This document shows positions 1 through 64,000 of a DNA stretch of 64,000 bases, piece after piece; the first letter of the stretch is position 1, and each line of letters begins with the position of its first letter. The stretch is from NCBI RefSeq assembly GCF_000384075.1, contig NZ_KB913025.1, forward strand, positions 2,061,551 through 2,125,550. The letters are read 5' to 3'. The translations under genes were made by a program, and so were the position numbers. The notes under the pieces were generated by a model. The model had not been told where the DNA came from, searched no databases, and saw only the letters and a list, made by a program, of their open reading frames with translations. The DNA comes from Methylovulum miyakonense HT12 (GTDB lineage Bacteria > Pseudomonadota > Gammaproteobacteria > Methylococcales > Methylomonadaceae).

Positions 1-307
1 CTAGCAAGCTGACTAGTTCGCGGATGTTGATTTGCAAGCGTTTAATGTCCAGCAAGGTGTAAATCACGAGCTGCCCAGGGCCGTGGTAAGTGACTTGTCC
101 ACCCCTGTCGCTGTGCACGACGGGGATGTCGGCCGTGTTTAGCAAATGCTCGCGCTTGCCGCTTAAGCCTAAGGTGTAAACGGGCGGATGTTCGACTATC
201 CAAAATTCATCGGGGGTATCGGCGTTGCGCTGCACGGTGAACTCTTGCATGGCTTGCCAAGTATCGGTGTAGGGCTGTTGGTTGAGATAGCGTAGGGTAG
301 GGGGCAT
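1..307 (-). CDS. lipB: Octanoyltransferase LipB, N-terminal 102 residues (cut by window edge)
   Basis: Transfers the octanoyl group from octanoyl-ACP to the lipoyl domains of 2-oxoacid dehydrogenases and GcvH, the first step of lipoate synthesis in the cytoplasm. The reverse-strand reading from the ATG at 305-307 gives [20 protein letters not shown], then the family-typical stretches [20 protein letters not shown] and [20 protein letters not shown]. The last is the substrate-pocket signature of LipB. The frame is open to base 1, so the 3' half, with the catalytic Cys/Lys region, lies outside the window. The truncation is an effect of the window, not a broken gene. Identification rests on these motifs and is strong. 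Confidence 0.9.
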
Positions 308-368
308 TGGTTAGTGTTACAGGTAAATCGTTGGGATGGCTTAGGCAATGGACGGAAAAGCCCTTGCG

Positions 369-1172
369 CTATCGGTGAGCTAGGAGAAAATTACGTAATG
401 GCGGCAAGTTCTCTAATTCTGTTTCGGTCGTTTCATCTTTTAGGTTTACCCCTGACAATTCCAATTTTTCCGCTTCGGCGATTAAAAAGAGCAGTTTTTT
501 TAATGCTTGGGCATAACTTAAGCCATTGTGATGGATATTGGAAATGCAATTGCGGTCGGCATCGGTGCTGAGGCCAGATTTGGCCTGGTAGGTGAAATAA
601 ATGCCCATGCTGTCCGGCGAGCTTAGGCCAGGGCGTTCGCCGATTAGGACTATGCACAACCGTGCCGTGAAAGCTTCGGCAATCGCATCGCCAACGGCGA
701 CACGCCCGTGCTTGACTAGGCAAACGGGCGGGATTTGGTAGTTGTTGTTTTGCAGTTCCGGCAGCAATAAGTTTAAAAATGGCCCGGCGTGATGGGCGAT
801 GGCGGTGGATGACAAACCATCGGCAACCACTACAACGGCATCGGCGGGTGATAACGCGTGGTTTTTTAAGCATTTTTGCGAAGAGGGGCTTAACAATCTC
901 CCCAAATCAGGCCGTTGTAAATACAAGCGTTGGTTTTCCGCTTGGCTTTGTAAAGTTAAAGAGTCAATGCCGTTTGCTGCCAAACGTCCGGCAAGTTCGG
1001 TAAAATCCAGCGGGATATTCACCGCATCCCGCGCCAAGGCATGGGCGAGTTGGAAGTCCAAACAGGCCTGGGTCGGCAAACTCATCCCCGCGCGGCCTAA
1101 GGCAATACGCGCGGCGGTGAATTGGTTTAAGGATTGCCAAGGGTCTGGAGTGATTTGCAGTGGGTCGCTCAT
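369..1172 (-). CDS. eutC: Ethanolamine ammonia-lyase small subunit
   Basis: Small subunit of the adenosylcobalamin-dependent enzyme that splits ethanolamine into acetaldehyde and ammonia; it contributes to the B12-binding face of the oligomer. The 267 residues show VVVVADGLSSTAIAHHA (about residues 112-128), GDAIAEAFTARLCIVLIGER (about 161-180) and SPDSMGIYFTYQAKSG, all typical of EutC. The N-terminal helix (TPDPWQSLNQFTAARIALGR) also matches. It lies 63 bp downstream of eutB on the same strand, so the two are probably cotranscribed. Length is slightly below the roughly 295 residues of enteric EutC because the extra N-terminal arm of that enzyme is missing, as in most non-microcompartment versions. 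Confidence 0.93.
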   Translation of the reverse strand: MSDPLQITPDPWQSLNQFTAARIALGRAGMSLPTQACLDFQLAHALARDAVNIPLDFTELAGRLAANGIDSLTLQSQAENQRLYLQRPDLGRLLSPSSQKCLKNHALSPADAVVVVADGLSSTAIAHHAGPFLNLLLPELQNNNYQIPPVCLVKHGRVAVGDAIAEAFTARLCIVLIGERPGLSSPDSMGIYFTYQAKSGLSTDADRNCISNIHHNGLSYAQALKKLLFLIAEAEKLELSGVNLKDETTETELENLPPLRNFLLAHR

Positions 1173-1235
1173 GGCTGGCTGGGAGTAGAAATTGTCAGTG
1201 TTGAAATGGGGGCCAAAAACTTGTTTTTGGCACCC

Positions 1236-2630
1236 TTATTTTGAACCGTTCGCAGGCAAAATGCCCGTACCGCCAAATAGCGCAGGAATTCCTTGCCGCA
1301 TCAATTGGTTATCCGCATTAAATATCTGATGCTGTTGCAGCCATTGCTCAAACTCCGGCGCAGGACGCAAACCTAAAACTTGCCGCACATACAAGGCATC
1401 ATGGAAGGAGGTCGATTGGTAATTCAACATGACATCATCCGCGCCTGGCACCCCCATGATGAACGTGCCGCCAGCCACGGCAAACTGCGTCAGCAATATG
1501 TCCATATCATCTTGGTCAGCTTCGGCGTGGTTGGTGTAACAGACATCGCAGCCCATCGGCAGGCCGAGCAATTTGCCGCAAAAATGGTCTTCCAAGCCAG
1601 CGCGGATGATTTGTTTGCCGTCGTATAAATATTCCGGGCCGATAAAGCCGACCACCGTGTTGACCAGCAAAGGCTTGAATTGCCGCGCCACCGCATACGC
1701 CCGCGCTTCGCAGGTTTGCTGGTCTAAGCCTTCGTGGGCGTTGGCGGATAAGGCACTGCCTTGTCCGGTTTCGAAATACATGCAGTTGTCGCCGACCGTA
1801 CCTCTGTTTAGATTCAAAGCCATTGCCTGGGCTTCTTGCAACATCGCTAAATTGACACCGAAACTATCATTTGCCTTTTGGGTTCCGGCGATGGATTGGA
1901 ACACCAAATCCACAGGTGCACCTTGTTCCATCGCCTTCATGGTGGTGGTGACATGCGCCAACACACAGGCTTGGGTGGGGATTTGATAACGTTCGATGAC
2001 ATCGTTAAGCAGGTGCAACAAGCGCGTCGTAGCTTCCAGGTTGTCGGTTGCGGGATTGATGCCGATCACCGCATCGCCGCAGCCATACAGCAAGCCATCT
2101 AAAATACTGGCGGCGATACCCGCGGGATGGTCGGTGGGATGATTGGGTTGCAGACGGGTTGACAGGCGGTCTGCCAAACCTATCGTGCCACGGAAGCGGG
2201 TGACGACGTGGCATTTTTTCGCCACCAAAATCAAATCTTGGACTCGCATGATTTTCGACACGGCGGCGACCATTTCCGGCGTGAGGCCAGCGGCGATGGC
2301 GGCCAATGTTTCCGTATTTGTTTGATCCGACAACAACCAGTTGCGGAAATCGCCGACGGTCAAATGGCTGACGGGAGCGAAGGCTTGCCGGTCATGGCTG
2401 TCGATAATCAGCCGCGTCACCTCGTCGCTTTCGTAAGGCACTAAGGCTTCGGTGAGGAATTGTTTCAGCGGCACATCCGCCAACACCCACTGCGCCGCCA
2501 CCCGCTCCAGATTATTGGCCGCCGCGACGCCAGCCAGATAATCGCCGGAACGGGCGGGGGAGGCCTTAGCCATCAAATTGCGCAAGGATCTAAAATCGTA
2601 GGCCACACCTGCCAATTGGGTTTTATACAT
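1236..2630 (-). CDS. eutB: Ethanolamine ammonia-lyase large subunit
   Basis: Catalytic TIM-barrel subunit of adenosylcobalamin-dependent ethanolamine ammonia-lyase. The 464 residues are full length for the family. Seen are MYKTQLAGVAYDFRSLRNLM at the start, LYGCGDAVIGINPATDN near residue 185, and FETGQGSALSANAHEGLDQQ plus NTVVGFIGPEYLYDGKQIIR in the second half, the last two carrying active-site and substrate-binding residues of the family. ATG start at 2628-2630. eutC follows on the same strand. No eutA reactivase, eutD/E or shell-protein gene is visible on either side. The enzyme therefore probably supplies nitrogen in the open cytoplasm; this is inferred from the visible neighbourhood only. 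I saw no B12 riboswitch in the 135 bp upstream. Confidence 0.95.
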   Translation of the reverse strand: MYKTQLAGVAYDFRSLRNLMAKASPARSGDYLAGVAAANNLERVAAQWVLADVPLKQFLTEALVPYESDEVTRLIIDSHDRQAFAPVSHLTVGDFRNWLLSDQTNTETLAAIAAGLTPEMVAAVSKIMRVQDLILVAKKCHVVTRFRGTIGLADRLSTRLQPNHPTDHPAGIAASILDGLLYGCGDAVIGINPATDNLEATTRLLHLLNDVIERYQIPTQACVLAHVTTTMKAMEQGAPVDLVFQSIAGTQKANDSFGVNLAMLQEAQAMALNLNRGTVGDNCMYFETGQGSALSANAHEGLDQQTCEARAYAVARQFKPLLVNTVVGFIGPEYLYDGKQIIRAGLEDHFCGKLLGLPMGCDVCYTNHAEADQDDMDILLTQFAVAGGTFIMGVPGADDVMLNYQSTSFHDALYVRQVLGLRPAPEFEQWLQQHQIFNADNQLMRQGIPALFGGTGILPANGSK

Positions 2631-2765
2631 GAAATGTTTTATATTTTTCTGCTTAGAAAAATTGAAAGAAAAAGGTTTTTGTTAAAATCGAATTGTGCTA
2701 GAGTGAAAACTCAGTTTGTTAGTTGTGCCAGGTTAATCCCCCCCCATTTACCAGAGGTGACTTCA

Positions 2766-3062
2766 ATGAAACAAATAACATTATTTATGGCAATAGCTTT
2801 AGTCAGTACAGGTTGCGCCACTCAAAGTTTTCAAATTAATCAAAATGCAGTTGCACCATCAGTGCCGACAAAAGAAATTAGGCAGCCATTTTTTGTCCGT
2901 GGCGTGGGCCAAACGCGCATTACGAGCGCTGCCGAAATTTGTGGTGGCGCAAGTAACATTGCAAAAGTCGAAGCGGAAGAAACTTTTTTAGATGGCTTCT
3001 TTGAAATGGTAACGATTGGGATTTATTCGCCAAGAGTTGCAAGAGTTTACTGCGCCAAATAA
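2766..3062 (+). CDS. Bor/Iss-like small lipoprotein
   Basis: A 98-residue outer-membrane lipoprotein candidate. The N-terminus MKQITLFMAIALVSTGCATQ is a lipoprotein signal with lipobox STGC, so Cys17 would be acylated. The mature part (FFVRGVGQTR, AEICGGASNIAKVEAE, FFEMVTIGIYSPRVARVYC) closely follows the pattern of lambda Bor and the serum-resistance protein Iss, including the two conserved Cys near residues 59 and 96. AGAGGTGA sits just upstream of the ATG. Its 5' region is shared with divergent eutB. Bor homologues occur on phages, plasmids and chromosomes; no other phage gene is nearby. Role here is unknown beyond surface lipoprotein. Confidence 0.8.
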   Translation: MKQITLFMAIALVSTGCATQSFQINQNAVAPSVPTKEIRQPFFVRGVGQTRITSAAEICGGASNIAKVEAEETFLDGFFEMVTIGIYSPRVARVYCAK

Positions 3063-3092
3063 ACCAAAACCAATATTGTAAGCTGGTAAAAG

Positions 3093-3122
3093 AAGCGCAT
3101 TGAACAATAGGGCGATGCGCTT
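3093..3122. terminator. Hairpin between bor-like gene and mnmA (convergent)
   Basis: AAGCGCAT at 3093-3100 pairs perfectly with ATGCGCTT at 3115-3122 across a 14-nt loop, 31 bp past the stop of the lipoprotein gene and beyond the 3' end of mnmA. There is no immediate T tract on either strand, so this is only a weak terminator candidate. Confidence 0.3.
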
Positions 3123-3233
3123 CCTAACGGCTCCAACTTTTTTCTAAAAAGTACCCTATTTTTAATTGCTTATAAAGCGGAAAGTTATAAAAGCCCCCCC
3201 CTGACCGTTTTGATTGGATTTTAGAACCAGGCA

Positions 3234-4325
3234 TTAATTGTCCGTTCTTGATTCAATAATCCCGCCACCCAAACAAACCTCGCCAGCATAAAACACCACC
3301 GACTGCCCTGGCGTAATCGCCCGTTGTGGTTCATCAAACGTCACTTTACAACGCCCGTCCGGTAACGGTTCCAGATAACAAGTTTGGTCGGGTTGGCGGT
3401 AGCGGGTTTTGGCGGCGCAGCGTAGCGGTTCAAGCAAAGGTTTGCCACTGCACCAATCCAGTTGCCCTGCTTCTAGGGTGTTGTGCAGCATCAGCGGATG
3501 GTCATGGCCTTGCCCGACGATCAGCACATTGTTCTCCAAATCTTTTTCCAGGACATACCACGGCTCATCCGGTGCGTCTTTTACGCCGCCTATCCCTAAG
3601 CCTTGCCGTTGCCCAAAGGTGTAGTACATCAAGCCGTGATGTTTGCCGATGGTTTGCCCTTCTGGTGTGCGCATTTCACCTGGTTGGGTGGGTAGGTAGC
3701 GTTGCAGGAATTCTTTAAATTTGCGCTCGCCGATGAAGCAAATGCCGGTGCTGTCTTTTTTCTTGTGGTTGTCGAAACCGGCTTTTTTGGCTAAGGCGCG
3801 GATTTCCGGTTTGTGCAAATGCCCGATGGGGAACAGTGTTTTTGATAGGGCTTTTTGCCCCATGGCGTACAAGAAGTAACTTTGTTCCTTGTTGGGGTCT
3901 AGGCCTTTCAGTAATTGGAATGAGCCGTCTCGTTCGGCGACACGGGCATAATGGCCAGTGGCGATATGGTCCGCGCCCAGGTCTTCAATCGCGTAATTCA
4001 AAAACGCCTTAAATTTGACGTGTTTGTTGCACAGGATGTCGGGGTTGGGGGTGCGCCCTGCGGCGAATTCGGACAAAAAAACCTCAAACACTTCGTCCCA
4101 GTATTCGGCGGCGAAGTTGACGGTTTTTAAGGGTATGCCAAGCTTGTCGCAAACTTGTTGCGCGTCCGCCAGGTCCTGCATGGCGGTGCAGTATTCGGTG
4201 CCGTCGTCTTCTTCCCAGTTTTTCATGAACAAGCCGCTGACGTTGTGGCCTTGTTCCAATAACAGCAGGGCGGTGACGGAAGAATCGACGCCGCCGGACA
4301 TGCCGACGATGATGTTTTTACTCAT
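3234..4325 (-). CDS. mnmA: tRNA-specific 2-thiouridylase MnmA
   Basis: Installs the 2-thio group at U34 of tRNA-Glu, -Gln and -Lys, using persulfide sulfur delivered by the IscS/Tus relay and ATP. The 363 residues begin with the PP-loop [20 protein letters not shown]. The nucleophilic Cys lies in [10 protein letters not shown] (about residue 99) and the persulfide-accepting Cys in [14 protein letters not shown] (about residue 196). The tRNA-binding stretch [20 protein letters not shown] follows. The ATG at 4323-4325 lies inside the end of nudJ (8 bp overlap), the same nudJ-mnmA coupling seen in enterobacteria, which implies one transcript. Confidence 0.97.
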
Positions 4326-4779
4326 GATCCAGATCGAGAAATGATTTTAATAAAGCTAAGGGGTAACGCTCCCCTTGCAGATATTCGTCTATGCCGATCA
4401 GCACTAAAGGGCTGCGCAGGCGGTGTTGTTGCGTGGCGATTTCATCACGGGTCAGCCAATGTGTCCCGACGATGCCCGTGTCCAACGCTTGTTCAGGATT
4501 ATGGCTATGGCAGGAGCCGGCAAAACAGACCCTGAGGAAAGTCGCGGCTTTGGGGGTTCTACGCCAAAGTTGGATGGACACGATATGTGCCGGTTCAAAT
4601 TGCCAGGCGGTCTCTTCCTGCACTTCACGCTTGACGGCGGCAATCAGGTCTTCGTTTTCTTCAAAATGCCCGGCAGGCTGGTTAAATTGCAGGCCGTTGT
4701 CGGTTTCTTCTTCAACCAGCAAAAAACGTCCGTTTTGTTCGATAATTGCGGCGACAGTAACGTGAGGTTTCCAAACCAT
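4318..4779 (-). CDS. nudJ: Nudix phosphatase NudJ
   Basis: Nudix hydrolase of the NudJ type, which acts on thiamine pyrophosphate intermediates and other nucleotide di/triphosphates. The 153 residues contain the full Nudix box, [20 protein letters not shown] (residues about 37-56, continuing TAW), with all metal-binding Glu present. The start was set at the ATG 4777-4779, not the TTG just upstream, because GGAGG lies at the right distance before it. It overlaps mnmA by 8 bp, a conserved pairing that supports the NudJ assignment over other Nudix families. Confidence 0.9.
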
Positions 4780-4910
4780 CAATGGCCTCCTAAATTGTAA
4801 AGCGGGGTATTTTACCCGCTTTGGCTGCAGAATGTTGTTAAAGCTGGTTTATTGTAGGTGCAACTTCCCTATTGTCTAACGGGTCAGGATAATTTGTTGT
4901 GTGTACGGGC

Positions 4911-4939
4911 TTGAAATACTCTACACTTAGCATTATGTT
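4911..4939 (+). promoter_or_regulatory. Candidate sigma70 promoter for clpS-clpA
   Basis: TTGAAA at 4911-4916 and TATGTT at 4934-4939 are separated by 17 bp and lie 33 bp before the clpS start. The match is reasonable but was picked by eye. Confidence 0.35.
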
Positions 4940-4972
4940 AATGCATATAGAGAGTTAATTTATCTGTTTGTT

Positions 4973-5296
4973 ATGTCCGATTTAAATCCGTTTGAAGATA
5001 GCGATGATGGCTTGGCGGTTCAGGAAGCCAAGCCAAAATTACAAAAGCCGCCATTATATAGGGTCATTTTGTTGAACGATGACTTTACGCCTATGGATTT
5101 TGTCGTTGAAGTGCTGATGGATTTTTTTGGTATGTCCGAAGAGTTGGCAACACAGGTCATGCTGCAAATACATACGCAAGGCGTTGGCGTTTGTGGGACG
5201 TATACTAAGGATGTTGCTGAAACTAAAGTAACTATTGTCAATGAATATGCACGCGAGCATCAACATCCGTTGCTGTGCTCGATGGAAATAGTGTAA
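4973..5296 (+). CDS. clpS: ATP-dependent Clp protease adaptor ClpS
   Basis: Recognises N-terminal destabilising residues (Leu, Phe, Tyr, Trp) and hands the substrate to ClpA. The 107-residue protein has the variable acidic N-terminus followed by the folded domain: [20 protein letters not shown] (residues about 27-46), with the pocket-forming LLNDD-TPMDFV motif, then [20 protein letters not shown] (about 64-83) and the final [15 protein letters not shown] strand. It ends 11 bp before clpA and must be cotranscribed with it. Together with aat and bpt 3 kb away it completes the bacterial N-degron pathway. Confidence 0.97.
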
Positions 5297-5307
5297 GTGG
5301 AGCGTTT

Positions 5308-7578
5308 ATGTTAAGCAAAGAACTTGAAATTACGTTAAATACCGCGTTTAAAAATGCCCATGATAAACGCCATGAATTTATCACGGTTGAACACTTATTG
5401 TTGGGGCTACTGGATAATGCGTCCGCTGAAGCGGTCATGCGGGCTTGTGGTTGTAATATGCCTTTATTGCGCAGCCAATTGACCAAGTTTATTGACGAAA
5501 CGATCTCGTTGATCCCTCCAGGCATACAGCGCGACACCCAGCCGACGCTGGGCTTCCAACGCGTGTTGCAGCGGGCGGTTTTCCATGTCCAGGCTTCTGA
5601 TAAAAAAGAAGTGACTGGCGCCAATCTGTTCGTTGCGCTTTTTAGTGAGCAGGATTCCCATGCGATTTATTTGTTAAACAAGCAGGATATATCACGCCTG
5701 GATGTGGTGAATTACCTTTCGCACGGGATTTCCAAGCTCGACCAGAACAGCAACGAAAGCAACGGCGAACAAAACGCTGATAATGGTGGCTCGGATACCG
5801 AATCCGGTAGCCCGTTGGACAGGTATGCCACCAATCTTAATGAAGAGGCCTTAAAAGGCCGGATTGACCCTTTGATTGGCCGGGAACTTGAGCTTGAGCG
5901 TACCATCCAGACATTGTGCCGCCGCCGGAAAAACAACCCTTTGCTAGTCGGTGAAGCGGGTGTCGGTAAAACCGCCATCGCCGAAGGATTGGCCAAGAAG
6001 ATCGTTGAAGAAGATGTCCCGGAAGTATTGTTAAAAAGCGTGATTTATTCGTTGGATTTGGGGGCCTTGGTGGCTGGCACCAAATACCGCGGTGATTTTG
6101 AAAAACGCCTGAAAGCGTTAATGAACCAGCTTAAAAAAGAGCCCAACTCGATTCTGTTCATTGATGAAATCCATACCATTATTGGTGCCGGTTCGGCATC
6201 GGGTGGTGTCATGGATGCGTCCAACTTAATCAAGCCCGCTTTGGCTTCCGGGCATTTGCGTTGCATAGGTTCAACGACTTATCAGGAGTACCGCGGCGTG
6301 TTCGAAAAAGACCATGCGCTCGCCCGCCGTTTCCAGAAAGTGGATATTTTGGAACCTTCGGTTGCCGATACCATTTTGATTTTAAAAGGTCTTAAATCAC
6401 GTTTTGAAGAACATCATGACGTGAAATACTCACCCGATGCATTGCGTTTGGCTGCCGAATTGTCCGACCGCTATATCACTGACCGCCATTTGCCTGACAA
6501 GGCCATTGATGTGATTGATGAAGCGGGCGCCAAACAGCGCATGACGGCAGAAGCCGAACGCAAGCAATTGATTGATGTTGCGGAAATTGAAGAAATCGTC
6601 TCTAAAATCGCTAGGGTTCCGGCAAAATCCGTGTCTTCAAACGATGTGGATAAACTGGCGAATTTGGAAAAAAACCTCAAGATGCTGGTTTTTGGGCAGG
6701 ACGAAGCGATTTCCGCACTCGCATCGGCGATCAAGTTATCCCGGGCGGGTTTGCGCGATACCCAAAAAACTATTGGTTCGTTCTTATTTGCCGGGCCGAC
6801 AGGTGTGGGTAAAACCGAAGTGACGCGGCAGTTGGCAAAAGTGTTGGGCGTTGAATTGATCCGCTTGGATATGTCGGAGTATATGGAGCGGCACACGGTC
6901 TCCAGGTTGATAGGTGCGCCTCCGGGTTATGTCGGTTTCGATCAAGGTGGTTTGCTTACCGAACAGGTGACCAAACACCCCCATGCGGTGCTGTTGCTAG
7001 ACGAATTGGAAAAAGCCCATCCTGATGTGTTTAACTTGTTGTTGCAGGTCATGGATCATGGCTCATTAACCGATAACAACGGACGCAAAGCCGATTTCCG
7101 TAACATCATCCTGGTTATGACGACGAATGCGGGTGCGGAAGAAGGTAGCCGTGCGTCGATCGGTTTTACCCACCAAGACCATGCGACCGATAGCATGAAA
7201 GTGATTGAAAAGTCTTTTTCGCCGGAATTCCGTAACCGGCTAGATGCGGTCATCCAATTCAAGCCGCTGGACATTTCCATAGTCGGTCATGTTGTCGATA
7301 AATTTATCTTTGAACTGGAAGCTTTACTGGCGGATAAGCAGGTTACCTTAACGCTGGAAACTGAGGCGCGGTTATGGTTGGCTGAGAATGGTTGCGACCC
7401 CAAAATGGGCGCCAGGCCAATGGCGAGGTTAATACAGGAAAAAATTAAAAAGCCTTTGGCGAATGATTTGCTGTTTGGGAAACTGGCAAACGGCGGGCAT
7501 GTGACGGTTTATATGAAAAACAACGAACTGGGCTTTGCCATAGAAGGCAAGGAGCTGGTGGTCTCTGAAGATAGCTAG
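5308..7578 (+). CDS. clpA: ATP-dependent Clp protease ATP-binding subunit ClpA
   Basis: Hexameric AAA+ unfoldase that feeds ClpP and receives N-degron substrates from ClpS. The 756 residues match the usual length (758 in E. coli). An N domain (1-about 145, MLSKELEITLNTAFKNAHDK) is followed by D1 with Walker A GEAGVGKTA at about 215 and Walker B ILFIDEIHT, then D2 with Walker A GPTGVGKTE at about 496 and VLLLDELEKAHPDVFNLLLQ. The start was set at the ATG at 5308, which gives the canonical N-terminus; an earlier in-frame start would overlap clpS. clpP is not in the window. Confidence 0.98.
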   Translation: MLSKELEITLNTAFKNAHDKRHEFITVEHLLLGLLDNASAEAVMRACGCNMPLLRSQLTKFIDETISLIPPGIQRDTQPTLGFQRVLQRAVFHVQASDKKEVTGANLFVALFSEQDSHAIYLLNKQDISRLDVVNYLSHGISKLDQNSNESNGEQNADNGGSDTESGSPLDRYATNLNEEALKGRIDPLIGRELELERTIQTLCRRRKNNPLLVGEAGVGKTAIAEGLAKKIVEEDVPEVLLKSVIYSLDLGALVAGTKYRGDFEKRLKALMNQLKKEPNSILFIDEIHTIIGAGSASGGVMDASNLIKPALASGHLRCIGSTTYQEYRGVFEKDHALARRFQKVDILEPSVADTILILKGLKSRFEEHHDVKYSPDALRLAAELSDRYITDRHLPDKAIDVIDEAGAKQRMTAEAERKQLIDVAEIEEIVSKIARVPAKSVSSNDVDKLANLEKNLKMLVFGQDEAISALASAIKLSRAGLRDTQKTIGSFLFAGPTGVGKTEVTRQLAKVLGVELIRLDMSEYMERHTVSRLIGAPPGYVGFDQGGLLTEQVTKHPHAVLLLDELEKAHPDVFNLLLQVMDHGSLTDNNGRKADFRNIILVMTTNAGAEEGSRASIGFTHQDHATDSMKVIEKSFSPEFRNRLDAVIQFKPLDISIVGHVVDKFIFELEALLADKQVTLTLETEARLWLAENGCDPKMGARPMARLIQEKIKKPLANDLLFGKLANGGHVTVYMKNNELGFAIEGKELVVSEDS

Positions 7579-7590
7579 TTGGCATGGGCT

Positions 7591-7624
7591 ATGCGCTAGT
7601 CCCATTCCTTTGGGATTAGCGCAT
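7591..7624. terminator. Strong hairpin at the convergent clpA / infA ends
   Basis: ATGCGCTAGTCCCA (7591-7604) pairs with TGGGATTAGCGCAT (7611-7624) through 14 positions with a single G-T mismatch, around a 6-nt loop. It starts 13 bp after the clpA stop and covers the infA stop codon. There is no T tract on either side, so it may act as an mRNA 3'-end stabiliser or a factor-assisted terminator and not a classic intrinsic one. Confidence 0.45.
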
Positions 7625-7834
7625 ACGGAATGAAATACGGCCTTTTGATAAATCGTAAGGTGTCATTTCAACTTTAACGCTATCGCCAGTCAAAATGCGG
7701 ATATAGTGCTTACGCATTTTTCCGGAAATATGTGCGGTCACAATGTGGCCGTTTTCAAGTTGCACACGGAACATCGTATTAGGAAGCGTATCTATCACTT
7801 TGCCTTCCATTTCAATTTGGTCTTCTTTAGCCAT
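7616..7834 (-). CDS. infA: Translation initiation factor IF-1
   Basis: Binds the 30S A site during initiation. The 72-residue OB-fold protein [20 protein letters not shown] continues to the usual C-terminus KGRISFRMR and is canonical for gammaproteobacterial InfA, with the RNA-binding stretch [20 protein letters not shown]. It lies downstream of bpt, as in many relatives where infA, aat and the clp genes are neighbours. Confidence 0.98.
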
Positions 7835-7923
7835 GGGTATTACCTGTAAATTTTAAAACGCCCATCATAACATAAGCCGCCTTTTAACAATAGAAGTGTG
7901 TGGCACTAAAATAGGTGTTCAAT

Positions 7924-8625
7924 TCAAGCATATTTTTCAGTCCATTGTTTATTAAGCAATAATTGCAGGGGCTGATAATTGCTTTTATACGCCATTTTTT
8001 TGCACGCCTGAATCCAATAGCCTAAGTATAAAAATTCGCGGTGTTCGGACTTGGCTTGTTCAATTTGCCATAAAACCGCATAAACACCTAGGCCGTATCC
8101 GGAAAATTCCGGCTCAAAGAACGTGTAAACGGCAGACCATGCGTTATCGAATAGGTCGACAACGGCAATGCCTGCCAATCGCCCGTTAATTGAGAATTCC
8201 ACAAATTGGGTATTGCACCAGGAACTGCTTAAGAAACCGAGATAATCATCAGGGCTGGATCTGGCCATATCACCGTCCGTATGCCGAATCGTCTGATACC
8301 GTAAATACATTTCATAATGCGCCTGCTCAAAAACGGCAGGCTTGATTTGTACCTGGGTAGCGCGGTTTTTTTCCCAGCAGCGCTTCTGGCTACGGTTTTG
8401 CTTAAACTCAAAAACCGCTAATCTGACCGGAATACAAGCGGAGCAATGTTGGCAATACGGCTTGTACACATCATCGCCGCTACGGCGGAAGCCTTGTTCC
8501 ATAAGCCGCCCATATAACAGGGTGGTCATGGTGCAAGACGGGTGTACAAACACCGAGCGGGCCAGTTCACCCTCAAGATAACTGCATGGATGTTCTTCGG
8601 TCAGAAATAATGGCAGCGTTTTCAT
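7924..8625 (-). CDS. bpt: Aspartate/glutamate leucyltransferase Bpt
   Basis: Adds Leu from Leu-tRNA to proteins with N-terminal Asp or Glu, producing primary N-degrons for ClpS/ClpAP. The 233-residue protein has the N-terminal metal/thiol cluster PYCQHCSACIPVRL (about residues 55-68) and the C-terminal half of the R-transferase family: YLGYWIQACKKMAYKSNYQP. The ATG at 8623-8625 was chosen over an upstream in-frame start because it gives the conserved MKTLPLFLTEEHPCSYL beginning and an ATGA overlap with the aat stop. Confidence 0.93.
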   Translation of the reverse strand: MKTLPLFLTEEHPCSYLEGELARSVFVHPSCTMTTLLYGRLMEQGFRRSGDDVYKPYCQHCSACIPVRLAVFEFKQNRSQKRCWEKNRATQVQIKPAVFEQAHYEMYLRYQTIRHTDGDMARSSPDDYLGFLSSSWCNTQFVEFSINGRLAGIAVVDLFDNAWSAVYTFFEPEFSGYGLGVYAVLWQIEQAKSEHREFLYLGYWIQACKKMAYKSNYQPLQLLLNKQWTEKYA

Positions 8626-9317
8626 GCTGGTTTCCAAGCAGAAGGGCTGGCCGTCATTTCGCAATATTGGCCTAACAGTTGCCCAAAATCGTCACGCGAA
8701 ATTTCTTCAGCACCTAAGCTCACCAAATGCTGCGAATGCACTTGGCAGTCAATGAGCCGGTAGCCCCAAGACTTAAGCTTGTCCACCAGGGTTGCAAACG
8801 CGACCTTAGAGGCATCGGTTTGGGTATGGAACATGGATTCGCCGAAAAAAACTTGTCCTAAGGCGATGCCATATAGCCCGCCTACCAATTTGCCTTCAAC
8901 CCAAGTTTCGGCAGAATGGGCTATCCCTAAACGGAATAGCTCGCCGTAAGCTTGTTTAATGTCATTTGTTATCCAGGTGCCGGATTGCCCAGGCCTAGGT
9001 TCGGCGCAGCTATTGATCACTTGATCGAAAGCTTGGTCAATCGTGACTGAATAGTTGCTCTGCCGCAAAGTCTTACGCAGGCTGCGGGAAATGAAAAGCT
9101 TTTCAGGGTACAACACTAGCCGCGGGTCAGGCGACCACCACAAAATCGGCTCGCCAGGGTTATACCAAGGAAAAATCCCCTGGCGGTATGCATTTATCAA
9201 ACGGTTTTTTGACAAACAGCCGCCGATAGCCAGTAAGCCATCCGGCTCTTTTAAGGCTTTTTTGACCGACGGAAATGCTTGGTCAGGATTTTTAGGGTTC
9301 AGTATCGTCAGTTTCAT
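8622..9317 (-). CDS. aat: Leucyl/phenylalanyl-tRNA--protein transferase Aat
   Basis: Attaches Leu or Phe to proteins with N-terminal Lys or Arg, making them substrates of ClpS/ClpAP. The 231 residues carry the diagnostic stretches FPSVKKALKEPDGLLAIGG, FPWYNPGEPILWWSPDPRLV, GTWITNDIKQAYGELFRLG, ESMFHTQTDASKVAFATLVD and LIDCQVHSQHLVSLGAEEI. It overlaps bpt by 4 bp and sits 70 bp after trxB, so trxB-aat-bpt-infA could be one transcript. Confidence 0.97.
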   Translation of the reverse strand: MKLTILNPKNPDQAFPSVKKALKEPDGLLAIGGCLSKNRLINAYRQGIFPWYNPGEPILWWSPDPRLVLYPEKLFISRSLRKTLRQSNYSVTIDQAFDQVINSCAEPRPGQSGTWITNDIKQAYGELFRLGIAHSAETWVEGKLVGGLYGIALGQVFFGESMFHTQTDASKVAFATLVDKLKSWGYRLIDCQVHSQHLVSLGAEEISRDDFGQLLGQYCEMTASPSAWKPA

Positions 9318-9387
9318 CTATCCAATACGCAATTTACGCCAGCGATAAACACTGATTTTGCCTGCCATGAGAATGCATTTACAGCAT

Positions 9388-10683
<1,296 letters not shown>

Positions 10684-13014
10684 ATGTCTGCTGTAATGGA
10701 AGAAAAAACGTTTCGTGGCTTACGCGAAGTTGCGGTCTTGAGTTTTTTTGCCTGCGCTTTGTTTTTTTTAATTTCACTCGTTACCTTTAGCCTTGAAGAT
10801 GCGGGCTGGACACACAGCGGCACCAAACCCACCGTCACCAATGCCTGCGGTGTTATCGGGGCTTGGTTGGCTGATATTAGCTTGAGTTTTTTTGGTTTGA
10901 CGGCGTATTTGTTTCCGGCATTGATCGCTTGGCAGAGTTACCTGTTCTTTAAGCCGATAAAGCGTAGCCGGGAAAAAACGCTTATCCGCGCCTTGGGGAT
11001 GGTGGCTTTCCTGACGGCGGGTACGGCTTTGTTGCACCTGTATATGCTCCGGGTCCATATTGAATTGCCGCGTGACACGGGCGGGATTTTGGGCGAGGAG
11101 ACGGGGGATGTCGCCTACAATTTGCTGGGCAACTCTGGGGCGACGCTGTTTTTGATCGTCCTGTTATTGGCGGGCATTACCCTTGCGACGGAAGTTTCTT
11201 GGGTGGCTTTGGTTGATTGGGTAGGCAAGCAAACCTTTTCCTTAGCCCAGGCCGCCTTCCGCTACCTCTCCAAATTGCAAGTCAAGCCGCCCAAGTTGCC
11301 TGCCGCTTTGCCGGTGCAAACCATGTTCCTGCCACCGGTAAGCAAACCCGTTAAAAAAACGGTTGAAAAAACACCCGACGCCATACTGCTTGAGCCTTCC
11401 CGTCCGTTCGAAAAGTTTGTTGAAAACGTTACGCAGAAATCGGAAAAAATCAGCAAATTTGCGCAAAAACCATCGGTTCCAGTTTATTCGATGAATGACG
11501 GCATTTTGCCTGGACTAGATTTGCTGGACCAACGTGAGTCGCATGTGGTGAGTTATTCCCAAAGCGACTTGGAAGCCATGTCCCGGCGCGTGGAAGAAAT
11601 TTTGGCCGATTTTAATGTCACCGTTGCGGTGGTTGGTTTCCATCCGGGGCCGGTCATCACCCGTTTCGAGCTGCAACCGGCCGCCGGGGTCAAAGTCAGC
11701 CGCATCAGCACCTTGTCCAAAGATTTGGCTAGGGCCTTGCTGGTCACTAGCGTGCGTATCGTCGAAATTATCCCTGGCAAATCCGTCGTGGGTTTGGAAA
11801 TCCCTAATCGGGAGCGGGAAATGGTCAGTTTGCGCGAACTGTTGGTGTCCAACAATTTCACCCATGCCAAATCGTTGCTGACGTTGGCGATGGGCAAGGA
11901 TATTGCGGGCACGCCGCTGGTTGCCGATTTGGGCAAAATGCCGCATGCGCTGGTGGCGGGGACTACTGGTTCGGGAAAATCGGTGGCGATCAACACCATG
12001 ATCTTAAGCTTGCTGTACAAAGCCACGCCCGCCCAAGTGCGCCTGATCATGATAGACCCGAAAATGCTGGAGCTGTCGGTTTACGCCGATATTCCGCATT
12101 TGTTGACCCCCGTGGTCACCGACATGAAAGAGGCCAGCAACGCCCTGCGCTGGGCGGTTGGGGAAATGGAGCGGCGTTATAAGCTGATGTCGAAAGTCGG
12201 GGTCAGGAACTTGGCGGGTTTTAACCAGCTAATTGAAGATGCCGCCGCCCGTGGCGAATTCATCCGCGACCCGATGTTTCAGCCCGGACAATCCTTTGCC
12301 GATGATTTCGAGGAAGAATATCCGGTCTTGGCCACGTTGCCTAGCATCGTCATCATCATCGACGAGTTGGCGGACATGATGATGATCGTCGGCAAAAAAG
12401 TCGAAGAGCTTATCGCCCGCCTTGCGCAAAAAGCCCGCGCCGCAGGCATCCATTTGATCCTCGCCACGCAACGGCCTTCTGTTGATGTCTTGACAGGCTT
12501 GATCAAAGCCAACGTGCCGACACGTATTTCTTTCCAAGTTTCTTCCCGCATCGACTCGCGCACCATCCTCGACCAAGGCGGTGCCGAGACCTTGCTGGGT
12601 AACGGCGACATGCTGTTCCTACCCTCCGGCACGAGCATCCCTATCCGCGCCCATGGCGCGTTTGTCGATGACCATGAAGTGCACCGCGTGGTGGAGTTTT
12701 TAAAACAGACGGCGCCTGCCAATTATCTTGACGACATCACCAAAGAAGTCAGCGACAGCAACGATGGCTTTAGTGCCGGCTTAAGTGGCGGCAGCGGCGA
12801 TAGCAGCGGTGAGAACGACCCTTTGTATGACGAGGCCGTGCAGTTTGTCACCGAATCGCGCAAAGCTTCCATTTCCAGCGTCCAACGGCGGTTTAAGGTC
12901 GGTTATAACCGCGCCGCGACCTTGATTGAAAATATGGAAGCGGCGGGTGTTGTTAGCCCTGCCGAGACCAACGGGTCGAGAGTGGTGCTTGCCCCCAGCC
13001 CAATCAAAGACTGA
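10684..13014 (+). CDS. ftsK: DNA translocase FtsK
   Basis: Septum-anchored hexameric motor that pumps chromosome dimers to dif sites and activates XerCD. The 776 residues hold an N-terminal membrane domain with four helices (about 20-180), a short linker (about 190-300) and the RecA-like motor: Walker [20 protein letters not shown] (about 420-438), Walker [16 protein letters not shown], and [20 protein letters not shown]. The C-terminal gamma winged helix ([20 protein letters not shown]) reads KOPS. The linker is far shorter than in E. coli FtsK, as in Pseudomonas. lolA, which follows ftsK in many relatives, is replaced by an exporter permease gene. Confidence 0.97.
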
Positions 13015-13162
13015 GCGGACAACGATGTTTTGAAAGGCATCCAACCGCCAAGGAAATAAATGGGCCATCAGTATCGTTCTCTTGCAATGTAGGAAAGGAT
13101 TGGGGCGCAGGCGGGACAAACATCAGAAAGGAATTAATGCCCAATAGTTTTCGGAGACTGAA

Positions 13163-14368
13163 ATGCTCCTACGGGACATCTTCCAACAAGCCATTATTTC
13201 CATAAAATCCCAGTGGTTGCGGACATTGCTGATTATCTTGGCGATGGGCATAGGCGTGACTTCCGTGACCGTGTTGATCGCGCTCAGCGAAAGCGCCCGT
13301 AGTTATATCGTGCATGAGTTTGAAGCCTTGGGTACGCATCTGGTTATCGTATTGCCTGGACGCACTGAAACAACGGGCGGCTCCCCGCCGCTATTCGGTG
13401 AAACGCCCAGGGATTTGACCCTGGAAGATGCCGGGGCATTGGCGCACATCCCTTATGTCGCGGCGGTGGCGCCGCTAACCATAGGGGCCGCTCCGGTCAC
13501 CTTTGCGGGTTTGGAGCGGGAAACCAATGTGTTTGGTTCCACGGATGCGTTATTGCGGGTGCGGCATCTGACCATGGCGCAAGGCAGTTTTTTGCCAAAA
13601 ACCGAGGCTGGTAACGCCCTGTCCGTTTGTGTCATCGGGCAAATGATTCGTGAACAATTATTTGCCAACACGCCGGCATTGGGCCAATGGCTACGCATAA
13701 ATGACAGGCGGTTTCGGGTTATCGGCGTGCTGGCTTCCGAAGGCGAATCCATAGGCGTTGATTTTGACGAGATGGTGATTATTCCGGTTGCTTCCGCCCA
13801 AGCCTTGTTTGATACCCGGTCCCTGTTCCGGGTTTTGATCGAAACCCGATCCAGGGACGCGATGCTAAAAACGGTGGATGAAGTTAAAAAGACCATCAAA
13901 CTTCGCCATGAAGGCGAGGAAGACATCACCGTCATCACCCAAGACAGCGTGGTCAATGCCTTCAATAAAATCCTCACCGCGCTGACTATCGCCGTGGCCT
14001 GTATCGGCGGTATCAGCCTGGTTGTCGCGGGCGTGCTGGTCATGAATGTCATGCTGGTCAGTGTCACGCAACGGACTGCCGAAATCGGCTTGCTCAAGGC
14101 ATTGGGCGCATCACAAGCCCAGGTACAGTGGCTTTTTCTGGCGGAGGCTGTGCTGTTATCATTGGTCGGCGCGTTGGTCGGTTTATTATTCGGTCAACTG
14201 GTCATAGCAGCGATACAGCTGGTTTATCCGAAATTTCCTGTTGCCCTTCCTCATTGGGGATTAGTGTCCGCTATCAGCGTTTCAATCCTGACTGGCTTAT
14301 TGTTTGGCGTACTGCCCGCCCGCAAAGCGGCAAGGCTTGACCCTATAGTCGCGTTGGCGAAACGATGA
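13163..14368 (+). CDS. MacB-like ABC transporter permease, first copy
   Basis: Membrane subunit of a type VII (MacB-like) ABC exporter. The 401 residues have one N-terminal helix (about 20-42, TLLIILAMGIGVTSVTVLIA), a large periplasmic MacB-PCD domain (about 45-260) and three C-terminal helices (about 275-395) with TAEIGLLKALGASQAQVQWL, the coupling motif of FtsX-like permeases. It has no ATPase domain, so it needs a separate ATPase, most likely the one at 18647-19306. CGGAG precedes the ATG. It overlaps the next permease by 4 bp. The two permeases share topology and could form a heterodimer. Confidence 0.9.
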   Translation: MLLRDIFQQAIISIKSQWLRTLLIILAMGIGVTSVTVLIALSESARSYIVHEFEALGTHLVIVLPGRTETTGGSPPLFGETPRDLTLEDAGALAHIPYVAAVAPLTIGAAPVTFAGLERETNVFGSTDALLRVRHLTMAQGSFLPKTEAGNALSVCVIGQMIREQLFANTPALGQWLRINDRRFRVIGVLASEGESIGVDFDEMVIIPVASAQALFDTRSLFRVLIETRSRDAMLKTVDEVKKTIKLRHEGEEDITVITQDSVVNAFNKILTALTIAVACIGGISLVVAGVLVMNVMLVSVTQRTAEIGLLKALGASQAQVQWLFLAEAVLLSLVGALVGLLFGQLVIAAIQLVYPKFPVALPHWGLVSAISVSILTGLLFGVLPARKAARLDPIVALAKR

Positions 14369-15570
14369 CCATGAGTTTCCTTGACATATTGCTCCTGTCA
14401 TTCCGGACGATCATTTCTTATAAATTACGGTCGGCACTAACTTCGTTAGGATTAATCATCGGGATCGCCGCCGTCATTATCCTGACCTCCTTAGGCCGTG
14501 GCCTGCACAGCTTTGTGATCGCTGAATTCACCCAGTTTGGGACGAATATCATTGGCATCCATCCAGGGAAAAAATCCACTTTTGGGTTATCCGGGGCGAC
14601 CATCAGCACAGTACGTCCCTTATCCATGGCAGATGCAGCCAGCTTGGGCAAATTAGGCGGAATTCTTGCCGTTGTGCCAGTGGTACAAGGCAATGCGCGG
14701 GTTGAAACGGACACCAAGCAACGGCGCACCAACGTCATCGGTGCAGGTGCCGCCGTCCCCCAAGTCTGGCAAATCCGCACCCAATTAGGCCAATTTTTGC
14801 CTTCGGGTGAAGACACCCATCCCCGCGCTTTCGCCGTGCTGGGCGATAAGCTGGCAAGCGAGTTGTTCGGGCAAACCAGCCCCTTGGGCAAACGCATACG
14901 CATTGGCACAGACCGATACCGTGTATTGGGCGTGATGGAAAAAAAAGGCCAAATGCTGGGCTATGATATGGATGATACAGTCTACATCCCTGCGGCAAAA
15001 GCCTTGGCTTTGTTTGATAGGGAAAGCTTGATGGAAATTGATTTGCTGTATGGCAATAACGTATCGGTTGACTCGGTACTCAAAAGCATTAAGCAGTTGC
15101 TCATCGCACGGCATGGGCTTGAAGATTTTACCTTAATCACCCAAAACCAGATGTTGGCGAGCATGGATTCCATCCTGAGCATTTTGACAATGGCGGTGGC
15201 GGCTTTAGGCGGAATCTCGCTGTTGGTCGGGTCGGTCGGCATCATCACCATTATGACCATAGCCGTATCGGAGCGGGTGTCCGAGATTGGCTTGTTGCGG
15301 GCAATAGGCGCGGAACGGAGCATCATCTTCAAGTTATTCTTGTTCGAAGCCTTAAGCTTAAGCGCGGTGGGCGGGATGATCGGAGTTTTGGCAGGTATTG
15401 GCATCGTTGGGTTAATCAGCAAGCTAGTGCCGGCACTGCCGACCGAATTGGCCTGGAGTTACATCGCCGCCGCTTTCATCCTGTCTTTACTGATTGGCAT
15501 CATTTCAGGCGTGATACCGGCAATTAGGGCGGCCCGTTTGGAACCTTTGCAGGCTTTGCATTCTGAATAG
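14365..15570 (+). CDS. MacB-like ABC transporter permease, second copy
   Basis: 401-residue partner of the preceding permease with the same layout: N-terminal helix (YKLRSALTSLGLIIGIAAVI), periplasmic domain, and three C-terminal helices with SERVSEIGLLRAIGAERSII. The ATGA overlap with the upstream gene indicates translational coupling. Its operon stops here: the ATPase, adaptor and outer-membrane channel expected with it are found 3.1 kb on, on the opposite strand, with an AT-rich island between. Confidence 0.9.
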   Translation: MTMSFLDILLLSFRTIISYKLRSALTSLGLIIGIAAVIILTSLGRGLHSFVIAEFTQFGTNIIGIHPGKKSTFGLSGATISTVRPLSMADAASLGKLGGILAVVPVVQGNARVETDTKQRRTNVIGAGAAVPQVWQIRTQLGQFLPSGEDTHPRAFAVLGDKLASELFGQTSPLGKRIRIGTDRYRVLGVMEKKGQMLGYDMDDTVYIPAAKALALFDRESLMEIDLLYGNNVSVDSVLKSIKQLLIARHGLEDFTLITQNQMLASMDSILSILTMAVAALGGISLLVGSVGIITIMTIAVSERVSEIGLLRAIGAERSIIFKLFLFEALSLSAVGGMIGVLAGIGIVGLISKLVPALPTELAWSYIAAAFILSLLIGIISGVIPAIRAARLEPLQALHSE

Positions 15571-16110
15571 GCTAGCTTGTTTTGCTCAATCTTTATGCAA
15601 GAAAACTTACAAGTTGTTCAATTTCTCTAGTCCAAACAAACCTTAACATTTAAACAATGGCAATTATCCAATCAAGAGTAAAGTTGATCGCCAGAAAACG
15701 ACCCGTTGCTGTCGTTGGTGTTGTTTTATTCAATAGCTGTCATTAGCTACTGATTTCACGTTTTTTAAAGGCTATGTCACCGTTAGTTGTTGAAAAAATT
15801 TTATGTTCGGCGCAAAGCCTTATTTAATGCGGATTGCGGCTTTCGCTGAAAGCCGCGTCATTTAAGGCTTCCACAATTAACGGTGACATAGCCTTTTTAA
15901 ACGACTTAAATAACTTATGCCTTTTAGATTAATTATGCTGGGGAATAAGAAATTCCTTAAGCTAAAAAACTTGTTGTGGTAAGACAAATTTTGTAATTGG
16001 TGAATGACTATCTAATTATTTGATGGCTTCGCTCAAGATAAAAATGTAGACTGGATATTTTTAAAGACTACCCATAAAAACTTGGTAACTCTGATTTGGA
16101 GTCAAGAATA
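15571..16110. other. AT-rich gene-free stretch holding a palindromic element
   Basis: 540 bp between the permease pair and the caspase-like gene. Base use becomes markedly more AT-rich past 15590 and stays so to about 18600. It contains the inverted-repeat element at 15767-15896. No other gene or RNA is recognised; the promoter of the caspase-like gene should lie in 15900-16095. Confidence 0.5.
15767..15896. repeat. 130 bp MITE-like palindromic element
   Basis: The 24 bp at 15767-15790 are the reverse complement of 15873-15896 with one mismatch (core GGCTATGTCACCGTTA). Nested inside are an imperfect 18 bp pair (15815-15832 with 15853-15870) and a perfect hairpin GCGGCTTTC-GCT-GAAAGCCGC at 15836-15856. 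The whole element could fold into one long hairpin or cruciform. It has no reading frame, which fits a non-autonomous transposable element or a REP-like unit. The flanks (CGTTTTTT on the left, TTTTTAAACG on the right) resemble each other inverted, and I could not define a target duplication. No second copy was noticed in this window. Confidence 0.65.
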
Positions 16111-17427
16111 ATGCCATCCTTATTAAAAAAATATTTTGTTATCGCAATTTTTTTCTTATTAAATTTTTGCATATGTGAAAAGACTATTGGTGATGAAAGC
16201 TCTGATGTTAACGATGATCAAAAAAACGTAGTAGCTTTAATAATTGGCAATAATAAGTATACTAGTCCATTAAACGAGCTTACTAATCCAGAAAAAGATG
16301 CCGATGGCTTTAAGGCTGCATTAGAAAAAATCAATCCCAGAGAAATTTTTTTTTATAAAAACACAACATACCAGGAATTAGCTGAAGCCGTTGCTAAATT
16401 TACGGAAAAATTGAAACCAGACACTGTAGGTGTCGTTTATTACTCGGGACATGGAGCTCAATTGGAAAATGAAAATTATCTCATTCCTGTTGGGGTAAAA
16501 ATCGCAAATAAAAATGATTTAAGATTAAAGGGGTTTGAGTTGAGCAAAATATTGGAATCGATGCAAGAGGCCCAAAATTTATTTAATATTATTTTTTTAG
16601 ATGCATGTCGTGACAGACCATCGAAAGGAACAAAAGGTCTTAGCTCTATATCTACAGGTCTTGCTCCTGTGATTGCTCGTTCTGGGATAATAATTTCTTA
16701 TGCCACAGCCCCTGGATATACTGTTGATGATCTTCCAGAACAAGATAATAGTTTATATACTTGGGCTTTGCTTAAAAACTTTAATTCAGGAGTAGATGTT
16801 GAGAAAATGTTAAAGTGGGTGGGTAGAGACGTTTCTAATAAAAATGAAACTCAAGTACCATGGATGAACTCATCATATTATGGAGAGTATTGTTTCGGAG
16901 GATGTAAAAATATTACTCCACCATCTCAAGCTTCCTCGGATAGCAATTCGGATTTGTATGAAATGATATTACTAACCACAAGAGGAGCTGGTGCTCGTGA
17001 AGCTTTAGAAAAATTAGTAAAAAAAGGAAAAGCTTTGAATAGTGTCACGCTATATTCTGCAGATTTTTCTAACACCTCCGCCAATAACGCCATACTGCCG
17101 TATGCATCTGTAGAATGGTCTAATTTATATCATGCTAACTTTTCATCATCAGACTTTTCTAACGCAAGTTTATTTTGCTCTACTTTAGCTGAAGCCAATT
17201 TTAAGTATTCCAGGTTTGATGGCGCAGACCTAACAGGTGCCGATGTTACTCGCGCAGATTTTACAAATACTAATATTAAAATAGAACAACTGAAAAATAC
17301 TTGTATAGTTTTCGATGTGAATAATGAGTCACCACTTCCTAAGGTTGATTTCCAAGTTGATGAAAGTATGTTTTCTAAATGTAATCCTATGGATCACGGC
17401 ATTAGGAAATGTTTAGAGACAAAGTAG
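16111..17427 (+). CDS. Secreted caspase-like (peptidase C14) protein with pentapeptide repeats
   Basis: 438 residues in four parts. A Sec-type signal or anchor (1-22, LLKKYFVIAIFFLLNF) is followed by a caspase-like fold (about 38-270): VVALIIGNNKYTSPLNELTN, the catalytic His114 in VVYYSGHGAQLENENYLIPV and catalytic Cys166 in IIFLDACRDRPSKG. Both dyad residues are intact, so it should be an active orthocaspase. A short linker leads to a run of pentapeptide repeats (about 320-400: LYHANFSSSDFSNASLF, FDGADLTGADVTRADFTNT). The ATG at 16111 with GGAG 9 nt before it was chosen over an in-frame TTG at 16096. The gene is AT-rich unlike its neighbours, suggesting transfer. Substrate is unknown. Confidence 0.8.
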   Translation: MPSLLKKYFVIAIFFLLNFCICEKTIGDESSDVNDDQKNVVALIIGNNKYTSPLNELTNPEKDADGFKAALEKINPREIFFYKNTTYQELAEAVAKFTEKLKPDTVGVVYYSGHGAQLENENYLIPVGVKIANKNDLRLKGFELSKILESMQEAQNLFNIIFLDACRDRPSKGTKGLSSISTGLAPVIARSGIIISYATAPGYTVDDLPEQDNSLYTWALLKNFNSGVDVEKMLKWVGRDVSNKNETQVPWMNSSYYGEYCFGGCKNITPPSQASSDSNSDLYEMILLTTRGAGAREALEKLVKKGKALNSVTLYSADFSNTSANNAILPYASVEWSNLYHANFSSSDFSNASLFCSTLAEANFKYSRFDGADLTGADVTRADFTNTNIKIEQLKNTCIVFDVNNESPLPKVDFQVDESMFSKCNPMDHGIRKCLETK

Positions 17428-17537
17428 CATTTTAACATATCCATACGTTTGGTGGTTTTTATACGAAGTGAATGAGTAGTTGGTAAGGTAAAAAAATAAG
17501 TAATCATTATTATATATAAATTTTGGAGTGTTAAGTG

Positions 17538-18362
17538 ATGAAAAGACGAGAGTTTTTGAAGTTATCTATGATGGCCCCTTTTATTTTAAAATACACAAGC
17601 GTTTTTGCTAGTACCAATTTCGAACAATTACTGAGTCAATTTGAAAATAATGATGATGAACTATTAGAAAATTCGTGGCAATTTAGAGAAGGACATATAA
17701 TCCAAACAAAAGGCATTGGCACAGGACAGAAATCCACAAGAAAAATATCGGAAACTGCAATAGATATGATCGTAAAACTTGAGGTCGGTGGTAAAAATAG
17801 ATATGAAAAATATTATCAAACCCCTATCTGGCCAAAGTCCAATTCTGGCGTAACAATTGGGATAGGATACGACTTAGGATATGCAGATAAAAATGTCTTT
17901 TACCGAGATTGGTGCAATCGGCTTGAACAACCAGCTTTAAGCACTCTTGAGAAGGTATTGAAAAAAAAAGGAAATGAAGCTAAAGATTCGTTACCTACAG
18001 TAGCCGATGTTGTCAAGGTTTCCTGGGATGCTGCATACGGTCAATTTATTGATTATATTCCATTTGTAACGTATCAAACTGAAAAAACTTTTCCACACTG
18101 CGACGAACTTAGTGCTGATTGTTTAGGAGCACTTGTGTCTCTAGTCTTTAATCGCGGGACAGATCTTGATAAACAAAATAACCGGCGTAAAGAAATGTTA
18201 GACATTCGTAATCTTATGAGAAATCGAAAATTCGAGAACATTCCAGATAGAATTCGTAGTATGAAACGTATTTGGGAAAATAATCCGGATGCTAAAGGGC
18301 TTGTTATAAGACGTGAACTTGAAGCTAAGCTTTTTGAATCGGGTCTTAAATCTATTACATAA
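17538..18362 (+). CDS. Tat-exported lysozyme-like (GH24-type) protein
   Basis: 274 residues. The N-terminus MKRREFLKLSMMAPFIL carries a twin-arginine motif and hydrophobic stretch, so folded export through Tat is expected. From about residue 70 the pattern is that of T4-type lysozymes: Glu82 in IVKLEVGG as likely catalytic acid, GVTIGIGYDLG (104-114) like the T4 TIGIGH loop, then ALVSLVFNRGT and a C-terminal RRELEAKLFESG. The spacing between Glu82 and the TIGIG loop is larger than in T4 lysozyme and the second acidic residue is not obvious, so activity on peptidoglycan is inferred. GGAG lies 9 nt before the ATG. It is 110 bp after the caspase-like gene, same strand and same AT-rich base use. 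Confidence 0.6.
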   Translation: MKRREFLKLSMMAPFILKYTSVFASTNFEQLLSQFENNDDELLENSWQFREGHIIQTKGIGTGQKSTRKISETAIDMIVKLEVGGKNRYEKYYQTPIWPKSNSGVTIGIGYDLGYADKNVFYRDWCNRLEQPALSTLEKVLKKKGNEAKDSLPTVADVVKVSWDAAYGQFIDYIPFVTYQTEKTFPHCDELSADCLGALVSLVFNRGTDLDKQNNRRKEMLDIRNLMRNRKFENIPDRIRSMKRIWENNPDAKGLVIRRELEAKLFESGLKSIT

Positions 18363-18368
18363 CATTAA

Positions 18369-18386
18369 CAGGCTGTTGAAAAACAC
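18369..18386. repeat. Possible transposon-end remnant
   Basis: The 18 bp CAGGCTGTTGAAAAACAC begin 7 bp after the lysozyme-like stop and resemble the terminal sequence of several insertion sequences that start with GGCTGTTGAAAAA. No partner inverted end and no transposase was seen within reach, so this is only a hint that the island boundary lies between here and 18646. The rest of 18363-18646 shows no gene. Confidence 0.2.
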
Positions 18387-18646
18387 AATATATAGTAAAT
18401 TAAACAATATCATTTCACCATCTATAGAAGATAGCCGCTGTAAATCATAGTAAATCAACGGCCTGTTATGAGCTGCTAATGAATGGCCGCCACATAGCAT
18501 ATATTTGTTATTACGGCCAAAGCTTTGAATGTCTTGTTATGGTCGAATGGAGGCATTCAGCCACCTTAAATTTTATAGAGGGCTAACAAGAAGCAAACCT
18601 ATCAATACCGAATAGCGAAAAATCTGGAACGCTATTCCGCCTATCA

Positions 18647-19306
18647 TTATTCGATTTGCCCATCAACAATCCTAATCCGCCGTAGCGCACGGCTACCCAA
18701 TACCTGATCGTGGGTAATCATAATCAAGGTCACGCCTTGTCGATTCAAGTTTTCCAATAATTCCATAATTTCCAAACCGGCTTTACTATCAAGGTTGCCG
18801 GTAGGTTCATCGGCCAACACCACTTCAGGGCGCATAATCATCGCACGGGCAATCGCCACCCGTTGCAGTTGCCCGCCGGACAGTTGGTTCGGTTTATGGT
18901 GGATGCGGTCTTGCAAGCTCACGGCAGCCAGTGCTTCCAGCACCCGTTGTTTGCGTTCCTTGGGGTTGATGCCTGCCAATATCATCGGCATTTCGACGTT
19001 TTCGGCGGCGGTCAAACGGGGGATGACGTGGAAAAACTGGAACACGAAACCGATATTTTCCCGACGTATCCTAGCCAGCTCGTCGTCGCTGCGTTGGATC
19101 ACATCAATATCATTCAGTACATACCGCCCCGAAGAAGGCCGGTCAAGCAAGGCGACAATATTTAACAACGTGGATTTGCCGGAACCTGACGGCCCCATCA
19201 CCGAAACGTATTCGCCTTTGTTTATTGTGAGGTTAATGTCGTTCAGGGCGTGGACGGTATGCTCGCCGACTTGGAAATACCGATGGATATGCTCCAACCG
19301 GATCAT
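18647..19306 (-). CDS. MacB/LolD-type ABC transporter ATPase
   Basis: 219-residue stand-alone nucleotide-binding subunit. Walker A GPSGSGKSTLLN (about 38-49), Q-loop region ENIGFVFQFFHVIPRLTAAE, signature LSGGQLQRVAIARAMIMRPE (about 141-160), Walker B VVLADEPTGNLDSKAG and H-loop ITHD are all intact. It belongs to the family serving MacB, LolCDE and FtsX permeases. It overlaps the membrane-fusion gene by 4 bp. No permease is adjacent on this strand; the two MacB-like permeases at 13163-15570 are the natural partners. Confidence 0.92.
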   Translation of the reverse strand: MIRLEHIHRYFQVGEHTVHALNDINLTINKGEYVSVMGPSGSGKSTLLNIVALLDRPSSGRYVLNDIDVIQRSDDELARIRRENIGFVFQFFHVIPRLTAAENVEMPMILAGINPKERKQRVLEALAAVSLQDRIHHKPNQLSGGQLQRVAIARAMIMRPEVVLADEPTGNLDSKAGLEIMELLENLNRQGVTLIMITHDQVLGSRALRRIRIVDGQIE

Positions 19307-20439
19307 CGGCGTTCCTGGACATAAGCACCTGCCTTCACGCCGTCTTGACCGATGGATTTGACGATTTTGTCGCCGACAGCCAAACCGGATATGACCTCTA
19401 TCGTATTCCAGTTGCTTAAGCCGGGTTTAAAGCTGCGCTCTTCCAATAAACCGTCTGCTTTTATCAGCAATACCCGGTTATTTTCCATGACGGCTTCTGC
19501 CGGAATGCGGATCGCTTGCGCTTTGCTGGTCAGCAAGACTTCAATATCGGCGCTGTAACCCGGCAGCAATTCTTTCAGGTCTTTCGGGTCGGTCAGCTTT
19601 ACTTCCACTTCGACCGTACGCGCCTGTTTTTCTTTTTCCAATACATACGGGGCAATCCGTGACACTGTACCGGAACAGCGTTTTTCAGGGAACGCATCCA
19701 GCGAGACGCAAGCAGTCATGCCGGTTTTTATCTGCGGCGCATCGACCTCATCAATCGGGGCGGATACATACAGGCAACTGACATCCATCAGGTCAATTGC
19801 AGGCAAGGTAGGGATTCCTGGTGGTGAAGGGGTGACATACTCGCCGAGTTCGGCATTGATCTCCGCCACCGTGCCGTCAAACGGGGCGGTGAGCAGGGTG
19901 CGTTCAACCGCCGCTTGCGCCGCTTCCAGGCTCCGTTCGCTGACCTTGATATTTTCGCGTGCGGCGTTGCAGGCGGCTTGCTTGGACTTGGCGGTGGAGA
20001 CTTTGTTATCGACCATTTCTTCGGAAACAAAACGGTCGCGCTGAAACAGTTTGTTGATCCGTTCCGCTTCACGGCCCGCACTGGCGCCAAGCTGGCAAGC
20101 CTGTTCGGCGGAAGCTTGGTTCGCGCGGATTTGCGCTTGCTGTAGTTTGACCTGGTCTTTTAAATCCTTATTCCACACTTCCAGCAACAATTGGTTTTGC
20201 TGGACTTGGTCGCCTTCTTTAACATGCAGTTTCGCCACCTGGCCACCCGTCGCCGGAGCCAGGAACGCCCGCCGGCACGCCTTGACCGTGCCGACCCGCG
20301 TATTGGACACCGTCGATTTGACCTCGCCCTTAGCGACGGTATACACATCAATCTCGATGGGTTTTGGCTGCTGCTTATAAAAATAACCCGCCACCAGTCC
20401 GGCAAGGATCAAGGCGGTTATCAGGTAAGGTTTTCTCAT
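19303..20439 (-). CDS. Periplasmic membrane-fusion protein (HlyD/MacA family)
   Basis: 378-residue adaptor linking an inner-membrane transporter to a TolC-like channel. An N-terminal anchor (about 5-22, YLITALILAGLVAGYFYK) is followed by the split lipoyl domain (GGQVAKLHVKEGDQVQQNQL and APFDGTVAEINAELGEYV), a long helical hairpin (about 90-180) and beta-barrel/MP domains (about 210-378). The ATG at 20437-20439 with GGAT upstream was preferred over a GTG two codons before. It is coupled to the ATPase by a 4 bp overlap and follows the TolC-like gene by 36 bp. Confidence 0.9.
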   Translation of the reverse strand: MRKPYLITALILAGLVAGYFYKQQPKPIEIDVYTVAKGEVKSTVSNTRVGTVKACRRAFLAPATGGQVAKLHVKEGDQVQQNQLLLEVWNKDLKDQVKLQQAQIRANQASAEQACQLGASAGREAERINKLFQRDRFVSEEMVDNKVSTAKSKQAACNAARENIKVSERSLEAAQAAVERTLLTAPFDGTVAEINAELGEYVTPSPPGIPTLPAIDLMDVSCLYVSAPIDEVDAPQIKTGMTACVSLDAFPEKRCSGTVSRIAPYVLEKEKQARTVEVEVKLTDPKDLKELLPGYSADIEVLLTSKAQAIRIPAEAVMENNRVLLIKADGLLEERSFKPGLSNWNTIEVISGLAVGDKIVKSIGQDGVKAGAYVQERR

Positions 20440-20475
20440 TGGCACAATCCGAAGTGGGTGATAGCCTAATTTAAT

Positions 20476-21816
20476 TTAACGCACCAATTGCTGGTTAATA
20501 TCCGCCAGATCGCTTTCTGTCACCACGCCCGCCGCCGCTTTTAAACGGATGATATTTACTAGGTAATCGTAACGTGCTTGCAGCAAATCACGTTTGGCTG
20601 AAAACAGTTGTTGTTGGGCATTGAGCACGTCGATGCTAGTCCGTATGCCGACATCGTAGCCCTTTCCGGTCGAGGCTACTTGGCTTTGGCTGCTGGTGAC
20701 GGCCTGTTCGTAAGCGCTTACCTGCGCGATACTGGTGTTCAGATTTAAATAGGCGCTCTGGGTTTCCAACTCGGTCTGACGGCGGGCAAGCGCCACATCA
20801 TCTAAGGCCTTTTGTTTATTTAGTATGGCTTGCCTGACGCGTGAACTGGTGGCGCCGCCTTGGTACAACGGAATCTGTAGCTGTAAGCCTATGGTGCCAT
20901 TTTTAAGGTCATTTCCAAAACCGAACTGACCGCCATTGGTATAGGTGTCGTTATAACTCGCCACCGCATCTACAGTCGGTAAATGGCCGGCTTTGGCCCG
21001 GTCAATTTCCTGTTCCGAATAGGTGACGGTATCCTGATGGATTTGTAGGTTCAAATTGTTTTGCACCGCCACCGCCAGCCATTTTTCCATGCCTTGTTCC
21101 AGGCTATGGGGTTTGAGATCCGGTTTTACCATCGCCAACTTTTGGGGGATTGCTCCGGTAATCGCTTGCAGCGCCCGTTCGGCAATCTGGAGCCCGTTAA
21201 TGGCCGCCATTGCTTGCGCCACGATCAGATCGTAACGGGCTTGGGCTTCGTTGACATCGGTAATGGTGCTGAGCCCTGCGTCGAAATTGGCTTTGGCCTG
21301 ATCGAGCTGGCTTAAGATCGCCGCTTTCTGTGCGTTAATCAAATCAATCTTATCTTGTGCGATCAGCACATCGAAATAAGTTTGGGTGGTGCGCACTATC
21401 AAGTCTTGTTGGCTTAAGTTTAATTGCTTGTCGGCTTGGCTTGCTTGGGTTTGGGCTTGGCCCATTTGCACGAGATTTTGCTTGCGGTAAATGGGTTGGC
21501 GCGCTTCAACGCCATAGTTGTAGCCTTCAAACGTTTGCACGCCGCCTTTGAAGGGCGAAGCCAGATTGTTAAAGGCAATTTCCGTACGGGACGCATTGAC
21601 TCCGGCATTGAAATTAACTACCGGCCGGTATAAGGCCTTGCCTTGTTCGATCAATTCCTGCGCCGCTTGGTTTGCGCTTAAAGCCGCCGCCAGAGCGGGG
21701 TCATGCGCCAAAGCCTGTTCATATACATCCATCAGCGATTGCGGTTTTAACTCGGCCAATGCCTTAACAGCCATTGCGCAAATCAGTGGAATGACAATGG
21801 CCAATTTTTTTAGCAT
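20476..21816 (-). CDS. TolC-family outer-membrane channel
   Basis: 446-residue outer-membrane factor that forms the exit duct of the exporter. The signal peptide MLKKLAIVIPLICAMAVKAL is followed by the two TolC repeats; LMDVYEQALAHDPALAAALS opens the first and the helical heptads with YFDVLIAQDKIDLINAQKAA are typical of the AggA/TolC branch. The ATG at 21814-21816 was selected because it gives a clean signal peptide, although no good ribosome site precedes it and the frame is open 28 codons further upstream to a GTG. First gene of the tolC-hlyD-ATPase unit. Confidence 0.88.
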   Translation of the reverse strand: MLKKLAIVIPLICAMAVKALAELKPQSLMDVYEQALAHDPALAAALSANQAAQELIEQGKALYRPVVNFNAGVNASRTEIAFNNLASPFKGGVQTFEGYNYGVEARQPIYRKQNLVQMGQAQTQASQADKQLNLSQQDLIVRTTQTYFDVLIAQDKIDLINAQKAAILSQLDQAKANFDAGLSTITDVNEAQARYDLIVAQAMAAINGLQIAERALQAITGAIPQKLAMVKPDLKPHSLEQGMEKWLAVAVQNNLNLQIHQDTVTYSEQEIDRAKAGHLPTVDAVASYNDTYTNGGQFGFGNDLKNGTIGLQLQIPLYQGGATSSRVRQAILNKQKALDDVALARRQTELETQSAYLNLNTSIAQVSAYEQAVTSSQSQVASTGKGYDVGIRTSIDVLNAQQQLFSAKRDLLQARYDYLVNIIRLKAAAGVVTESDLADINQQLVR

Positions 21817-22098
21817 AAGGGCGGCAATAGTTCGGACAGTTTTTGAAAAAATGGAGGAGACCTTATTCAAAGGAGAATGATGTTCCTGGCTCACGGACAC
21901 TAAGAAAAGATCCCCATGCAGCTACTAGATACGATTTTAGGAAAAATGTCCACCCTGTCAAAACTGCAACAAATTTTTTGGCCTGTTTTTGATGGGCTTC
22001 CTGGATTTTAGGGTAGGGCGCCGCTCTGATGCAGCTATCGAATGGTTAATTGTATAAATTCTCCTATGATTAAGATTTTACTTTCATAGGCAAACAGC

Positions 22099-22773
22099 AT
22101 GGCCATTAAAGACTGGGATGAAGAAGACCGCCCCCGTGAAAAGCTCCTGCAACGTGGGGCTGGCGCGTTGACTGACGCGGAGTTACTAGCGATTTTTCTG
22201 CGTACAGGCACGCCTGGCAAATCGGCGGTGGATTTAGCGAGGGATTTGCTCGCCGATTTTGGCTCTTTGAAAGCCTTGTTGGATGCCGACCAAGCCCGTT
22301 TTTGCAAAGCTAATGGTTTAGGTTCTGCCAAATATGCCCAGCTCCAAGCGGTGTTGGAAATGGCAAAACGGCATTTTCAAGAAATTTTGCAGCGTGGCAA
22401 TGCCCTGACTAGCCCGGACATTACCCGTGCTTATCTAAGCGCCCAGTTGCGTGGCTATACTTATGAGGTGTTCGCCTGTTTGTTTTTGGACAACCAGCAT
22501 CGTGTCATCCAATTTGAAGAGCTGTTTCGTGGCACGATAGACGGGGCTAGCGTTTATCCCAGGGAAATCGCCAAACGCGCCTTGCACCACAACGCCGCCG
22601 CCATCATTTTTGCCCACAACCATCCCTCCGGTATCGCCGAACCCAGCCAAGCCGACCAGCACATCACCGATAAATTAAAACAAGCCTTAGCCTTATTTGA
22701 TATTCGTGTGCTGGATCATTTTATTATCGGTGACGGTTTGCCGTATTCGTTTGCCGAGCATGGCTTGTTGTAG
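22099..22773 (+). CDS. radC: RadC-family JAB-domain protein
   Basis: 224 residues. The N-terminal helix-hairpin-helix part ([40 protein letters not shown]) and C-terminal JAB/MPN domain are complete. The metal site [20 protein letters not shown] followed by AD fits the H-x-H-P-x-G-x(4)-S-x(2)-D signature. Despite the name a repair role is not supported; the biochemical function remains unknown and a nuclease or peptidase activity has been discussed for the family. It stands alone, 282 bp after the divergent TolC-like gene. Confidence 0.92.
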
Positions 22774-22776
22774 TTG

Positions 22777-22906
22777 TTGTCCACGAAAGCCAACAGTAGG
22801 CGCATTAGGCGGCACGAAAAGGATGTGTGGATTTGTTCATCAAGGAAAGATTTTCCCCTCGTTCATTTTTCGTGCTTTTCGTGCTTTTCGTGTCTTTCGT
22901 GGACAA
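22777..22906. repeat. 130 bp element with perfect 13 bp terminal inverted repeats and 9-bp tandem repeats
   Basis: TTGTCCACGAAAG (22777-22789) and CTTTCGTGGACAA (22894-22906) are perfect inverted repeats. Just inside the right end are four 9-bp units of the type CTTTTCGTG (22866-22901, two of them exact). The element begins 3 bp after the radC stop and ends 18 bp before the yaiI-like stop, so it fills the convergent intergenic space and may serve as a 3' end. Similar cacgaaa/tttcgtg units occur between genes in many unrelated genomes; the origin is unclear. Confidence 0.6.
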
Positions 22907-22923
22907 AAAATTTTCAAATCAAG

Positions 22924-23370
22924 TTATCGCTTACGCACCAGAAACTTATCCAATTGGTTTGCAAACGCTTGGATGTCACGCGGGCTTAGTGCCGCCGGGC
23001 CGCCAGTGTTGATGCCGCTGGAGCGTAAGTTGTCCATAAAATCCCGCATATTCAAGCGTTCCTTGATGGTTTCCACGGTGTACAGCTCCCCGCGTGGATT
23101 GATGGCGTGGCCGCCTTTGTCCAGCACCTCATTGGCTAAGGGAATATCCCCGGTAATGACTAAATCACCTACAGCCAAACGTTTGACGATTTCATTGTCG
23201 GCGACATCAAAGCCCGCGTTCACTTGCAGGAATTTGATATGGCGTGAGGGTGGCGTTGCCAGTTTATGGTTGGCGACCAGGGTGGTGGTGATGGCTAAGC
23301 GTTCCGCCGCCCGGAACAAAATGTCCTTGATCGCTTTCGGGCAAGCGTCCGCGTCAACCCAGATTTGCAT
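22924..23370 (-). CDS. yaiI: YaiI/YqxD family protein (UPF0178)
   Basis: 148-residue PIN-like NYN-fold protein of unknown function. The family start [20 protein letters not shown] and the motifs [35 protein letters not shown] and [20 protein letters not shown] are all present, with the conserved acidic residues expected of a metal-dependent RNase-like site. Activity has not been shown as far as I know. It converges on radC. Confidence 0.9.
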
Positions 23371-23420
23371 GGTTTAGCCCATTGATGTTGTTTGTGGGTT
23401 TGGTTATTGCGCACATCCGC

Positions 23421-24689
23421 TTAAGCAAACGGCACTTCCTGCTGCTCCGGCGCACCTGCTGGCGTTGCTTTCCCCGTCGCACACAGGCGGTTGAGGAAAT
23501 CCACCACCGACAAACCCAATTCGTAGGCCATGTTGGCGGGTACGGCGTTGCCGATTTGTTTGTATTGCGAAGTCAACGCGCCCATGAATTGCCAGTCATC
23601 GGGGAAGGTTTGGATGCGGGCGTACTCGCGCACCGTAAACGGGCGGGTTTCTTCAGGATGGCAGCGTTCGGTCTGTTTTTGTGCCGGGGCGCAGGTCAGG
23701 GTCAGGCAAGGCTCGTCCCAATGCATACGCCGCGCCATGCCGGTTTTGCCGCCGCTGAGGAAATAGCTTTTTTGCATATAAATTTTTTGCAAATCCTCCG
23801 GCAAATCCCGCCAATAGCCACCTGGCGGCACTTGCGCCATGATGGCCGCTTTTTTCGCGGGGTAGCCTTGCCCGGCGGATGCGGGCACGTCGCAAGGGAA
23901 CAATTCGCCTGCTTTCAGCGCATCCTTGAGCGTATAGACTTTTTGGTAAGGCCTAGGCCAGTGGAATTCCGCCAAACCTACCAGATCATTACGGATGCCG
24001 ACTAATAACAAGCGTTCGCGTTTTTGGGGGACGCGGTAGAAAATGGCTTTCATCAAATGCGGCTCCAGCAAGGTATAGCCCAATTCGTCTATGACCGAGC
24101 GGATGTTTGCCAGCGTTTTGCCATCGTCGTGGTTCAACAAGCCGCGCACGTTTTCCGCCATAAACAGCTTGGGCCGGGTTTCTTTCACGGCGCGGGCGAA
24201 TTCATAAAACAAGGTGCCACGCGCATCTTCAAAGCCCATTTTCTTGCCCGCATAGCTGAACGCTTGGCAGGGGAAGCCGCCGGTCAGCACATCTATTTGG
24301 TCTAAATAAGGGGTAAAATCCAACTGGGCAATATCGCCACACTGCACATTCCATTGCGGGCGGTTGGCTTTTAAGGTGTCGCAGGCGTTCTTGTCGAGTT
24401 CGTTGAGCAGTACGGTGTCCAGCCCCGCCCGCTCTAAGCCTATCGCCAGGCCGCCCGCGCCCGCGAACAGTTCGATGGATTGATAAGGATAAGCGGCGGT
24501 GATGTCGGGGCGTTGGGTATCATCGAAAATGAAATGCAGTTCCTCAAATTGCCGGAGTTGTTCTTTATCATAAAACCGGTAATTGTTCATCGGGTTGCGT
24601 AAGGAGGGCAGTTTTCCGCTATTATCCCAACGGCGCAAGGTTTCTTTGGAAACGCCTAACATATCAGCGATTTGTGCTACGGAATACAT
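23421..24689 (-). CDS. DNA (cytosine-5) methyltransferase with N-terminal MerR-type HTH
   Basis: 422 residues. The N-terminus (1-about 55, SVAQIADMLGVSKETLRRWD, then a wing with NNYRFYDKEQLRQFEE) is a MerR-like DNA-binding domain. After a linker comes a complete C5-methyltransferase: motif I SIELFAGAGGLAIGLERAGL (about 72-91), motif IV with catalytic Cys GGFPCQAFSYAGKKMGF, motif VI ENVRGLL, motif VIII QKRERLLLVGIR, then IX/X QIGNAVPANMA near the end. It pairs with the Eco47II-like endonuclease 0.6 kb away, which it must protect against. The ATG at 24687-24689 has AAAGG upstream. The fused DNA-binding domain suggests that the methyltransferase controls its own locus. Confidence 0.9.
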   Translation of the reverse strand: MYSVAQIADMLGVSKETLRRWDNSGKLPSLRNPMNNYRFYDKEQLRQFEELHFIFDDTQRPDITAAYPYQSIELFAGAGGLAIGLERAGLDTVLLNELDKNACDTLKANRPQWNVQCGDIAQLDFTPYLDQIDVLTGGFPCQAFSYAGKKMGFEDARGTLFYEFARAVKETRPKLFMAENVRGLLNHDDGKTLANIRSVIDELGYTLLEPHLMKAIFYRVPQKRERLLLVGIRNDLVGLAEFHWPRPYQKVYTLKDALKAGELFPCDVPASAGQGYPAKKAAIMAQVPPGGYWRDLPEDLQKIYMQKSYFLSGGKTGMARRMHWDEPCLTLTCAPAQKQTERCHPEETRPFTVREYARIQTFPDDWQFMGALTSQYKQIGNAVPANMAYELGLSVVDFLNRLCATGKATPAGAPEQQEVPFA

Positions 24690-24713
24690 AAACAACCTTT
24701 AACAACCTTATAC

Positions 24714-24724
24714 ATGGTTACCAT
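24714..24724. promoter_or_regulatory. Candidate operator between methyltransferase and vsr
   Basis: Perfect palindrome ATGGT-T-ACCAT midway in the 77 bp divergent region, overlapped by AT-rich -10-like hexamers on both strands (TATAAG leftward, TATAAA rightward). It is a plausible target for the MerR-like domain of the methyltransferase. Inference from position and symmetry only. Confidence 0.3.
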
Positions 24725-24766
24725 TATAAACAAGGGTAAGGGTCTTGGCTATAAAACAGATTGGCT

Positions 24767-25231
24767 ATGACTGACCGCATTGACCCGGTGGCGCGTTCGC
24801 GGACGATGGCGGCTATCCGTAGCAAAAATACTAAGCCGGAGAAATGGGTGCGTTCGGCATTGCATCAGCAGGGTTTCCGGTTCCGCTTGCACAATAAGAC
24901 CTTGCCTGGCTCGCCGGATTTGGTGTTGCGGAAATACCATGCGGTCATTTTTATCAACGGTTGTTTTTGGCACCAGCACGAAGGCTGCAAGGCGTCGCAT
25001 CTGCCAAAATCCAGGACGGATTTTTGGGAGCGGAAATTCGCCCGTAATGTCGCGCGTGACCAAAAAGTGCTTTACCAGTTAAAAGTGTTGGGCTGGCGGG
25101 CGGCGATTGTTTGGGAGTGTGGTTTGAAGAAAAGGCAAAGGGAGGCGACTTTGCAACACTTGGTGGCGTGGTTGCATAGTGGCGCGGAGTATTTTGAGAT
25201 GCCGGTTTATGATGAGTTTAGCGACCTATAG
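24767..25231 (+). CDS. vsr: Very short patch repair endonuclease Vsr
   Basis: Nicks 5' of the T in T:G mismatches produced by deamination of 5-methylcytosine. The 154 residues show DPVARSRTMAAIRSKNTKPE, FRLHNKTLPGSPDLVLRKYH with the catalytic Asp, the zinc and active-site stretch VIFINGCFWHQHEGCKASHL, PKSRTDFWERKFARNVARDQ, and WRAAIVWECGLK. The start is the ATG at 24767; a TTG two codons upstream is less likely. Divergent from the methyltransferase, whose damage-prone product it repairs. Confidence 0.95.
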   Translation: MTDRIDPVARSRTMAAIRSKNTKPEKWVRSALHQQGFRFRLHNKTLPGSPDLVLRKYHAVIFINGCFWHQHEGCKASHLPKSRTDFWERKFARNVARDQKVLYQLKVLGWRAAIVWECGLKKRQREATLQHLVAWLHSGAEYFEMPVYDEFSDL

Positions 25232-25275
25232 TGTCCATTTTTGCCACGAAGCAATGGGCACACAGGAAGATGACC

Positions 25276-25301
25276 TTGGTTTTTTCGGGTGAAAAAACCA
25301 A
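25276..25301. terminator. Hairpin between convergent vsr and endonuclease genes
   Basis: TTGGTTTTTTC (25276-25286) and GAAAAAACCAA (25291-25301) form a perfect 11 bp stem with a 4-nt loop between two convergent genes. The T run lies in the stem, so it could act as a terminator in either direction, but it is not a classic one. Confidence 0.4.
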
Positions 25302-25316
25302 AACAATCCCCCGTTA

Positions 25317-26018
25317 TCATCCAAACGCCTTATGGAAAAATGCATTGGCGAATGCCCGGTCGGCAAAACGGTAATCTGAACAGGCTTCTATCACGTCCGG
25401 CAGCGCGGTGAACAATTGTTCCAAGGCATCCGGCACACCTGTCGCCAAGGCGTAAAAGCTATAGCCGTCAATTTGGCGGATCAAAGGGTTGGCGCGGCGT
25501 GGTTGGCCTTTGGCGCTGTCCGGCGGGGTAAATTCTTTGTCATAACGGAGGCCGGATTTGGGGATGATTTCGACATAATAGGCCGTGAAGTCTTTGTATT
25601 GGTGCCCTTTGGTCATCACCAGCGTTTCCATTTGGTCATAGACTTTGACTTTGTCAGAGCCTTTGACGGTGTTGTGCTTGTTTTTGATTTCGGCGATGAT
25701 TTTCTTTTCCGGGCAAACGGCATCGACCACACTACCCGTCCCCAAATCTTGCCAGCCCTGCATCATCCCTAAAATGGCCTGATGGAAGGTGCCGACATGA
25801 TTTTGCAGGGATTTTTGCGCCTGGCGGTTTTTTTCGCCCGCCAGCCATGCGGCTTCGTCGGCCTTAAAGCCGGACATTTCAAATAACACGGCAAACGGGT
25901 CGATGACATTGCGCTCAAAATCCTTATCGGCTTTGGTGCGGGCTTGGATGGCAATATCCAGCAGGCGTTTGACCGCTGTGGTGAGTGCGGCATCGGAAAT
26001 GAAGCTAAGTTTGGGCAT
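25317..26018 (-). CDS. Type II restriction endonuclease, Eco47II-like
   Basis: 233 residues resembling the Eco47II endonuclease family, whose type member cuts GGNCC. Seen are the N-terminus MPKLSFISDAALTTAVKRLL, NVIDPFAVLFEMSGFKADEA and a PD-(D/E)XK-like core SVVDAVCPEKKIIAEIKNKH (about 96-115: D, then E-I-K), followed by YDQMETLVMTKGH. Family membership is by recalled pattern and the recognition site is therefore a prediction. It follows the vsr gene head-on and shares the strand of the methyltransferase, 628 bp upstream of that gene's start. No C-protein gene is present; control may come from the HTH on the methyltransferase. Confidence 0.7.
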   Translation of the reverse strand: MPKLSFISDAALTTAVKRLLDIAIQARTKADKDFERNVIDPFAVLFEMSGFKADEAAWLAGEKNRQAQKSLQNHVGTFHQAILGMMQGWQDLGTGSVVDAVCPEKKIIAEIKNKHNTVKGSDKVKVYDQMETLVMTKGHQYKDFTAYYVEIIPKSGLRYDKEFTPPDSAKGQPRRANPLIRQIDGYSFYALATGVPDALEQLFTALPDVIEACSDYRFADRAFANAFFHKAFG

Positions 26019-26063
26019 TTTGTGTCCTGGTGTCTGTTGGTCGGGGCGGTTATGCGCTTGGGT

Positions 26064-26429
26064 TTACAAGCCTAGTTCAAACAATAGCTTGATGGACACA
26101 TAAACAACCAGCAAGCTGCCGGACCAATAAAGGAGGTGTTGTACCGGTTTTTTGCGGAACGCCGTTAATAGGCTTGGGCGTTTGCCAAGCTGTTGGCTTT
26201 GCAAATAAACTTCCCGCGCGGCCGAAAACCGTTGTTGTTGGTAGTGTGCCAGCAATTCCCGCGCTTGCTGCAATTGCCCGTGATCCCTCAGCCATAAGGC
26301 GGGCATCGAAATTCCCCAGTTTCCCGCCGAGGTTTCATAAAAATCTATGTCTTGGTCAGCCAGCAGTTCCCGCACTTCATCAGCTTCATCGTCAGGCACG
26401 CCGCGTAAGGGAAATAATAAGATAGTCAT
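26064..26429 (-). CDS. DUF6164-like small membrane protein
   Basis: 121 residues of unknown function. The N-terminal half MTILLFPLRGVPDDEADEVR followed by FYETSAGNWGISMPALWL is a compact conserved domain that resembles a ferredoxin-like signal-sensing fold; a charged helical linker leads to one C-terminal membrane helix (about 100-119, LLYWSGSLLVVYVSIKLLFE). It would be tail-anchored with the domain in the cytoplasm. Similar proteins are common in gammaproteobacterial methanotrophs and relatives. It lies alone between the restriction gene and the gyrA promoter. Confidence 0.6.
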   Translation of the reverse strand: MTILLFPLRGVPDDEADEVRELLADQDIDFYETSAGNWGISMPALWLRDHGQLQQARELLAHYQQQRFSAAREVYLQSQQLGKRPSLLTAFRKKPVQHLLYWSGSLLVVYVSIKLLFELGL

Positions 26430-26502
26430 GGGAAGTGGTGGCTTGGCAAATTTTTAAGGATAGCGGCCATTATAGGCCTGGTTAAATTGCTGCGACAACG
26501 GC

Positions 26503-26532
26503 TTCGACTCACTGCTTGCGGTTTGCTATAAT
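26503..26532 (+). promoter_or_regulatory. Extended -10 promoter for gyrA operon
   Basis: TGCTATAAT (26524-26532) is a perfect extended -10 element, with a weak -35 (TTCGAC at 26503-26508) 18 bp upstream. Transcription would start near 26540 and leave a leader of about 120 nt before the gyrA ATG. Confidence 0.6.
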
Positions 26533-26662
26533 ATCCGGCTTGTTACCTGATGTCCGCACCCTGTTAAGGATTCAACGGGAGGATGTGGTATCCAATTACA
26601 AAGCCGTTAAGAAACTGGTCGGTATCATCCGTTATCCGGCGTTTATGTTTATATAGGGATCA

Positions 26663-29281
26663 ATGTCAAACTTCGCTAAAGAAATTATTGCTGTCAATCT
26701 CGAAGACGAGATGAAACAGTCTTATCTCGATTACGCCATGAGCGTGATCGTGGGCCGTGCCCTTCCTGATGTCCGTGATGGCCTAAAGCCTGTCCATAGG
26801 CGTGTGCTTTACGCGATGAGCGAATTGGGCAATGACTGGAACAAACCTTATAAGAAATCCGCACGTATCGTCGGGGATGTCATCGGTAAATACCACCCGC
26901 ATGGTGACACGGCCGTGTATGACACGATGGTGCGCATGGCCCAGCCGTTTTCGATGCGTTATATGCTCATCGACGGGCAGGGTAACTTTGGTTCTGTCGA
27001 TGGCGACGCGCCCGCCGCGATGCGTTACACCGAAGTGCGCATGGCGAAAATAGCCCATGAATTATTGGCGGACATTGACAAGGAAACCGTCAATTTCATC
27101 CCCAACTACGACGAATCCGAATCCGAACCGCAGGTATTGCCGACCCGTTTGCCGACCTTATTGGTCAACGGTTCATCCGGCATTGCTGTTGGTATGGCGA
27201 CCAATATCCCGCCCCATAATTTGGGTGAAGTCATCAGTGCTTGTCTGGCGTTTTGTGACAATCCAGAAATCACCGTGATGGAGCTGATGCAGTTGATTCC
27301 GGGCCCGGATTTCCCGACCGCCGCGATCATTAATGGCGCGTCCGGCATTTACAGTGCTTACACCACCGGACGCGGCAAAATCTATTTACGCGCCCGTTGC
27401 CATTTTGAAGATATTGGCGACAGTAGCCGTCAAGCGATTATCGTCACCGAATTGCCGTATCAGGTCAATAAAGCACGGTTGCTGGAAAAAATCGCCGAAT
27501 TGGTGAAAGAAGGCAAAATCGACGGCATTTCCGGTTTACGCGATGAATCCGATAAAGACGGAATGCGCATGGTCATCGAGCTAAAGCGCAATGAAATGCC
27601 CGATGTGGTGCTGAACAACCTCTACAAGCAAACCCAGTTTGAAACCGTGTTCGGTATCAATATGGTGGCCTTGTTGGATGGCCGCCCGCATTGCATGAGC
27701 TTGAAAGAGATCATCGCCGCGTTCATTGACCACCGCCGCGAAATCATCACCCGCCGCACGATTTATTTGCTCCGTAAAGCCCGCGAACGCGCCCATGTCT
27801 TGGAAGGCTTGGCGGTCGCGTTGGCGAATATCGACGAAATGATCGAGCTGATTAAAACTTCCGCCAGCCGCGAGGAAGCCAAAAACGGCTTGTTGGCGAA
27901 AGTGTGGGATGCAGGTTTGGTCGGTTCTTTGTTGGAACGGGCCGATGCCAGCCGCTCCAGGCCCGATGATTTACCGGAAGCCTTTGGTATTCATGGCGGC
28001 ATTTACCAGCTTTCTGAAATCCAAGCCCAAGCGATTTTGGATTTGCGCCTGCACCGTTTGACCGGACTTGAGCAAGACAAAATCGTTGCCGAATACAAAG
28101 AATTGCTCACCCAAATAGACGGATATTTGTACATCCTCAGCAATGACAGCCGTTTGATGGAAATCATCCGTGAAGAATTGGCGGAGATTAATGCCCAATA
28201 CGCCGATCCGCGCCGTACCGAAATTGTCCAAAACCAATTGGATTTGTCCGATGGCGATTTGATCACCGTTGAAGATATGGTCGTGACCATGTCGCATGAA
28301 GGTTATGTCAAATCCCAACCCTTGACCGATTACAAGGCCCAGCGCCGTGGCGGTCGTGGTAAGTCGGCAACGGCGATGAAAGAAACCGATTACATCGACA
28401 AGTTGATCGTCGCCAACACCCACGATACGATTTTGTGCTTCTCGTCGCTGGGCAAAGTCTATTGGCTGAAAGTTTACCAATTGCCTGTCGCCAGCCGCGC
28501 CGCGCGTGGCAAGCCGTTTGTCAACCTGTTGCCTTTGGAAGACGGCGAAAAAATCAACGCGCTGTTGCCGATCCAGGAATTTTCAGAAAATAAATTCATT
28601 TTCATGGCGACTTCGGCGGGCACTGTCAAAAAGACCCCGCTCAACGAATTTGAACGCCAACGTAGCACTGGCAAAATCGCCATTGACTTGCGCGAAGAAG
28701 ATACCTTGGTGGGTGTTGCGGTCACTGACGGCCAGCAAAATGCCTTATTGTTCTGTAGCTCCGGCAAAGCCGTGTGTTTTAACGAAACCGACGTGCGCTC
28801 GATGGGGCGTACCGCTTCCGGTGTGCGCGGGATGCGTCTTCAAGAAGGCCATAAAGTCATTTCCTTGATTATCGCCACCGAAGGCACGGTGCTGAACATC
28901 ACCGAAAATGGCTATGGCAAACGCACCAAGCTCGAAGAGTTCACCTGCCACAAACGCGGCGGCCAAGGCTTGATCGCCATCCAAACCTCCGAGCGCAACG
29001 GCGCGGTGGTCGGTGCGGTGTTGGTCAACGATAACGACGAAATCATGCTGATTAGCGACGGCGGCACACTGGTGCGTACCCGTGTCGATGAAATTTCTGT
29101 GGTCGGACGTAACACCCAAGGCGTCACCATCATCCGTTTGGACAAAGGCGAAAAAGTGATTGGGGTTGACCGGATTGCGGGCTTGGCCGGGGATGATGAT
29201 GGCAGTATCGAGGACGATGATTTAACGGGCGAAAATACCGTCGCCGACACCGATGATGAACAGCCATCAGGAGAAGAATAA
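26663..29281 (+). CDS. gyrA: DNA gyrase subunit A
   Basis: Breakage-reunion subunit that introduces negative supercoils with GyrB. The 872 residues start with [20 protein letters not shown]. The catalytic Tyr122 lies in [14 protein letters not shown], the same number as in E. coli. The GyrA box QRRGGRGK (around residue 560) and six C-terminal blades with an acidic tail ([14 protein letters not shown]) complete it. In the quinolone region, position 83 is Thr and 87 is Asp; Thr83 is the natural residue in Pseudomonas-like gyrases and is not by itself a resistance change. AGGGAT precedes the ATG. The stop shares one base with the serC start. Confidence 0.99.
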
Positions 29282-30360
29282 TGTCCAGAGTTTACAATTT
29301 CAGCGCCGGCCCTTCCACCTTACCGGAAGCGGTTTTGGCGCAAGCCCAACAAGAAATGCTGGAATGGCACGATAGCGGCATGTCGGTGATGGAAATGAGC
29401 CATCGCGGCAAGCATTTCGCCATCATCGCCGAAGAGCTGGAAAGCGATTTGCGTAGCTTGATGGCAATTCCTGCCAATTATAAGGTGTTGTTTTTGCAAG
29501 GCGGCGCGTCGGGGCAATTTTCGTTTATCCCGCAAAATTTATTAAATGGCAAAACTAAAGCCTGTTATATCAAAACGGGTGCTTGGTCAGAAAAAGCCAT
29601 TAGCGATGCCAAAAATTACTGCGATGTCGTGCTGACCGCCAGTTCCGAAGCCGAAAAATACACGCATGTGCCGGATGTTGCCGGTTGGGTTATTGATACT
29701 GATGCGGCGTATTTGCATTACACGTCCAATGAAACCATCCACGGTGTGGAGTTTTCTGACGTGCCGGACAGCAAAGGCTTGCCGCTGGTGTCAGATATGT
29801 CTTCCAATATTTTGTCGCGACCAATTGATGTCAGCCAATACGGTTTGATTTACGCTGGTACGCAAAAAAACATGGGGCCATCCGGTGTCACTATCGTCAT
29901 TGTCCGCGATGATTTGATCGGACATGCGCCTAAAACTACGCCCGCCGTGTTTAATTATGCCGAGCAAGCGAAAAATCAATCCATGCTCAACACGCCAGCG
30001 ACGTATAACTGGTACTTGGTGGGCTTGGTGTTGAAATGGCTGCAAGGGCAGGGCGGAGTTGCCGCGATGGAACAACGTAACATTGCCAAAGCTGCGAAGC
30101 TGTATCAAGCCATAGACCAATCGGCTTTGTACCGTAACCCCGTTGCCACGCCTTACCGCTCGCGCATGAATGTGCCGTTTATTTTGGCGGATGAAAACTT
30201 AGATAAAGCGTTTATCAGCGCAGCAGAAGCCAATGGTTTGTACGAATTGAAAGGCCACCGCTCAGTCGGTGGGATGCGGGCGAGTATTTACAACGCTATG
30301 CCAGAAGCGGGTGTTGATGCCTTGATTGCGTTCATGGCTGAATTTGAACGTACGCATTAA
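29281..30360 (+). CDS. serC: Phosphoserine aminotransferase
   Basis: PLP enzyme that makes 3-phosphoserine for serine synthesis and acts in pyridoxal phosphate synthesis. The 359 residues are full length: [20 protein letters not shown] at the start, the PLP lysine in YGLIYAGTQKNMGPSGVTIV, and the C-terminal YELKGHRSVGGMRASIYNAM substrate-binding stretch. Second gene of the superoperon; 1 bp overlap with gyrA, 10 bp before pheA. Confidence 0.98.
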   Translation: MSRVYNFSAGPSTLPEAVLAQAQQEMLEWHDSGMSVMEMSHRGKHFAIIAEELESDLRSLMAIPANYKVLFLQGGASGQFSFIPQNLLNGKTKACYIKTGAWSEKAISDAKNYCDVVLTASSEAEKYTHVPDVAGWVIDTDAAYLHYTSNETIHGVEFSDVPDSKGLPLVSDMSSNILSRPIDVSQYGLIYAGTQKNMGPSGVTIVIVRDDLIGHAPKTTPAVFNYAEQAKNQSMLNTPATYNWYLVGLVLKWLQGQGGVAAMEQRNIAKAAKLYQAIDQSALYRNPVATPYRSRMNVPFILADENLDKAFISAAEANGLYELKGHRSVGGMRASIYNAMPEAGVDALIAFMAEFERTH

Positions 30361-30370
30361 AGGATTTGTT

Positions 30371-31456
30371 ATGACGACCGTTACCCCGCTTGCCGAATTA
30401 AGGGAAAAAATCGATGCTCTCGACGCGGAAGTTTTGCGTTTGTTAAATGAGCGGGCCAAGTGTGCGATGGAAGTTGCCAAAACCAAAATCGCCCAAGGTG
30501 AAGTCGGGACGTTTTACAGGCCAGACCGTGAATCACTGGTGTTGCGGCGTATCCAAGAATTGAACGAAGGGCCGTTATCAAATGATACTGTCATCCGCTT
30601 TTTCCGAGAAATCATGTCTGCGTGTTTGGCCTTAGAAAAGCCCTTGGAAGTGGCGTTTTTGGGGCCAGAAGGCACGTTTACCCAACAAGCGGCATTTAAG
30701 CATTTTGGTCATGCCGTCAAAACCGTGCCAGCGGCGACGATTAGCGAGATTTTTAACGCGGTCGAAACGGGGTTGTGCCAGTTCGGCGTTGTGCCAGTGG
30801 AAAATTCCACCGAAGGCGTGATTAGCCACACTTTGGATAGGTTGCTGGCATCGCCGTTAAAAATTTGCGGGGAAGTGGAAATCCGTGTCCATCAAAACCT
30901 GTTAGGTTTGGCAGAAAATTTGGCGGACATCACTACGGTGTATTCGCATCAGCAATCCCTGGCGCAATGTCGGCAATGGTTGGATAAATATTTGCCAAAC
31001 CCCCAGCGTGTCGCCGTCAGCAGCAACGCCGAAGCCGCGCGGTTGGCGGCGAGCGATAAGCAATTTGCCGCGATTGCCGGTATCGCCGCCGCCGATGTTT
31101 ATCAATTGCCTGTCATTGAAAAAAATATCGAAGACATTGCCAACAACACCACGCGCTTCATTATTATTGGCCAGCAAACGTCAACATCGACAGGCAAGGA
31201 CAAAACGTCCTTGGTGGTGTCCACTGGCAACAAACCGGGCGCGTTGCACCGCACACTCGAGCCGTTTGCGAGGTTTGGCGTGGATATGGTGAACATTGAA
31301 TCCCGGCCTTCGCACCAAGGTTTGTGGGATTATGTGTTCTTTATTGATGTCCAAGGCCACGCCGATGACCCGCAAGTCGCTGGTGCGTTGGCGGCTTTGC
31401 AAGGCCAAGTCAATATGCTGAAAATATTAGGTTCTTATCCGAAAGCGGTGTTCTGA
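30371..31456 (+). CDS. pheA: Bifunctional chorismate mutase / prephenate dehydratase
   Basis: Converts chorismate to prephenate and then phenylpyruvate for phenylalanine. The 361 residues have an AroQ mutase (1-about 90, LAELREKIDALDAEVLRLLN), a dehydratase (about 95-275, VAFLGPEGTFTQQAAFKHFG and the active-site NNTTRFIIIG), and an ACT domain (about 285-360) with KPGALHRTLEPFARFGVDM and IESRPSHQGLWDYVFFID, the motifs that bind phenylalanine for feedback inhibition. The ATG at 30371 with AGGAT upstream gives the conserved N-terminus. Confidence 0.97.
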   Translation: MTTVTPLAELREKIDALDAEVLRLLNERAKCAMEVAKTKIAQGEVGTFYRPDRESLVLRRIQELNEGPLSNDTVIRFFREIMSACLALEKPLEVAFLGPEGTFTQQAAFKHFGHAVKTVPAATISEIFNAVETGLCQFGVVPVENSTEGVISHTLDRLLASPLKICGEVEIRVHQNLLGLAENLADITTVYSHQQSLAQCRQWLDKYLPNPQRVAVSSNAEAARLAASDKQFAAIAGIAAADVYQLPVIEKNIEDIANNTTRFIIIGQQTSTSTGKDKTSLVVSTGNKPGALHRTLEPFARFGVDMVNIESRPSHQGLWDYVFFIDVQGHADDPQVAGALAALQGQVNMLKILGSYPKAVF

Positions 31457-31457
31457 T

Positions 31458-32063
31458 ATGGCGAAAATCACCCAATTGTCTGATTTGGATTTGGAACAAA
31501 CCTACACCTATGCCGATTATTTGACGTGGCGGTTTGACGAAACCGTGGAATTGTTGCGTGGCAAAATATCGCTGATGAGTCCTGAGCCGAGTTTTAACCA
31601 TCAAAGCATTTCAAAAAATTTGTTGGTGGAGATCGGTTTTTATTTGAAAGGCAAATCTTGCCAAGTGTTTCATGCGCCGTTTGATGTGCGTTTATATGAC
31701 CGCAAGAAATCATTGATGGCAAATGCGGATATTTACACCGTCGTGCAGCCGGATTTATGCATCATCTGCGATAACGCTAAATTGGATAGTCGGGGTTGCC
31801 TAGGCGCCCCCGATTGGATTATCGAAATCTTGTCCAAAAGCACCGCGCAAAAAGACACCCAAACCAAGTTCCAGCTCTACCAAGAAGCGGGCGTAAAAGA
31901 ATATTGGCTGGTTTATCCTTATGAAGCCACCGTGTCGCAATTTGTGCTGGACGAATCCGAAGAAAAATATCAATTGGTTAAAATGCTCTCACCGCAAGAT
32001 AGGGTCAGTCCTTTGTTGTTTCCAGAGCTATCAATTGATTTGCAAGAAATTTTTTTAAAGTAA
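31458..32063 (+). CDS. Uma2-family (DUF820) PD-(D/E)XK nuclease-like protein
   Basis: 201 residues of the Uma2 family, which has a restriction-endonuclease fold and is greatly expanded in cyanobacteria and some gammaproteobacteria; its role is unknown. The core is visible: DVRLYDRKKSLMANADIYTV, VQPDLCIICDNAKLDSRGCL with the catalytic Asp, then APDWIIEILSKSTAQKDTQT (E followed by S) and KEYWLVYPYE. It begins 1 bp after the pheA stop, so it is translated from the superoperon mRNA although it has no link to aromatic synthesis. A later insertion into the operon is inferred. Confidence 0.85.
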   Translation: MAKITQLSDLDLEQTYTYADYLTWRFDETVELLRGKISLMSPEPSFNHQSISKNLLVEIGFYLKGKSCQVFHAPFDVRLYDRKKSLMANADIYTVVQPDLCIICDNAKLDSRGCLGAPDWIIEILSKSTAQKDTQTKFQLYQEAGVKEYWLVYPYEATVSQFVLDESEEKYQLVKMLSPQDRVSPLLFPELSIDLQEIFLK

Positions 32064-32081
32064 ACGGCGTTCAACTTAACT

Positions 32082-32732
32082 GTGAACAAGATGCTCCCTG
32101 AAATGCCCGGGCTCCAATGGGAACACTACGCACCCTGCATACCCAAATGGTTCATTAATTTGCTAAGGATCGTTTTTTTGGGCTTGGGCGTTTTCATGGC
32201 GAAGGTTGTTTTTGCGAATTGGCAAATGATGCCATTGTGGGTGTCCCTATTGTTTTGTGTCCTGATACCTGTCATTTTTTTGGGGGTATTCCATTCCAGA
32301 GGATTGGGTTTTTGGGCGTCAAACCCTTTGTTTTTGGCTGATCACCTGGGTATGTATTTGAGTGATTCAAACCGGGTTGTTTGGGCCATTGGCGTTAAAC
32401 AGCCACAAAATAGGTGGCTTTTTGTGCCGTGGGAGAATATTTCCAAAATTTGGGTTGCCACCATTAGCGATTCTGACGGTTATTCAAAAAGCGCGGTTTT
32501 AGATGTGAATGCTTCACTTGAAGAAGTTAACCAGTTTTTTGGATATGTCATTGTTGGTGAAAATAAAAGAAAAAATAGATATGAATATGTCCGTGCTGAT
32601 AAACAGCAATGCGAAACGGGTGATGTGTCCGTAGGTTTTTATTCAGGCCCATTCCCTAATCAAAATAAGGTAGTCGCCACCTTGCTCGATTGGAAGCGGC
32701 GACATACAAGCCATTTATCCCAGATTCATTAA
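32082..32732 (+). CDS. Hypothetical membrane protein in the pheA-hisC gap
   Basis: 216 residues from a GTG, or 213 from the ATG at 32091; no clear ribosome site decides. Two membrane helices (about 24-44 INLLRIVFLGLGVFMAKVVF; about 50-72 LWVSLLFCVLIPVIFLGVFH) are followed by a soluble domain of about 140 residues (VVWAIGVKQPQNRWLFVPWE, KIWVATISDSDGYSKSAVLD) that looks like a PH-type beta domain, a guess from alternating hydrophobic strands. Family not recognised. Like the Uma2 gene before it, it interrupts the conserved pheA-hisC junction. Confidence 0.65.
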   Translation: MNKMLPEMPGLQWEHYAPCIPKWFINLLRIVFLGLGVFMAKVVFANWQMMPLWVSLLFCVLIPVIFLGVFHSRGLGFWASNPLFLADHLGMYLSDSNRVVWAIGVKQPQNRWLFVPWENISKIWVATISDSDGYSKSAVLDVNASLEEVNQFFGYVIVGENKRKNRYEYVRADKQQCETGDVSVGFYSGPFPNQNKVVATLLDWKRRHTSHLSQIH

Positions 32733-32786
32733 CACTTGCCCTTTAAATTGACGGGCGCAAACAATGACCGATACTTTATTATTCCC

Positions 32787-33890
32787 ATGAATAACACAAA
32801 CATTTACCAGCTCGCCGTAACAGGCGTGCAAAAATTAATCCCTTACAAAGCCGGCAAGCCTATCGAAGAGCTGGAACGCGAATTGGGTTTGACGCAAATC
32901 ATCAAACTGGCTTCCAACGAAAACCCCTTAGGCCCAGGCAAGCAAGCAATAGCGGCGATCCAAAAAGCCTTGCCCGAATTGGCCTTATATCCTGATGGCA
33001 GCGGCTTCCATTTAAAACAGGCTTTGGCGACGAAATATGCGCTGGATGCCAGCCAAATCACCTTGGGCAATGGCTCTAACGAATTGCTGGAATTGGTGGC
33101 ACGGGCATTTTTGATCCCCGAGTTAGAAGTGGTGTTCTCGCAACATGCGTTTGCCGTTTACCCGTTGGTGACGCAGGCGGTGGGGGCGACGGCGGTGGTC
33201 GTGCCAGCCAAAGAGTATGGCCATGACTTAGCCGGTATGGCGCAGGCGGTCACAGCGAAAACCCGCTTGGTGTTTATCGCCAACCCTAACAATCCGACCG
33301 GAACGTTATTGGCGCAAGCGGAATTGGAGCAGTTTATCGGCGCATTGCCGGATACCGTGATTTGCGTCTTGGATGAGGCCTATTTTGAATTCGTCAGCCA
33401 ATCTGCCGCCATCAACTCTATAGACTGGCTGAAAAAATTCCCTAACTTGATCATCACCCGCACATTCTCCAAAGCCTACGGCTTGGCTGGCTTGCGGGTT
33501 GGTTATAGCCTGTCTTGCCCTGAAATCGCCGATATTTTGAATCGCGTCCGCCAACCGTTTAACAACAACAGCTTGGCGCTTGCGGCTGCGGAAGCGGCCT
33601 TGGCGGATGAAGAACATTTACACAATACCATCAGTAACAACCGCCTAGGGATGCAACAGTTGACCGATGGTTTTAAAGCCTTGGGTTTGCCGTGGATACC
33701 GTCAGCGGGCAATTTCGTGTCAGTGGACGTCAAGCGTGAAGGGATGCCTGTATATGAAGCCTTGTTGCGCAAAGGCGTCATTGTCCGGCCTGTGGCAAAT
33801 TATGAAATGCCCGGTTTCCTTCGTATCAGCATCGGCACGCCAGCTGAAAATACGCTGTTTTTACAGGCGTTAAGCGAAGTTCTGGACTGA
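32787..33890 (+). CDS. hisC: Histidinol-phosphate aminotransferase
   Basis: PLP-dependent aminotransferase of histidine synthesis that in this operon setting (hisC2) probably also serves phenylalanine and tyrosine. The 367 residues show IIKLASNENPLGPGKQAIAA, LVFIANPNNPTGTLLAQAEL, the Asp-Tyr pair VLDEAYFEF and the PLP lysine in ITRTFSKAYGLAGLRVGYSL. The ATG at 32787 was preferred over a TTG 17 codons earlier because it leaves a standard N-terminus and avoids crowding the upstream gene. 1 bp before tyrA. Confidence 0.95.
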   Translation: MNNTNIYQLAVTGVQKLIPYKAGKPIEELERELGLTQIIKLASNENPLGPGKQAIAAIQKALPELALYPDGSGFHLKQALATKYALDASQITLGNGSNELLELVARAFLIPELEVVFSQHAFAVYPLVTQAVGATAVVVPAKEYGHDLAGMAQAVTAKTRLVFIANPNNPTGTLLAQAELEQFIGALPDTVICVLDEAYFEFVSQSAAINSIDWLKKFPNLIITRTFSKAYGLAGLRVGYSLSCPEIADILNRVRQPFNNNSLALAAAEAALADEEHLHNTISNNRLGMQQLTDGFKALGLPWIPSAGNFVSVDVKREGMPVYEALLRKGVIVRPVANYEMPGFLRISIGTPAENTLFLQALSEVLD

Positions 33891-33891
33891 T

Positions 33892-34785
33892 ATGTTCAAC
33901 AAGCTTTGCATTATAGGCGTAGGCTTAATTGGCGGGTCTATCGCCAAAACGGCGCGTTTGCAGAATTTGGCTACGGTGATTGTTGGCTTTGGGCGTGAAG
34001 ACGATGTGCAAAACTTGCAAACCGCCCGGCAAATAGGAGTGATTGATGCGTATTATCTGGATATTGCCGTAGCGGTCGCCGATGCTGACCTGGTGATTAT
34101 TGCCACTCCTGTAGCGAGCACTGCTGATGTGTTGAGGTTATTGCAACCGTACTGGTCGGCCAACACGGTTTATACCGATGTCGGCAGCACCAAAGGTAGC
34201 GTGCTGGCCGCCGCCCAAGCCGTATTTGGGCAAGTGCCGGACAATTTTGTCCCCGCCCACCCGATTGCCGGGGCCGAGCAAAGCGGTGTGCTGGCTGCGG
34301 TGGATGGCCTGTTTGCCAATAAGCGATTGATCATTACGCCTGTGGAAACGACGGATACCGAGGCTTTACGTAAAATCCAGCGGTTTTGGCAAGGCTTGGG
34401 TTCGGCGGTTTCCGTTATGGAGGCTACCCATCATGACCAAATCTTGGCGGCCACCAGCCATTTGCCGCATATCCTAGCCTTCGCGCTGGTCGATATGCTT
34501 GGTCATAAAGACGAGCAAAGTGAAATCTTTAAATACGCGGCGGGTGGGTTTAAGGACTTTACCCGTATTGCTTCTAGTGATCCAGGTATGTGGACTGCAA
34601 TTTGCGAAGCCAATAAACAAGAGATTTTGCCTTTAATTGACCAGCTTCAAATGGAATTGGCAAAGTTGCATGATTTATTGGCGGCTGATGATTATTCGCA
34701 ATTGTTTGCTACTTTTGCTTATGCTAAAACGGCGCGGCAGCGGTTTTTGGAGCAGTTTGATAAGCAACAAAACCAGTTGCAATAA
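33892..34785 (+). CDS. tyrA: Prephenate dehydrogenase
   Basis: NAD(P)-dependent oxidation of prephenate (or arogenate) toward tyrosine. The 297 residues begin with a Rossmann motif CIIGVGLIGGSIAKTARL, then DLVIIATPVASTADVL, DVGSTKGSVLAAAQ, the substrate His in FVPAHPIAGAEQSGVLAA, and LAATSHLPHILAFALVDML. In Pseudomonas tyrA is fused to aroA; here the two are separate and an unrelated gene of 1.5 kb lies between. Confidence 0.95.
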   Translation: MFNKLCIIGVGLIGGSIAKTARLQNLATVIVGFGREDDVQNLQTARQIGVIDAYYLDIAVAVADADLVIIATPVASTADVLRLLQPYWSANTVYTDVGSTKGSVLAAAQAVFGQVPDNFVPAHPIAGAEQSGVLAAVDGLFANKRLIITPVETTDTEALRKIQRFWQGLGSAVSVMEATHHDQILAATSHLPHILAFALVDMLGHKDEQSEIFKYAAGGFKDFTRIASSDPGMWTAICEANKQEILPLIDQLQMELAKLHDLLAADDYSQLFATFAYAKTARQRFLEQFDKQQNQLQ

Positions 34786-34850
34786 AGATTTAGATTAAAT
34801 GCCCCAGAGATAATTTCCCTCAAGCCACTATTAGAAAGTTACGCGAAAGG

Positions 34851-36356
34851 GTGGCTTTGCGTTGCTCAAATCCTGATTGCCGAGTTCCAACTCACGCCCC
34901 TTCAAATCAATCGAATGACGGAGTGAATAACACTGGAGTTGCTGCACATATATGTGCGGCATCAAAAGGCGGAGCGCGCTATAAGCTTGAAATGACGGAC
35001 AAACAGCGCAAATCAATTGATAATGCCATTTGGTTGTGTGCAAATTGCTCGATAAAAATTGACCGAGATGAAGAAACCTATCCCGTACAGCTTCTATTGG
35101 AGTGGAAATCTCACGCAGAAGAAAATGCGAAATTAGAGCAGGGCAAAAAACTCCCAAGAAAAGAAGATGCTATTGATACTACAGCAATGGCATTAACTGG
35201 TTTTCCAAAACGTTTTATAACTGATGCCATATCAAATATTCATCAAGCGTCTGCAAAATCATTAGAGGCAATTGATCCTAGATTTGAAGTTAAAACTGCT
35301 CACACTGAAAATGGAACACATTTTATGTTTTTTGCAAAGCAAAATGTTCCATTTAATTTGAATGTTGAAAAAACATATGCAGATGATTTTTTTGGGAAAT
35401 TTAACAATTTATTAGAGCATGGAGAAGAGTTAGAAGTAAATTCTCGTGCAATTCAATTTGAAAAACTTCCATTTTTTGATGATTTTTCTGCTCAATTTGA
35501 GGATGGAAGTTTAATAATTGCCCCAAGTAAAACAATCCAATCGGTACAGAAATTATGGATTACAGAACAATTAACGGGCAATGTCGAAACATTTGATGAT
35601 GTAGTTGGGGAAATTAGATTAGGAAATAAATCTTTTACTTTTAAAGGCAGTGCTTGTAACGGGCTTTTTAACGTTTCCTTAAGTAGGATGCCGTTGAATT
35701 CAAATCTGAATGGAAGTATTGAATTTTCGTTATTAACTGAAGGTTGGGAAGGTATTGATATTTGCTCCTTGCCTTACTTTAATAAAATCTCATCTTTCTT
35801 TTCAAAGCTAATAGTTGGATGGAAATTAAACACTACTTTGGAAATTAATGGTGAGAGATTATTGGTTGCAAAGGAAAAGAAGTTTGACGATTCTAGCATG
35901 GAAGTATTTTATGGTTTTCTTAAGTACATTGAGCGAGTCCAGGTCGTATCGAGATTCACTGGTGTAAAATTGCAATATTCATCAAAAGTCAGTTTTACAG
36001 CCGAGGAACATGAATATTTGGCAGATGTTGTGGAAGTTTTTCAAGGAAATCAGTTTGATACGAAATTATCTAAAAATGCAACTTGTGAATTAATTGCAGA
36101 TTCTGAAGCAAAAAATGTTGAATTCTTAATGGATATGAAACAACCCGTTCTTATTGAATTCATAGAAAGTACAAGAGAACAAATAGAGCTATTTGGCACA
36201 AAAATAACATTGCCCAATAAGAAGATAAGTATGGAATCCGTTTTGCCGAAAATAGACCAAGACATATCAGATATTAAAGATGGTGATATTGTTACAATTG
36301 AATGGATTCCATGTGAAAATTTTTCCGCAAAAATAAGCTATGAAAATGCGATATAA
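34851..36356 (+). CDS. HNH-like zinc-binding protein inserted between tyrA and aroA (probable 5' frameshift)
   Basis: 501 residues from a GTG. The N-terminus has an HNH-type treble-clef pattern: Cys5/Cys10 in RCSNPDCRVP, His33 in GVAAHICAASKGG and Cys63/Cys66 in DNAIWLCANCSIKID, then a short helix-rich segment and about 370 residues of beta-rich sequence I do not recognise. The final His of the usual C-x2-C-H is Ser67. Homologues start M-x-RDNF-x-(K/R)-T. Here the codons before the GTG read PRDNFPQATIRKLRER in frame, but the only ATG (34799) is out of frame by one base at CCCC 34802-34805. Either the gene starts weakly at the GTG or a slip or sequencing error is present. AT-rich throughout, unlike tyrA and aroA. 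Confidence 0.6.
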   Translation: MALRCSNPDCRVPTHAPSNQSNDGVNNTGVAAHICAASKGGARYKLEMTDKQRKSIDNAIWLCANCSIKIDRDEETYPVQLLLEWKSHAEENAKLEQGKKLPRKEDAIDTTAMALTGFPKRFITDAISNIHQASAKSLEAIDPRFEVKTAHTENGTHFMFFAKQNVPFNLNVEKTYADDFFGKFNNLLEHGEELEVNSRAIQFEKLPFFDDFSAQFEDGSLIIAPSKTIQSVQKLWITEQLTGNVETFDDVVGEIRLGNKSFTFKGSACNGLFNVSLSRMPLNSNLNGSIEFSLLTEGWEGIDICSLPYFNKISSFFSKLIVGWKLNTTLEINGERLLVAKEKKFDDSSMEVFYGFLKYIERVQVVSRFTGVKLQYSSKVSFTAEEHEYLADVVEVFQGNQFDTKLSKNATCELIADSEAKNVEFLMDMKQPVLIEFIESTREQIELFGTKITLPNKKISMESVLPKIDQDISDIKDGDIVTIEWIPCENFSAKISYENAI

Positions 36357-36413
36357 CTAAGAAGTAAAAACTTTAATTTTTAACAAACTTTTTTCATTTA
36401 ACCATATAAAACC

Positions 36414-37736
36414 ATGTCAAAATCAATAACTTTCCATATCCAACCCGGCGGCAAACTGCACGGTGAAACCCGTGTCCCTGGTGATAAATCCATGTCGCAC
36501 CGCTCGATTATGCTCGGCTCTTTGGCAGACGGTGTCACCCATGTCACGGGCTTTTTGGAAGCTGAAGACGCGTTGGCGACTTTGCAGGCGTTTCGGGATA
36601 TGGGGGTGGAAATTGAAGGCCCGACTAATGGTTGCGTGACCATCCATGGTGTTGGCAAGCATGGTTTGAAAGAACCCAAAAATGAGCTGTATCTGGGCAA
36701 TTCCGGCACGTCTATGCGTTTGCTGAGCGGTTTGTTGGCAGGCCAGCCGTTCAATTGCGTGTTGACGGGTGATAAATCCTTGTCTGGCCGCCCTATGAAA
36801 CGGGTCACCGATCCGTTGGCAACGATGGGCGCGGACATTAAAACCACAGAAAACGGCACCGCACCTTTGCATATCACAGGCAAAGCCGGACAGTTGCAAG
36901 CCATTGATTACACCATGCCGATTGCCAGTGCCCAGGTCAAATCCTGTTTGTTGTTGGCGGGTATGTATGCACAAGGCGAAACCCGCGTGACCGAACCTGC
37001 ACCCACCCGCGACCACACCGAGCGGATGTTGGCGGGTTTTTCGTATCCGGTCAAACGCGAAGGCAGCACGGCGGTCATTTCTTCCGAAGGCAGTTTGAAA
37101 GCCATGGACATTGACGTGCCTAGCGATATTTCATCGGCGGCATTTTTCTTGGTCGGTGCGTCAATTGCCCCTGGTTCTGATGTGACCTTGAAACACGTTG
37201 GCATCAATCCGACCCGTACGGGCGTTATCGACATTTTGCGTTTGATGGGTGCGAATATTGAGGTGCTGGACCCGCGTGAAGTGGGCGGTGAACCCGTCGC
37301 TGATTTGCATGTGGTTTACAGCCCATTAAAAGGTATTGATATTCCAGAACATTTAGTGCCGTTGGCGATTGACGAATTCCCCGTGCTGTTTGTCGCCGCC
37401 GCTTGTGCGGAAGGCCAAACCCGTTTGAGCGGTGCGGAAGAATTGCGCGTGAAAGAATCTGACCGTATTCAAGTGATGGCGGATGGTTTGCAAATTTTGG
37501 GTGTCGATGCCCAGCCAACACCGGATGGCATGGTCATCAACGGCGGTAGGCCTATCGGCGGTGGCGTGGTGACTTCACATGGCGACCACCGTATCGCGAT
37601 GTCGTTTTCTATAGCCGGATTGCGTGCCAATGCGCCGATTACGGTTTTAGATTGCGCTAACGTCAATACTTCTTTCCCTGAATTTAAAGATTTGGTGAAA
37701 GACTTAGGTTTAGCTTTGGTTTGCACCGAGGAATAG
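36414..37736 (+). CDS. aroA: 3-phosphoshikimate 1-carboxyvinyltransferase (EPSP synthase)
   Basis: Sixth step of the shikimate pathway. The 440 residues show PGDKSMSHRSIMLGSLADGV, the signature LYLGNSGTSMRLLSGLLAGQ, LTGDKSLSGRPMKRVTDPL, and the C-terminal LRVKESDRIQVMADGL with HGDHRIAMSFSIAG. The active-site loop GNSGTSMR with ALLxxAP absent and the LLAGMYA stretch fits class II-like enzymes common in Bacillus and some gammaproteobacteria; this class reading is tentative. 2 bp before cmk. Confidence 0.97.
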   Translation: MSKSITFHIQPGGKLHGETRVPGDKSMSHRSIMLGSLADGVTHVTGFLEAEDALATLQAFRDMGVEIEGPTNGCVTIHGVGKHGLKEPKNELYLGNSGTSMRLLSGLLAGQPFNCVLTGDKSLSGRPMKRVTDPLATMGADIKTTENGTAPLHITGKAGQLQAIDYTMPIASAQVKSCLLLAGMYAQGETRVTEPAPTRDHTERMLAGFSYPVKREGSTAVISSEGSLKAMDIDVPSDISSAAFFLVGASIAPGSDVTLKHVGINPTRTGVIDILRLMGANIEVLDPREVGGEPVADLHVVYSPLKGIDIPEHLVPLAIDEFPVLFVAAACAEGQTRLSGAEELRVKESDRIQVMADGLQILGVDAQPTPDGMVINGGRPIGGGVVTSHGDHRIAMSFSIAGLRANAPITVLDCANVNTSFPEFKDLVKDLGLALVCTEE

Positions 37737-37738
37737 GC

Positions 37739-38395
37739 ATGGGCACTCCGGTATTGACCATAGATGGTCCCAGCGGTGCAGGTAAAGGCACGGTCAGCCG
37801 TTTGTTGGCGAAACAATTGGGCTGGCATTATTTGGATAGCGGCTCGATTTACCGCTCCTTGGCGATTGCCTTGGCTAAACAGGATGTCCGTGTCGATGAT
37901 GTTGCCATGATCGTTAAGATAGCCAAAGCGATGGTCTTAGAGTTTGAATGCGACGAGGGTTTAGTCGTCAAATTAGACAAAGAAGATATAACTGCGCAGC
38001 TAGGGTTAGAGTCAACGGGCAATGCCGCATCTATTATTGCTGCCTTGCCAGAAGTTAGGGAAGTGTTGCTACAAAAGCAACAGGATTTTAGGCAAGCACC
38101 TGGTTTGGTTGCTGACGGCAGGGATATGGGGACAGTGGTTTTCCCCAATGCCGAGAAAAAAGTGTTTTTGACGGCAAGTAGTGAAAAAAGGGCGGAGCGC
38201 CGATATAAACAGTTGAAAGAAAAAGGAATTGATGCTAATCTAGCAAGCTTAACAAAAGAGATAGAAGAGCGTGATCGTCGTGATAGGGAGCGGGCAACCG
38301 CGCCACTTAGAATGGCGAGCGGTGCGCTTTTTATTGATTCTTCTGATATGACAATTGACGCTGTGATTAATAAGGTGCTCGACTTTATCCAATGA
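37739..38395 (+). CDS. cmk: Cytidylate kinase
   Basis: Phosphorylates CMP and dCMP. The 218 residues carry the P-loop LTIDGPSGAGKGTVSRLLAK (about 6-25), the helix-loop LGWHYLDSGSIYRSLAIALA, VADGRDMGTVVFPNAEKKVF and the lid ERDRRDRERATAPLRMASGA. The ATG at 37739 is 2 bp after the aroA stop; an upstream in-frame start inside aroA is unlikely. Followed by rpsA after 88 bp as in most gammaproteobacteria. Confidence 0.97.
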   Translation: MGTPVLTIDGPSGAGKGTVSRLLAKQLGWHYLDSGSIYRSLAIALAKQDVRVDDVAMIVKIAKAMVLEFECDEGLVVKLDKEDITAQLGLESTGNAASIIAALPEVREVLLQKQQDFRQAPGLVADGRDMGTVVFPNAEKKVFLTASSEKRAERRYKQLKEKGIDANLASLTKEIEERDRRDRERATAPLRMASGALFIDSSDMTIDAVINKVLDFIQ

Positions 38396-38483
38396 GGGTA
38401 AGCCAGATACTGAATTTGTCCAGTTTTTTTAACTTCACATACAAAATAAGGCTAGGTTGTTCCGACCAGCTTGGGAATAGAAA

Positions 38484-40145
38484 ATGAGCGAAAGCTTTGC
38501 AGCATTACTTGAAGAAAGTTTAACCAAGACCAAAATGAGTCCTGGTGCCATGTTGATAGGTACTGTAATTGACATCGAAAACGATATGGTCATCGTCAGC
38601 ACCCATTCAAAATCAGAAGGTGTCATCCCAAAATGGCAATTTCTAAACAACGATGGCGAATTGGAAGTTGCTATTGGTGATGAAATCGAAGTCGCATTGG
38701 ATTTATTTGAAGACGGTTTAGGTGCTACCCTTCTTTCCCGAGATAAAGCTAAGAAAAACAAAGCTTGGTTCGAACTTGAAACCGCATTTGAAAAAGAAGC
38801 GACAATTGTTGGTCGTATCACAGGTAAAGTCCGTGGCGGTTTCACTGTTGCCGTTGGCGCATTACGGGCGTTCTTGCCGGGTTCATTAGTGGATGTCCGC
38901 CCTATCCGTGACACCACTTTCTTAGAAAACCGTGACCTTGATTTCAAAGTCATCAAAATTGACCAAAAACGTAATAACGTGGTCTTGTCACGCCGTGCCG
39001 TGGTTGAAAAGGAATACAGCGCAGAAAGGGAAGAATTGCTGAAAACCTTGGAAGAAGGCGCAATTGTTACTGGTGTTGTCAAAAATTTGACCGATTACGG
39101 CGCGTTCATTGATTTGGGCGGCATTGACGGCCTGTTGCACATCACCGACATGGCCTGGAGACGCGTCCGCCACCCTTCCGAGTGTGTGGAAATCGGCCAA
39201 GAAATTAAAGTGAAGGTTCTGAAATACGACAAAGATAAAAACCGTGTGTCGTTGGGCATGAAACAAATGAACGAAGACCCATGGCAAAACATCGCCCGCC
39301 GTTACCCTGCCGGAACCCGCGTGTTCGGTAAGGTCAACAACTTGACTGACTACGGTTGTTTCGTTGAAATCGAAGAAGGCGTTGAAGGTTTGGTGCACGT
39401 TTCTGAAATGGATTGGACCAACAAAAACGTCAACCCATCTAAACTGGTGCAATTGGGCGATGAAGTTGAAATTATGGTCTTGGAAATCGACGAAGAACGC
39501 CGCCGTATTTCTTTGGGCATGAAACAATGCAAAACCAACCCTTGGGATGAATTTGCGGCAACCCATAACAAAGGCGACAAAATCTCCGGTAAAATCAAAT
39601 CCATCACTGATTTCGGCATTTTCATCGGCCTGGATGGCGGTATTGATGGTCTGGTGCATATGTCCGACATTTCTTGGGCAGAAGGCGGGGAAGCGTCAGT
39701 CCGTGAATTCAAGAAAGGCGATGAGCTGGAAACGGTTATTCTTGCGGTCGATTCTGAGCGTGAACGTATCTCTTTAGGTATTAAACAATTGGAGCAAGAC
39801 CCTTTCCAAAATTTCCTTGCGACCCACGAGAAAGGCAGCTTGGTGAAAGGCACGATTAAAGAAGTTGATGCCAAAGGTGCTGTGGTGACATTGGCGGATC
39901 ATGTTGAAGGTTACCTCCGTGCTTCTGAAATTCAACGTGACCGTGTAGAAGATGCCCGCACTTTGCTGAAGGAAGGCGATACCTTGGAAGCAAAATTCAT
40001 AGGTGTTGACAAAAAGAGCAAATCTATTTCTTTGTCCATAAAAGCGAAAGATCAGGACGAAGAAACTCATACCATTAAAGACCATTCACAGCAATCAAGC
40101 GGTTCACCGACTTTTGCGGATATCTTTAAGCAAATAGAAAAATAA
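38484..40145 (+). CDS. rpsA: 30S ribosomal protein S1
   Basis: Six S1 OB-fold repeats that unwind mRNA and hold it on the 30S subunit. The 553 residues match the usual 555-560. Domains 1-2 bind the ribosome ([20 protein letters not shown]); domains 3-6 show the repeated pattern [60 protein letters not shown] and [21 protein letters not shown] short promoter-like region (38396-38483) separates it from cmk. A terminator follows. Confidence 0.99.
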
Positions 40146-40156
40146 AATTATCACGG

Positions 40157-40183
40157 AAGGTATGCTGTAAAAGCATACCTTTT
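40157..40183 (+). terminator. Intrinsic terminator after rpsA
   Basis: AAGGTATGC (40157-40165), loop TGTAAAA, GCATACCTT (40173-40181) and a short T run, 11 bp past the rpsA stop. A perfect 9 bp stem. Confidence 0.7.
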
Positions 40184-40381
40184 GCCGATCATTTTAATTG
40201 TAATCTTACTGAAACAAACTTCTCTCTTTAAGAAGAATTATTGACAGGTGACGGTGCTGTAGTGGTGCCATCGTTTTTGGTAGCCTCGTCGCTGACGGAG
40301 AGGACAGTCCACTTGCAGATTCATGTTGGTGGTGTTTCGACCATCGGATGTGCGGGTGTGGATTTAAACATAGGATAGAAT

Positions 40382-40687
40382 GTGACAAAATCCGAATTAA
40401 TTGAAGCCCTAGCTAAACAACAGCCACATCTTGCTTTGAAGGATGTCGAGTTGGCAGTGAAATGTATCATTGAAAAAATGAATGAGGCATTGTCTACTGG
40501 TGAAAGAATCGAGATCAGAGGGTTCGGCAGTTTTTCCCTGCACATGCGTCCCCCTCGTGTTGGGCGCAACCCTAAAACGGGTGAATCTGTAACCTTGTCA
40601 AAAAAATACGTGCCTCATTTTAAGCCCGGCAAAGAACTACGCGACCGCGTAGACGCCTCGCGGGAAAAATGTAACATCGTTGACTAG
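40382..40687 (+). CDS. ihfB: Integration host factor subunit beta
   Basis: DNA-bending partner of IhfA. 101 residues from a GTG start: [20 protein letters not shown], the intercalation arm [20 protein letters not shown] with the conserved Pro, and [19 protein letters not shown]. This is the beta and not the HU type by its position after rpsA and the [13 protein letters not shown] arm. It has its own leader of 236 bp after the rpsA terminator, with a TTGACA at 40241-40246 as a possible -35 but no convincing -10. Confidence 0.96.
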
Positions 40688-40693
40688 AAAAAG

Positions 40694-40739
40694 AATCAAC
40701 GCAGGTTAGCAGCGGCCATTCGCTATGGCTGCGTTGATT
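40694..40739 (+). terminator. Hairpin after ihfB
   Basis: AATCAACGCAG (40694-40704) pairs perfectly with CTGCGTTGATT (40729-40739), with further pairing possible inside the 24-nt loop (AGCGGCC..). It starts 7 bp after the ihfB stop. The T-rich tail is weak, so termination is probable but not certain. Confidence 0.5.
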
Positions 40740-40883
40740 TGTCTTGAGCAATACCCCCATCCCCCCAGCGATTATCGCTTAAAACCCGGTTTCCTCCCGT
40801 TCAGTTCCTGGCTATTAGCTATCCCTGGTAGATGCTTGCATCATGCCTAGCCCTATCAGTTTCATGGTGTTTTGAAATGCCTT

Positions 40884-40934
40884 TTGACTGAATCCGATTG
40901 TGTGATATATTCATTATTAATGAGAATGATTATT
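40884..40934 (+). promoter_or_regulatory. Promoter and Fur box of feoABC
   Basis: TTGACT (40884-40889) and TATATT (40906-40911) are spaced by 16 bp. Immediately downstream, ATTAATGAGAATGATTATT (40916-40934) matches the Fur consensus at 14 of 19 positions and covers the expected transcription start. Iron-loaded Fur would block feoABC transcription; this agrees with known control of feo in related bacteria. Confidence 0.7.
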
Positions 40935-40983
40935 GATTAATCTTCATTCTGTTTAATTTTTATGCACAATCATGGATGCTTTT

Positions 40984-41217
40984 ATGGCCCTCAATTTAAA
41001 AAATCTTCATGTTGGTGATTTAGGCAAAATAGTCGGTTTTGAACAATCCGGCAAAGCTTACCGTAAACGCCTGTTGGCTATGGGGTTGACCCCAGGGACC
41101 CCGTTCAGTGTCACCCGCTTCGCGCCTATGGGTGACCCGGTCGAAATCAAATTACGTGGTTTTTCCTTAACCTTACGTAAGGACGAAGCGGCGATCCTGC
41201 TGATAGAGAAGCTGTAA
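40984..41217 (+). CDS. feoA: Ferrous iron transport protein A
   Basis: Small SH3-like cytoplasmic partner of FeoB. 77 residues from the ATG at 40984 (GGATG 7 nt upstream); an in-frame ATG at 40972 would add four residues. The family pattern is clear: GKIVGFEQSGKAYRKRLLAM, LTPGTPFSVTRFAPMGDPVE and LRGFSLTLRKDEAAILLIE. Its stop overlaps the feoB start by one base. Confidence 0.93.
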   Translation: MALNLKNLHVGDLGKIVGFEQSGKAYRKRLLAMGLTPGTPFSVTRFAPMGDPVEIKLRGFSLTLRKDEAAILLIEKL

Positions 41218-43547
41218 TGCACCCTGATTTTACTGTAGGTGTGGTCGGCAATCCTAATTGTGGCAAAACAACTTTGTTCAATGCGTTGACGGGCGCCAGG
41301 CAACATGTCGGCAATTGGCCAGGTGTCACCGTGGAAAAAAAATCCGGTGAATATTCCCATGATGGCAAAACTATTGAGCTGGTGGATTTGCCCGGCACGT
41401 ATTCATTGGAAGCCGCTGATGACCAAGTCTCTTTAGATGAAAAAGTGGCCCGCGATTATGTCGCTTCCAGGCAAGCCGATCTGGTCATCAACATCATTGA
41501 CGCATCCAATATCGAACGCAATCTCTACCTGACCTCGCAATTGATAGAAATGCGGGTGCCGATGGTATTGGTGCTGAACATGATGGATGCCGTCAAACAG
41601 CGGGGCATAAAAATTGACATTGACACGCTGTCCGCTGAACTTGGCTGCCCAGTCATCCCTATTACGGCATCGGCCAAACATGGCATAACAGCTTTAAAAG
41701 CCGCGATCAACAAAGCCGCGCAATCCCAACCCGTGCCAACCGTTGTCATTAACTATTGCCCAACTTTGGAACAGGCCGTCAGCGAATTGTCGGGCGATTT
41801 GCAAGAAATAGCGGCGGGTTACCCCTGCGATGTGCGCTGGTTAGCCCTGCGTCTGCTTGAAGATGACACGCTAGCCAAACAAATCGGCGGGGCGGCGATT
41901 TTGCCAAAAGTGTCAGGATTACAAAGGCGTGTCGAAGAAGAAAGCGATGATGAAATCGACATCCTCGCCGCCGATGCCCGTTATGGCTTTGTCAACCGTC
42001 TGACCCAGCTTGCCGTTTGTAAAATCAACGAAGTCAGCCGCCACACCACCGAAGTGATAGACCGCTTCGTGCTGAACCGTTTCCTGGGCATTCCGGTGTT
42101 CTTGCTGGTGATGTACGCTATGTTCATGTTCACCATCAACATTGGCAGCGCGTTCATTGACTTTTTCGACCAAGCGTTTGGCGCAGTGCTCGTCGATGGT
42201 TTGGGCGTATTGTTGGCCAGCTGGCCAGTCCCCGAATGGCTGGCCGTCCTTATAACCAAAGGCATAGGCAGCGGCATCCAAGTCGTCGCCACCTTCATCC
42301 CGATTGTCGGTTTCCTGTTCCTGTTCCTGTCCGCGCTTGAAGATTCCGGCTACATGGCTCGTGCGGCGTTTGTCATGGACCGGTTCATGCGCATGATGGG
42401 CTTGCCGGGAAAATCCTTCGTGCCGATGATCGTCGGTTTTGGCTGCAATGTCCCTGCGATTATGGCGACGCGCACTTTAGAAAACCAGCGCGACCGTATC
42501 CTCACCAACTTAATGAACCCGTTCATGTCCTGCGGGGCGCGTTTGCCCGTGTACGCGTTATTTGCCGCCGCTTTTTTCCCGGTCGGCGGGCAAAACCTAG
42601 TTTTTGGTTTGTACTTGCTAGGCATTGCCGTGGCGGTCATCACCGGCCTCATTATGCGCCACACCATGTTCAAAGGCGAAACCACGCCATTCATTATGGA
42701 GCTGCCCGCCTACCATTTGCCGACCATCAACGGCGTCTGCATCAGGACTTGGGACAGGCTCAAATCCTTCTTATTTAATGCCGGGAAAGTCATCGTGCCA
42801 ATGGTGTTGGTGCTGAATTTTTTAAATGCCGTCGGCACGGACGGCACCTTCGGGCGTGAAAACAGCGACAAATCGGTGTTAAGTGAAATCGGGCGTAGCT
42901 TGACCCCTGCCTTTAAACCGATGGGCATCAGCGACAACAACTGGCCCGCCACCGTCGGCATTTTCACGGGCGTGCTGGCGAAAGAAGCCGTAGTTGGCAC
43001 GCTAGATGCTCTGTATAGCCAACTTGGCGGTGACACGAATCCCGCCGTACCACAAGCCGAGTTTAATCTCCAACAAGCCTTGATGGATGCGCTACTGACC
43101 ATCCCTAAAAACCTGCGTGATGTCGCAGACAACGCCTTAGACCCGCTAGGTTTGAATATCGGCAACGTCAACGATTTGAACGCCGCCGCCACTGAGCAAG
43201 AAGTCAAGACCGCCACCTTTGCCGCCATGCAGCGCAGTTTTGACGGCAAGGCGGGCGCATTCGCCTATCTTTTGTTTATCCTGCTCTACGCCCCGTGTGT
43301 CACGGCCACCGCCGCGATCTACCGTGAAACCAATATGGCGTGGACGATTTTCGTCGTCTGCTGGACGACAGGCATTGCCTATTTGACGGCCACGGTTTTC
43401 TACCAAACCATGACATACGCCCGGCATCCCTTTTATTCATTAGTCTGGATCAACGGCCTGCTGATGGCTTTTGCGCTGGTATGGTTGGGGTTGTGGCTAA
43501 CAGGCAGGCATACGGATAAAAACCAGCAACAGGAGGTGTTGAAATGA
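41217..43547 (+). CDS. feoB: Ferrous iron transporter FeoB
   Basis: Inner-membrane Fe(II) transporter with a G-protein head. The 776 residues have G1 GVVGNPNCGKTTLFNALTGA (about 7-26), G3 VDLPGTYSLE, G4 LNMMDAV, a helical GDI-like spacer (about 170-270) and a membrane domain from about 285 with the two inverted gate halves (GFGCNVPAIMATRTLENQRD, MSCGARLPVYALFAAAFFP and GVLAKEAVVGTLDALYS). Full length for the gammaproteobacterial type. It is coupled to feoA and, by an ATGA overlap, to feoC. Confidence 0.98.
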   Translation: MHPDFTVGVVGNPNCGKTTLFNALTGARQHVGNWPGVTVEKKSGEYSHDGKTIELVDLPGTYSLEAADDQVSLDEKVARDYVASRQADLVINIIDASNIERNLYLTSQLIEMRVPMVLVLNMMDAVKQRGIKIDIDTLSAELGCPVIPITASAKHGITALKAAINKAAQSQPVPTVVINYCPTLEQAVSELSGDLQEIAAGYPCDVRWLALRLLEDDTLAKQIGGAAILPKVSGLQRRVEEESDDEIDILAADARYGFVNRLTQLAVCKINEVSRHTTEVIDRFVLNRFLGIPVFLLVMYAMFMFTINIGSAFIDFFDQAFGAVLVDGLGVLLASWPVPEWLAVLITKGIGSGIQVVATFIPIVGFLFLFLSALEDSGYMARAAFVMDRFMRMMGLPGKSFVPMIVGFGCNVPAIMATRTLENQRDRILTNLMNPFMSCGARLPVYALFAAAFFPVGGQNLVFGLYLLGIAVAVITGLIMRHTMFKGETTPFIMELPAYHLPTINGVCIRTWDRLKSFLFNAGKVIVPMVLVLNFLNAVGTDGTFGRENSDKSVLSEIGRSLTPAFKPMGISDNNWPATVGIFTGVLAKEAVVGTLDALYSQLGGDTNPAVPQAEFNLQQALMDALLTIPKNLRDVADNALDPLGLNIGNVNDLNAAATEQEVKTATFAAMQRSFDGKAGAFAYLLFILLYAPCVTATAAIYRETNMAWTIFVVCWTTGIAYLTATVFYQTMTYARHPFYSLVWINGLLMAFALVWLGLWLTGRHTDKNQQQEVLK

Positions 43548-43771
43548 TCATAGAAATGCGGGAATTTTTGCAGGAACAGCACCGTGTTGCCTTAAAGGAC
43601 TTGGTGACCCATTTCGGGGTCGAGCCGGACGCAATACGTGGCATGTTAGGCAAATGGATCAGCAAAGGCAAAGTGCGCAAATTATCTTTGGAGGCCAACT
43701 GCGGCGGCAGTTGCTGCAAATGCGACCCGACGTTGACCGAGTTGTACGAATGGGTGGATAAGATCCAGTGA
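43544..43771 (+). CDS. feoC: FeoC-like transcriptional/iron-sulfur regulator
   Basis: 75-residue winged-helix protein: LQEQHRVALKDLVTHFGVEP (helix-turn-helix) and KWISKGKVRKLS (wing), then four Cys at 53, 57, 58 and 60 (NCGGSCCKCD), the site where FeoC proteins bind an oxygen-sensitive [4Fe-4S] cluster. FeoC protects FeoB from proteolysis in enterobacteria and may sense oxygen. Its start overlaps the feoB stop by 4 bp. Confidence 0.88.
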   Translation: MIIEMREFLQEQHRVALKDLVTHFGVEPDAIRGMLGKWISKGKVRKLSLEANCGGSCCKCDPTLTELYEWVDKIQ

Positions 43772-44266
43772 AGCGAGTAACACGTAAGGAGCGAAGCCGG
43801 ATTACGGGATTTGCCAACTCCGCCATGCTGTATTTAATCGGGTTGATTCGGTACGGGTGTTTGAAATTGGGCATTGTGCAGTTTCGAGACCCTGTATTTC
43901 GCTATCGCTGCATACGGGCCACCTCGCTACCCGTAACGTTTTAGTAGCCATGGCTATTTTGAAACGTTAGGGGGAATTTAAAATTCCTGAGCGGGGCACC
44001 CTTGTTTTGCAACCCCGCCCCAACTATTAACAACCTCGTTCCAGCTCCAGCAACTTCGTCCCCAGCGTTTCAACCATGATAGGTGGCGCCACAAAGCGTT
44101 ACGGACGGCTTGGATAGCCTGCATCATACAGACAGTTTCCCCACAAATTAGCTTCTTCTTGTGAAAAAAATCACAAGCAAATAGAGATATGCTTCAACCC
44201 GACCCGAAATTGGGTTAAGCTGATAAGCTTTTTCATTTTCCCCTCTTGATAGTAGCTGAATTACCA
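43772..44266. other. Intergenic region with REP-like palindromes
   Basis: 495 bp without a convincing gene. Two REP-like palindromic stretches occur: ACGTAAGGAGCGAAGCCGGA (43782-43808 region) and TGTATTTCGCTATCGCTGCA (43892-43918, flanked by CCC and GGG, imperfect dyad). GGAATTT-A-AAATTCC lies at 43972-43986 and a GCGGGG/CCCCGC hairpin at 43991-44018, which may end feoABC transcription. The right end holds a CRP-type site. All found by eye. Confidence 0.45.
44158..44177. promoter_or_regulatory. Perfect CRP/Vfr-type binding site upstream of the HerA-like gene
   Basis: CTTGTGAAAAAAATCACAAG contains the exact consensus TGTGA-N6-TCACA with two further symmetric bases on each side, 90 bp before the start of the next gene. 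The spacing fits activation at a class I or II-like promoter. No CRP gene is in the window, so the regulator is inferred. Confidence 0.55.
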
Positions 44267-45934
44267 ATGACCGAATTACAATCCAATCATTTAGTGGCAT
44301 ATTTAACTGAAGTGCGTGGTAATGGCATGGATGCCAGGGTCACAGATGAATACACCACCAATTTGCCGTTGATCAAAATTGATGAGGAAGAAATCCTCGC
44401 CGGGCATGTCGGTTCCTACGTGGTGGTCAGCCAGGCTAATATTTCGGTGATGGCGCTGGTGTTTAAAACCTGGGAACAGGATCGTTTTGACAAGCAGGAT
44501 GAGCGCTTGACCGACCGTTATATTTCGTTGATTCCGGTCGGTGAACTTCAAGGTGACGGGACGTTTGTGCGCGGCGTCCGCCATTACCCGACTCCGGGCG
44601 CGAAAGTGTTTGCGGTGGGGGTCAAGGAAATCAATGCGATTTTCGCAAGGTTTAGGCAATACGAGTTTTATATCGGGCAATTGTCTTCGCACAAGGATTA
44701 TCAGGTCAGTTTAGACCCAAAAGCGTTTTTTGGCCGCCATTTTGCCATTATCGGGCAATCGGGGGCCGGTAAATCCTGGACGGTGGCCAGCCTGATCCAA
44801 AGCACGATCAAGGCGATGCCTAATTGCCATATGATCATGCTGGATTTACACGGTGAATACGCCTGGAAAACGCCACATGGGATAGTCAAGTCGGCGTTTC
44901 CCAGCCACCAGGTCAATTATGTGGAAGCCACGGAATTGGAAATGCCGTATTGGATGATGAGCTATTCCGAGTTGGTGGATTTGTTTGTGGATAGGGAAGA
45001 TAAAAGTGCGACTATGCAAATGTCGTATATGCGTGAGGTGATCCAACAACTGAAACGCAAGGAGGCGCAAAAAATCGGTTTGCCGACGGTGTCGGTCGAT
45101 ACGCCGATTTATTTTTCGTTGGCGGAACTGTACATGCATTTCAAGTCGGCGAACGAAGAGCGGCGGGAATTTGGTAAAGTCCAAGGCGCGTTATTCGGGC
45201 AATTTGATGAATTCCTGATCAGGATGCAAAGCCGTTTTAATGATGTCCGCTATGACTTTTTGCTCAAACCCAAAATACGCAATACCTCCGAAAGCATGGT
45301 CTCTTTGTTGCGCCATTTTGTCGGTCTAGGCGAGCATAAGGCGAATATCAACATTGTCGATTTAAGTTCGGTGCCAACCGACATCAGGCCCGCGATTTCG
45401 GCGCAAGTGGGGCGCTTGGTGTATGAGTTCAATTACTGGAACCCGCAACGGCGGGAATTTCCGATCACCCTTATCTGCGAAGAGGCGCATGCCTATATCC
45501 CCAGGGAAAAAGGCGGCCCGTTTGACGGCACTAAAAAAGTGATGGAACGGATCGCTAAAGAAGGCCGTAAATATGGGGTTTCTATTGGTGTGGTCAGCCA
45601 ACGCCCGACGGAGCTGTCAGAAACCATGCTCGCGCAATGCAGCTCGTTTATTTGTATGCGCACCTCCAACCCTGACGACCAGGCTTATATCAAAGGCCTG
45701 ATGCCGGAAGCGGAAGGCGATATGGCGGATGTGTTAAGTTCCTTGGGCCGTGGCGAGGCATTGGTGTTAGGCGAAGCCGCGCCATTGCCAACACGGGTGC
45801 AAATTTACCGGCCCAACCCCGAACCTAAAAGTAACGACGTTGATTATTATACTAACTGGCGGGCAGGTGCGATGGATCTGGATGTCGAAGAAATTGTCAA
45901 TTTGTGGCGGACGCAGACCAGGAAATCAGTTTAA
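44267..45934 (+). CDS. HerA-like ATPase (DUF87)
   Basis: 555-residue hexameric-type ATPase. An N-terminal HAS-barrel-like region (about 1-150, MTELQSNHLVAYLTEVRGNG) precedes Walker A FAIIGQSGAGKSWTVASLIQ (about 161-180), Walker B FPITLICEEAHAYIPREKG (about 398-416), and the C-terminal SIGVVSQRPTELSETMLAQC with arginine-finger residues. HerA proteins move DNA and usually work with a nuclease (NurA) or with SIR2- or DUF4297-type partners in phage defence. No nuclease gene is adjacent here, so a housekeeping or solitary role is as likely. The ATG at 44267 was preferred over a TTG seven codons earlier. It meets the next gene tail to tail with a 4 bp overlap. Confidence 0.85.
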   Translation: MTELQSNHLVAYLTEVRGNGMDARVTDEYTTNLPLIKIDEEEILAGHVGSYVVVSQANISVMALVFKTWEQDRFDKQDERLTDRYISLIPVGELQGDGTFVRGVRHYPTPGAKVFAVGVKEINAIFARFRQYEFYIGQLSSHKDYQVSLDPKAFFGRHFAIIGQSGAGKSWTVASLIQSTIKAMPNCHMIMLDLHGEYAWKTPHGIVKSAFPSHQVNYVEATELEMPYWMMSYSELVDLFVDREDKSATMQMSYMREVIQQLKRKEAQKIGLPTVSVDTPIYFSLAELYMHFKSANEERREFGKVQGALFGQFDEFLIRMQSRFNDVRYDFLLKPKIRNTSESMVSLLRHFVGLGEHKANINIVDLSSVPTDIRPAISAQVGRLVYEFNYWNPQRREFPITLICEEAHAYIPREKGGPFDGTKKVMERIAKEGRKYGVSIGVVSQRPTELSETMLAQCSSFICMRTSNPDDQAYIKGLMPEAEGDMADVLSSLGRGEALVLGEAAPLPTRVQIYRPNPEPKSNDVDYYTNWRAGAMDLDVEEIVNLWRTQTRKSV

Positions 45935-46908
45935 GCCAAATGCGGCAGGCCTTGCGCCAGGATGCTGGCGGCCATCCATAAGCCGATGGCGGTATAGACC
46001 AGCCTGGGCAACCATTCGGCGAACGCTTCGTCTTGCAACGCCAGGTTTTCGGCGTCTATTTCGGTAAAATGCAGTAAGGTTCCGGCCAGTTGGCCGCTGT
46101 GTTCGCCGCTCTTGATGATTTGCAAGGTGTTGGCTTTCATTAGCGCCACGCTTGCCAACGTTTCGGCAACACTCGAACCGGTTTCCATCATGGCCAAGGC
46201 TGGGGCAAATTGTTTTCTGAGCGGTGTGTTTTTGATGCTGGCGATGGCTTGCGGTAATGCCGTTGTGAAGGGCTGCCCCGCGTCCAGCAGCATTGCCAGC
46301 ATGAAGAAAAAGGTGTTTAGCTGGCGGTCAGTGACCCACTTTGCAATGGGCGGCACCCGTAATTGCAAGTGGTGCCATTCCGCCATGAGGTTCATTGAAG
46401 CCAAAATACGGGGCAGTTTTATCAGCAGCGTAATGCCTATCGCCATGGTCAGCAGTTGGCCGGCGCTTTCATAAAGGTACCTGCCCAAACTGATTTTTGC
46501 GGCCACTAATTGGGGGAGCGGTTGGACAAAAAAAGCCATGGCCAATATGAACGCTGGCAAATACAGGCGTGAGCGCATTTTTTGCTGGCGTTTCGCGACG
46601 CCGCTGTAATAATCCGCCAGTTTTTTGTAGAGTTCGGCCAGTTTGCCGCTATTTTCTGCCGCAGCAATCAAAACCCTATGGTTATCGTCAAAAAGGCCTG
46701 CCTTGAATCCCGCATCCGCTATTTTCTGGCCCGATTTTAACCGTGCCGGCATTGTGTCGAGGCGCTTGCGTAAGGTGGTGTCGTTTTTGGCGATCATGCC
46801 AAAAGCCTCCGCTGCCGGAAAGCCCGCTTTCTCGGTGTGGGCCAGTTGCAAAAACAACCGCGCGTGGCTTTCGGCGTCTAGTGCCGCGTGTCTGGTAGGT
46901 TTGGGCAT
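45931..46908 (-). CDS. Type II secretion system F-family (GspF/PilC-like) protein
   Basis: 325-residue inner-membrane protein with the duplicated GspF domain. The first copy is about 18-120 (LFLQLAHTEKAGFPAAEAFG, IAAAENSGKLAELYKKLADY); a helix (about 118-135) and a second helix (about 150-172) follow; the second copy is about 200-305 (FFFMLAMLLDAGQPFTTALP, IIKSGEHSGQLAGTLLHFTE); a last helix closes the protein. In secretion or pilus machines this protein contacts the assembly ATPase. No gspE/pilB or pilin gene is nearby, so its machine is unknown. A 155 bp gap separates it from the divergent thioesterase gene. Confidence 0.8.
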   Translation of the reverse strand: MPKPTRHAALDAESHARLFLQLAHTEKAGFPAAEAFGMIAKNDTTLRKRLDTMPARLKSGQKIADAGFKAGLFDDNHRVLIAAAENSGKLAELYKKLADYYSGVAKRQQKMRSRLYLPAFILAMAFFVQPLPQLVAAKISLGRYLYESAGQLLTMAIGITLLIKLPRILASMNLMAEWHHLQLRVPPIAKWVTDRQLNTFFFMLAMLLDAGQPFTTALPQAIASIKNTPLRKQFAPALAMMETGSSVAETLASVALMKANTLQIIKSGEHSGQLAGTLLHFTEIDAENLALQDEAFAEWLPRLVYTAIGLWMAASILAQGLPHLA

Positions 46909-47063
46909 AACGGCTGGCTAATAAAAAAGTAAAATTTCCTCCTGGTATTATTCACTAGAATTTGGGGGCCGGACAAAGGTTTTCGTAAATCAGGCATTAA
47001 TCCCGCCCTTGGGCGGATGCGTCAGGTAAAATACGGTTTTTATATAAATTAAAGTCACGCAGA

Positions 47064-47558
47064 ATGAGCAAACAAGAGAAAACCTTAACCATGACGGTGT
47101 TGATGACGCCGGACATGGCGAATTTTTCCGGCAATGTCCACGGCGGTTCTTTGTTGAAGCTGTTGGATCAGGTGGCTTATGCCTGTGCCGCGAAATATTG
47201 CAAGCAATATGTCGTTACGGCGGCGTTAGACCAGGTATTCTTCAAACAGCACGTCAATGTCGGCGAGTTGGTGACGTTTAATGCGCGGGTCAACCATGTC
47301 GGGCGTTCGTCAATGGAAATTGGCGTGAAAGTGGTGGCCGAGCATTTGCGCACTTATGAAAAAAGGCATACCACCTCATGTTATTTCACGATGGTCGCTA
47401 TTGATGAGCATGGCAAGTCGGTGGAAGTGCCCAGGTTGGAGCTAGAAACCGAAGAGGAAAGGCGCCTGTATGCGGCGGCGGAAATGCGCAAAAAATTACG
47501 CCAGGAAAGCTTGGAAAGAAGCCGGGCGTTAATGAATGACAGCGGGGATGACGAATAA
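47064..47558 (+). CDS. Acyl-CoA thioesterase (YciA/BACH hotdog family)
   Basis: 164 residues of the hotdog fold. MTVLMTPDMANFSGNVHGGS with the catalytic Asn/Asp region, LLKLLDQVAYACAAKYCKQY and VNVGELVTFNARVNHVGRSS are typical of medium- to long-chain acyl-CoA thioesterases of the YciA/Acot7 group. The C-terminal 25 residues are charged and helical. The stop codon is immediately followed by the parC GTG, so both are likely read from one mRNA. Confidence 0.87.
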   Translation: MSKQEKTLTMTVLMTPDMANFSGNVHGGSLLKLLDQVAYACAAKYCKQYVVTAALDQVFFKQHVNVGELVTFNARVNHVGRSSMEIGVKVVAEHLRTYEKRHTTSCYFTMVAIDEHGKSVEVPRLELETEEERRLYAAAEMRKKLRQESLERSRALMNDSGDDE

Positions 47559-49793
47559 GTGGCCTTACAAGAGAATTTTGAACAACTGCCGTTAAAGGAC
47601 TTTGCCGAGAAGGCGTATTTGGATTATTCCATGTACGTGATCCTTGACCGGGCCCTGCCAAGTTTGGCGGACGGCCTGAAACCCGTGCAGCGGCGTATTG
47701 TGTACGCCATGTCCGAGCTGGGGCTGAACGCCGCCGCCAAATACAAAAAGTCCGCGCGTACTGTCGGGGATGTGTTGGGTAAATACCATCCGCACGGCGA
47801 CTCGGCGTGTTACGAGGCGATGGTGCTGATGGCGCAGGATTTTTCTTACCGCTATCCGCTGATCGACGGGCAGGGCAACTGGGGCTCGCCCGATGATCCG
47901 AAATCCTTCGCCGCCATGCGTTACACCGAATCACGCCTGACCGCCTACGCGAACACCTTGCTCAGCGAATTGGAACAAGGCACGGTGGAATGGACGGACA
48001 ATTTTGACGGCACCTTGAAAGAGCCATCGTTGTTGCCCGCCAGGTTACCCAATATCCTGCTCAACGGCACGATGGGCATTGCCGTGGGCATGGCGACCGA
48101 CATCCCGCCGCATAACCTGCGCGAAGTGGCAAACGCTTGCATCGCCTTGCTGGATGATCCCGATAGCCCGCCGGAAATGGTGTTCCAGCACATCAAAGGC
48201 CCGGATTATCCGACTTCGGCCGAAATCATCACCTCGGCGGAAGACATCCAAAAAATCTACAACACGGGTGGCGGTTCGGTGAAGATGCGTGCCAAATACG
48301 AGCTGGAAGATGGCGTGATCGTCATCACCGCTTTGCCGCATCAAGTCTCCGGCAACAAATTGATGGAACAGATCGCCGCACAAATGCTGGCGAAAAAATT
48401 GCCGATGATTGAGGATTTGCGTGACGAGTCCGACCATGAAAACCCCACGCGCTTGCTGATCATCCCGAAAACCAAACGCGGCTTGGATGTGGATGCGGTC
48501 ATGTCGCATCTGTTCGCCACCACCGATTTGGAAAAAAGTTACCGCATCAACCTGAATATGATCGGCTTGGACGGCAGGCCGCAAGTGAAAAACTTGTATG
48601 GAATCCTCGTCGAATGGTTGTCGTTCCGTACCCAAACCGTGCGCCGCCGTTTGCAATTTAGGTTGGATAAAGTGCTGGCGCGCCTGCATATCCTTGATGG
48701 TTTATTGATAGCCTACCTGAATATTGACGAAGTCATCGCTATTATCCGCAACGAAGACAAACCCAAACCCGTGCTGATGGCACGTTTTGGCCTCAGCGAT
48801 GTGCAAGCCGAAGCGATTTTGGAATTGAAGCTGCGGCATTTGGCGAAATTGGAAGAGATGAAAATTCGCGGCGAACAAGATGAACTGGCGAAAGAGCGCG
48901 ACAGTCTGGAAAAAACCTTAGGCTCCGAACGCTTACTGAACCGCCTCATCAAAAAAGAATTGCAAGGCGATGCCGAGAAATACGGCGACGACCGCCGCTC
49001 GCCCATCGTCGAACGCGAAGCGGCACAAGCCTTGGATGCCGTCGCCCTGATCAGCAATGAGCCATTGACGGTGATCTTGTCGGAAAAAGGCTGGATCCGG
49101 GCGGCAAAAGGCCATGATATTGACGTGGCGGCCTTAGGTTACCGTTCCGGTGACAGCTTCCTTGACGCTATTAAATGCCGCTCCACCCAGCCAATCTATA
49201 TTTTTGATTCCACAGGCAAGGTTTACAGCACCTCTACGCATGATTTGCCGTCCGCCCGTACCCAAGGCGAACCCCTGACGGCAAGGCTGAATCCGTCGGC
49301 AGGCGCGTTGTTCACGCATTTGTTGGCAGGCAATCCAGATGACTGGATCGTGTTGGCCAGCGATTTTGGCCTAGGTTTTAAAGTGCAATTAAAAGAGTTG
49401 TTGACTAAAAACAAGGCCGGAAAAGCCGTGATAACCTTGGCGGATAAGGCAAGGTTACTGAAACCCGCTTTTGTCCAGAATGATTCGGATTTGCTGGCCG
49501 TGGCCACTTTACAAGGGCGGCTGTTGATTTTTCCCGTGGCGGATTTGCCGGCGTTGGCGCGCGGCAAGGGCAATAAGCTGGTGCAACTGACCACAAGCGA
49601 GGTGCAAAGCGGTAAGGACCGCTTGGTTGCGGCCCTTGTCCTGCCTGTAGGTTCAGCCTTGAAAGTGGTGTCAGGCAAGCAGTTCCTGACACTCAAGCCT
49701 GCCGATATAGCGCAGTATTCGGGCAAACGGGCGAATCGGGGCTCACATTTGCCGCGTGGTTTTCAGCGGGTGGATGGCTTGCTATTGGACTAG
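47559..49793 (+). CDS. parC: DNA topoisomerase IV subunit A
   Basis: Decatenating type II topoisomerase subunit. The 744 residues start with a GTG directly after the thioesterase stop: [20 protein letters not shown]. The catalytic Tyr122 lies in [16 protein letters not shown], and the quinolone region reads [17 protein letters not shown], with Ser82 and Glu86 (E. coli Ser80/Glu84) unaltered. The C-terminal domain is shorter than in GyrA and lacks a GyrA box, which separates it from the gyrA product 21 kb away. parE is not in the window. Confidence 0.97.
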
Positions 49794-49812
49794 CGGGTTT
49801 TACGATGGGTAG

Positions 49813-49847
49813 GGCGTACAAAATAGAATTTTGTACGCCTCTTTTTT
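49813..49847. terminator. Intrinsic terminator after parC
   Basis: GGCGTACAAAAT (49813-49824), loop AGA, ATTTTGTACGCC (49828-49839), then TC and six T. The 12 bp stem is perfect. The leading A-rich half makes it usable from the opposite side for the convergent adh gene as well. Confidence 0.85.
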
Positions 49848-49899
49848 AAGCGGACAGCCATGCGGCGCGGCAGTGTGCGTGGCTTAGGGATAAATGCGT

Positions 49900-50952
49900 T
49901 TATCCTGCTTTTAGGCTTTGTAAATCAATCACAAACCGGTATTTCACATCGCTTTTCAAAACCCGCTGATAGGCTTCGTTAATTTGTTGGATGGGGATCA
50001 TTTCTATGTCAGAAGTGATGTTGTGCTTGGCGCAGAAATCCAGCATTTCTTGGGTTTCTTTTAAGCCGCCAATTAAAGAGCCTGCGATATTACGGCGTTT
50101 GAAAATCAAATTGCCGACAGAGGGCGAGGGATGTGGTTGGTCAGGCACACCGACTAGGCATAAAGTGCCATCGCGTTTGAGCAAGGCCGTGTAAGCATCG
50201 AGGTTATGCGGTGCGGCGACGGTGTTGAGGATAAAATCAAAGCTCAACGAATGGCGGGCCATTTCTTCAGGGTTTTTTGAAATCACCACGCTGTCCGCCC
50301 CTAGGCGTTTGGCATCGGCGATTTTGTCCGGCGAAGTTGTGAACAGCACCACTTCCGCGCCCAGCGCATGGGCGAATTTGACGGCCATGTGCCCCAAACC
50401 CCCTAAACCGACGACGCCGACTTTATCGCCAGCCCCAACTTGCCAGTGCATCAATGGCGAATAGGTGGTTATGCCTGCACATAACAGGGGGGCGGTGGCG
50501 GCCAGATTGAGGTTGGCGGCAATTTTTAAGACAAAATGTTGGTCAACAACGATGTTGTCGGAATAGCCGCCATAAGTGTTTCCGCCACTGTGCGGGTCAG
50601 GGCTGTTGTAAGTGAACACCGGATGGTCGCAATATTGCTCCAAATCCTCTTGGCATTCCGGGCAAGTGCGGCAGGAGCCGACTAGGCAGCCAACGCCGAC
50701 CGTATCACCGGCTTTAAACCGGGTCACGGCACTGCCGATATTGATGACTTTGCCGACAATTTCGTGTCCTGGCACCATCGGGAAGGAGGCATTGCCCCAT
50801 TCGTTACGGACTTGGTGGATGTCCGAATGGCAAACGCCGCAGTAGAGTATGTCGATATGGACATCGGTAGGTAGCAGTTCGCGGCGTTTGAACTGGAATG
50901 GCACCAAAGGTGAAGTGTGGGTGTGGGCTGCATAGCCTAGGCTGGGATACAT
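49900..50952 (-). CDS. NAD(P)-dependent zinc alcohol dehydrogenase (cinnamyl/YahK type)
   Basis: 350-residue medium-chain dehydrogenase that reduces aldehydes, probably with NADPH. Catalytic zinc ligands lie in ILYCGVCHSDIHQVRNEWGN and PGHEIVG; the structural zinc loop is VGSCRTCPECQEDLEQYCDH, and the Rossmann motif GVVGLGGLGHMAVKFAHALG. FTYNSPDPHSGGNTYGGYSD is typical of the YahK/AdhC branch. The ATG at 50950-50952 was chosen because it gives the family start MYPSLGYAA; the frame is open 33 codons further. Physiological substrate is not known from sequence. Confidence 0.9.
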   Translation of the reverse strand: MYPSLGYAAHTHTSPLVPFQFKRRELLPTDVHIDILYCGVCHSDIHQVRNEWGNASFPMVPGHEIVGKVINIGSAVTRFKAGDTVGVGCLVGSCRTCPECQEDLEQYCDHPVFTYNSPDPHSGGNTYGGYSDNIVVDQHFVLKIAANLNLAATAPLLCAGITTYSPLMHWQVGAGDKVGVVGLGGLGHMAVKFAHALGAEVVLFTTSPDKIADAKRLGADSVVISKNPEEMARHSLSFDFILNTVAAPHNLDAYTALLKRDGTLCLVGVPDQPHPSPSVGNLIFKRRNIAGSLIGGLKETQEMLDFCAKHNITSDIEMIPIQQINEAYQRVLKSDVKYRFVIDLQSLKAG

Positions 50953-50998
50953 GGTGGCTCCTATATCAGTTGGTTTGGTTGCAGGGTAGGGGGCAAGT

Positions 50999-51973
50999 CT
51001 AAATGTTGTTGGCAATAACAATCGCCCGTTTAGGGGCGGGCAGCCCCTCAATGGTCAATTGCGGATTGTCCGGGTCAAGGAAGTCTTGCAATGAATGGAA
51101 GCGCATCCATTCGGTGCTGCGTTGTTCATCGGTGCTGGTGACGGTGACATCCACCACACGGACATTAATAAAGCCACAACGTTGCAGCCAGCTCACCAAG
51201 GTGTCGCAACTGGGCAAAAACCAGACGTTGCGCATTTTTGCATAGCGGTCTTTGGGTAACAAGGTGTCACCCAAGCCGCCGTCTATCACCAGCGTTTCCA
51301 AGACCAATTCACCACCTTTTTGTAGGCAGGCTTTCAGTTCGAGCAGGTGCTCGATGGGTGATCGGCGGTGATACAGCACCCCCATGGAAAAAACGCTGTC
51401 AAACAGTTGCAGGTTGGGGGGGAGGTCTTCTATGCCCAAGGGCAGGACATAAACCGGGGCGGTACCGTGCAATTTTTTGACCACTTGGAATTGCATGACA
51501 TTCAGCAGCATCGGGTCTATGCCAACCACCATTTTCGCACCCGCCCCCAGCATCCGCCAGCAGTGATAACCATTGCCGCAACCGACATCTAGGACGCGGC
51601 GATAGGCGAGCGGCGTGATATGGTCTTGTAAGCGCCGCCATTTCCAATCGGAACGCCATTCGGTGTCAATATAAATGTCAAACAGTTGATAGGGGCCTTT
51701 ACGCCAAGGGTGCAAGGCTTTTAGCTGTTTTTCCAGTTCTTGCCGTTGCCATAATGTCAAATCCCCGGCGCAGCCTATTTGGATGGCATCGGCATTGAGT
51801 CGGATATGGCTATGCGGCAATTCAGGAATTGCATTGATGACGTTTTGCCACTTTACCAGATCCCCATGCTTGCTGGCATCGAATGCATCGGGTAGTTGCT
51901 GCGCCAGTGCCGCGGCCCAAGCTTCGGCTTTGGCTTCTTGCAGGTCATGGAATAAGGCTTGATAGTCTGGCAT
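50999..51973 (-). CDS. cmoB: tRNA U34 carboxymethyltransferase CmoB
   Basis: Transfers the carboxymethyl group of carboxy-SAM to 5-hydroxyuridine at tRNA position 34. The 324 residues match the family: LHPWRKGPYQLFDIYIDTEW, the SAM motif RRVLDVGCGNGYHCWRMLGA (about 131-150), GIDPMLLNVMQFQVVKKLHG, and FDSVFSMGVLYHRRSPIEHL. cmoA, the usual neighbour making carboxy-SAM, is not adjacent; it must be elsewhere in the genome. Confidence 0.95.
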   Translation of the reverse strand: MPDYQALFHDLQEAKAEAWAAALAQQLPDAFDASKHGDLVKWQNVINAIPELPHSHIRLNADAIQIGCAGDLTLWQRQELEKQLKALHPWRKGPYQLFDIYIDTEWRSDWKWRRLQDHITPLAYRRVLDVGCGNGYHCWRMLGAGAKMVVGIDPMLLNVMQFQVVKKLHGTAPVYVLPLGIEDLPPNLQLFDSVFSMGVLYHRRSPIEHLLELKACLQKGGELVLETLVIDGGLGDTLLPKDRYAKMRNVWFLPSCDTLVSWLQRCGFINVRVVDVTVTSTDEQRSTEWMRFHSLQDFLDPDNPQLTIEGLPAPKRAIVIANNI

Positions 51974-52000
51974 GACGGTTAACTATGGCGGGATTGTTCA

Positions 52001-52029
52001 AACTTTCAGGGCGTATGGCCCTGAAAGTT
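52001..52029 (-). terminator. Terminator-like hairpin after mlaC
   Basis: AACTTTCAGGGC (52001-52012) and GCCCTGAAAGTT (52018-52029) form a perfect 12 bp stem with a 5-nt loop between the mlaC stop and the cmoB start on the minus strand. Only a short T run follows. Confidence 0.55.
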
Positions 52030-52044
52030 TTAGGCGCTACGTAA

Positions 52045-52689
52045 TCAGGAATTTTTTTCGGGTTTTGCAGACAATGCTTCGATATTGCGTTTTGCCAAGC
52101 TGTCGATGACGGCATTCAACGAGCCTTTGGTTTGCATTTCGTTATTGAAGGTGGTGCGGTAGTTGGTGACCAAGCTTACGCCTTCAATCATGATGTCATA
52201 GGCTTTCCATTGGCCTTCATGCAACGCCATGCGGTAATCAATGGCGATAGGCTGCATGCCAGGTTGCAACACTTCCGTTTTGACGACCACTTTGGTCGCA
52301 CCAGATTCCATGTCCAGCGGCAAGAAGCGCACGGTCCATTCTTTAAACTCAACAAAAGCGCGGGAATAAGTCCTCACCAATAAGGTTTGGAATTCTTGTT
52401 TGAAACGGGCGCGTTCGTCAACGCTGGCCGTTTTCCATAATTTGCCCAGCACTAATGCGGCAATACGGTCAAAATCGACACGAGGGTAAATGACTTGGTT
52501 TACAAATTGGTTGATTTTGGCAAAATCCTTGGTGAAGCCTTTTTCCTGCATTTGGGATTGTAATTGTGCGGAAGCCGTTTCTATCGCCTGTTGCGGAGGC
52601 AACAAATCCGCCGCCATCAATCTGTCCAGGGGGGCAACCGTCAACAATAATGCCAATAACGTAAATAATATAGTGTGTTTAGCCTTCAT
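52045..52689 (-). CDS. mlaC: MlaC-family periplasmic phospholipid carrier
   Basis: 214 residues. A signal peptide (1-26, HTILFTLLALLLTVAPLDRL then MAA) leads to the MlaC/Ttg2D fold, which shuttles phospholipids between outer-membrane MlaA and the inner-membrane MlaFEDB complex. Typical are VIYPRVDFDRIAALVLGKLW, ERARFKQEFQTLLVRTYSRA and IAIDYRMALHEGQWKAYDIM followed by IEGVSLVTNYRTTF. None of the other mla genes is adjacent, so it is an orphan copy or belongs to a hopanoid/toluene-tolerance type relative. Confidence 0.85.
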   Translation of the reverse strand: MKAKHTILFTLLALLLTVAPLDRLMAADLLPPQQAIETASAQLQSQMQEKGFTKDFAKINQFVNQVIYPRVDFDRIAALVLGKLWKTASVDERARFKQEFQTLLVRTYSRAFVEFKEWTVRFLPLDMESGATKVVVKTEVLQPGMQPIAIDYRMALHEGQWKAYDIMIEGVSLVTNYRTTFNNEMQTKGSLNAVIDSLAKRNIEALSAKPEKNS

Positions 52690-52731
52690 AAAATCCTCTA
52701 AAATACAGCGTGAAAACTTAAGTCAATTTAA

Positions 52732-54613
<1,882 letters not shown>

Positions 54614-54617
<4 letters not shown>

Positions 54618-55123
54618 ATAGGGAATTATGGCTATTACGGCATGGTAAGGCCGAACACAACGGTGATATTGCAGACTTTGACCGTTGTTTGACCGCCAAA
54701 GGTGAGCGGGATGTCAAGCGCATGGGCTTATGGCTTAAACAAGAAGGGCTGTGCCCGGATATTTTGATTTCCTCACCAGCCAAGCGGGCTTTAGGTACTG
54801 CGGGCATTATTGCGGATACGCTGGGTTTGAAAAAACCGTCATTACAACAAGACGGGCGATTGTATTTCCAAGGCATTGTCGGCTTAAAAAAAGTGTTGGC
54901 GGATATTCCGGTATCGCCGGGGTGTGTGCTGTTAGTGGGGCATAACCCGGATTTTGAAGATCTTTTGGCTTATCTTGTTGGTATTGGCCACTTGCCCGCT
55001 AGTGCCGGGCCGATGATGCCTACCGCCGCGCTAGTGAGGTTGCATATGCCCGCGGACTGGAGCCACTTGCCCGCCAATTGTGCGCAGTTGCTTGCGATGA
55101 CCCACGCAAGCTCATTAAGTTGA
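54614..55123 (+). CDS. sixA: Phosphohistidine phosphatase SixA
   Basis: 169-residue histidine phosphatase of the small SixA branch that dephosphorylates phosphohistidine on phosphotransfer proteins such as PTS-Ntr components. The RHG motif LWLLRHGKAEHNGDIADFDR, LISSPAKRALGTAGIIADTL and the second His in VLLVGHNPDFEDLLAYLVG are complete. It overlaps aroE by 4 bp and is followed by the pstS promoter region. Confidence 0.9.
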
Positions 55124-55137
55124 AAGTAAGCGTTTGA

Positions 55138-55155
55138 TGGTCATATTCTTGTCAT
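55138..55155 (+). promoter_or_regulatory. Pho box upstream of pstS
   Basis: TGGTCATATTCTTGTCAT has two GTCAT half-sites exactly 11 bp apart, as in the PhoB consensus, and a third GTCA follows 10 bp later. It lies 70 bp before the pstS ATG. Phosphate-starvation activation of the operon by PhoB is expected. Confidence 0.75.
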
Positions 55156-55225
55156 ATAAAGTCAATATGCTGCACAGGTATTTATATAAAGTGTTAATGC
55201 ATATTAATTTACTAGAGAGTCGATA

Positions 55226-56206
55226 ATGAATTTATCTTTTAAGGCAAGGTCGCTGGTTTTGGCGATGGGTTTCGTATCGGCGCTGTTTGCCAGTGCCGTC
55301 AATGCTGTCCAATCGGTTGATGCGGGTGTTCCAGAATACCAAAAAGCCAGTGGTGTTTCGGGCAATTTGTCCAGTGTGGGTTCTGACACTTTGGCGAACC
55401 AAATGACATTGTGGGCGGAAGCGTTCAACCGCCTCTACCCTAATGTCAATATCCAAATCCAAGCCGCAGGATCGTCTACCGCACCACCTGCGTTGACGGA
55501 AGGCACGTCAAACCTCGGGCCTATGAGCCGTGAAATGAAAGATGACGAGCTTGAGGCTTTCGAAGGCAAATATGGTTATAAGCCGACCGCCATTCCAGTC
55601 GCCGTTGATGCCTTGGCGGTTTTTGTCAACAAAGATAATCCCATTAAAGGGTTGTCGATGGATCAAGTGGATGCCATTTTTTCATCAACCCGTAAATGTG
55701 GCCACGGCACCGATATTGCTACTTGGAGCGACGCGGGGGTGGCTAGCTGGAAAGGTAAAAGCATCCAGTTGTATGGGCGTAATTCAGTGTCCGGGACTTA
55801 TGGTTACTTTAAGGAACACGCTTTATGTAAAGGTGACTTCAAAAATAACGTGAACGAGCAGCCAGGTTCAGCCTCGGTCGTCCAATCAGTGACCACTTCG
55901 GTCAACGGCATCGGTTATGCCGGCCTAGGCTATGTCACTTCAGGCATTAAAGCCGTACCGTTGGCGAAAAAAGGCACTAAGGCATTTGTCGCCGCCACAC
56001 CGGAAAACGCCTTGGCTGGCAAATACCCGCTAGCCCGTTATTTGTATGTTTATGTCAACAAAAAACCTAACCAACCCTTGGCGCCATTAGAAAATGAATT
56101 TATAAAGATGGTGTTATCGAAAACGGGCCAGGAAGTTGTTATAAAGGACGGTTATATCCCTTTACCTGCCAAAGTGATCAAAAAGGTTTTGGCAACATTA
56201 AAATAA
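55226..56206 (+). CDS. pstS: Phosphate ABC transporter substrate-binding protein PstS
   Basis: Periplasmic phosphate binder. 326 residues with a Sec signal (1-26, [18 protein letters not shown]), then the phosphate-binding loops [39 protein letters not shown] and [19 protein letters not shown], and the C-terminal [20 protein letters not shown]. Full length. A hairpin separates it from pstC, which would let more PstS than permease be made. Confidence 0.95.
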
Positions 56207-56292
56207 TTGAAAGATCTGGCATATAATTAAGCTTACGATTTCAAAGACAATAGCTTTAGGTTGTTTTAAAATAAGGGCTAATGGAAAAAGGC

Positions 56293-56330
56293 GGCTGGGC
56301 TTTGTTTGACAAAGCGCCAGCCATTTTTTT
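56293..56330 (+). terminator. Attenuating hairpin between pstS and pstC
   Basis: GGCTGGGCTTTG (56293-56304), loop TTTGA, CAAAGCGCCAGCC (56310-56322) with one bulged base, then A and seven T. It has the form of an intrinsic terminator placed inside an operon, probably leaky, setting the PstS:PstC ratio. Confidence 0.75.
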
Positions 56331-56380
56331 ATGCCGTTTGTTATATCATTGTCACATTTTGTTCCTATAATCGTCATAAC

Positions 56381-58654
56381 ATGTCTGAAATAAACACAAA
56401 TATTCCCACCTCCGTTATGCAAAAATCATCCGGCTCCTATTACCAGCAATGGCGTTTAATAAAAGATAACTTGGCGCGATATGGTGTGATAGCCGGCGGT
56501 ATGGGGGTTATTGTTGCTGTTGTCATGATTTTCTTTTATTTGCTGTATGTGGTGTTCCCGCTGTTTTTGTCCGCCACCGCCGAGCCGGTCAGCCAATATG
56601 CGCTCCCTGAAAAAACATTAGGCAAGACCTTGTTGCTGGACATGGAGGAGCAAAATCAAGTTGCCGCCCGCTTTACGGAGACCGGGCATATCGTCTTTTT
56701 TGACGTGGCGACCGGTAAGACGATTACCAACCAAACGGTGGCGATTCCTGCAGGGAGCCAAATCACCAGTTTTGCACAAGCCACCCCGCTCAATGAAGGG
56801 GTGGTCATTTATGGGTTGTCTGACGGGCGTGCGGTTCTTGTTAAGCACCAATATAAAGTCACTTATGTAAACAATCAAAAAGTCATTACCCCGTCATTGG
56901 CTTATCCCATGGGGGAACAGCCGTTGGTGCTTGATGACGGCCATGCGGCATTGGAAACAATTGCCGCCCAGGTCAGCGACGGCTCGACGACTGTTGTTGC
57001 TAAAACCGCGGCTAAAATTCTCCTAAGTAGTTTCCAGAAAGAACAGGCTTTGTTTGCGGATGAAGCCACGCTGACCCGTAGCGACGCGGTATTAAACCCG
57101 CCCGACACGGGTGTCCAGGATATTTTGATCGACAAAGATGGTAGCTACCTTTATTTGCTTGGTAGCCAAGGCCGTTTGGACTTTTATGATATTAGCGACA
57201 AAAGCACCCCTGTCCTTAAACAAGCACAGAATGTGGTCGGAGCGGGACAGAAAATTACCAGCATAGCCTTTTTAAACGGTGACCTTTCGCTCATGATGGG
57301 TGATTCCACTGGCTTAGTCTCGCAATGGAGCATGGTAAGGGACAGTTCCAACCATTCGTCCATGCAAAAAATAAGGGTTTTCAAGGTTTCAGATAAAGCA
57401 ATCGTTGCCCTAAAATCTGAACAACGCCGTAAAGGCTTTTTAACGGTAGACGCTGCCGGTAATATTGGCATATACCATTCAACGGCAGAGAAAGAGCTGA
57501 TTAAGGAGCATGTCGCCGATTCTTTAACGGATGTTGCGATGTCCCCGCGCGCCAATGCTTTGTTGATGCAGTCGCCAGATGACAAAATTTATTTCTGGGC
57601 GGTTGAGAACGAACATCCTGAGGTTTCATTAAAAGCTTTGTGGCAGAAGGTATGGTACGAAAGTTATCCAAAGCCCGATTATATTTGGCAATCCTCCGCA
57701 TCAAACAATGATTTCGAACCAAAATACAGCTTGATCCCGTTAGTTTTCGGAACATTAAAGGCGGCGTTTTACGCCATGCTGGTGGCAATGCCACTGGCTT
57801 TGATGGGGGCAATTTATACCGCTTATTTTATGAACCCACAGATGCGCCAGTATGTAAAACCTATCATTGAATTGATGGGCGCGCTGCCGACAGTGATTTT
57901 GGGGTTTTTGGCGGGCCTTTGGTTGGCGCCGTTTATTGAAGAGCATTTGGCGGGATTTTTCTCGTTGTTTTTGGTTGTCCCGTTGGCGATCATGCTATTT
58001 GCTTATTTTTGGCAGTTTGTGCCAAGATCTATCCTTGAAAAAATCCCTGACGGCTCAGATGCCGTATTGTTAATCCCCCTCATATTGATGGCCGGTATGT
58101 TGGCTTTTTCCATCAGCGTCCCTCTTGAAGCCGCTCTTTTTCACGGTAGTTTACGGGAATGGTTTAAAGACGAACTTGGCATTGGTTACGATCAACGGAA
58201 TGCTTTGGTGGTGGGTGTCGCTATGGGGTTTGCGGTTATTCCGACGATATTTTCCATTGCTGAAGACGCCATTTTCAGTGTCCCTAAACATTTGACCGTT
58301 GGTTCCCTGGCATTGGGGGCAACCCCTTGGCAAACTTTATCCAGAGTGGTGTTGCTCACCGCTAGCCCAGGCATATTTTCTGCGGTCATGATTGGTTTCG
58401 GACGGGCGGTGGGTGAAACTATGATCGTGTTAATGTCGACTGGCAATACACCTGTGATGGATTTGAGCATTTTCCAGGGTATGCGGACATTGGCGGCTAA
58501 CATCGCCGTAGAAATGCCAGAATCCGAAGTTGACAGCACCCATTATCGGGTGCTGTTTTTGACGGCTTTGGTATTGTTTGCCTTCACCTTTGTTTTTAAT
58601 ACGCTCGCGGAAGTTGTCCGTCAGCGATTACGCGAAAAATATAGTTCATTATGA
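56381..58654 (+). CDS. pstC: Phosphate ABC transporter permease PstC, long form
   Basis: 757-residue permease, about twice the enteric length. An N-terminal helix (about 30-55, GVIAGGMGVIVAVVMIFFYL) is followed by a roughly 400-residue periplasmic insert of repeated beta units (DVATGKTITNQTVAIPAGSQ, DKDGSYLYLLGSQGRLDFYD, TVDAAGNIGIYHSTAEKEL), which looks like a beta-propeller, and then a normal PstC permease (about 470-757; SLIPLVFGTLKAAFYAMLVA, GFGRAVGETMIVLMSTGNTP). Long PstC proteins are known in pseudomonads and relatives. The ATG at 56381 was chosen over an earlier start inside the terminator tail. ATGA overlap with pstA. Confidence 0.92.
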   Translation: MSEINTNIPTSVMQKSSGSYYQQWRLIKDNLARYGVIAGGMGVIVAVVMIFFYLLYVVFPLFLSATAEPVSQYALPEKTLGKTLLLDMEEQNQVAARFTETGHIVFFDVATGKTITNQTVAIPAGSQITSFAQATPLNEGVVIYGLSDGRAVLVKHQYKVTYVNNQKVITPSLAYPMGEQPLVLDDGHAALETIAAQVSDGSTTVVAKTAAKILLSSFQKEQALFADEATLTRSDAVLNPPDTGVQDILIDKDGSYLYLLGSQGRLDFYDISDKSTPVLKQAQNVVGAGQKITSIAFLNGDLSLMMGDSTGLVSQWSMVRDSSNHSSMQKIRVFKVSDKAIVALKSEQRRKGFLTVDAAGNIGIYHSTAEKELIKEHVADSLTDVAMSPRANALLMQSPDDKIYFWAVENEHPEVSLKALWQKVWYESYPKPDYIWQSSASNNDFEPKYSLIPLVFGTLKAAFYAMLVAMPLALMGAIYTAYFMNPQMRQYVKPIIELMGALPTVILGFLAGLWLAPFIEEHLAGFFSLFLVVPLAIMLFAYFWQFVPRSILEKIPDGSDAVLLIPLILMAGMLAFSISVPLEAALFHGSLREWFKDELGIGYDQRNALVVGVAMGFAVIPTIFSIAEDAIFSVPKHLTVGSLALGATPWQTLSRVVLLTASPGIFSAVMIGFGRAVGETMIVLMSTGNTPVMDLSIFQGMRTLAANIAVEMPESEVDSTHYRVLFLTALVLFAFTFVFNTLAEVVRQRLREKYSSL

Positions 58655-60306
58655 TTAAAGAATGGTTCAAAACAGGGGCGCCTTGGATATGGCTGAATGC
58701 CGCCGCAGTCAGTATTTGTCTGATTATGATTATTTCCGTGCTGGGATTGATTACCGTGCGTGGTATCGGCCACTTTTGGCCATCGGAGGTTATCCAATTT
58801 AGCTATCAGAATGATGAAGGGCGATTGGAGACGATCATTGGCGAACAAGTCGACAGCAGTGTCACGCCCGCCGCTATGGCAAAAGCCACCGGACACGTTA
58901 TGGCTGATAACGAAGATGCCCTGGTGCAGTATTTGATCAAGACCGGTAACCGGGACGTGACAGGGACTGACTTCCGTTGGATACAAGCGCGTAAAATCAA
59001 GCAACAGGAAACGCCTATGGCAATATTGGTCATAGAGCGGCGTGAATGGGGCAATTTTTATGGGCAACTGGTCAGTGTAAAAGAAAATGGCAAAGTGGTG
59101 GCTTCGGGTGAAAACGCCGTCGCTGTTGCCCTGCAAAAACTTGAGTCTACGTTGGCTGTTTTTAAAGAAATTACGTATATCGAGAAAAAAGAGATTGGTG
59201 CGGTAAATTATCAATTGGAGCGCTTGAGGCTGAAGCAAAAAAGTTTGCAATTAACAAATAGCCTGGACGCCGGGGCACAAAAAAGCTTGACCATTGAAAC
59301 TGCAACTTATGAAGAGCGATATAAATCCTACCAGGCAAAATTGCAGGCCTTGTATCAAAAAATCAGGCAAGATAGCCTAGCGTTAAAAACAGATGGTGGT
59401 AATGAAGTTGACATATCCTTGTCCAAGGTGGTCAGGATTTACCAACCTAATAATATGGGCCTCTTTGCTAAGATAGCGCATTATGGGAGCAAATTAGTGG
59501 AGTTCCTCGCTGATGACCCGCGTGAAGCAAACACTGAAGGCGGTATTTTTCCGGCTATTTTTGGCACAGTTATGATGGTGATGATGATGTCGGTCATTGT
59601 CACGCCGTTCGGTGTCATCGCCGCCGTTTATTTACGTGAATACGCCAAGCAAGGTTTTATAACCCGCGTGATCAGAATTGCCGTCAACAATTTGGCGGGT
59701 GTCCCATCAATTGTATACGGGGTATTCGGCCTTGGGTTTTTTGTCTACATACTTGGCGGCAACATAGACCAGTTGTTTTTTCCGGAAGCCGCCCCCGCCC
59801 CCGTTTTTGGTACGCCAGGTTTGCTATGGGCCTCAATCACATTGGCTTTATTGACATTACCGGTTGTTATTGTCTCAACGGAAGAGGGCTTGGCGCGTAT
59901 CCCCAAATCTATCCGCGAAGGTAGCTTGGCGTTGGGCGCAACAAAAATTGAAACTTTATGGTTGACGGTTTTGCCGATGGCTAGCCCGGCTATGATGACA
60001 GGGTTGATTTTGGCCGTGGCGCGTGCAGCGGGCGAAGTTGCGCCGCTGATGCTGGTTGGTGTTGTAAAGATGGCTCCGACCCTGCCCCTTGACGGCAACT
60101 TTCCGTTCTTACATTTGGACAGAAAATTTATGCATTTGGGCTTTCATATCTATGATGTCGGTTTTCAAAGCCCTAATGTGGAAGCGGCACGGCCTTTGGT
60201 CTATGCAACATCATTATTACTGGTCGTGGTGATTTTGGGGCTCAATTTGTCAGCGATCCTCATTAGAAATCATCTCCGTGAAAAATACCGAGCATTGGAA
60301 GGTTAA
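58651..60306 (+). CDS. pstA: Phosphate ABC transporter permease PstA, long form
   Basis: 551 residues. One helix (about 12-38) precedes a periplasmic DUF3333-type domain with coiled-coil character (about 160-240, KKEIGAVNYQLERLRLKQKS), and the permease follows from about 290 (FPAIFGTVMMVMMMSVIVTP, NNLAGVPSIVYGVFGLGFFV, EGSLALGATKIETLWLTVLP, RAAGEVAPLMLVGVVKMAPT). It pairs with the long PstC, so both halves of the channel have grown an extra periplasmic module. Overlaps pstC by 4 bp and is 3 bp before pstB. Confidence 0.93.
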   Translation: MIKEWFKTGAPWIWLNAAAVSICLIMIISVLGLITVRGIGHFWPSEVIQFSYQNDEGRLETIIGEQVDSSVTPAAMAKATGHVMADNEDALVQYLIKTGNRDVTGTDFRWIQARKIKQQETPMAILVIERREWGNFYGQLVSVKENGKVVASGENAVAVALQKLESTLAVFKEITYIEKKEIGAVNYQLERLRLKQKSLQLTNSLDAGAQKSLTIETATYEERYKSYQAKLQALYQKIRQDSLALKTDGGNEVDISLSKVVRIYQPNNMGLFAKIAHYGSKLVEFLADDPREANTEGGIFPAIFGTVMMVMMMSVIVTPFGVIAAVYLREYAKQGFITRVIRIAVNNLAGVPSIVYGVFGLGFFVYILGGNIDQLFFPEAAPAPVFGTPGLLWASITLALLTLPVVIVSTEEGLARIPKSIREGSLALGATKIETLWLTVLPMASPAMMTGLILAVARAAGEVAPLMLVGVVKMAPTLPLDGNFPFLHLDRKFMHLGFHIYDVGFQSPNVEAARPLVYATSLLLVVVILGLNLSAILIRNHLREKYRALEG

Positions 60307-60309
60307 AAA

Positions 60310-61143
60310 ATGACAGCACAAGAAGTACGCACTCATGCGATTGACATCAATTCAGTTTTGAACAATCGTGTCAAACATAATGAAACACATGATGTCAGTA
60401 TTAGGGTAGAAAACTTAAAGCTTTTTTACGGTGAAAAACAGGCGTTGCATGGCATTAACATGGAAATGCCCAAGAAAAAAGTCACGGCTTACATCGGCCC
60501 CAGTGGTTGCGGTAAGTCGACCCTGTTACGCTGTATTAACCGCATGAACGATTTGGTCGACCATGTGACGATAGAAGGCAAAATTTTGCTGGATAATGAG
60601 AATATCTACGACAAAAGCGTCAATGTTGCGGCATTGCGCAGACGGGTTGGCATGGTGTTCCAAAAACCCAATCCATTTCCAAAGTCCATATTTGAAAACG
60701 TTGCTTATGGTTTGCGTATTCAAGGTATTAACGATAAGCGGATATTGGAAGAAACCGTCGAAAATGCCTTGCGGGGTGCGGCGCTTTGGGATGAAATGAA
60801 AGACCGCCTTAATGACAACGCCTTAGGGATGTCGGGTGGCCAGCAGCAACGTTTGGTCATAGCCAGGGCGATAGCAATCGAACCGGAGGTTTTGTTATTG
60901 GATGAACCCGCTTCTGCTCTGGATCCGATCTCAACGCTCAAAATTGAAGAGTTGATTAACGAATTGAAAGAAAAATATACGATTGTCATCGTTACCCATA
61001 ATATGCAGCAAGCCGCCCGTGTTTCTGATTATACGGCGTTTATGTATATGGGGGAATTGATCGAGATGGGCACTACCAGTGAATTGTTCACTAACCCCAA
61101 AAAGAAGCAGACCGAAGATTACATTACCGGTCGCTACGGTTAA
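60310..61143 (+). CDS. pstB: Phosphate ABC transporter ATP-binding protein PstB
   Basis: 277-residue ATPase. Walker [21 protein letters not shown] (about 59-78), the PstB-specific [20 protein letters not shown], signature [20 protein letters not shown], Walker [17 protein letters not shown] and H-loop [20 protein letters not shown] are complete. Typical C-terminus [10 protein letters not shown]. It lies 14 bp before phoU. Confidence 0.97.
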
Positions 61144-61157
61144 TCAGGAGCATAACT

Positions 61158-61871
61158 ATGGATAATAGCAAAATCGGCCATCATATATCCGGACAATTCA
61201 ATAGGGAACTTGAAGACATACGCAATAAAGTCTTGACGATGGGGGGATTGGTTGAGCAACAGATAGAGTTGGCCATTCAGGCATTCACCACCAATGACAT
61301 GGAAATGGCCGAATTGGTTATCAAACAAGATAACCAAGTCGATGCCATGGAAATGGAAGTGGATATTGAATGCACACAGATTTTGGCATTACGGCAGCCT
61401 ACCGCTTTTGACTTGCGGTTATTATTGACCGTCATTAAGGTCATCAACGAATTGGAAATTGTTGGTGATTTGGCTGAAAGGATCGCAAAAATGGCGATCC
61501 AGCTTTCTGACACGGAAGGTAGGAATGACCAGTATTACGAACTTCAGCACATGGCTGATTTGGTCAAAGAGATGCTGCATGGCGCATTGGACGCTTTTGC
61601 GAGGATGTCCATTGACGACATCACTATGATAACGGGCAAAGATGAGAATGTAGACCGCGAATACGCCAGCATTGTCAGGCAGTTGATCACCCACATGATG
61701 GAAGACCCAAGAAACATCACGCGGACTTTAAATGTATTATGGACAGTCCGGGCTATGGAGCGCATTGGCGACCATGCTTGTTATATCTGTGAACATTTGG
61801 TTTTTATGGTCAAAGGTGAGGCTGTCAGGCATTTGAGCCAACAAGAGCTGGAACAAAAAATGAAAGGCTAG
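61158..61871 (+). CDS. phoU: Phosphate signalling protein PhoU
   Basis: Links the Pst transporter to the PhoR-PhoB two-component system and represses the regulon at high phosphate. 237 residues of two similar three-helix bundles: IRNKVLTMGGLVEQQIELAI, NQVDAMEMEVDIECTQILAL and RPTAFDLRLLLTVIKVINEL-like sequence (QPTAFDLRLL here) in the first, VDREYASIVRQLITHMMEDP and ERIGDHACYICEHLVFMVKG in the second. AGGAG precedes the ATG. phoB and phoR are not in the window. Confidence 0.97.
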   Translation: MDNSKIGHHISGQFNRELEDIRNKVLTMGGLVEQQIELAIQAFTTNDMEMAELVIKQDNQVDAMEMEVDIECTQILALRQPTAFDLRLLLTVIKVINELEIVGDLAERIAKMAIQLSDTEGRNDQYYELQHMADLVKEMLHGALDAFARMSIDDITMITGKDENVDREYASIVRQLITHMMEDPRNITRTLNVLWTVRAMERIGDHACYICEHLVFMVKGEAVRHLSQQELEQKMKG

Positions 61872-62010
61872 GCCTCCTTTAGGTGGCGGTTATATACAGC
61901 TGTTCTGCTTGAAACCGCCGTTTCCCGGCTGGATTGTCGGGGCTGTAGACCGCGAAGCGAATCCGGTCTACAAAAGGCTTTAAAACAGTTTCTGTTCTAG
62001 TGTCCATTGG

Positions 62011-62046
62011 GGGGCACAAAAAGATGTTTTGTATCCCCTCATTTTT
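62011..62046 (+). terminator. Terminator after phoU, overlapping the porin 3' end
   Basis: GGGG (62011-62014) and ACAAAA (62016-62021) pair with TTTTGT (62027-62032) and CCCC (62035-62038) around a small internal loop; TCATTTTT follows. It would stop phoU transcripts before the convergent porin gene. Confidence 0.5.
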
Positions 62047-63658
62047 ACCAATCCACCTGTCCCCGTACTTCCAGCATGTCAAGGTCAGCGCCATTAAATG
62101 CGGCAGATCTTGAGTTGCTCGTGCTTGCCGTATTAATATCCAAAACGTGCACAAAATTAGCCATCAGACGCATGTGTGAATTGGGATACCAGTTTAAAGC
62201 CGCTTTAATGGTTTCGGCTTCACCGCCTTTGATTAGCTTATCGGTTAAATTTAAGTAATCATAACCTAGAGCCAATTCCCAGGCTCCCCAACCATTTTTC
62301 ATATCGAAATTATGGGTAGGTTTGATCCTATCCCATGCCCCCGTTTTTGCTTTATATGCGCGAGATTCACCAGTCAGGAAATAACTGACATAACCGTAAT
62401 AGCCATCTAAGGTTTCCCCGCTCCCGTAGCCTTTTCCTGAAATATTGGTTTGCAAATATTCCGCTTGGGCTGAAAATGAACGGTAGACCAAGGCCGACTC
62501 CAAGGCAAAGCGCGTGATGTCGTCGACTTCCGTGCCCAGTTTGACGTTAGTCAAATTGCCGGTATTCAATATTGCGGTGCGGTCTACATTGGCATTTGGG
62601 GTCGATGTGAAATTCATGCCGCCGTTGCTAAAGCTGCCATCGCCCAAGTAATTATTGTTCACCGAGCGGTAAGACCCAGAAGCGCCAACATGTAGGAATT
62701 TCCTTTCACTATGTAGCCAAGGGCGGCCCACTATGCGTCCGGTTACATCCCAGCCCGTGTCCCCGCTGCCATTGTTGCGGTTGTTGTTGCCATTGCCTAC
62801 GCTGTTTGTACCTGATGTGTTGGTATTATTGCTATTGACTGAGGTGTTGTAAGCCCAGCCGCCGCCCACAGGTTCAGTTTGCACGGCCCCCATCAATGCA
62901 AACCGCTCATGGTTGTAATTGGCGCCAAGACCCACTTTATAGGCGTTGGGGTTGTCAGAAAAAGTATTGATCGACATATTACGCTCAATAAATGTCAAGA
63001 AGCGGTTGCTTGTGGCTTCTTCCAAGCTAAAAGGTTCTTTAAACTGGCCGACCTTGACCCCGAAAGGCTCAAACAGTTTCCAGTTGATGTACGCATCAGT
63101 AATGCCAGCCGCCACCGTACCATTGCCACGGCTAAAGTCATATTCAAACTTATAGTCGTAATTTCTGAAAAAAGTCCCTTCAATACCTAAACGGGCGCGG
63201 CGTATATTCGTGCTGTCGGCCAATTGGTTGGTGGTAGCGGTCGCCGCATTGGGTGCGGGGTTGTTGCCATCCACGTTAACCTGCGAATCAACTTGCATAC
63301 GGCCATTAATGGCGGCTTTAAAATTGCCGTCCTTGCTTTCAAATTCCAAGCCTTTTTCACCTAGTTTGACTTCTGCCGCATCTTTTTTCTGTTCAAAGAC
63401 GTGTTCTTTCAGGACTTCAATTTCGTTGGTCTTTTTCTCCAAATCCTGACGCATCTCGTCTAATGCGGCTTTATCTGTTGCGGGAGGGGCGTTGTCTTCG
63501 ACTTTGATGAATGAGCCTAACTTAGTGCGGTTGGCTCCCGGTTCTGCGTAAAGTTGTTTGGTTTTGTTATCCATATACAGATCCAGTGCTTTTGCTTGAA
63601 AAGATGCGCCGACACCTAATGCAGTAACTACAGCCAAAGTTAGTTTAGATAATGTCAT
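62045..63658 (-). CDS. Phosphate-selective porin (OprO/OprP family)
   Basis: 537-residue outer-membrane porin. Signal peptide (1-about 24, LTLAVVTALGVGASFQAKA), a short coiled coil (about 55-90, DEMRQDLEKKTNEIEVLKEH) and a 16-strand barrel typical of OprP/OprO: RARLGIEGTFFRNYDYKFEY, GVKVGQFKEPFSLEEATSNR, FLTFIERNMSINTF, and the final aromatic strand ending VRGQVDW. The coiled coil precedes the barrel and may trimerise or bind peptidoglycan. The ATG at 63656-63658 was chosen for the signal peptide; the frame opens 12 codons earlier. A Pho box upstream and position beside phoU support phosphate or polyphosphate uptake. Confidence 0.85.
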   Translation of the reverse strand: MTLSKLTLAVVTALGVGASFQAKALDLYMDNKTKQLYAEPGANRTKLGSFIKVEDNAPPATDKAALDEMRQDLEKKTNEIEVLKEHVFEQKKDAAEVKLGEKGLEFESKDGNFKAAINGRMQVDSQVNVDGNNPAPNAATATTNQLADSTNIRRARLGIEGTFFRNYDYKFEYDFSRGNGTVAAGITDAYINWKLFEPFGVKVGQFKEPFSLEEATSNRFLTFIERNMSINTFSDNPNAYKVGLGANYNHERFALMGAVQTEPVGGGWAYNTSVNSNNTNTSGTNSVGNGNNNRNNGSGDTGWDVTGRIVGRPWLHSERKFLHVGASGSYRSVNNNYLGDGSFSNGGMNFTSTPNANVDRTAILNTGNLTNVKLGTEVDDITRFALESALVYRSFSAQAEYLQTNISGKGYGSGETLDGYYGYVSYFLTGESRAYKAKTGAWDRIKPTHNFDMKNGWGAWELALGYDYLNLTDKLIKGGEAETIKAALNWYPNSHMRLMANFVHVLDINTASTSNSRSAAFNGADLDMLEVRGQVDW

Positions 63659-63709
63659 GTTTTGCTCTTGGTGGTTATCAAAAAATTTGAGCAAGAATAT
63701 GGGGTAAAT

Positions 63710-63749
63710 ATGACATTAATGTTACTAATATATTACAGTTTTATGACAT
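63710..63749 (-). promoter_or_regulatory. Tandem Pho boxes of the porin gene
   Basis: On the minus strand ATGTCATAAAACTGTAAT (63749-63732) matches the PhoB consensus at 16 of 18 positions. A second, weaker pair with the same 11 bp spacing (GTAACATTAATGTCAT, 63725-63710) follows closer to the gene, which starts at 63658. Confidence 0.75.
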
Positions 63750-63968
63750 TTTGTGGGTGGGTCTGCCTATGAAAAATATTATTCAATAATAACAGTAAGA
63801 TATATTTTTTTCTGATCGGCAATAAATTTCAAAAATAAAGGAATTATTTATAATTTATTGATTTTTAAATAAATTAACATATATAGTTTAGTGGTTGATG
63901 TTTTCTATTTCTGTTATTTAACTAATTGATTATTATATATTTGTATTTTGTTGTTATTGGCAAAAAAG

Positions 63969-63986
63969 TTGTCATAATTTTGTCAT
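63969..63986 (+). promoter_or_regulatory. Pho box for a gene beyond the right edge
   Basis: TTGTCATAATTTTGTCAT has two GTCAT half-sites 11 bp apart and matches the consensus at most positions. It is 220 bp away from the porin boxes and has no gene after it within the window, so it probably serves a rightward gene that starts after 64000. Confidence 0.6.
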
Positions 63987-64000
63987 ATTAAGTCTCTATG

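What the first reader, a model, noticed from the sequence alone, without database searches (positions are those of the whole stretch)
15571..18646. Secreted caspase-like protease next to a Tat-exported lysozyme, on an AT-rich island
Seen: two same-strand genes, 110 bp apart, both AT-rich, with signals for export by different routes (Sec and Tat). One is an intact His/Cys orthocaspase with a pentapeptide-repeat tail; the other has a T4-lysozyme-like core. Known: bacterial caspase homologues act in defence and cell-death modules, but those are normally cytoplasmic, and GH24 enzymes attack peptidoglycan. Inferred: a protease-muramidase pair acting in the envelope, for example with the caspase activating or releasing the lysozyme, as a lysis, competition or phage-response module. 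I know of no described system with this pairing.
Basis: partly seen in the sequence, partly recalled or inferred. Interest (0 to 1): 0.75.

Follow-up and report, generated by a model that had tools for sequence, protein, structure and literature searches.

The report
Exported protease paired with wall-cutting enzyme
Two neighbouring bacterial genes make an exported caspase-like protease and a separately exported enzyme that should cut the cell wall; across unrelated bacteria this wall-cutter almost always sits beside an exported protease of one of three unrelated kinds, which suggests a rare, mobile self-lysis switch of a kind we did not find described.

Summary
A Sec-type exported C14 caspase (16111-17427, His/Cys dyad intact, MALT1-like fold) lies 110 bp upstream of a Tat-type exported muramidase (17538-18362). 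The muramidase has a confident AlphaFold model whose best solved match is pesticin, with pesticin-type Glu-Thr-Asp residues. Of 21 Tat-signal homologues found in many proteobacterial families, 18 have a protease gene directly beside them, and all 18 proteases carry an apparent signal peptide. The protease class swaps: caspase C14 (7), TPR-CHAT (3), trypsin-like S1 (8). In six of the seven caspase cases that gene is the only C14 gene in the genome. Close relatives without the N-terminal segment (mostly phage-type lysozymes) had a neighbouring protease in only 1 of 64. A Burkholderiaceae clade lacks the export signal on both partners (12/12). Best explanation: a protease-activated, envelope-located pro-muramidase, analogous to protease-gated nucleases (canu) and bacterial gasdermins, probably a cell-lysis or defence cassette. 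The functional pairing is well supported. Proteolytic activation, the scissile Arg68 and an antiphage role are inferred and untested. I found no published description.

The parts
16111..17427 (+). Exported C14 caspase (paracaspase/orthocaspase-like) with C-terminal pentapeptide repeats, 438 aa; the only C14 gene in the genome
   Evidence: PF00656 E=8e-33; whole-genome search gives one match; model best matches MALT1 paracaspase, E=3e-15; GGAG site before ATG 16111
16111..16185 (+). N-terminal Sec-type signal or anchor segment of the caspase (approximate)
   Evidence: MPSLLKKYFVIAIFFLLNFCIC, hydrophobic maximum 2.75; partner caspases in L023, L026, L029, L040, L052 and L063 carry comparable signals
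16450..16452 (+). Catalytic His codon (YYSGHG)
   Evidence: invariant in alignment A6
16606..16608 (+). Catalytic Cys codon (DACRD)
   Evidence: invariant in alignment A6
17119..17298 (+). Pentapeptide-repeat tail of the caspase (targeting or sensing module; other caspase partners carry other tails, GH19 in L023)
   Evidence: PF00805 E=3e-14 and PF13599; L023 PF00182 E=3e-6
17538..18362 (+). Tat-exported pesticin/T4-type muramidase with N-terminal segment, 274 aa
   Evidence: AF2 mean pLDDT 91.7; pesticin best PDB matches
17544..17549 (+). Twin-arginine (RR) of the Tat signal
   Evidence: RR in 17 of 18 protease-paired exported homologues, TR in L028
17610..17747 (+). N-terminal segment (residues 25-70) between signal and core: candidate pro-segment or docking segment, also present in non-exported protease-paired homologues, absent from most phage-type solo relatives
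   Evidence: alignments; helices 28-37 and 39-47 with pLDDT 83-90, then a weaker linker of about 69
17739..17741 (+). Arg68, candidate scissile residue (S-x-R-x-I-S)
   Evidence: R in 6/7 C14-paired, R/K in 3/3 exported CHAT-paired, 1/8 S1-paired members; not phylogenetically independent
17781..17783 (+). Catalytic Glu82 (pesticin E178 position)
   Evidence: invariant in 57 sequences
17853..17855 (+). Catalytic Thr106 (pesticin T201 position)
   Evidence: invariant in 57 sequences
17871..17873 (+). Catalytic Asp112 (pesticin D207 position)
   Evidence: invariant in 57 sequences

Best explanation
The two genes form a functional cassette: an exported protease plus an exported pro-muramidase. The muramidase folds in the cytoplasm, where it has no substrate, and leaves by Tat. 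The protease leaves by Sec, unfolded and therefore inactive, so the two meet only in the periplasm. On an envelope trigger the caspase becomes active and removes or displaces the muramidase's N-terminal segment, perhaps by cutting after Arg68. The freed pesticin-type core then hydrolyses peptidoglycan and lyses the producing cell, or, if released, its neighbours. Shown here by sequence and modelling: the pairing, apparent export of both proteins, the muramidase fold and catalytic residues, the caspase fold and dyad, the swapping of protease class, and the matched export state. Inferred: proteolytic activation, the cut site, the trigger, and a lysis or defence role.
For: Pairing: a protease gene lies directly beside 18 of 21 Tat-signal homologues, against 1 of 64 signal-less stand-alone relatives with at least 3 kb of flank on both sides. 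In six of seven C14-paired genomes the adjacent caspase is the only C14 gene in the genome. Partner class swaps: C14 (7), TPR-CHAT (3), S1 (8) by Pfam. Sisters L023 (C14) and L024 (CHAT) join at 100/99 support, and the tree needs at least 4 partner changes. Gene order also varies (upstream, downstream, divergent, convergent), so the linkage has been rebuilt repeatedly. Compartments match: all 18 partners have a signal-like N-terminus, while in a Burkholderiaceae clade neither the muramidase nor its CHAT partner has one, 12/12. The N-terminal segment is shared by exported and non-exported protease-paired forms and missing from most phage-type solo forms. Other peptidoglycan hydrolases in the same arrangement: Tat-CHAP + S1 overlapping by 4 bp in L158; a caspase fused to GH19 in L023. 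Precedent: caspase- or trypsin-gated pro-nucleases (PMC12799240).
Against: No cleavage was shown. The Arg68 correlation is nominal (Fisher p=0.010 for C14 vs S1; p=0.003 for C14+CHAT vs S1), but only 2 phylogenetically independent contrasts exist, the column was picked after seeing the alignment, and non-exported CHAT-paired members lack the Arg (0/12). Three Tat members (Rhodospirillales clade L027, L030, L048) have the segment but no protease within 4 kb. Protease detection in the 1/64 control used profiles built from the partners found. The window's pair is not in an obvious defence island.
Confidence: 0.55

Rival explanations
1. The protease is the restraint, not the trigger: it degrades or inactivates the exported muramidase until stress stops it, as in a toxin-antidote pair.
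For: No small lysozyme-inhibitor or other immunity gene was seen to recur beside the pairs, so something else must keep the muramidase harmless. A degrading protease would explain why protease class is interchangeable and why the Arg column is not universal.
Against: A conserved N-terminal segment with a variable linker and sequence-specific protease families (C14, CHAT) fits limited cleavage better than degradation; known protease-effector pairs are activating (PMC12799240).
Confidence: 0.15
2. Both proteins are weapons or digestive enzymes released against other cells, the protease attacking proteins and the muramidase the wall, without one acting on the other.
For: Both appear exported; pesticin-type cores occur in bacteriocins; the L023 caspase carries a GH19 domain and L025 and L037 have further wall-lytic genes nearby.
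Against: No receptor-binding or translocation domain and no recurrent immunity gene; it does not explain why a non-exported clade keeps the same pairing (12/12) or why the N-terminal segment tracks protease pairing.
Confidence: 0.15
3. Prophage-derived lysis genes: an exported endolysin with a protease that times host lysis or works as a spanin-like factor.
For: Core relatives are widespread in viral contigs (452 matches); L158 and L173 lie in predicted proviruses beside Bro-N and an integrase, L046 near an integrase.
Against: Phage-type relatives mostly lack the N-terminal segment and a protease neighbour (1/64); no phage genes were recognised next to the window's pair or in the other plasmid and chromosomal stretches examined.
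Confidence: 0.1
4. Ordinary cell-wall remodelling pair, proteolysis tuning a housekeeping muramidase.
For: Proteolytic control of wall hydrolases is common (general knowledge); one Tat clade without a protease neighbour keeps similar flanking ORFs in L027, L030 and L048.
Against: Extremely patchy: 2 of 201 genomes of the window's family have any detectable homologue, the other one with a different N-terminus; 0 to 1 further match per 130-190 genomes in four other families.
Confidence: 0.05

Closest known systems
Canu (caspase-nuclease) and trypsin-gated pro-nucleases of Hachiman, AVAST and Lamassu (Tuck et al., Science 2025, PMC12799240)
   Same: An effector enzyme encoded beside a protease; the protease family swaps (trypsin, caspase) while the effector family is kept; the effector is a proenzyme opened by site-specific cleavage
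   Different: Here the effector is a peptidoglycan muramidase, both proteins appear exported by different routes, and no sensor or helicase component is fused or co-encoded in the window; cleavage is unproven
Bacterial gasdermins with adjacent proteases
   Same: A death effector next to a caspase-like, CHAT or trypsin-like protease that activates it (from general knowledge)
   Different: Gasdermins are cytosolic membrane-pore formers; this is a Tat-exported muramidase
NucA-trypsin conflict systems with EAD1-recruited lysozyme or papain effectors (Kaur et al. 2020 System 3, PMC7159879)
   Same: Alphaproteobacterial trypsin-containing systems predicted to include a lysozyme-like effector attacking peptidoglycan; fused relatives here (L042, L060, L077, L101) resemble these
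   Different: Those are multi-component systems centred on a nuclease; the window's form is a two-gene exported pair with no nuclease, EAD1 or STAND protein
Pesticin (Yersinia pestis bacteriocin) and phage GH24 endolysins
   Same: Muramidase fold and Glu-Thr-Asp arrangement (T-to-D spacing of 6 identical)
   Different: No receptor-binding or translocation domain; a Tat signal and an N-terminal segment instead; a protease gene alongside
TPR-CHAT protease Craspase (Csx29-Csx30)
   Same: A TPR-CHAT protease with an adjacent protein substrate (from general knowledge)
   Different: RNA-triggered, cytoplasmic, CRISPR-linked

Membership tests
Pesticin/GH24-type muramidase | lysozyme fold of the pesticin kind | tested here: met
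   AF2 pLDDT 91.7; Foldseek best 11 hits all pesticin, prob 1.00, E 1e-5 to 3e-4, TM about 0.49 over 214 columns
Pesticin/GH24-type muramidase | catalytic Glu-Thr-Asp | tested here: met
   E82, T106, D112 invariant in 57 sequences
Pesticin/GH24-type muramidase | single-sequence match over the curated Pfam cut-off | tested here: not met
   PF00959 17.3 bits (cut-off 22.3), PF16754 15.8 bits (cut-off 25.8); so assigned by structure and profile, not by Pfam membership
Pesticin/GH24-type muramidase | hydrolysis of peptidoglycan | not testable with these tools
   needs enzyme assay
Peptidase family C14 (caspase) | C14 domain over curated cut-off with intact His/Cys dyad | tested here: met
   114.5 bits against 21.4; H and C invariant
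Peptidase family C14 (caspase) | caspase/paracaspase fold | tested here: met
   MALT1 best match E=3e-15; C-terminal part of the model unreliable
Peptidase family C14 (caspase) | Arg/Lys P1 specificity of para/meta/orthocaspases | not tested
   specificity pocket not analysed
Tat substrate | twin-arginine motif and weakly hydrophobic h-region within the first residues | tested here: met
   motif and hydropathy inspection only, no trained predictor available; RR in 17/18 paired homologues
Canu / protease-gated nuclease systems | MBL-type nuclease effector | tested here: not met
   effector is a pesticin-type muramidase
Canu / protease-gated nuclease systems | effector family shared by several protease classes as neighbours | tested here: met
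   C14, CHAT, S1
Canu / protease-gated nuclease systems | effector is a proenzyme cut by its partner | not testable with these tools
   candidate segment and Arg68 only
Bacterial gasdermin system | gasdermin pore-forming protein | tested here: not met
   no such Pfam match in either protein
Kaur et al. 2020 System 3 (NucA-trypsin-EAD1) | NucA nuclease plus trypsin, EAD1 adaptor | tested here: not met
   neither in the two window genes
Known defence system in PADLOC | full system call | tested here: not met
   only a generic caspase model, E=7e-10; nothing for the muramidase

The most novel reading that the evidence does not exclude
An undescribed class of envelope-located suicide or defence cassettes: a Sec-exported protease (caspase, CHAT or trypsin-like) held apart from a Tat-exported pro-form of a wall hydrolase (muramidase, or CHAP as in L158) until both reach the periplasm, with protease and hydrolase each swappable. 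It would be a cell-wall counterpart of gasdermin and caspase-nuclease systems.
Probability: 0.5. Interest if true: 0.85.

Novelty: new variant of a known kind. Interest (0 to 1): 0.74.

Why it matters
Described bacterial caspase, CHAT and trypsin death modules act inside the cell on DNA, membranes or proteins. A recurrently assembled exported protease with an exported wall hydrolase would place such a cascade in the periplasm, where phage entry, phage lysis enzymes, conjugation or envelope damage could be sensed. The use of two export routes would be a simple way to keep trigger and weapon apart. The pair is small (two genes), so the idea is directly testable.

Tried and rejected
(1) Chance neighbours: rejected by the homologue survey. 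(2) Inactive lysozyme relic: rejected, catalytic residues invariant. (3) Arg68 as a proven cut site: rejected as proof; nominal association only, two independent contrasts, absent in the non-exported CHAT-paired clade; kept as a lead. The two members found later (L158, L173) have Thr and S1 partners, as the pattern predicted, but belong to the same S1 clade. (4) Prospective enlargement: searches of Alphaproteobacteria and four families found too few new exported members. (5) Degenerate scans with the single window protein found nothing; the alignment-based scan worked. (6) PADLOC, NCBIfam and PHROGs gave no system. (8) Full-length caspase model: C-terminal part unreliable because the alignment has 8 rows. 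(10) Ten literature searches found no description of this pairing; the library holds open-licence papers only.
Full report
WHAT IS IN THE WINDOW. The two genes are real and as described. The caspase ORF is listed from 16096, but the ATG at 16111 has a GGAG ribosome site 9 nt upstream; it ends at 17427 (438 aa). It has a C14 domain (PF00656, E=8e-33) and pentapeptide repeats near the C-terminus. Its model, good only over the caspase domain, matches the MALT1 paracaspase best (E=3e-15). It is the only C14 gene in this 4.69-Mb genome. The second gene (ATG 17538-18362, 274 aa) begins MKRREFLKLS, a Tat-type motif. Its own sequence falls under the Pfam cut-offs for Phage_lysozyme and Pesticin, so the lysozyme claim needed more. 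A 57-row alignment gave a model of mean pLDDT 91.7 whose eleven significant PDB matches are all pesticin. Glu82, Thr106 and Asp112 are invariant and correspond by spacing to pesticin E178, T201 and D207, residues whose mutants are among those same PDB entries. The genes sit in a 33.8% GC island between ABC-exporter-type genes.

IS THE PAIR CONSERVED? The single-protein scans found nothing, but tblastn on plasmids gave three full-length homologues, and an alignment-based scan of about 85,000 species genomes gave 80 loci. A later viral-contig scan gave two more full-length members. Among full-length homologues with a Tat-like start, 18 have a protease gene directly beside them (Pfam identities). 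C14 caspase: window, L023 Sphingomonas MAG, L026 Caulobacter, L029 Lysobacter, L040 Silvimonas, L052 Bradyrhizobium, L063 Sphingomonas asaccharolytica. TPR-CHAT: L004 Pseudomonas putida plasmid (reading frame split across two ORFs, full CHAT score not reached), L024 Rubrivivax, L028 Mesorhizobium. Trypsin-like S1: L005 (weak Pfam score), L006 (the same record as L039), L025, L037, L038, L046 (weak), L158, L173 (weak). Three further Tat members from Rhodospirillales (L027, L030, L048, one clade) have no protease within 4 kb, so the count is 18 of 21.

CONTROLS. (a) Stand-alone relatives of at most 345 aa without the Tat start, with at least 3 kb of flank on both sides, had a C14, CHAT or S1 gene within 4 kb in 1 of 64 cases (Fisher p about 1e-13). 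The detection profiles were built from the partners found, so the control may under-detect divergent proteases; related sequences are not independent. (b) Whole-genome counts of C14: in six of the seven C14-paired genomes the adjacent gene is the only C14 gene (with muramidase positions). A naive chance estimate for six immediate adjacencies is about 1e-20; this ignores relatedness and is only an order of magnitude.

PARTNER SWAPPING AND COMPARTMENT MATCHING. On a tree built from the muramidase core only, the exported set needs at least four changes of partner class; the sister pair L023 (C14) and L024 (CHAT) is supported 100/99. Gene order also changes: protease upstream (window, L006, L024, L038), downstream (L004, L023, L025, L026, L029, L037, L040, L052, L063, L158), divergent (L005, L046, L173), convergent (L028). 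All 18 partner proteases have a hydrophobic, signal-like N-terminus, judged by inspection and hydropathy, in a few cases from an internal Met. A related Burkholderiaceae clade (12 loci) keeps the muramidase next to a CHAT protein, but neither partner has a signal. It still carries the N-terminal motif (F-x-x-LL ... RE/ER) that precedes the core in the exported members, while most phage-type solo members begin at or near the core. So this segment travels with protease pairing rather than with export.

THE SAME LOGIC WITH OTHER PARTS. L158 carries, about 2.7 kb downstream of its muramidase gene, a Tat-type CHAP hydrolase overlapping an S1 protease by 4 bp. The L023 caspase has a C-terminal GH19 domain. 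Other, non-exported relatives are built into intracellular conflict-type proteins: TIR-muramidase beside TPR-S/trypsin (L042); a TIR-nSTAND1 protein containing the muramidase beside a muramidase-TPR-S-trypsin protein (L101); muramidase-papain fusions (L068, L077). These resemble the lysozyme and papain effectors that Kaur et al. predicted in NucA-trypsin systems (PMC7159879).

HOW IT MOST LIKELY WORKS. Shown by sequence and model: pairing, apparent export of both, enzyme folds and catalytic residues. Inferred: the muramidase is a proenzyme restrained by residues 25-70; the protease, exported unfolded by Sec, meets it only in the periplasm; when triggered it cuts the segment and the core attacks peptidoglycan. 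A candidate cut site is Arg68: R in 6 of 7 C14-paired, R/K in 3 of 3 exported CHAT-paired, 1 of 8 S1-paired and 0 of 3 unpaired Tat members (Fisher p=0.010 for C14 vs S1 and 0.003 for C14+CHAT vs S1). I do not rely on it: the column was chosen after seeing the alignment, only two phylogenetically independent contrasts exist, and the non-exported CHAT-paired clade has no Arg there. The trigger is unknown. Mobile settings recur: plasmids (L004-L006), integrases near L046 and L173, Bro-N in L158, resolvase near L037, transposases around L006, and the family is very sparse. That fits a horizontally moving conflict or defence cassette better than housekeeping, but no antiphage evidence exists.

KNOWN OR NEW? 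The closest experimentally studied logic is the protease-gated pro-nuclease, including caspase-nuclease canu loci (PMC12799240); bacterial gasdermins are similar in logic. The window's pair is not a member of either: the effector is a wall hydrolase and both partners appear exported. I found no description of it in ten literature searches of an open-licence library, which is not proof of absence. I therefore rate it a new variant of a known kind, with the pairing well supported and the mechanism at about even odds.

Noticed in passing
window 15762-15901: A MITE-like element with 33-nt inverted arms (88% complementary), about 28 near-full copies in the genome; pairs of matching ends about 1.06 kb apart elsewhere (e.g. 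G000 C1:3013643-3014708, 4338219-4339289) suggest a parent insertion sequence.
   Followed up: partly
L158 9591-11479: A second cassette of the same design: Tat-type CHAP hydrolase (PF05257) overlapping by 4 bp an S1 protease gene, about 2.7 kb downstream of the muramidase gene.
   Followed up: partly
L023 3941-5398: Exported caspase with a C-terminal GH19 (chitinase/lysozyme-type) domain, so a protease and a wall hydrolase in one protein.
   Followed up: partly
L101 1962-11629: TIR-nSTAND1 protein containing the same muramidase domain next to a muramidase-TPR-S-trypsin protein; L042 has TIR-muramidase beside TPR-S-trypsin.
   Followed up: no
L077 6893-9751 and L068 6881-9790: Muramidase fused to a papain-family (C1) domain, a fourth protease class linked to this muramidase family.
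   Followed up: no
L031-L036, L043, L044, L051, L057, L059, L064: Burkholderiaceae clade of signal-less muramidases, each next to a CHAT protein (some with TPR-S; L033 also has a TIR gene nearby), a likely intracellular version.
   Followed up: partly
L027, L030, L048: Rhodospirillales Tat-type muramidases with a longer N-terminal insert, similar flanking ORFs, and no protease neighbour.
   Followed up: no
L029, L040, L063 caspase C-termini: These three caspases share a C-terminal region of about 110 residues (LDIxWC...NYxSAFVC) that no Pfam match covered, perhaps a sensor.
   Followed up: no
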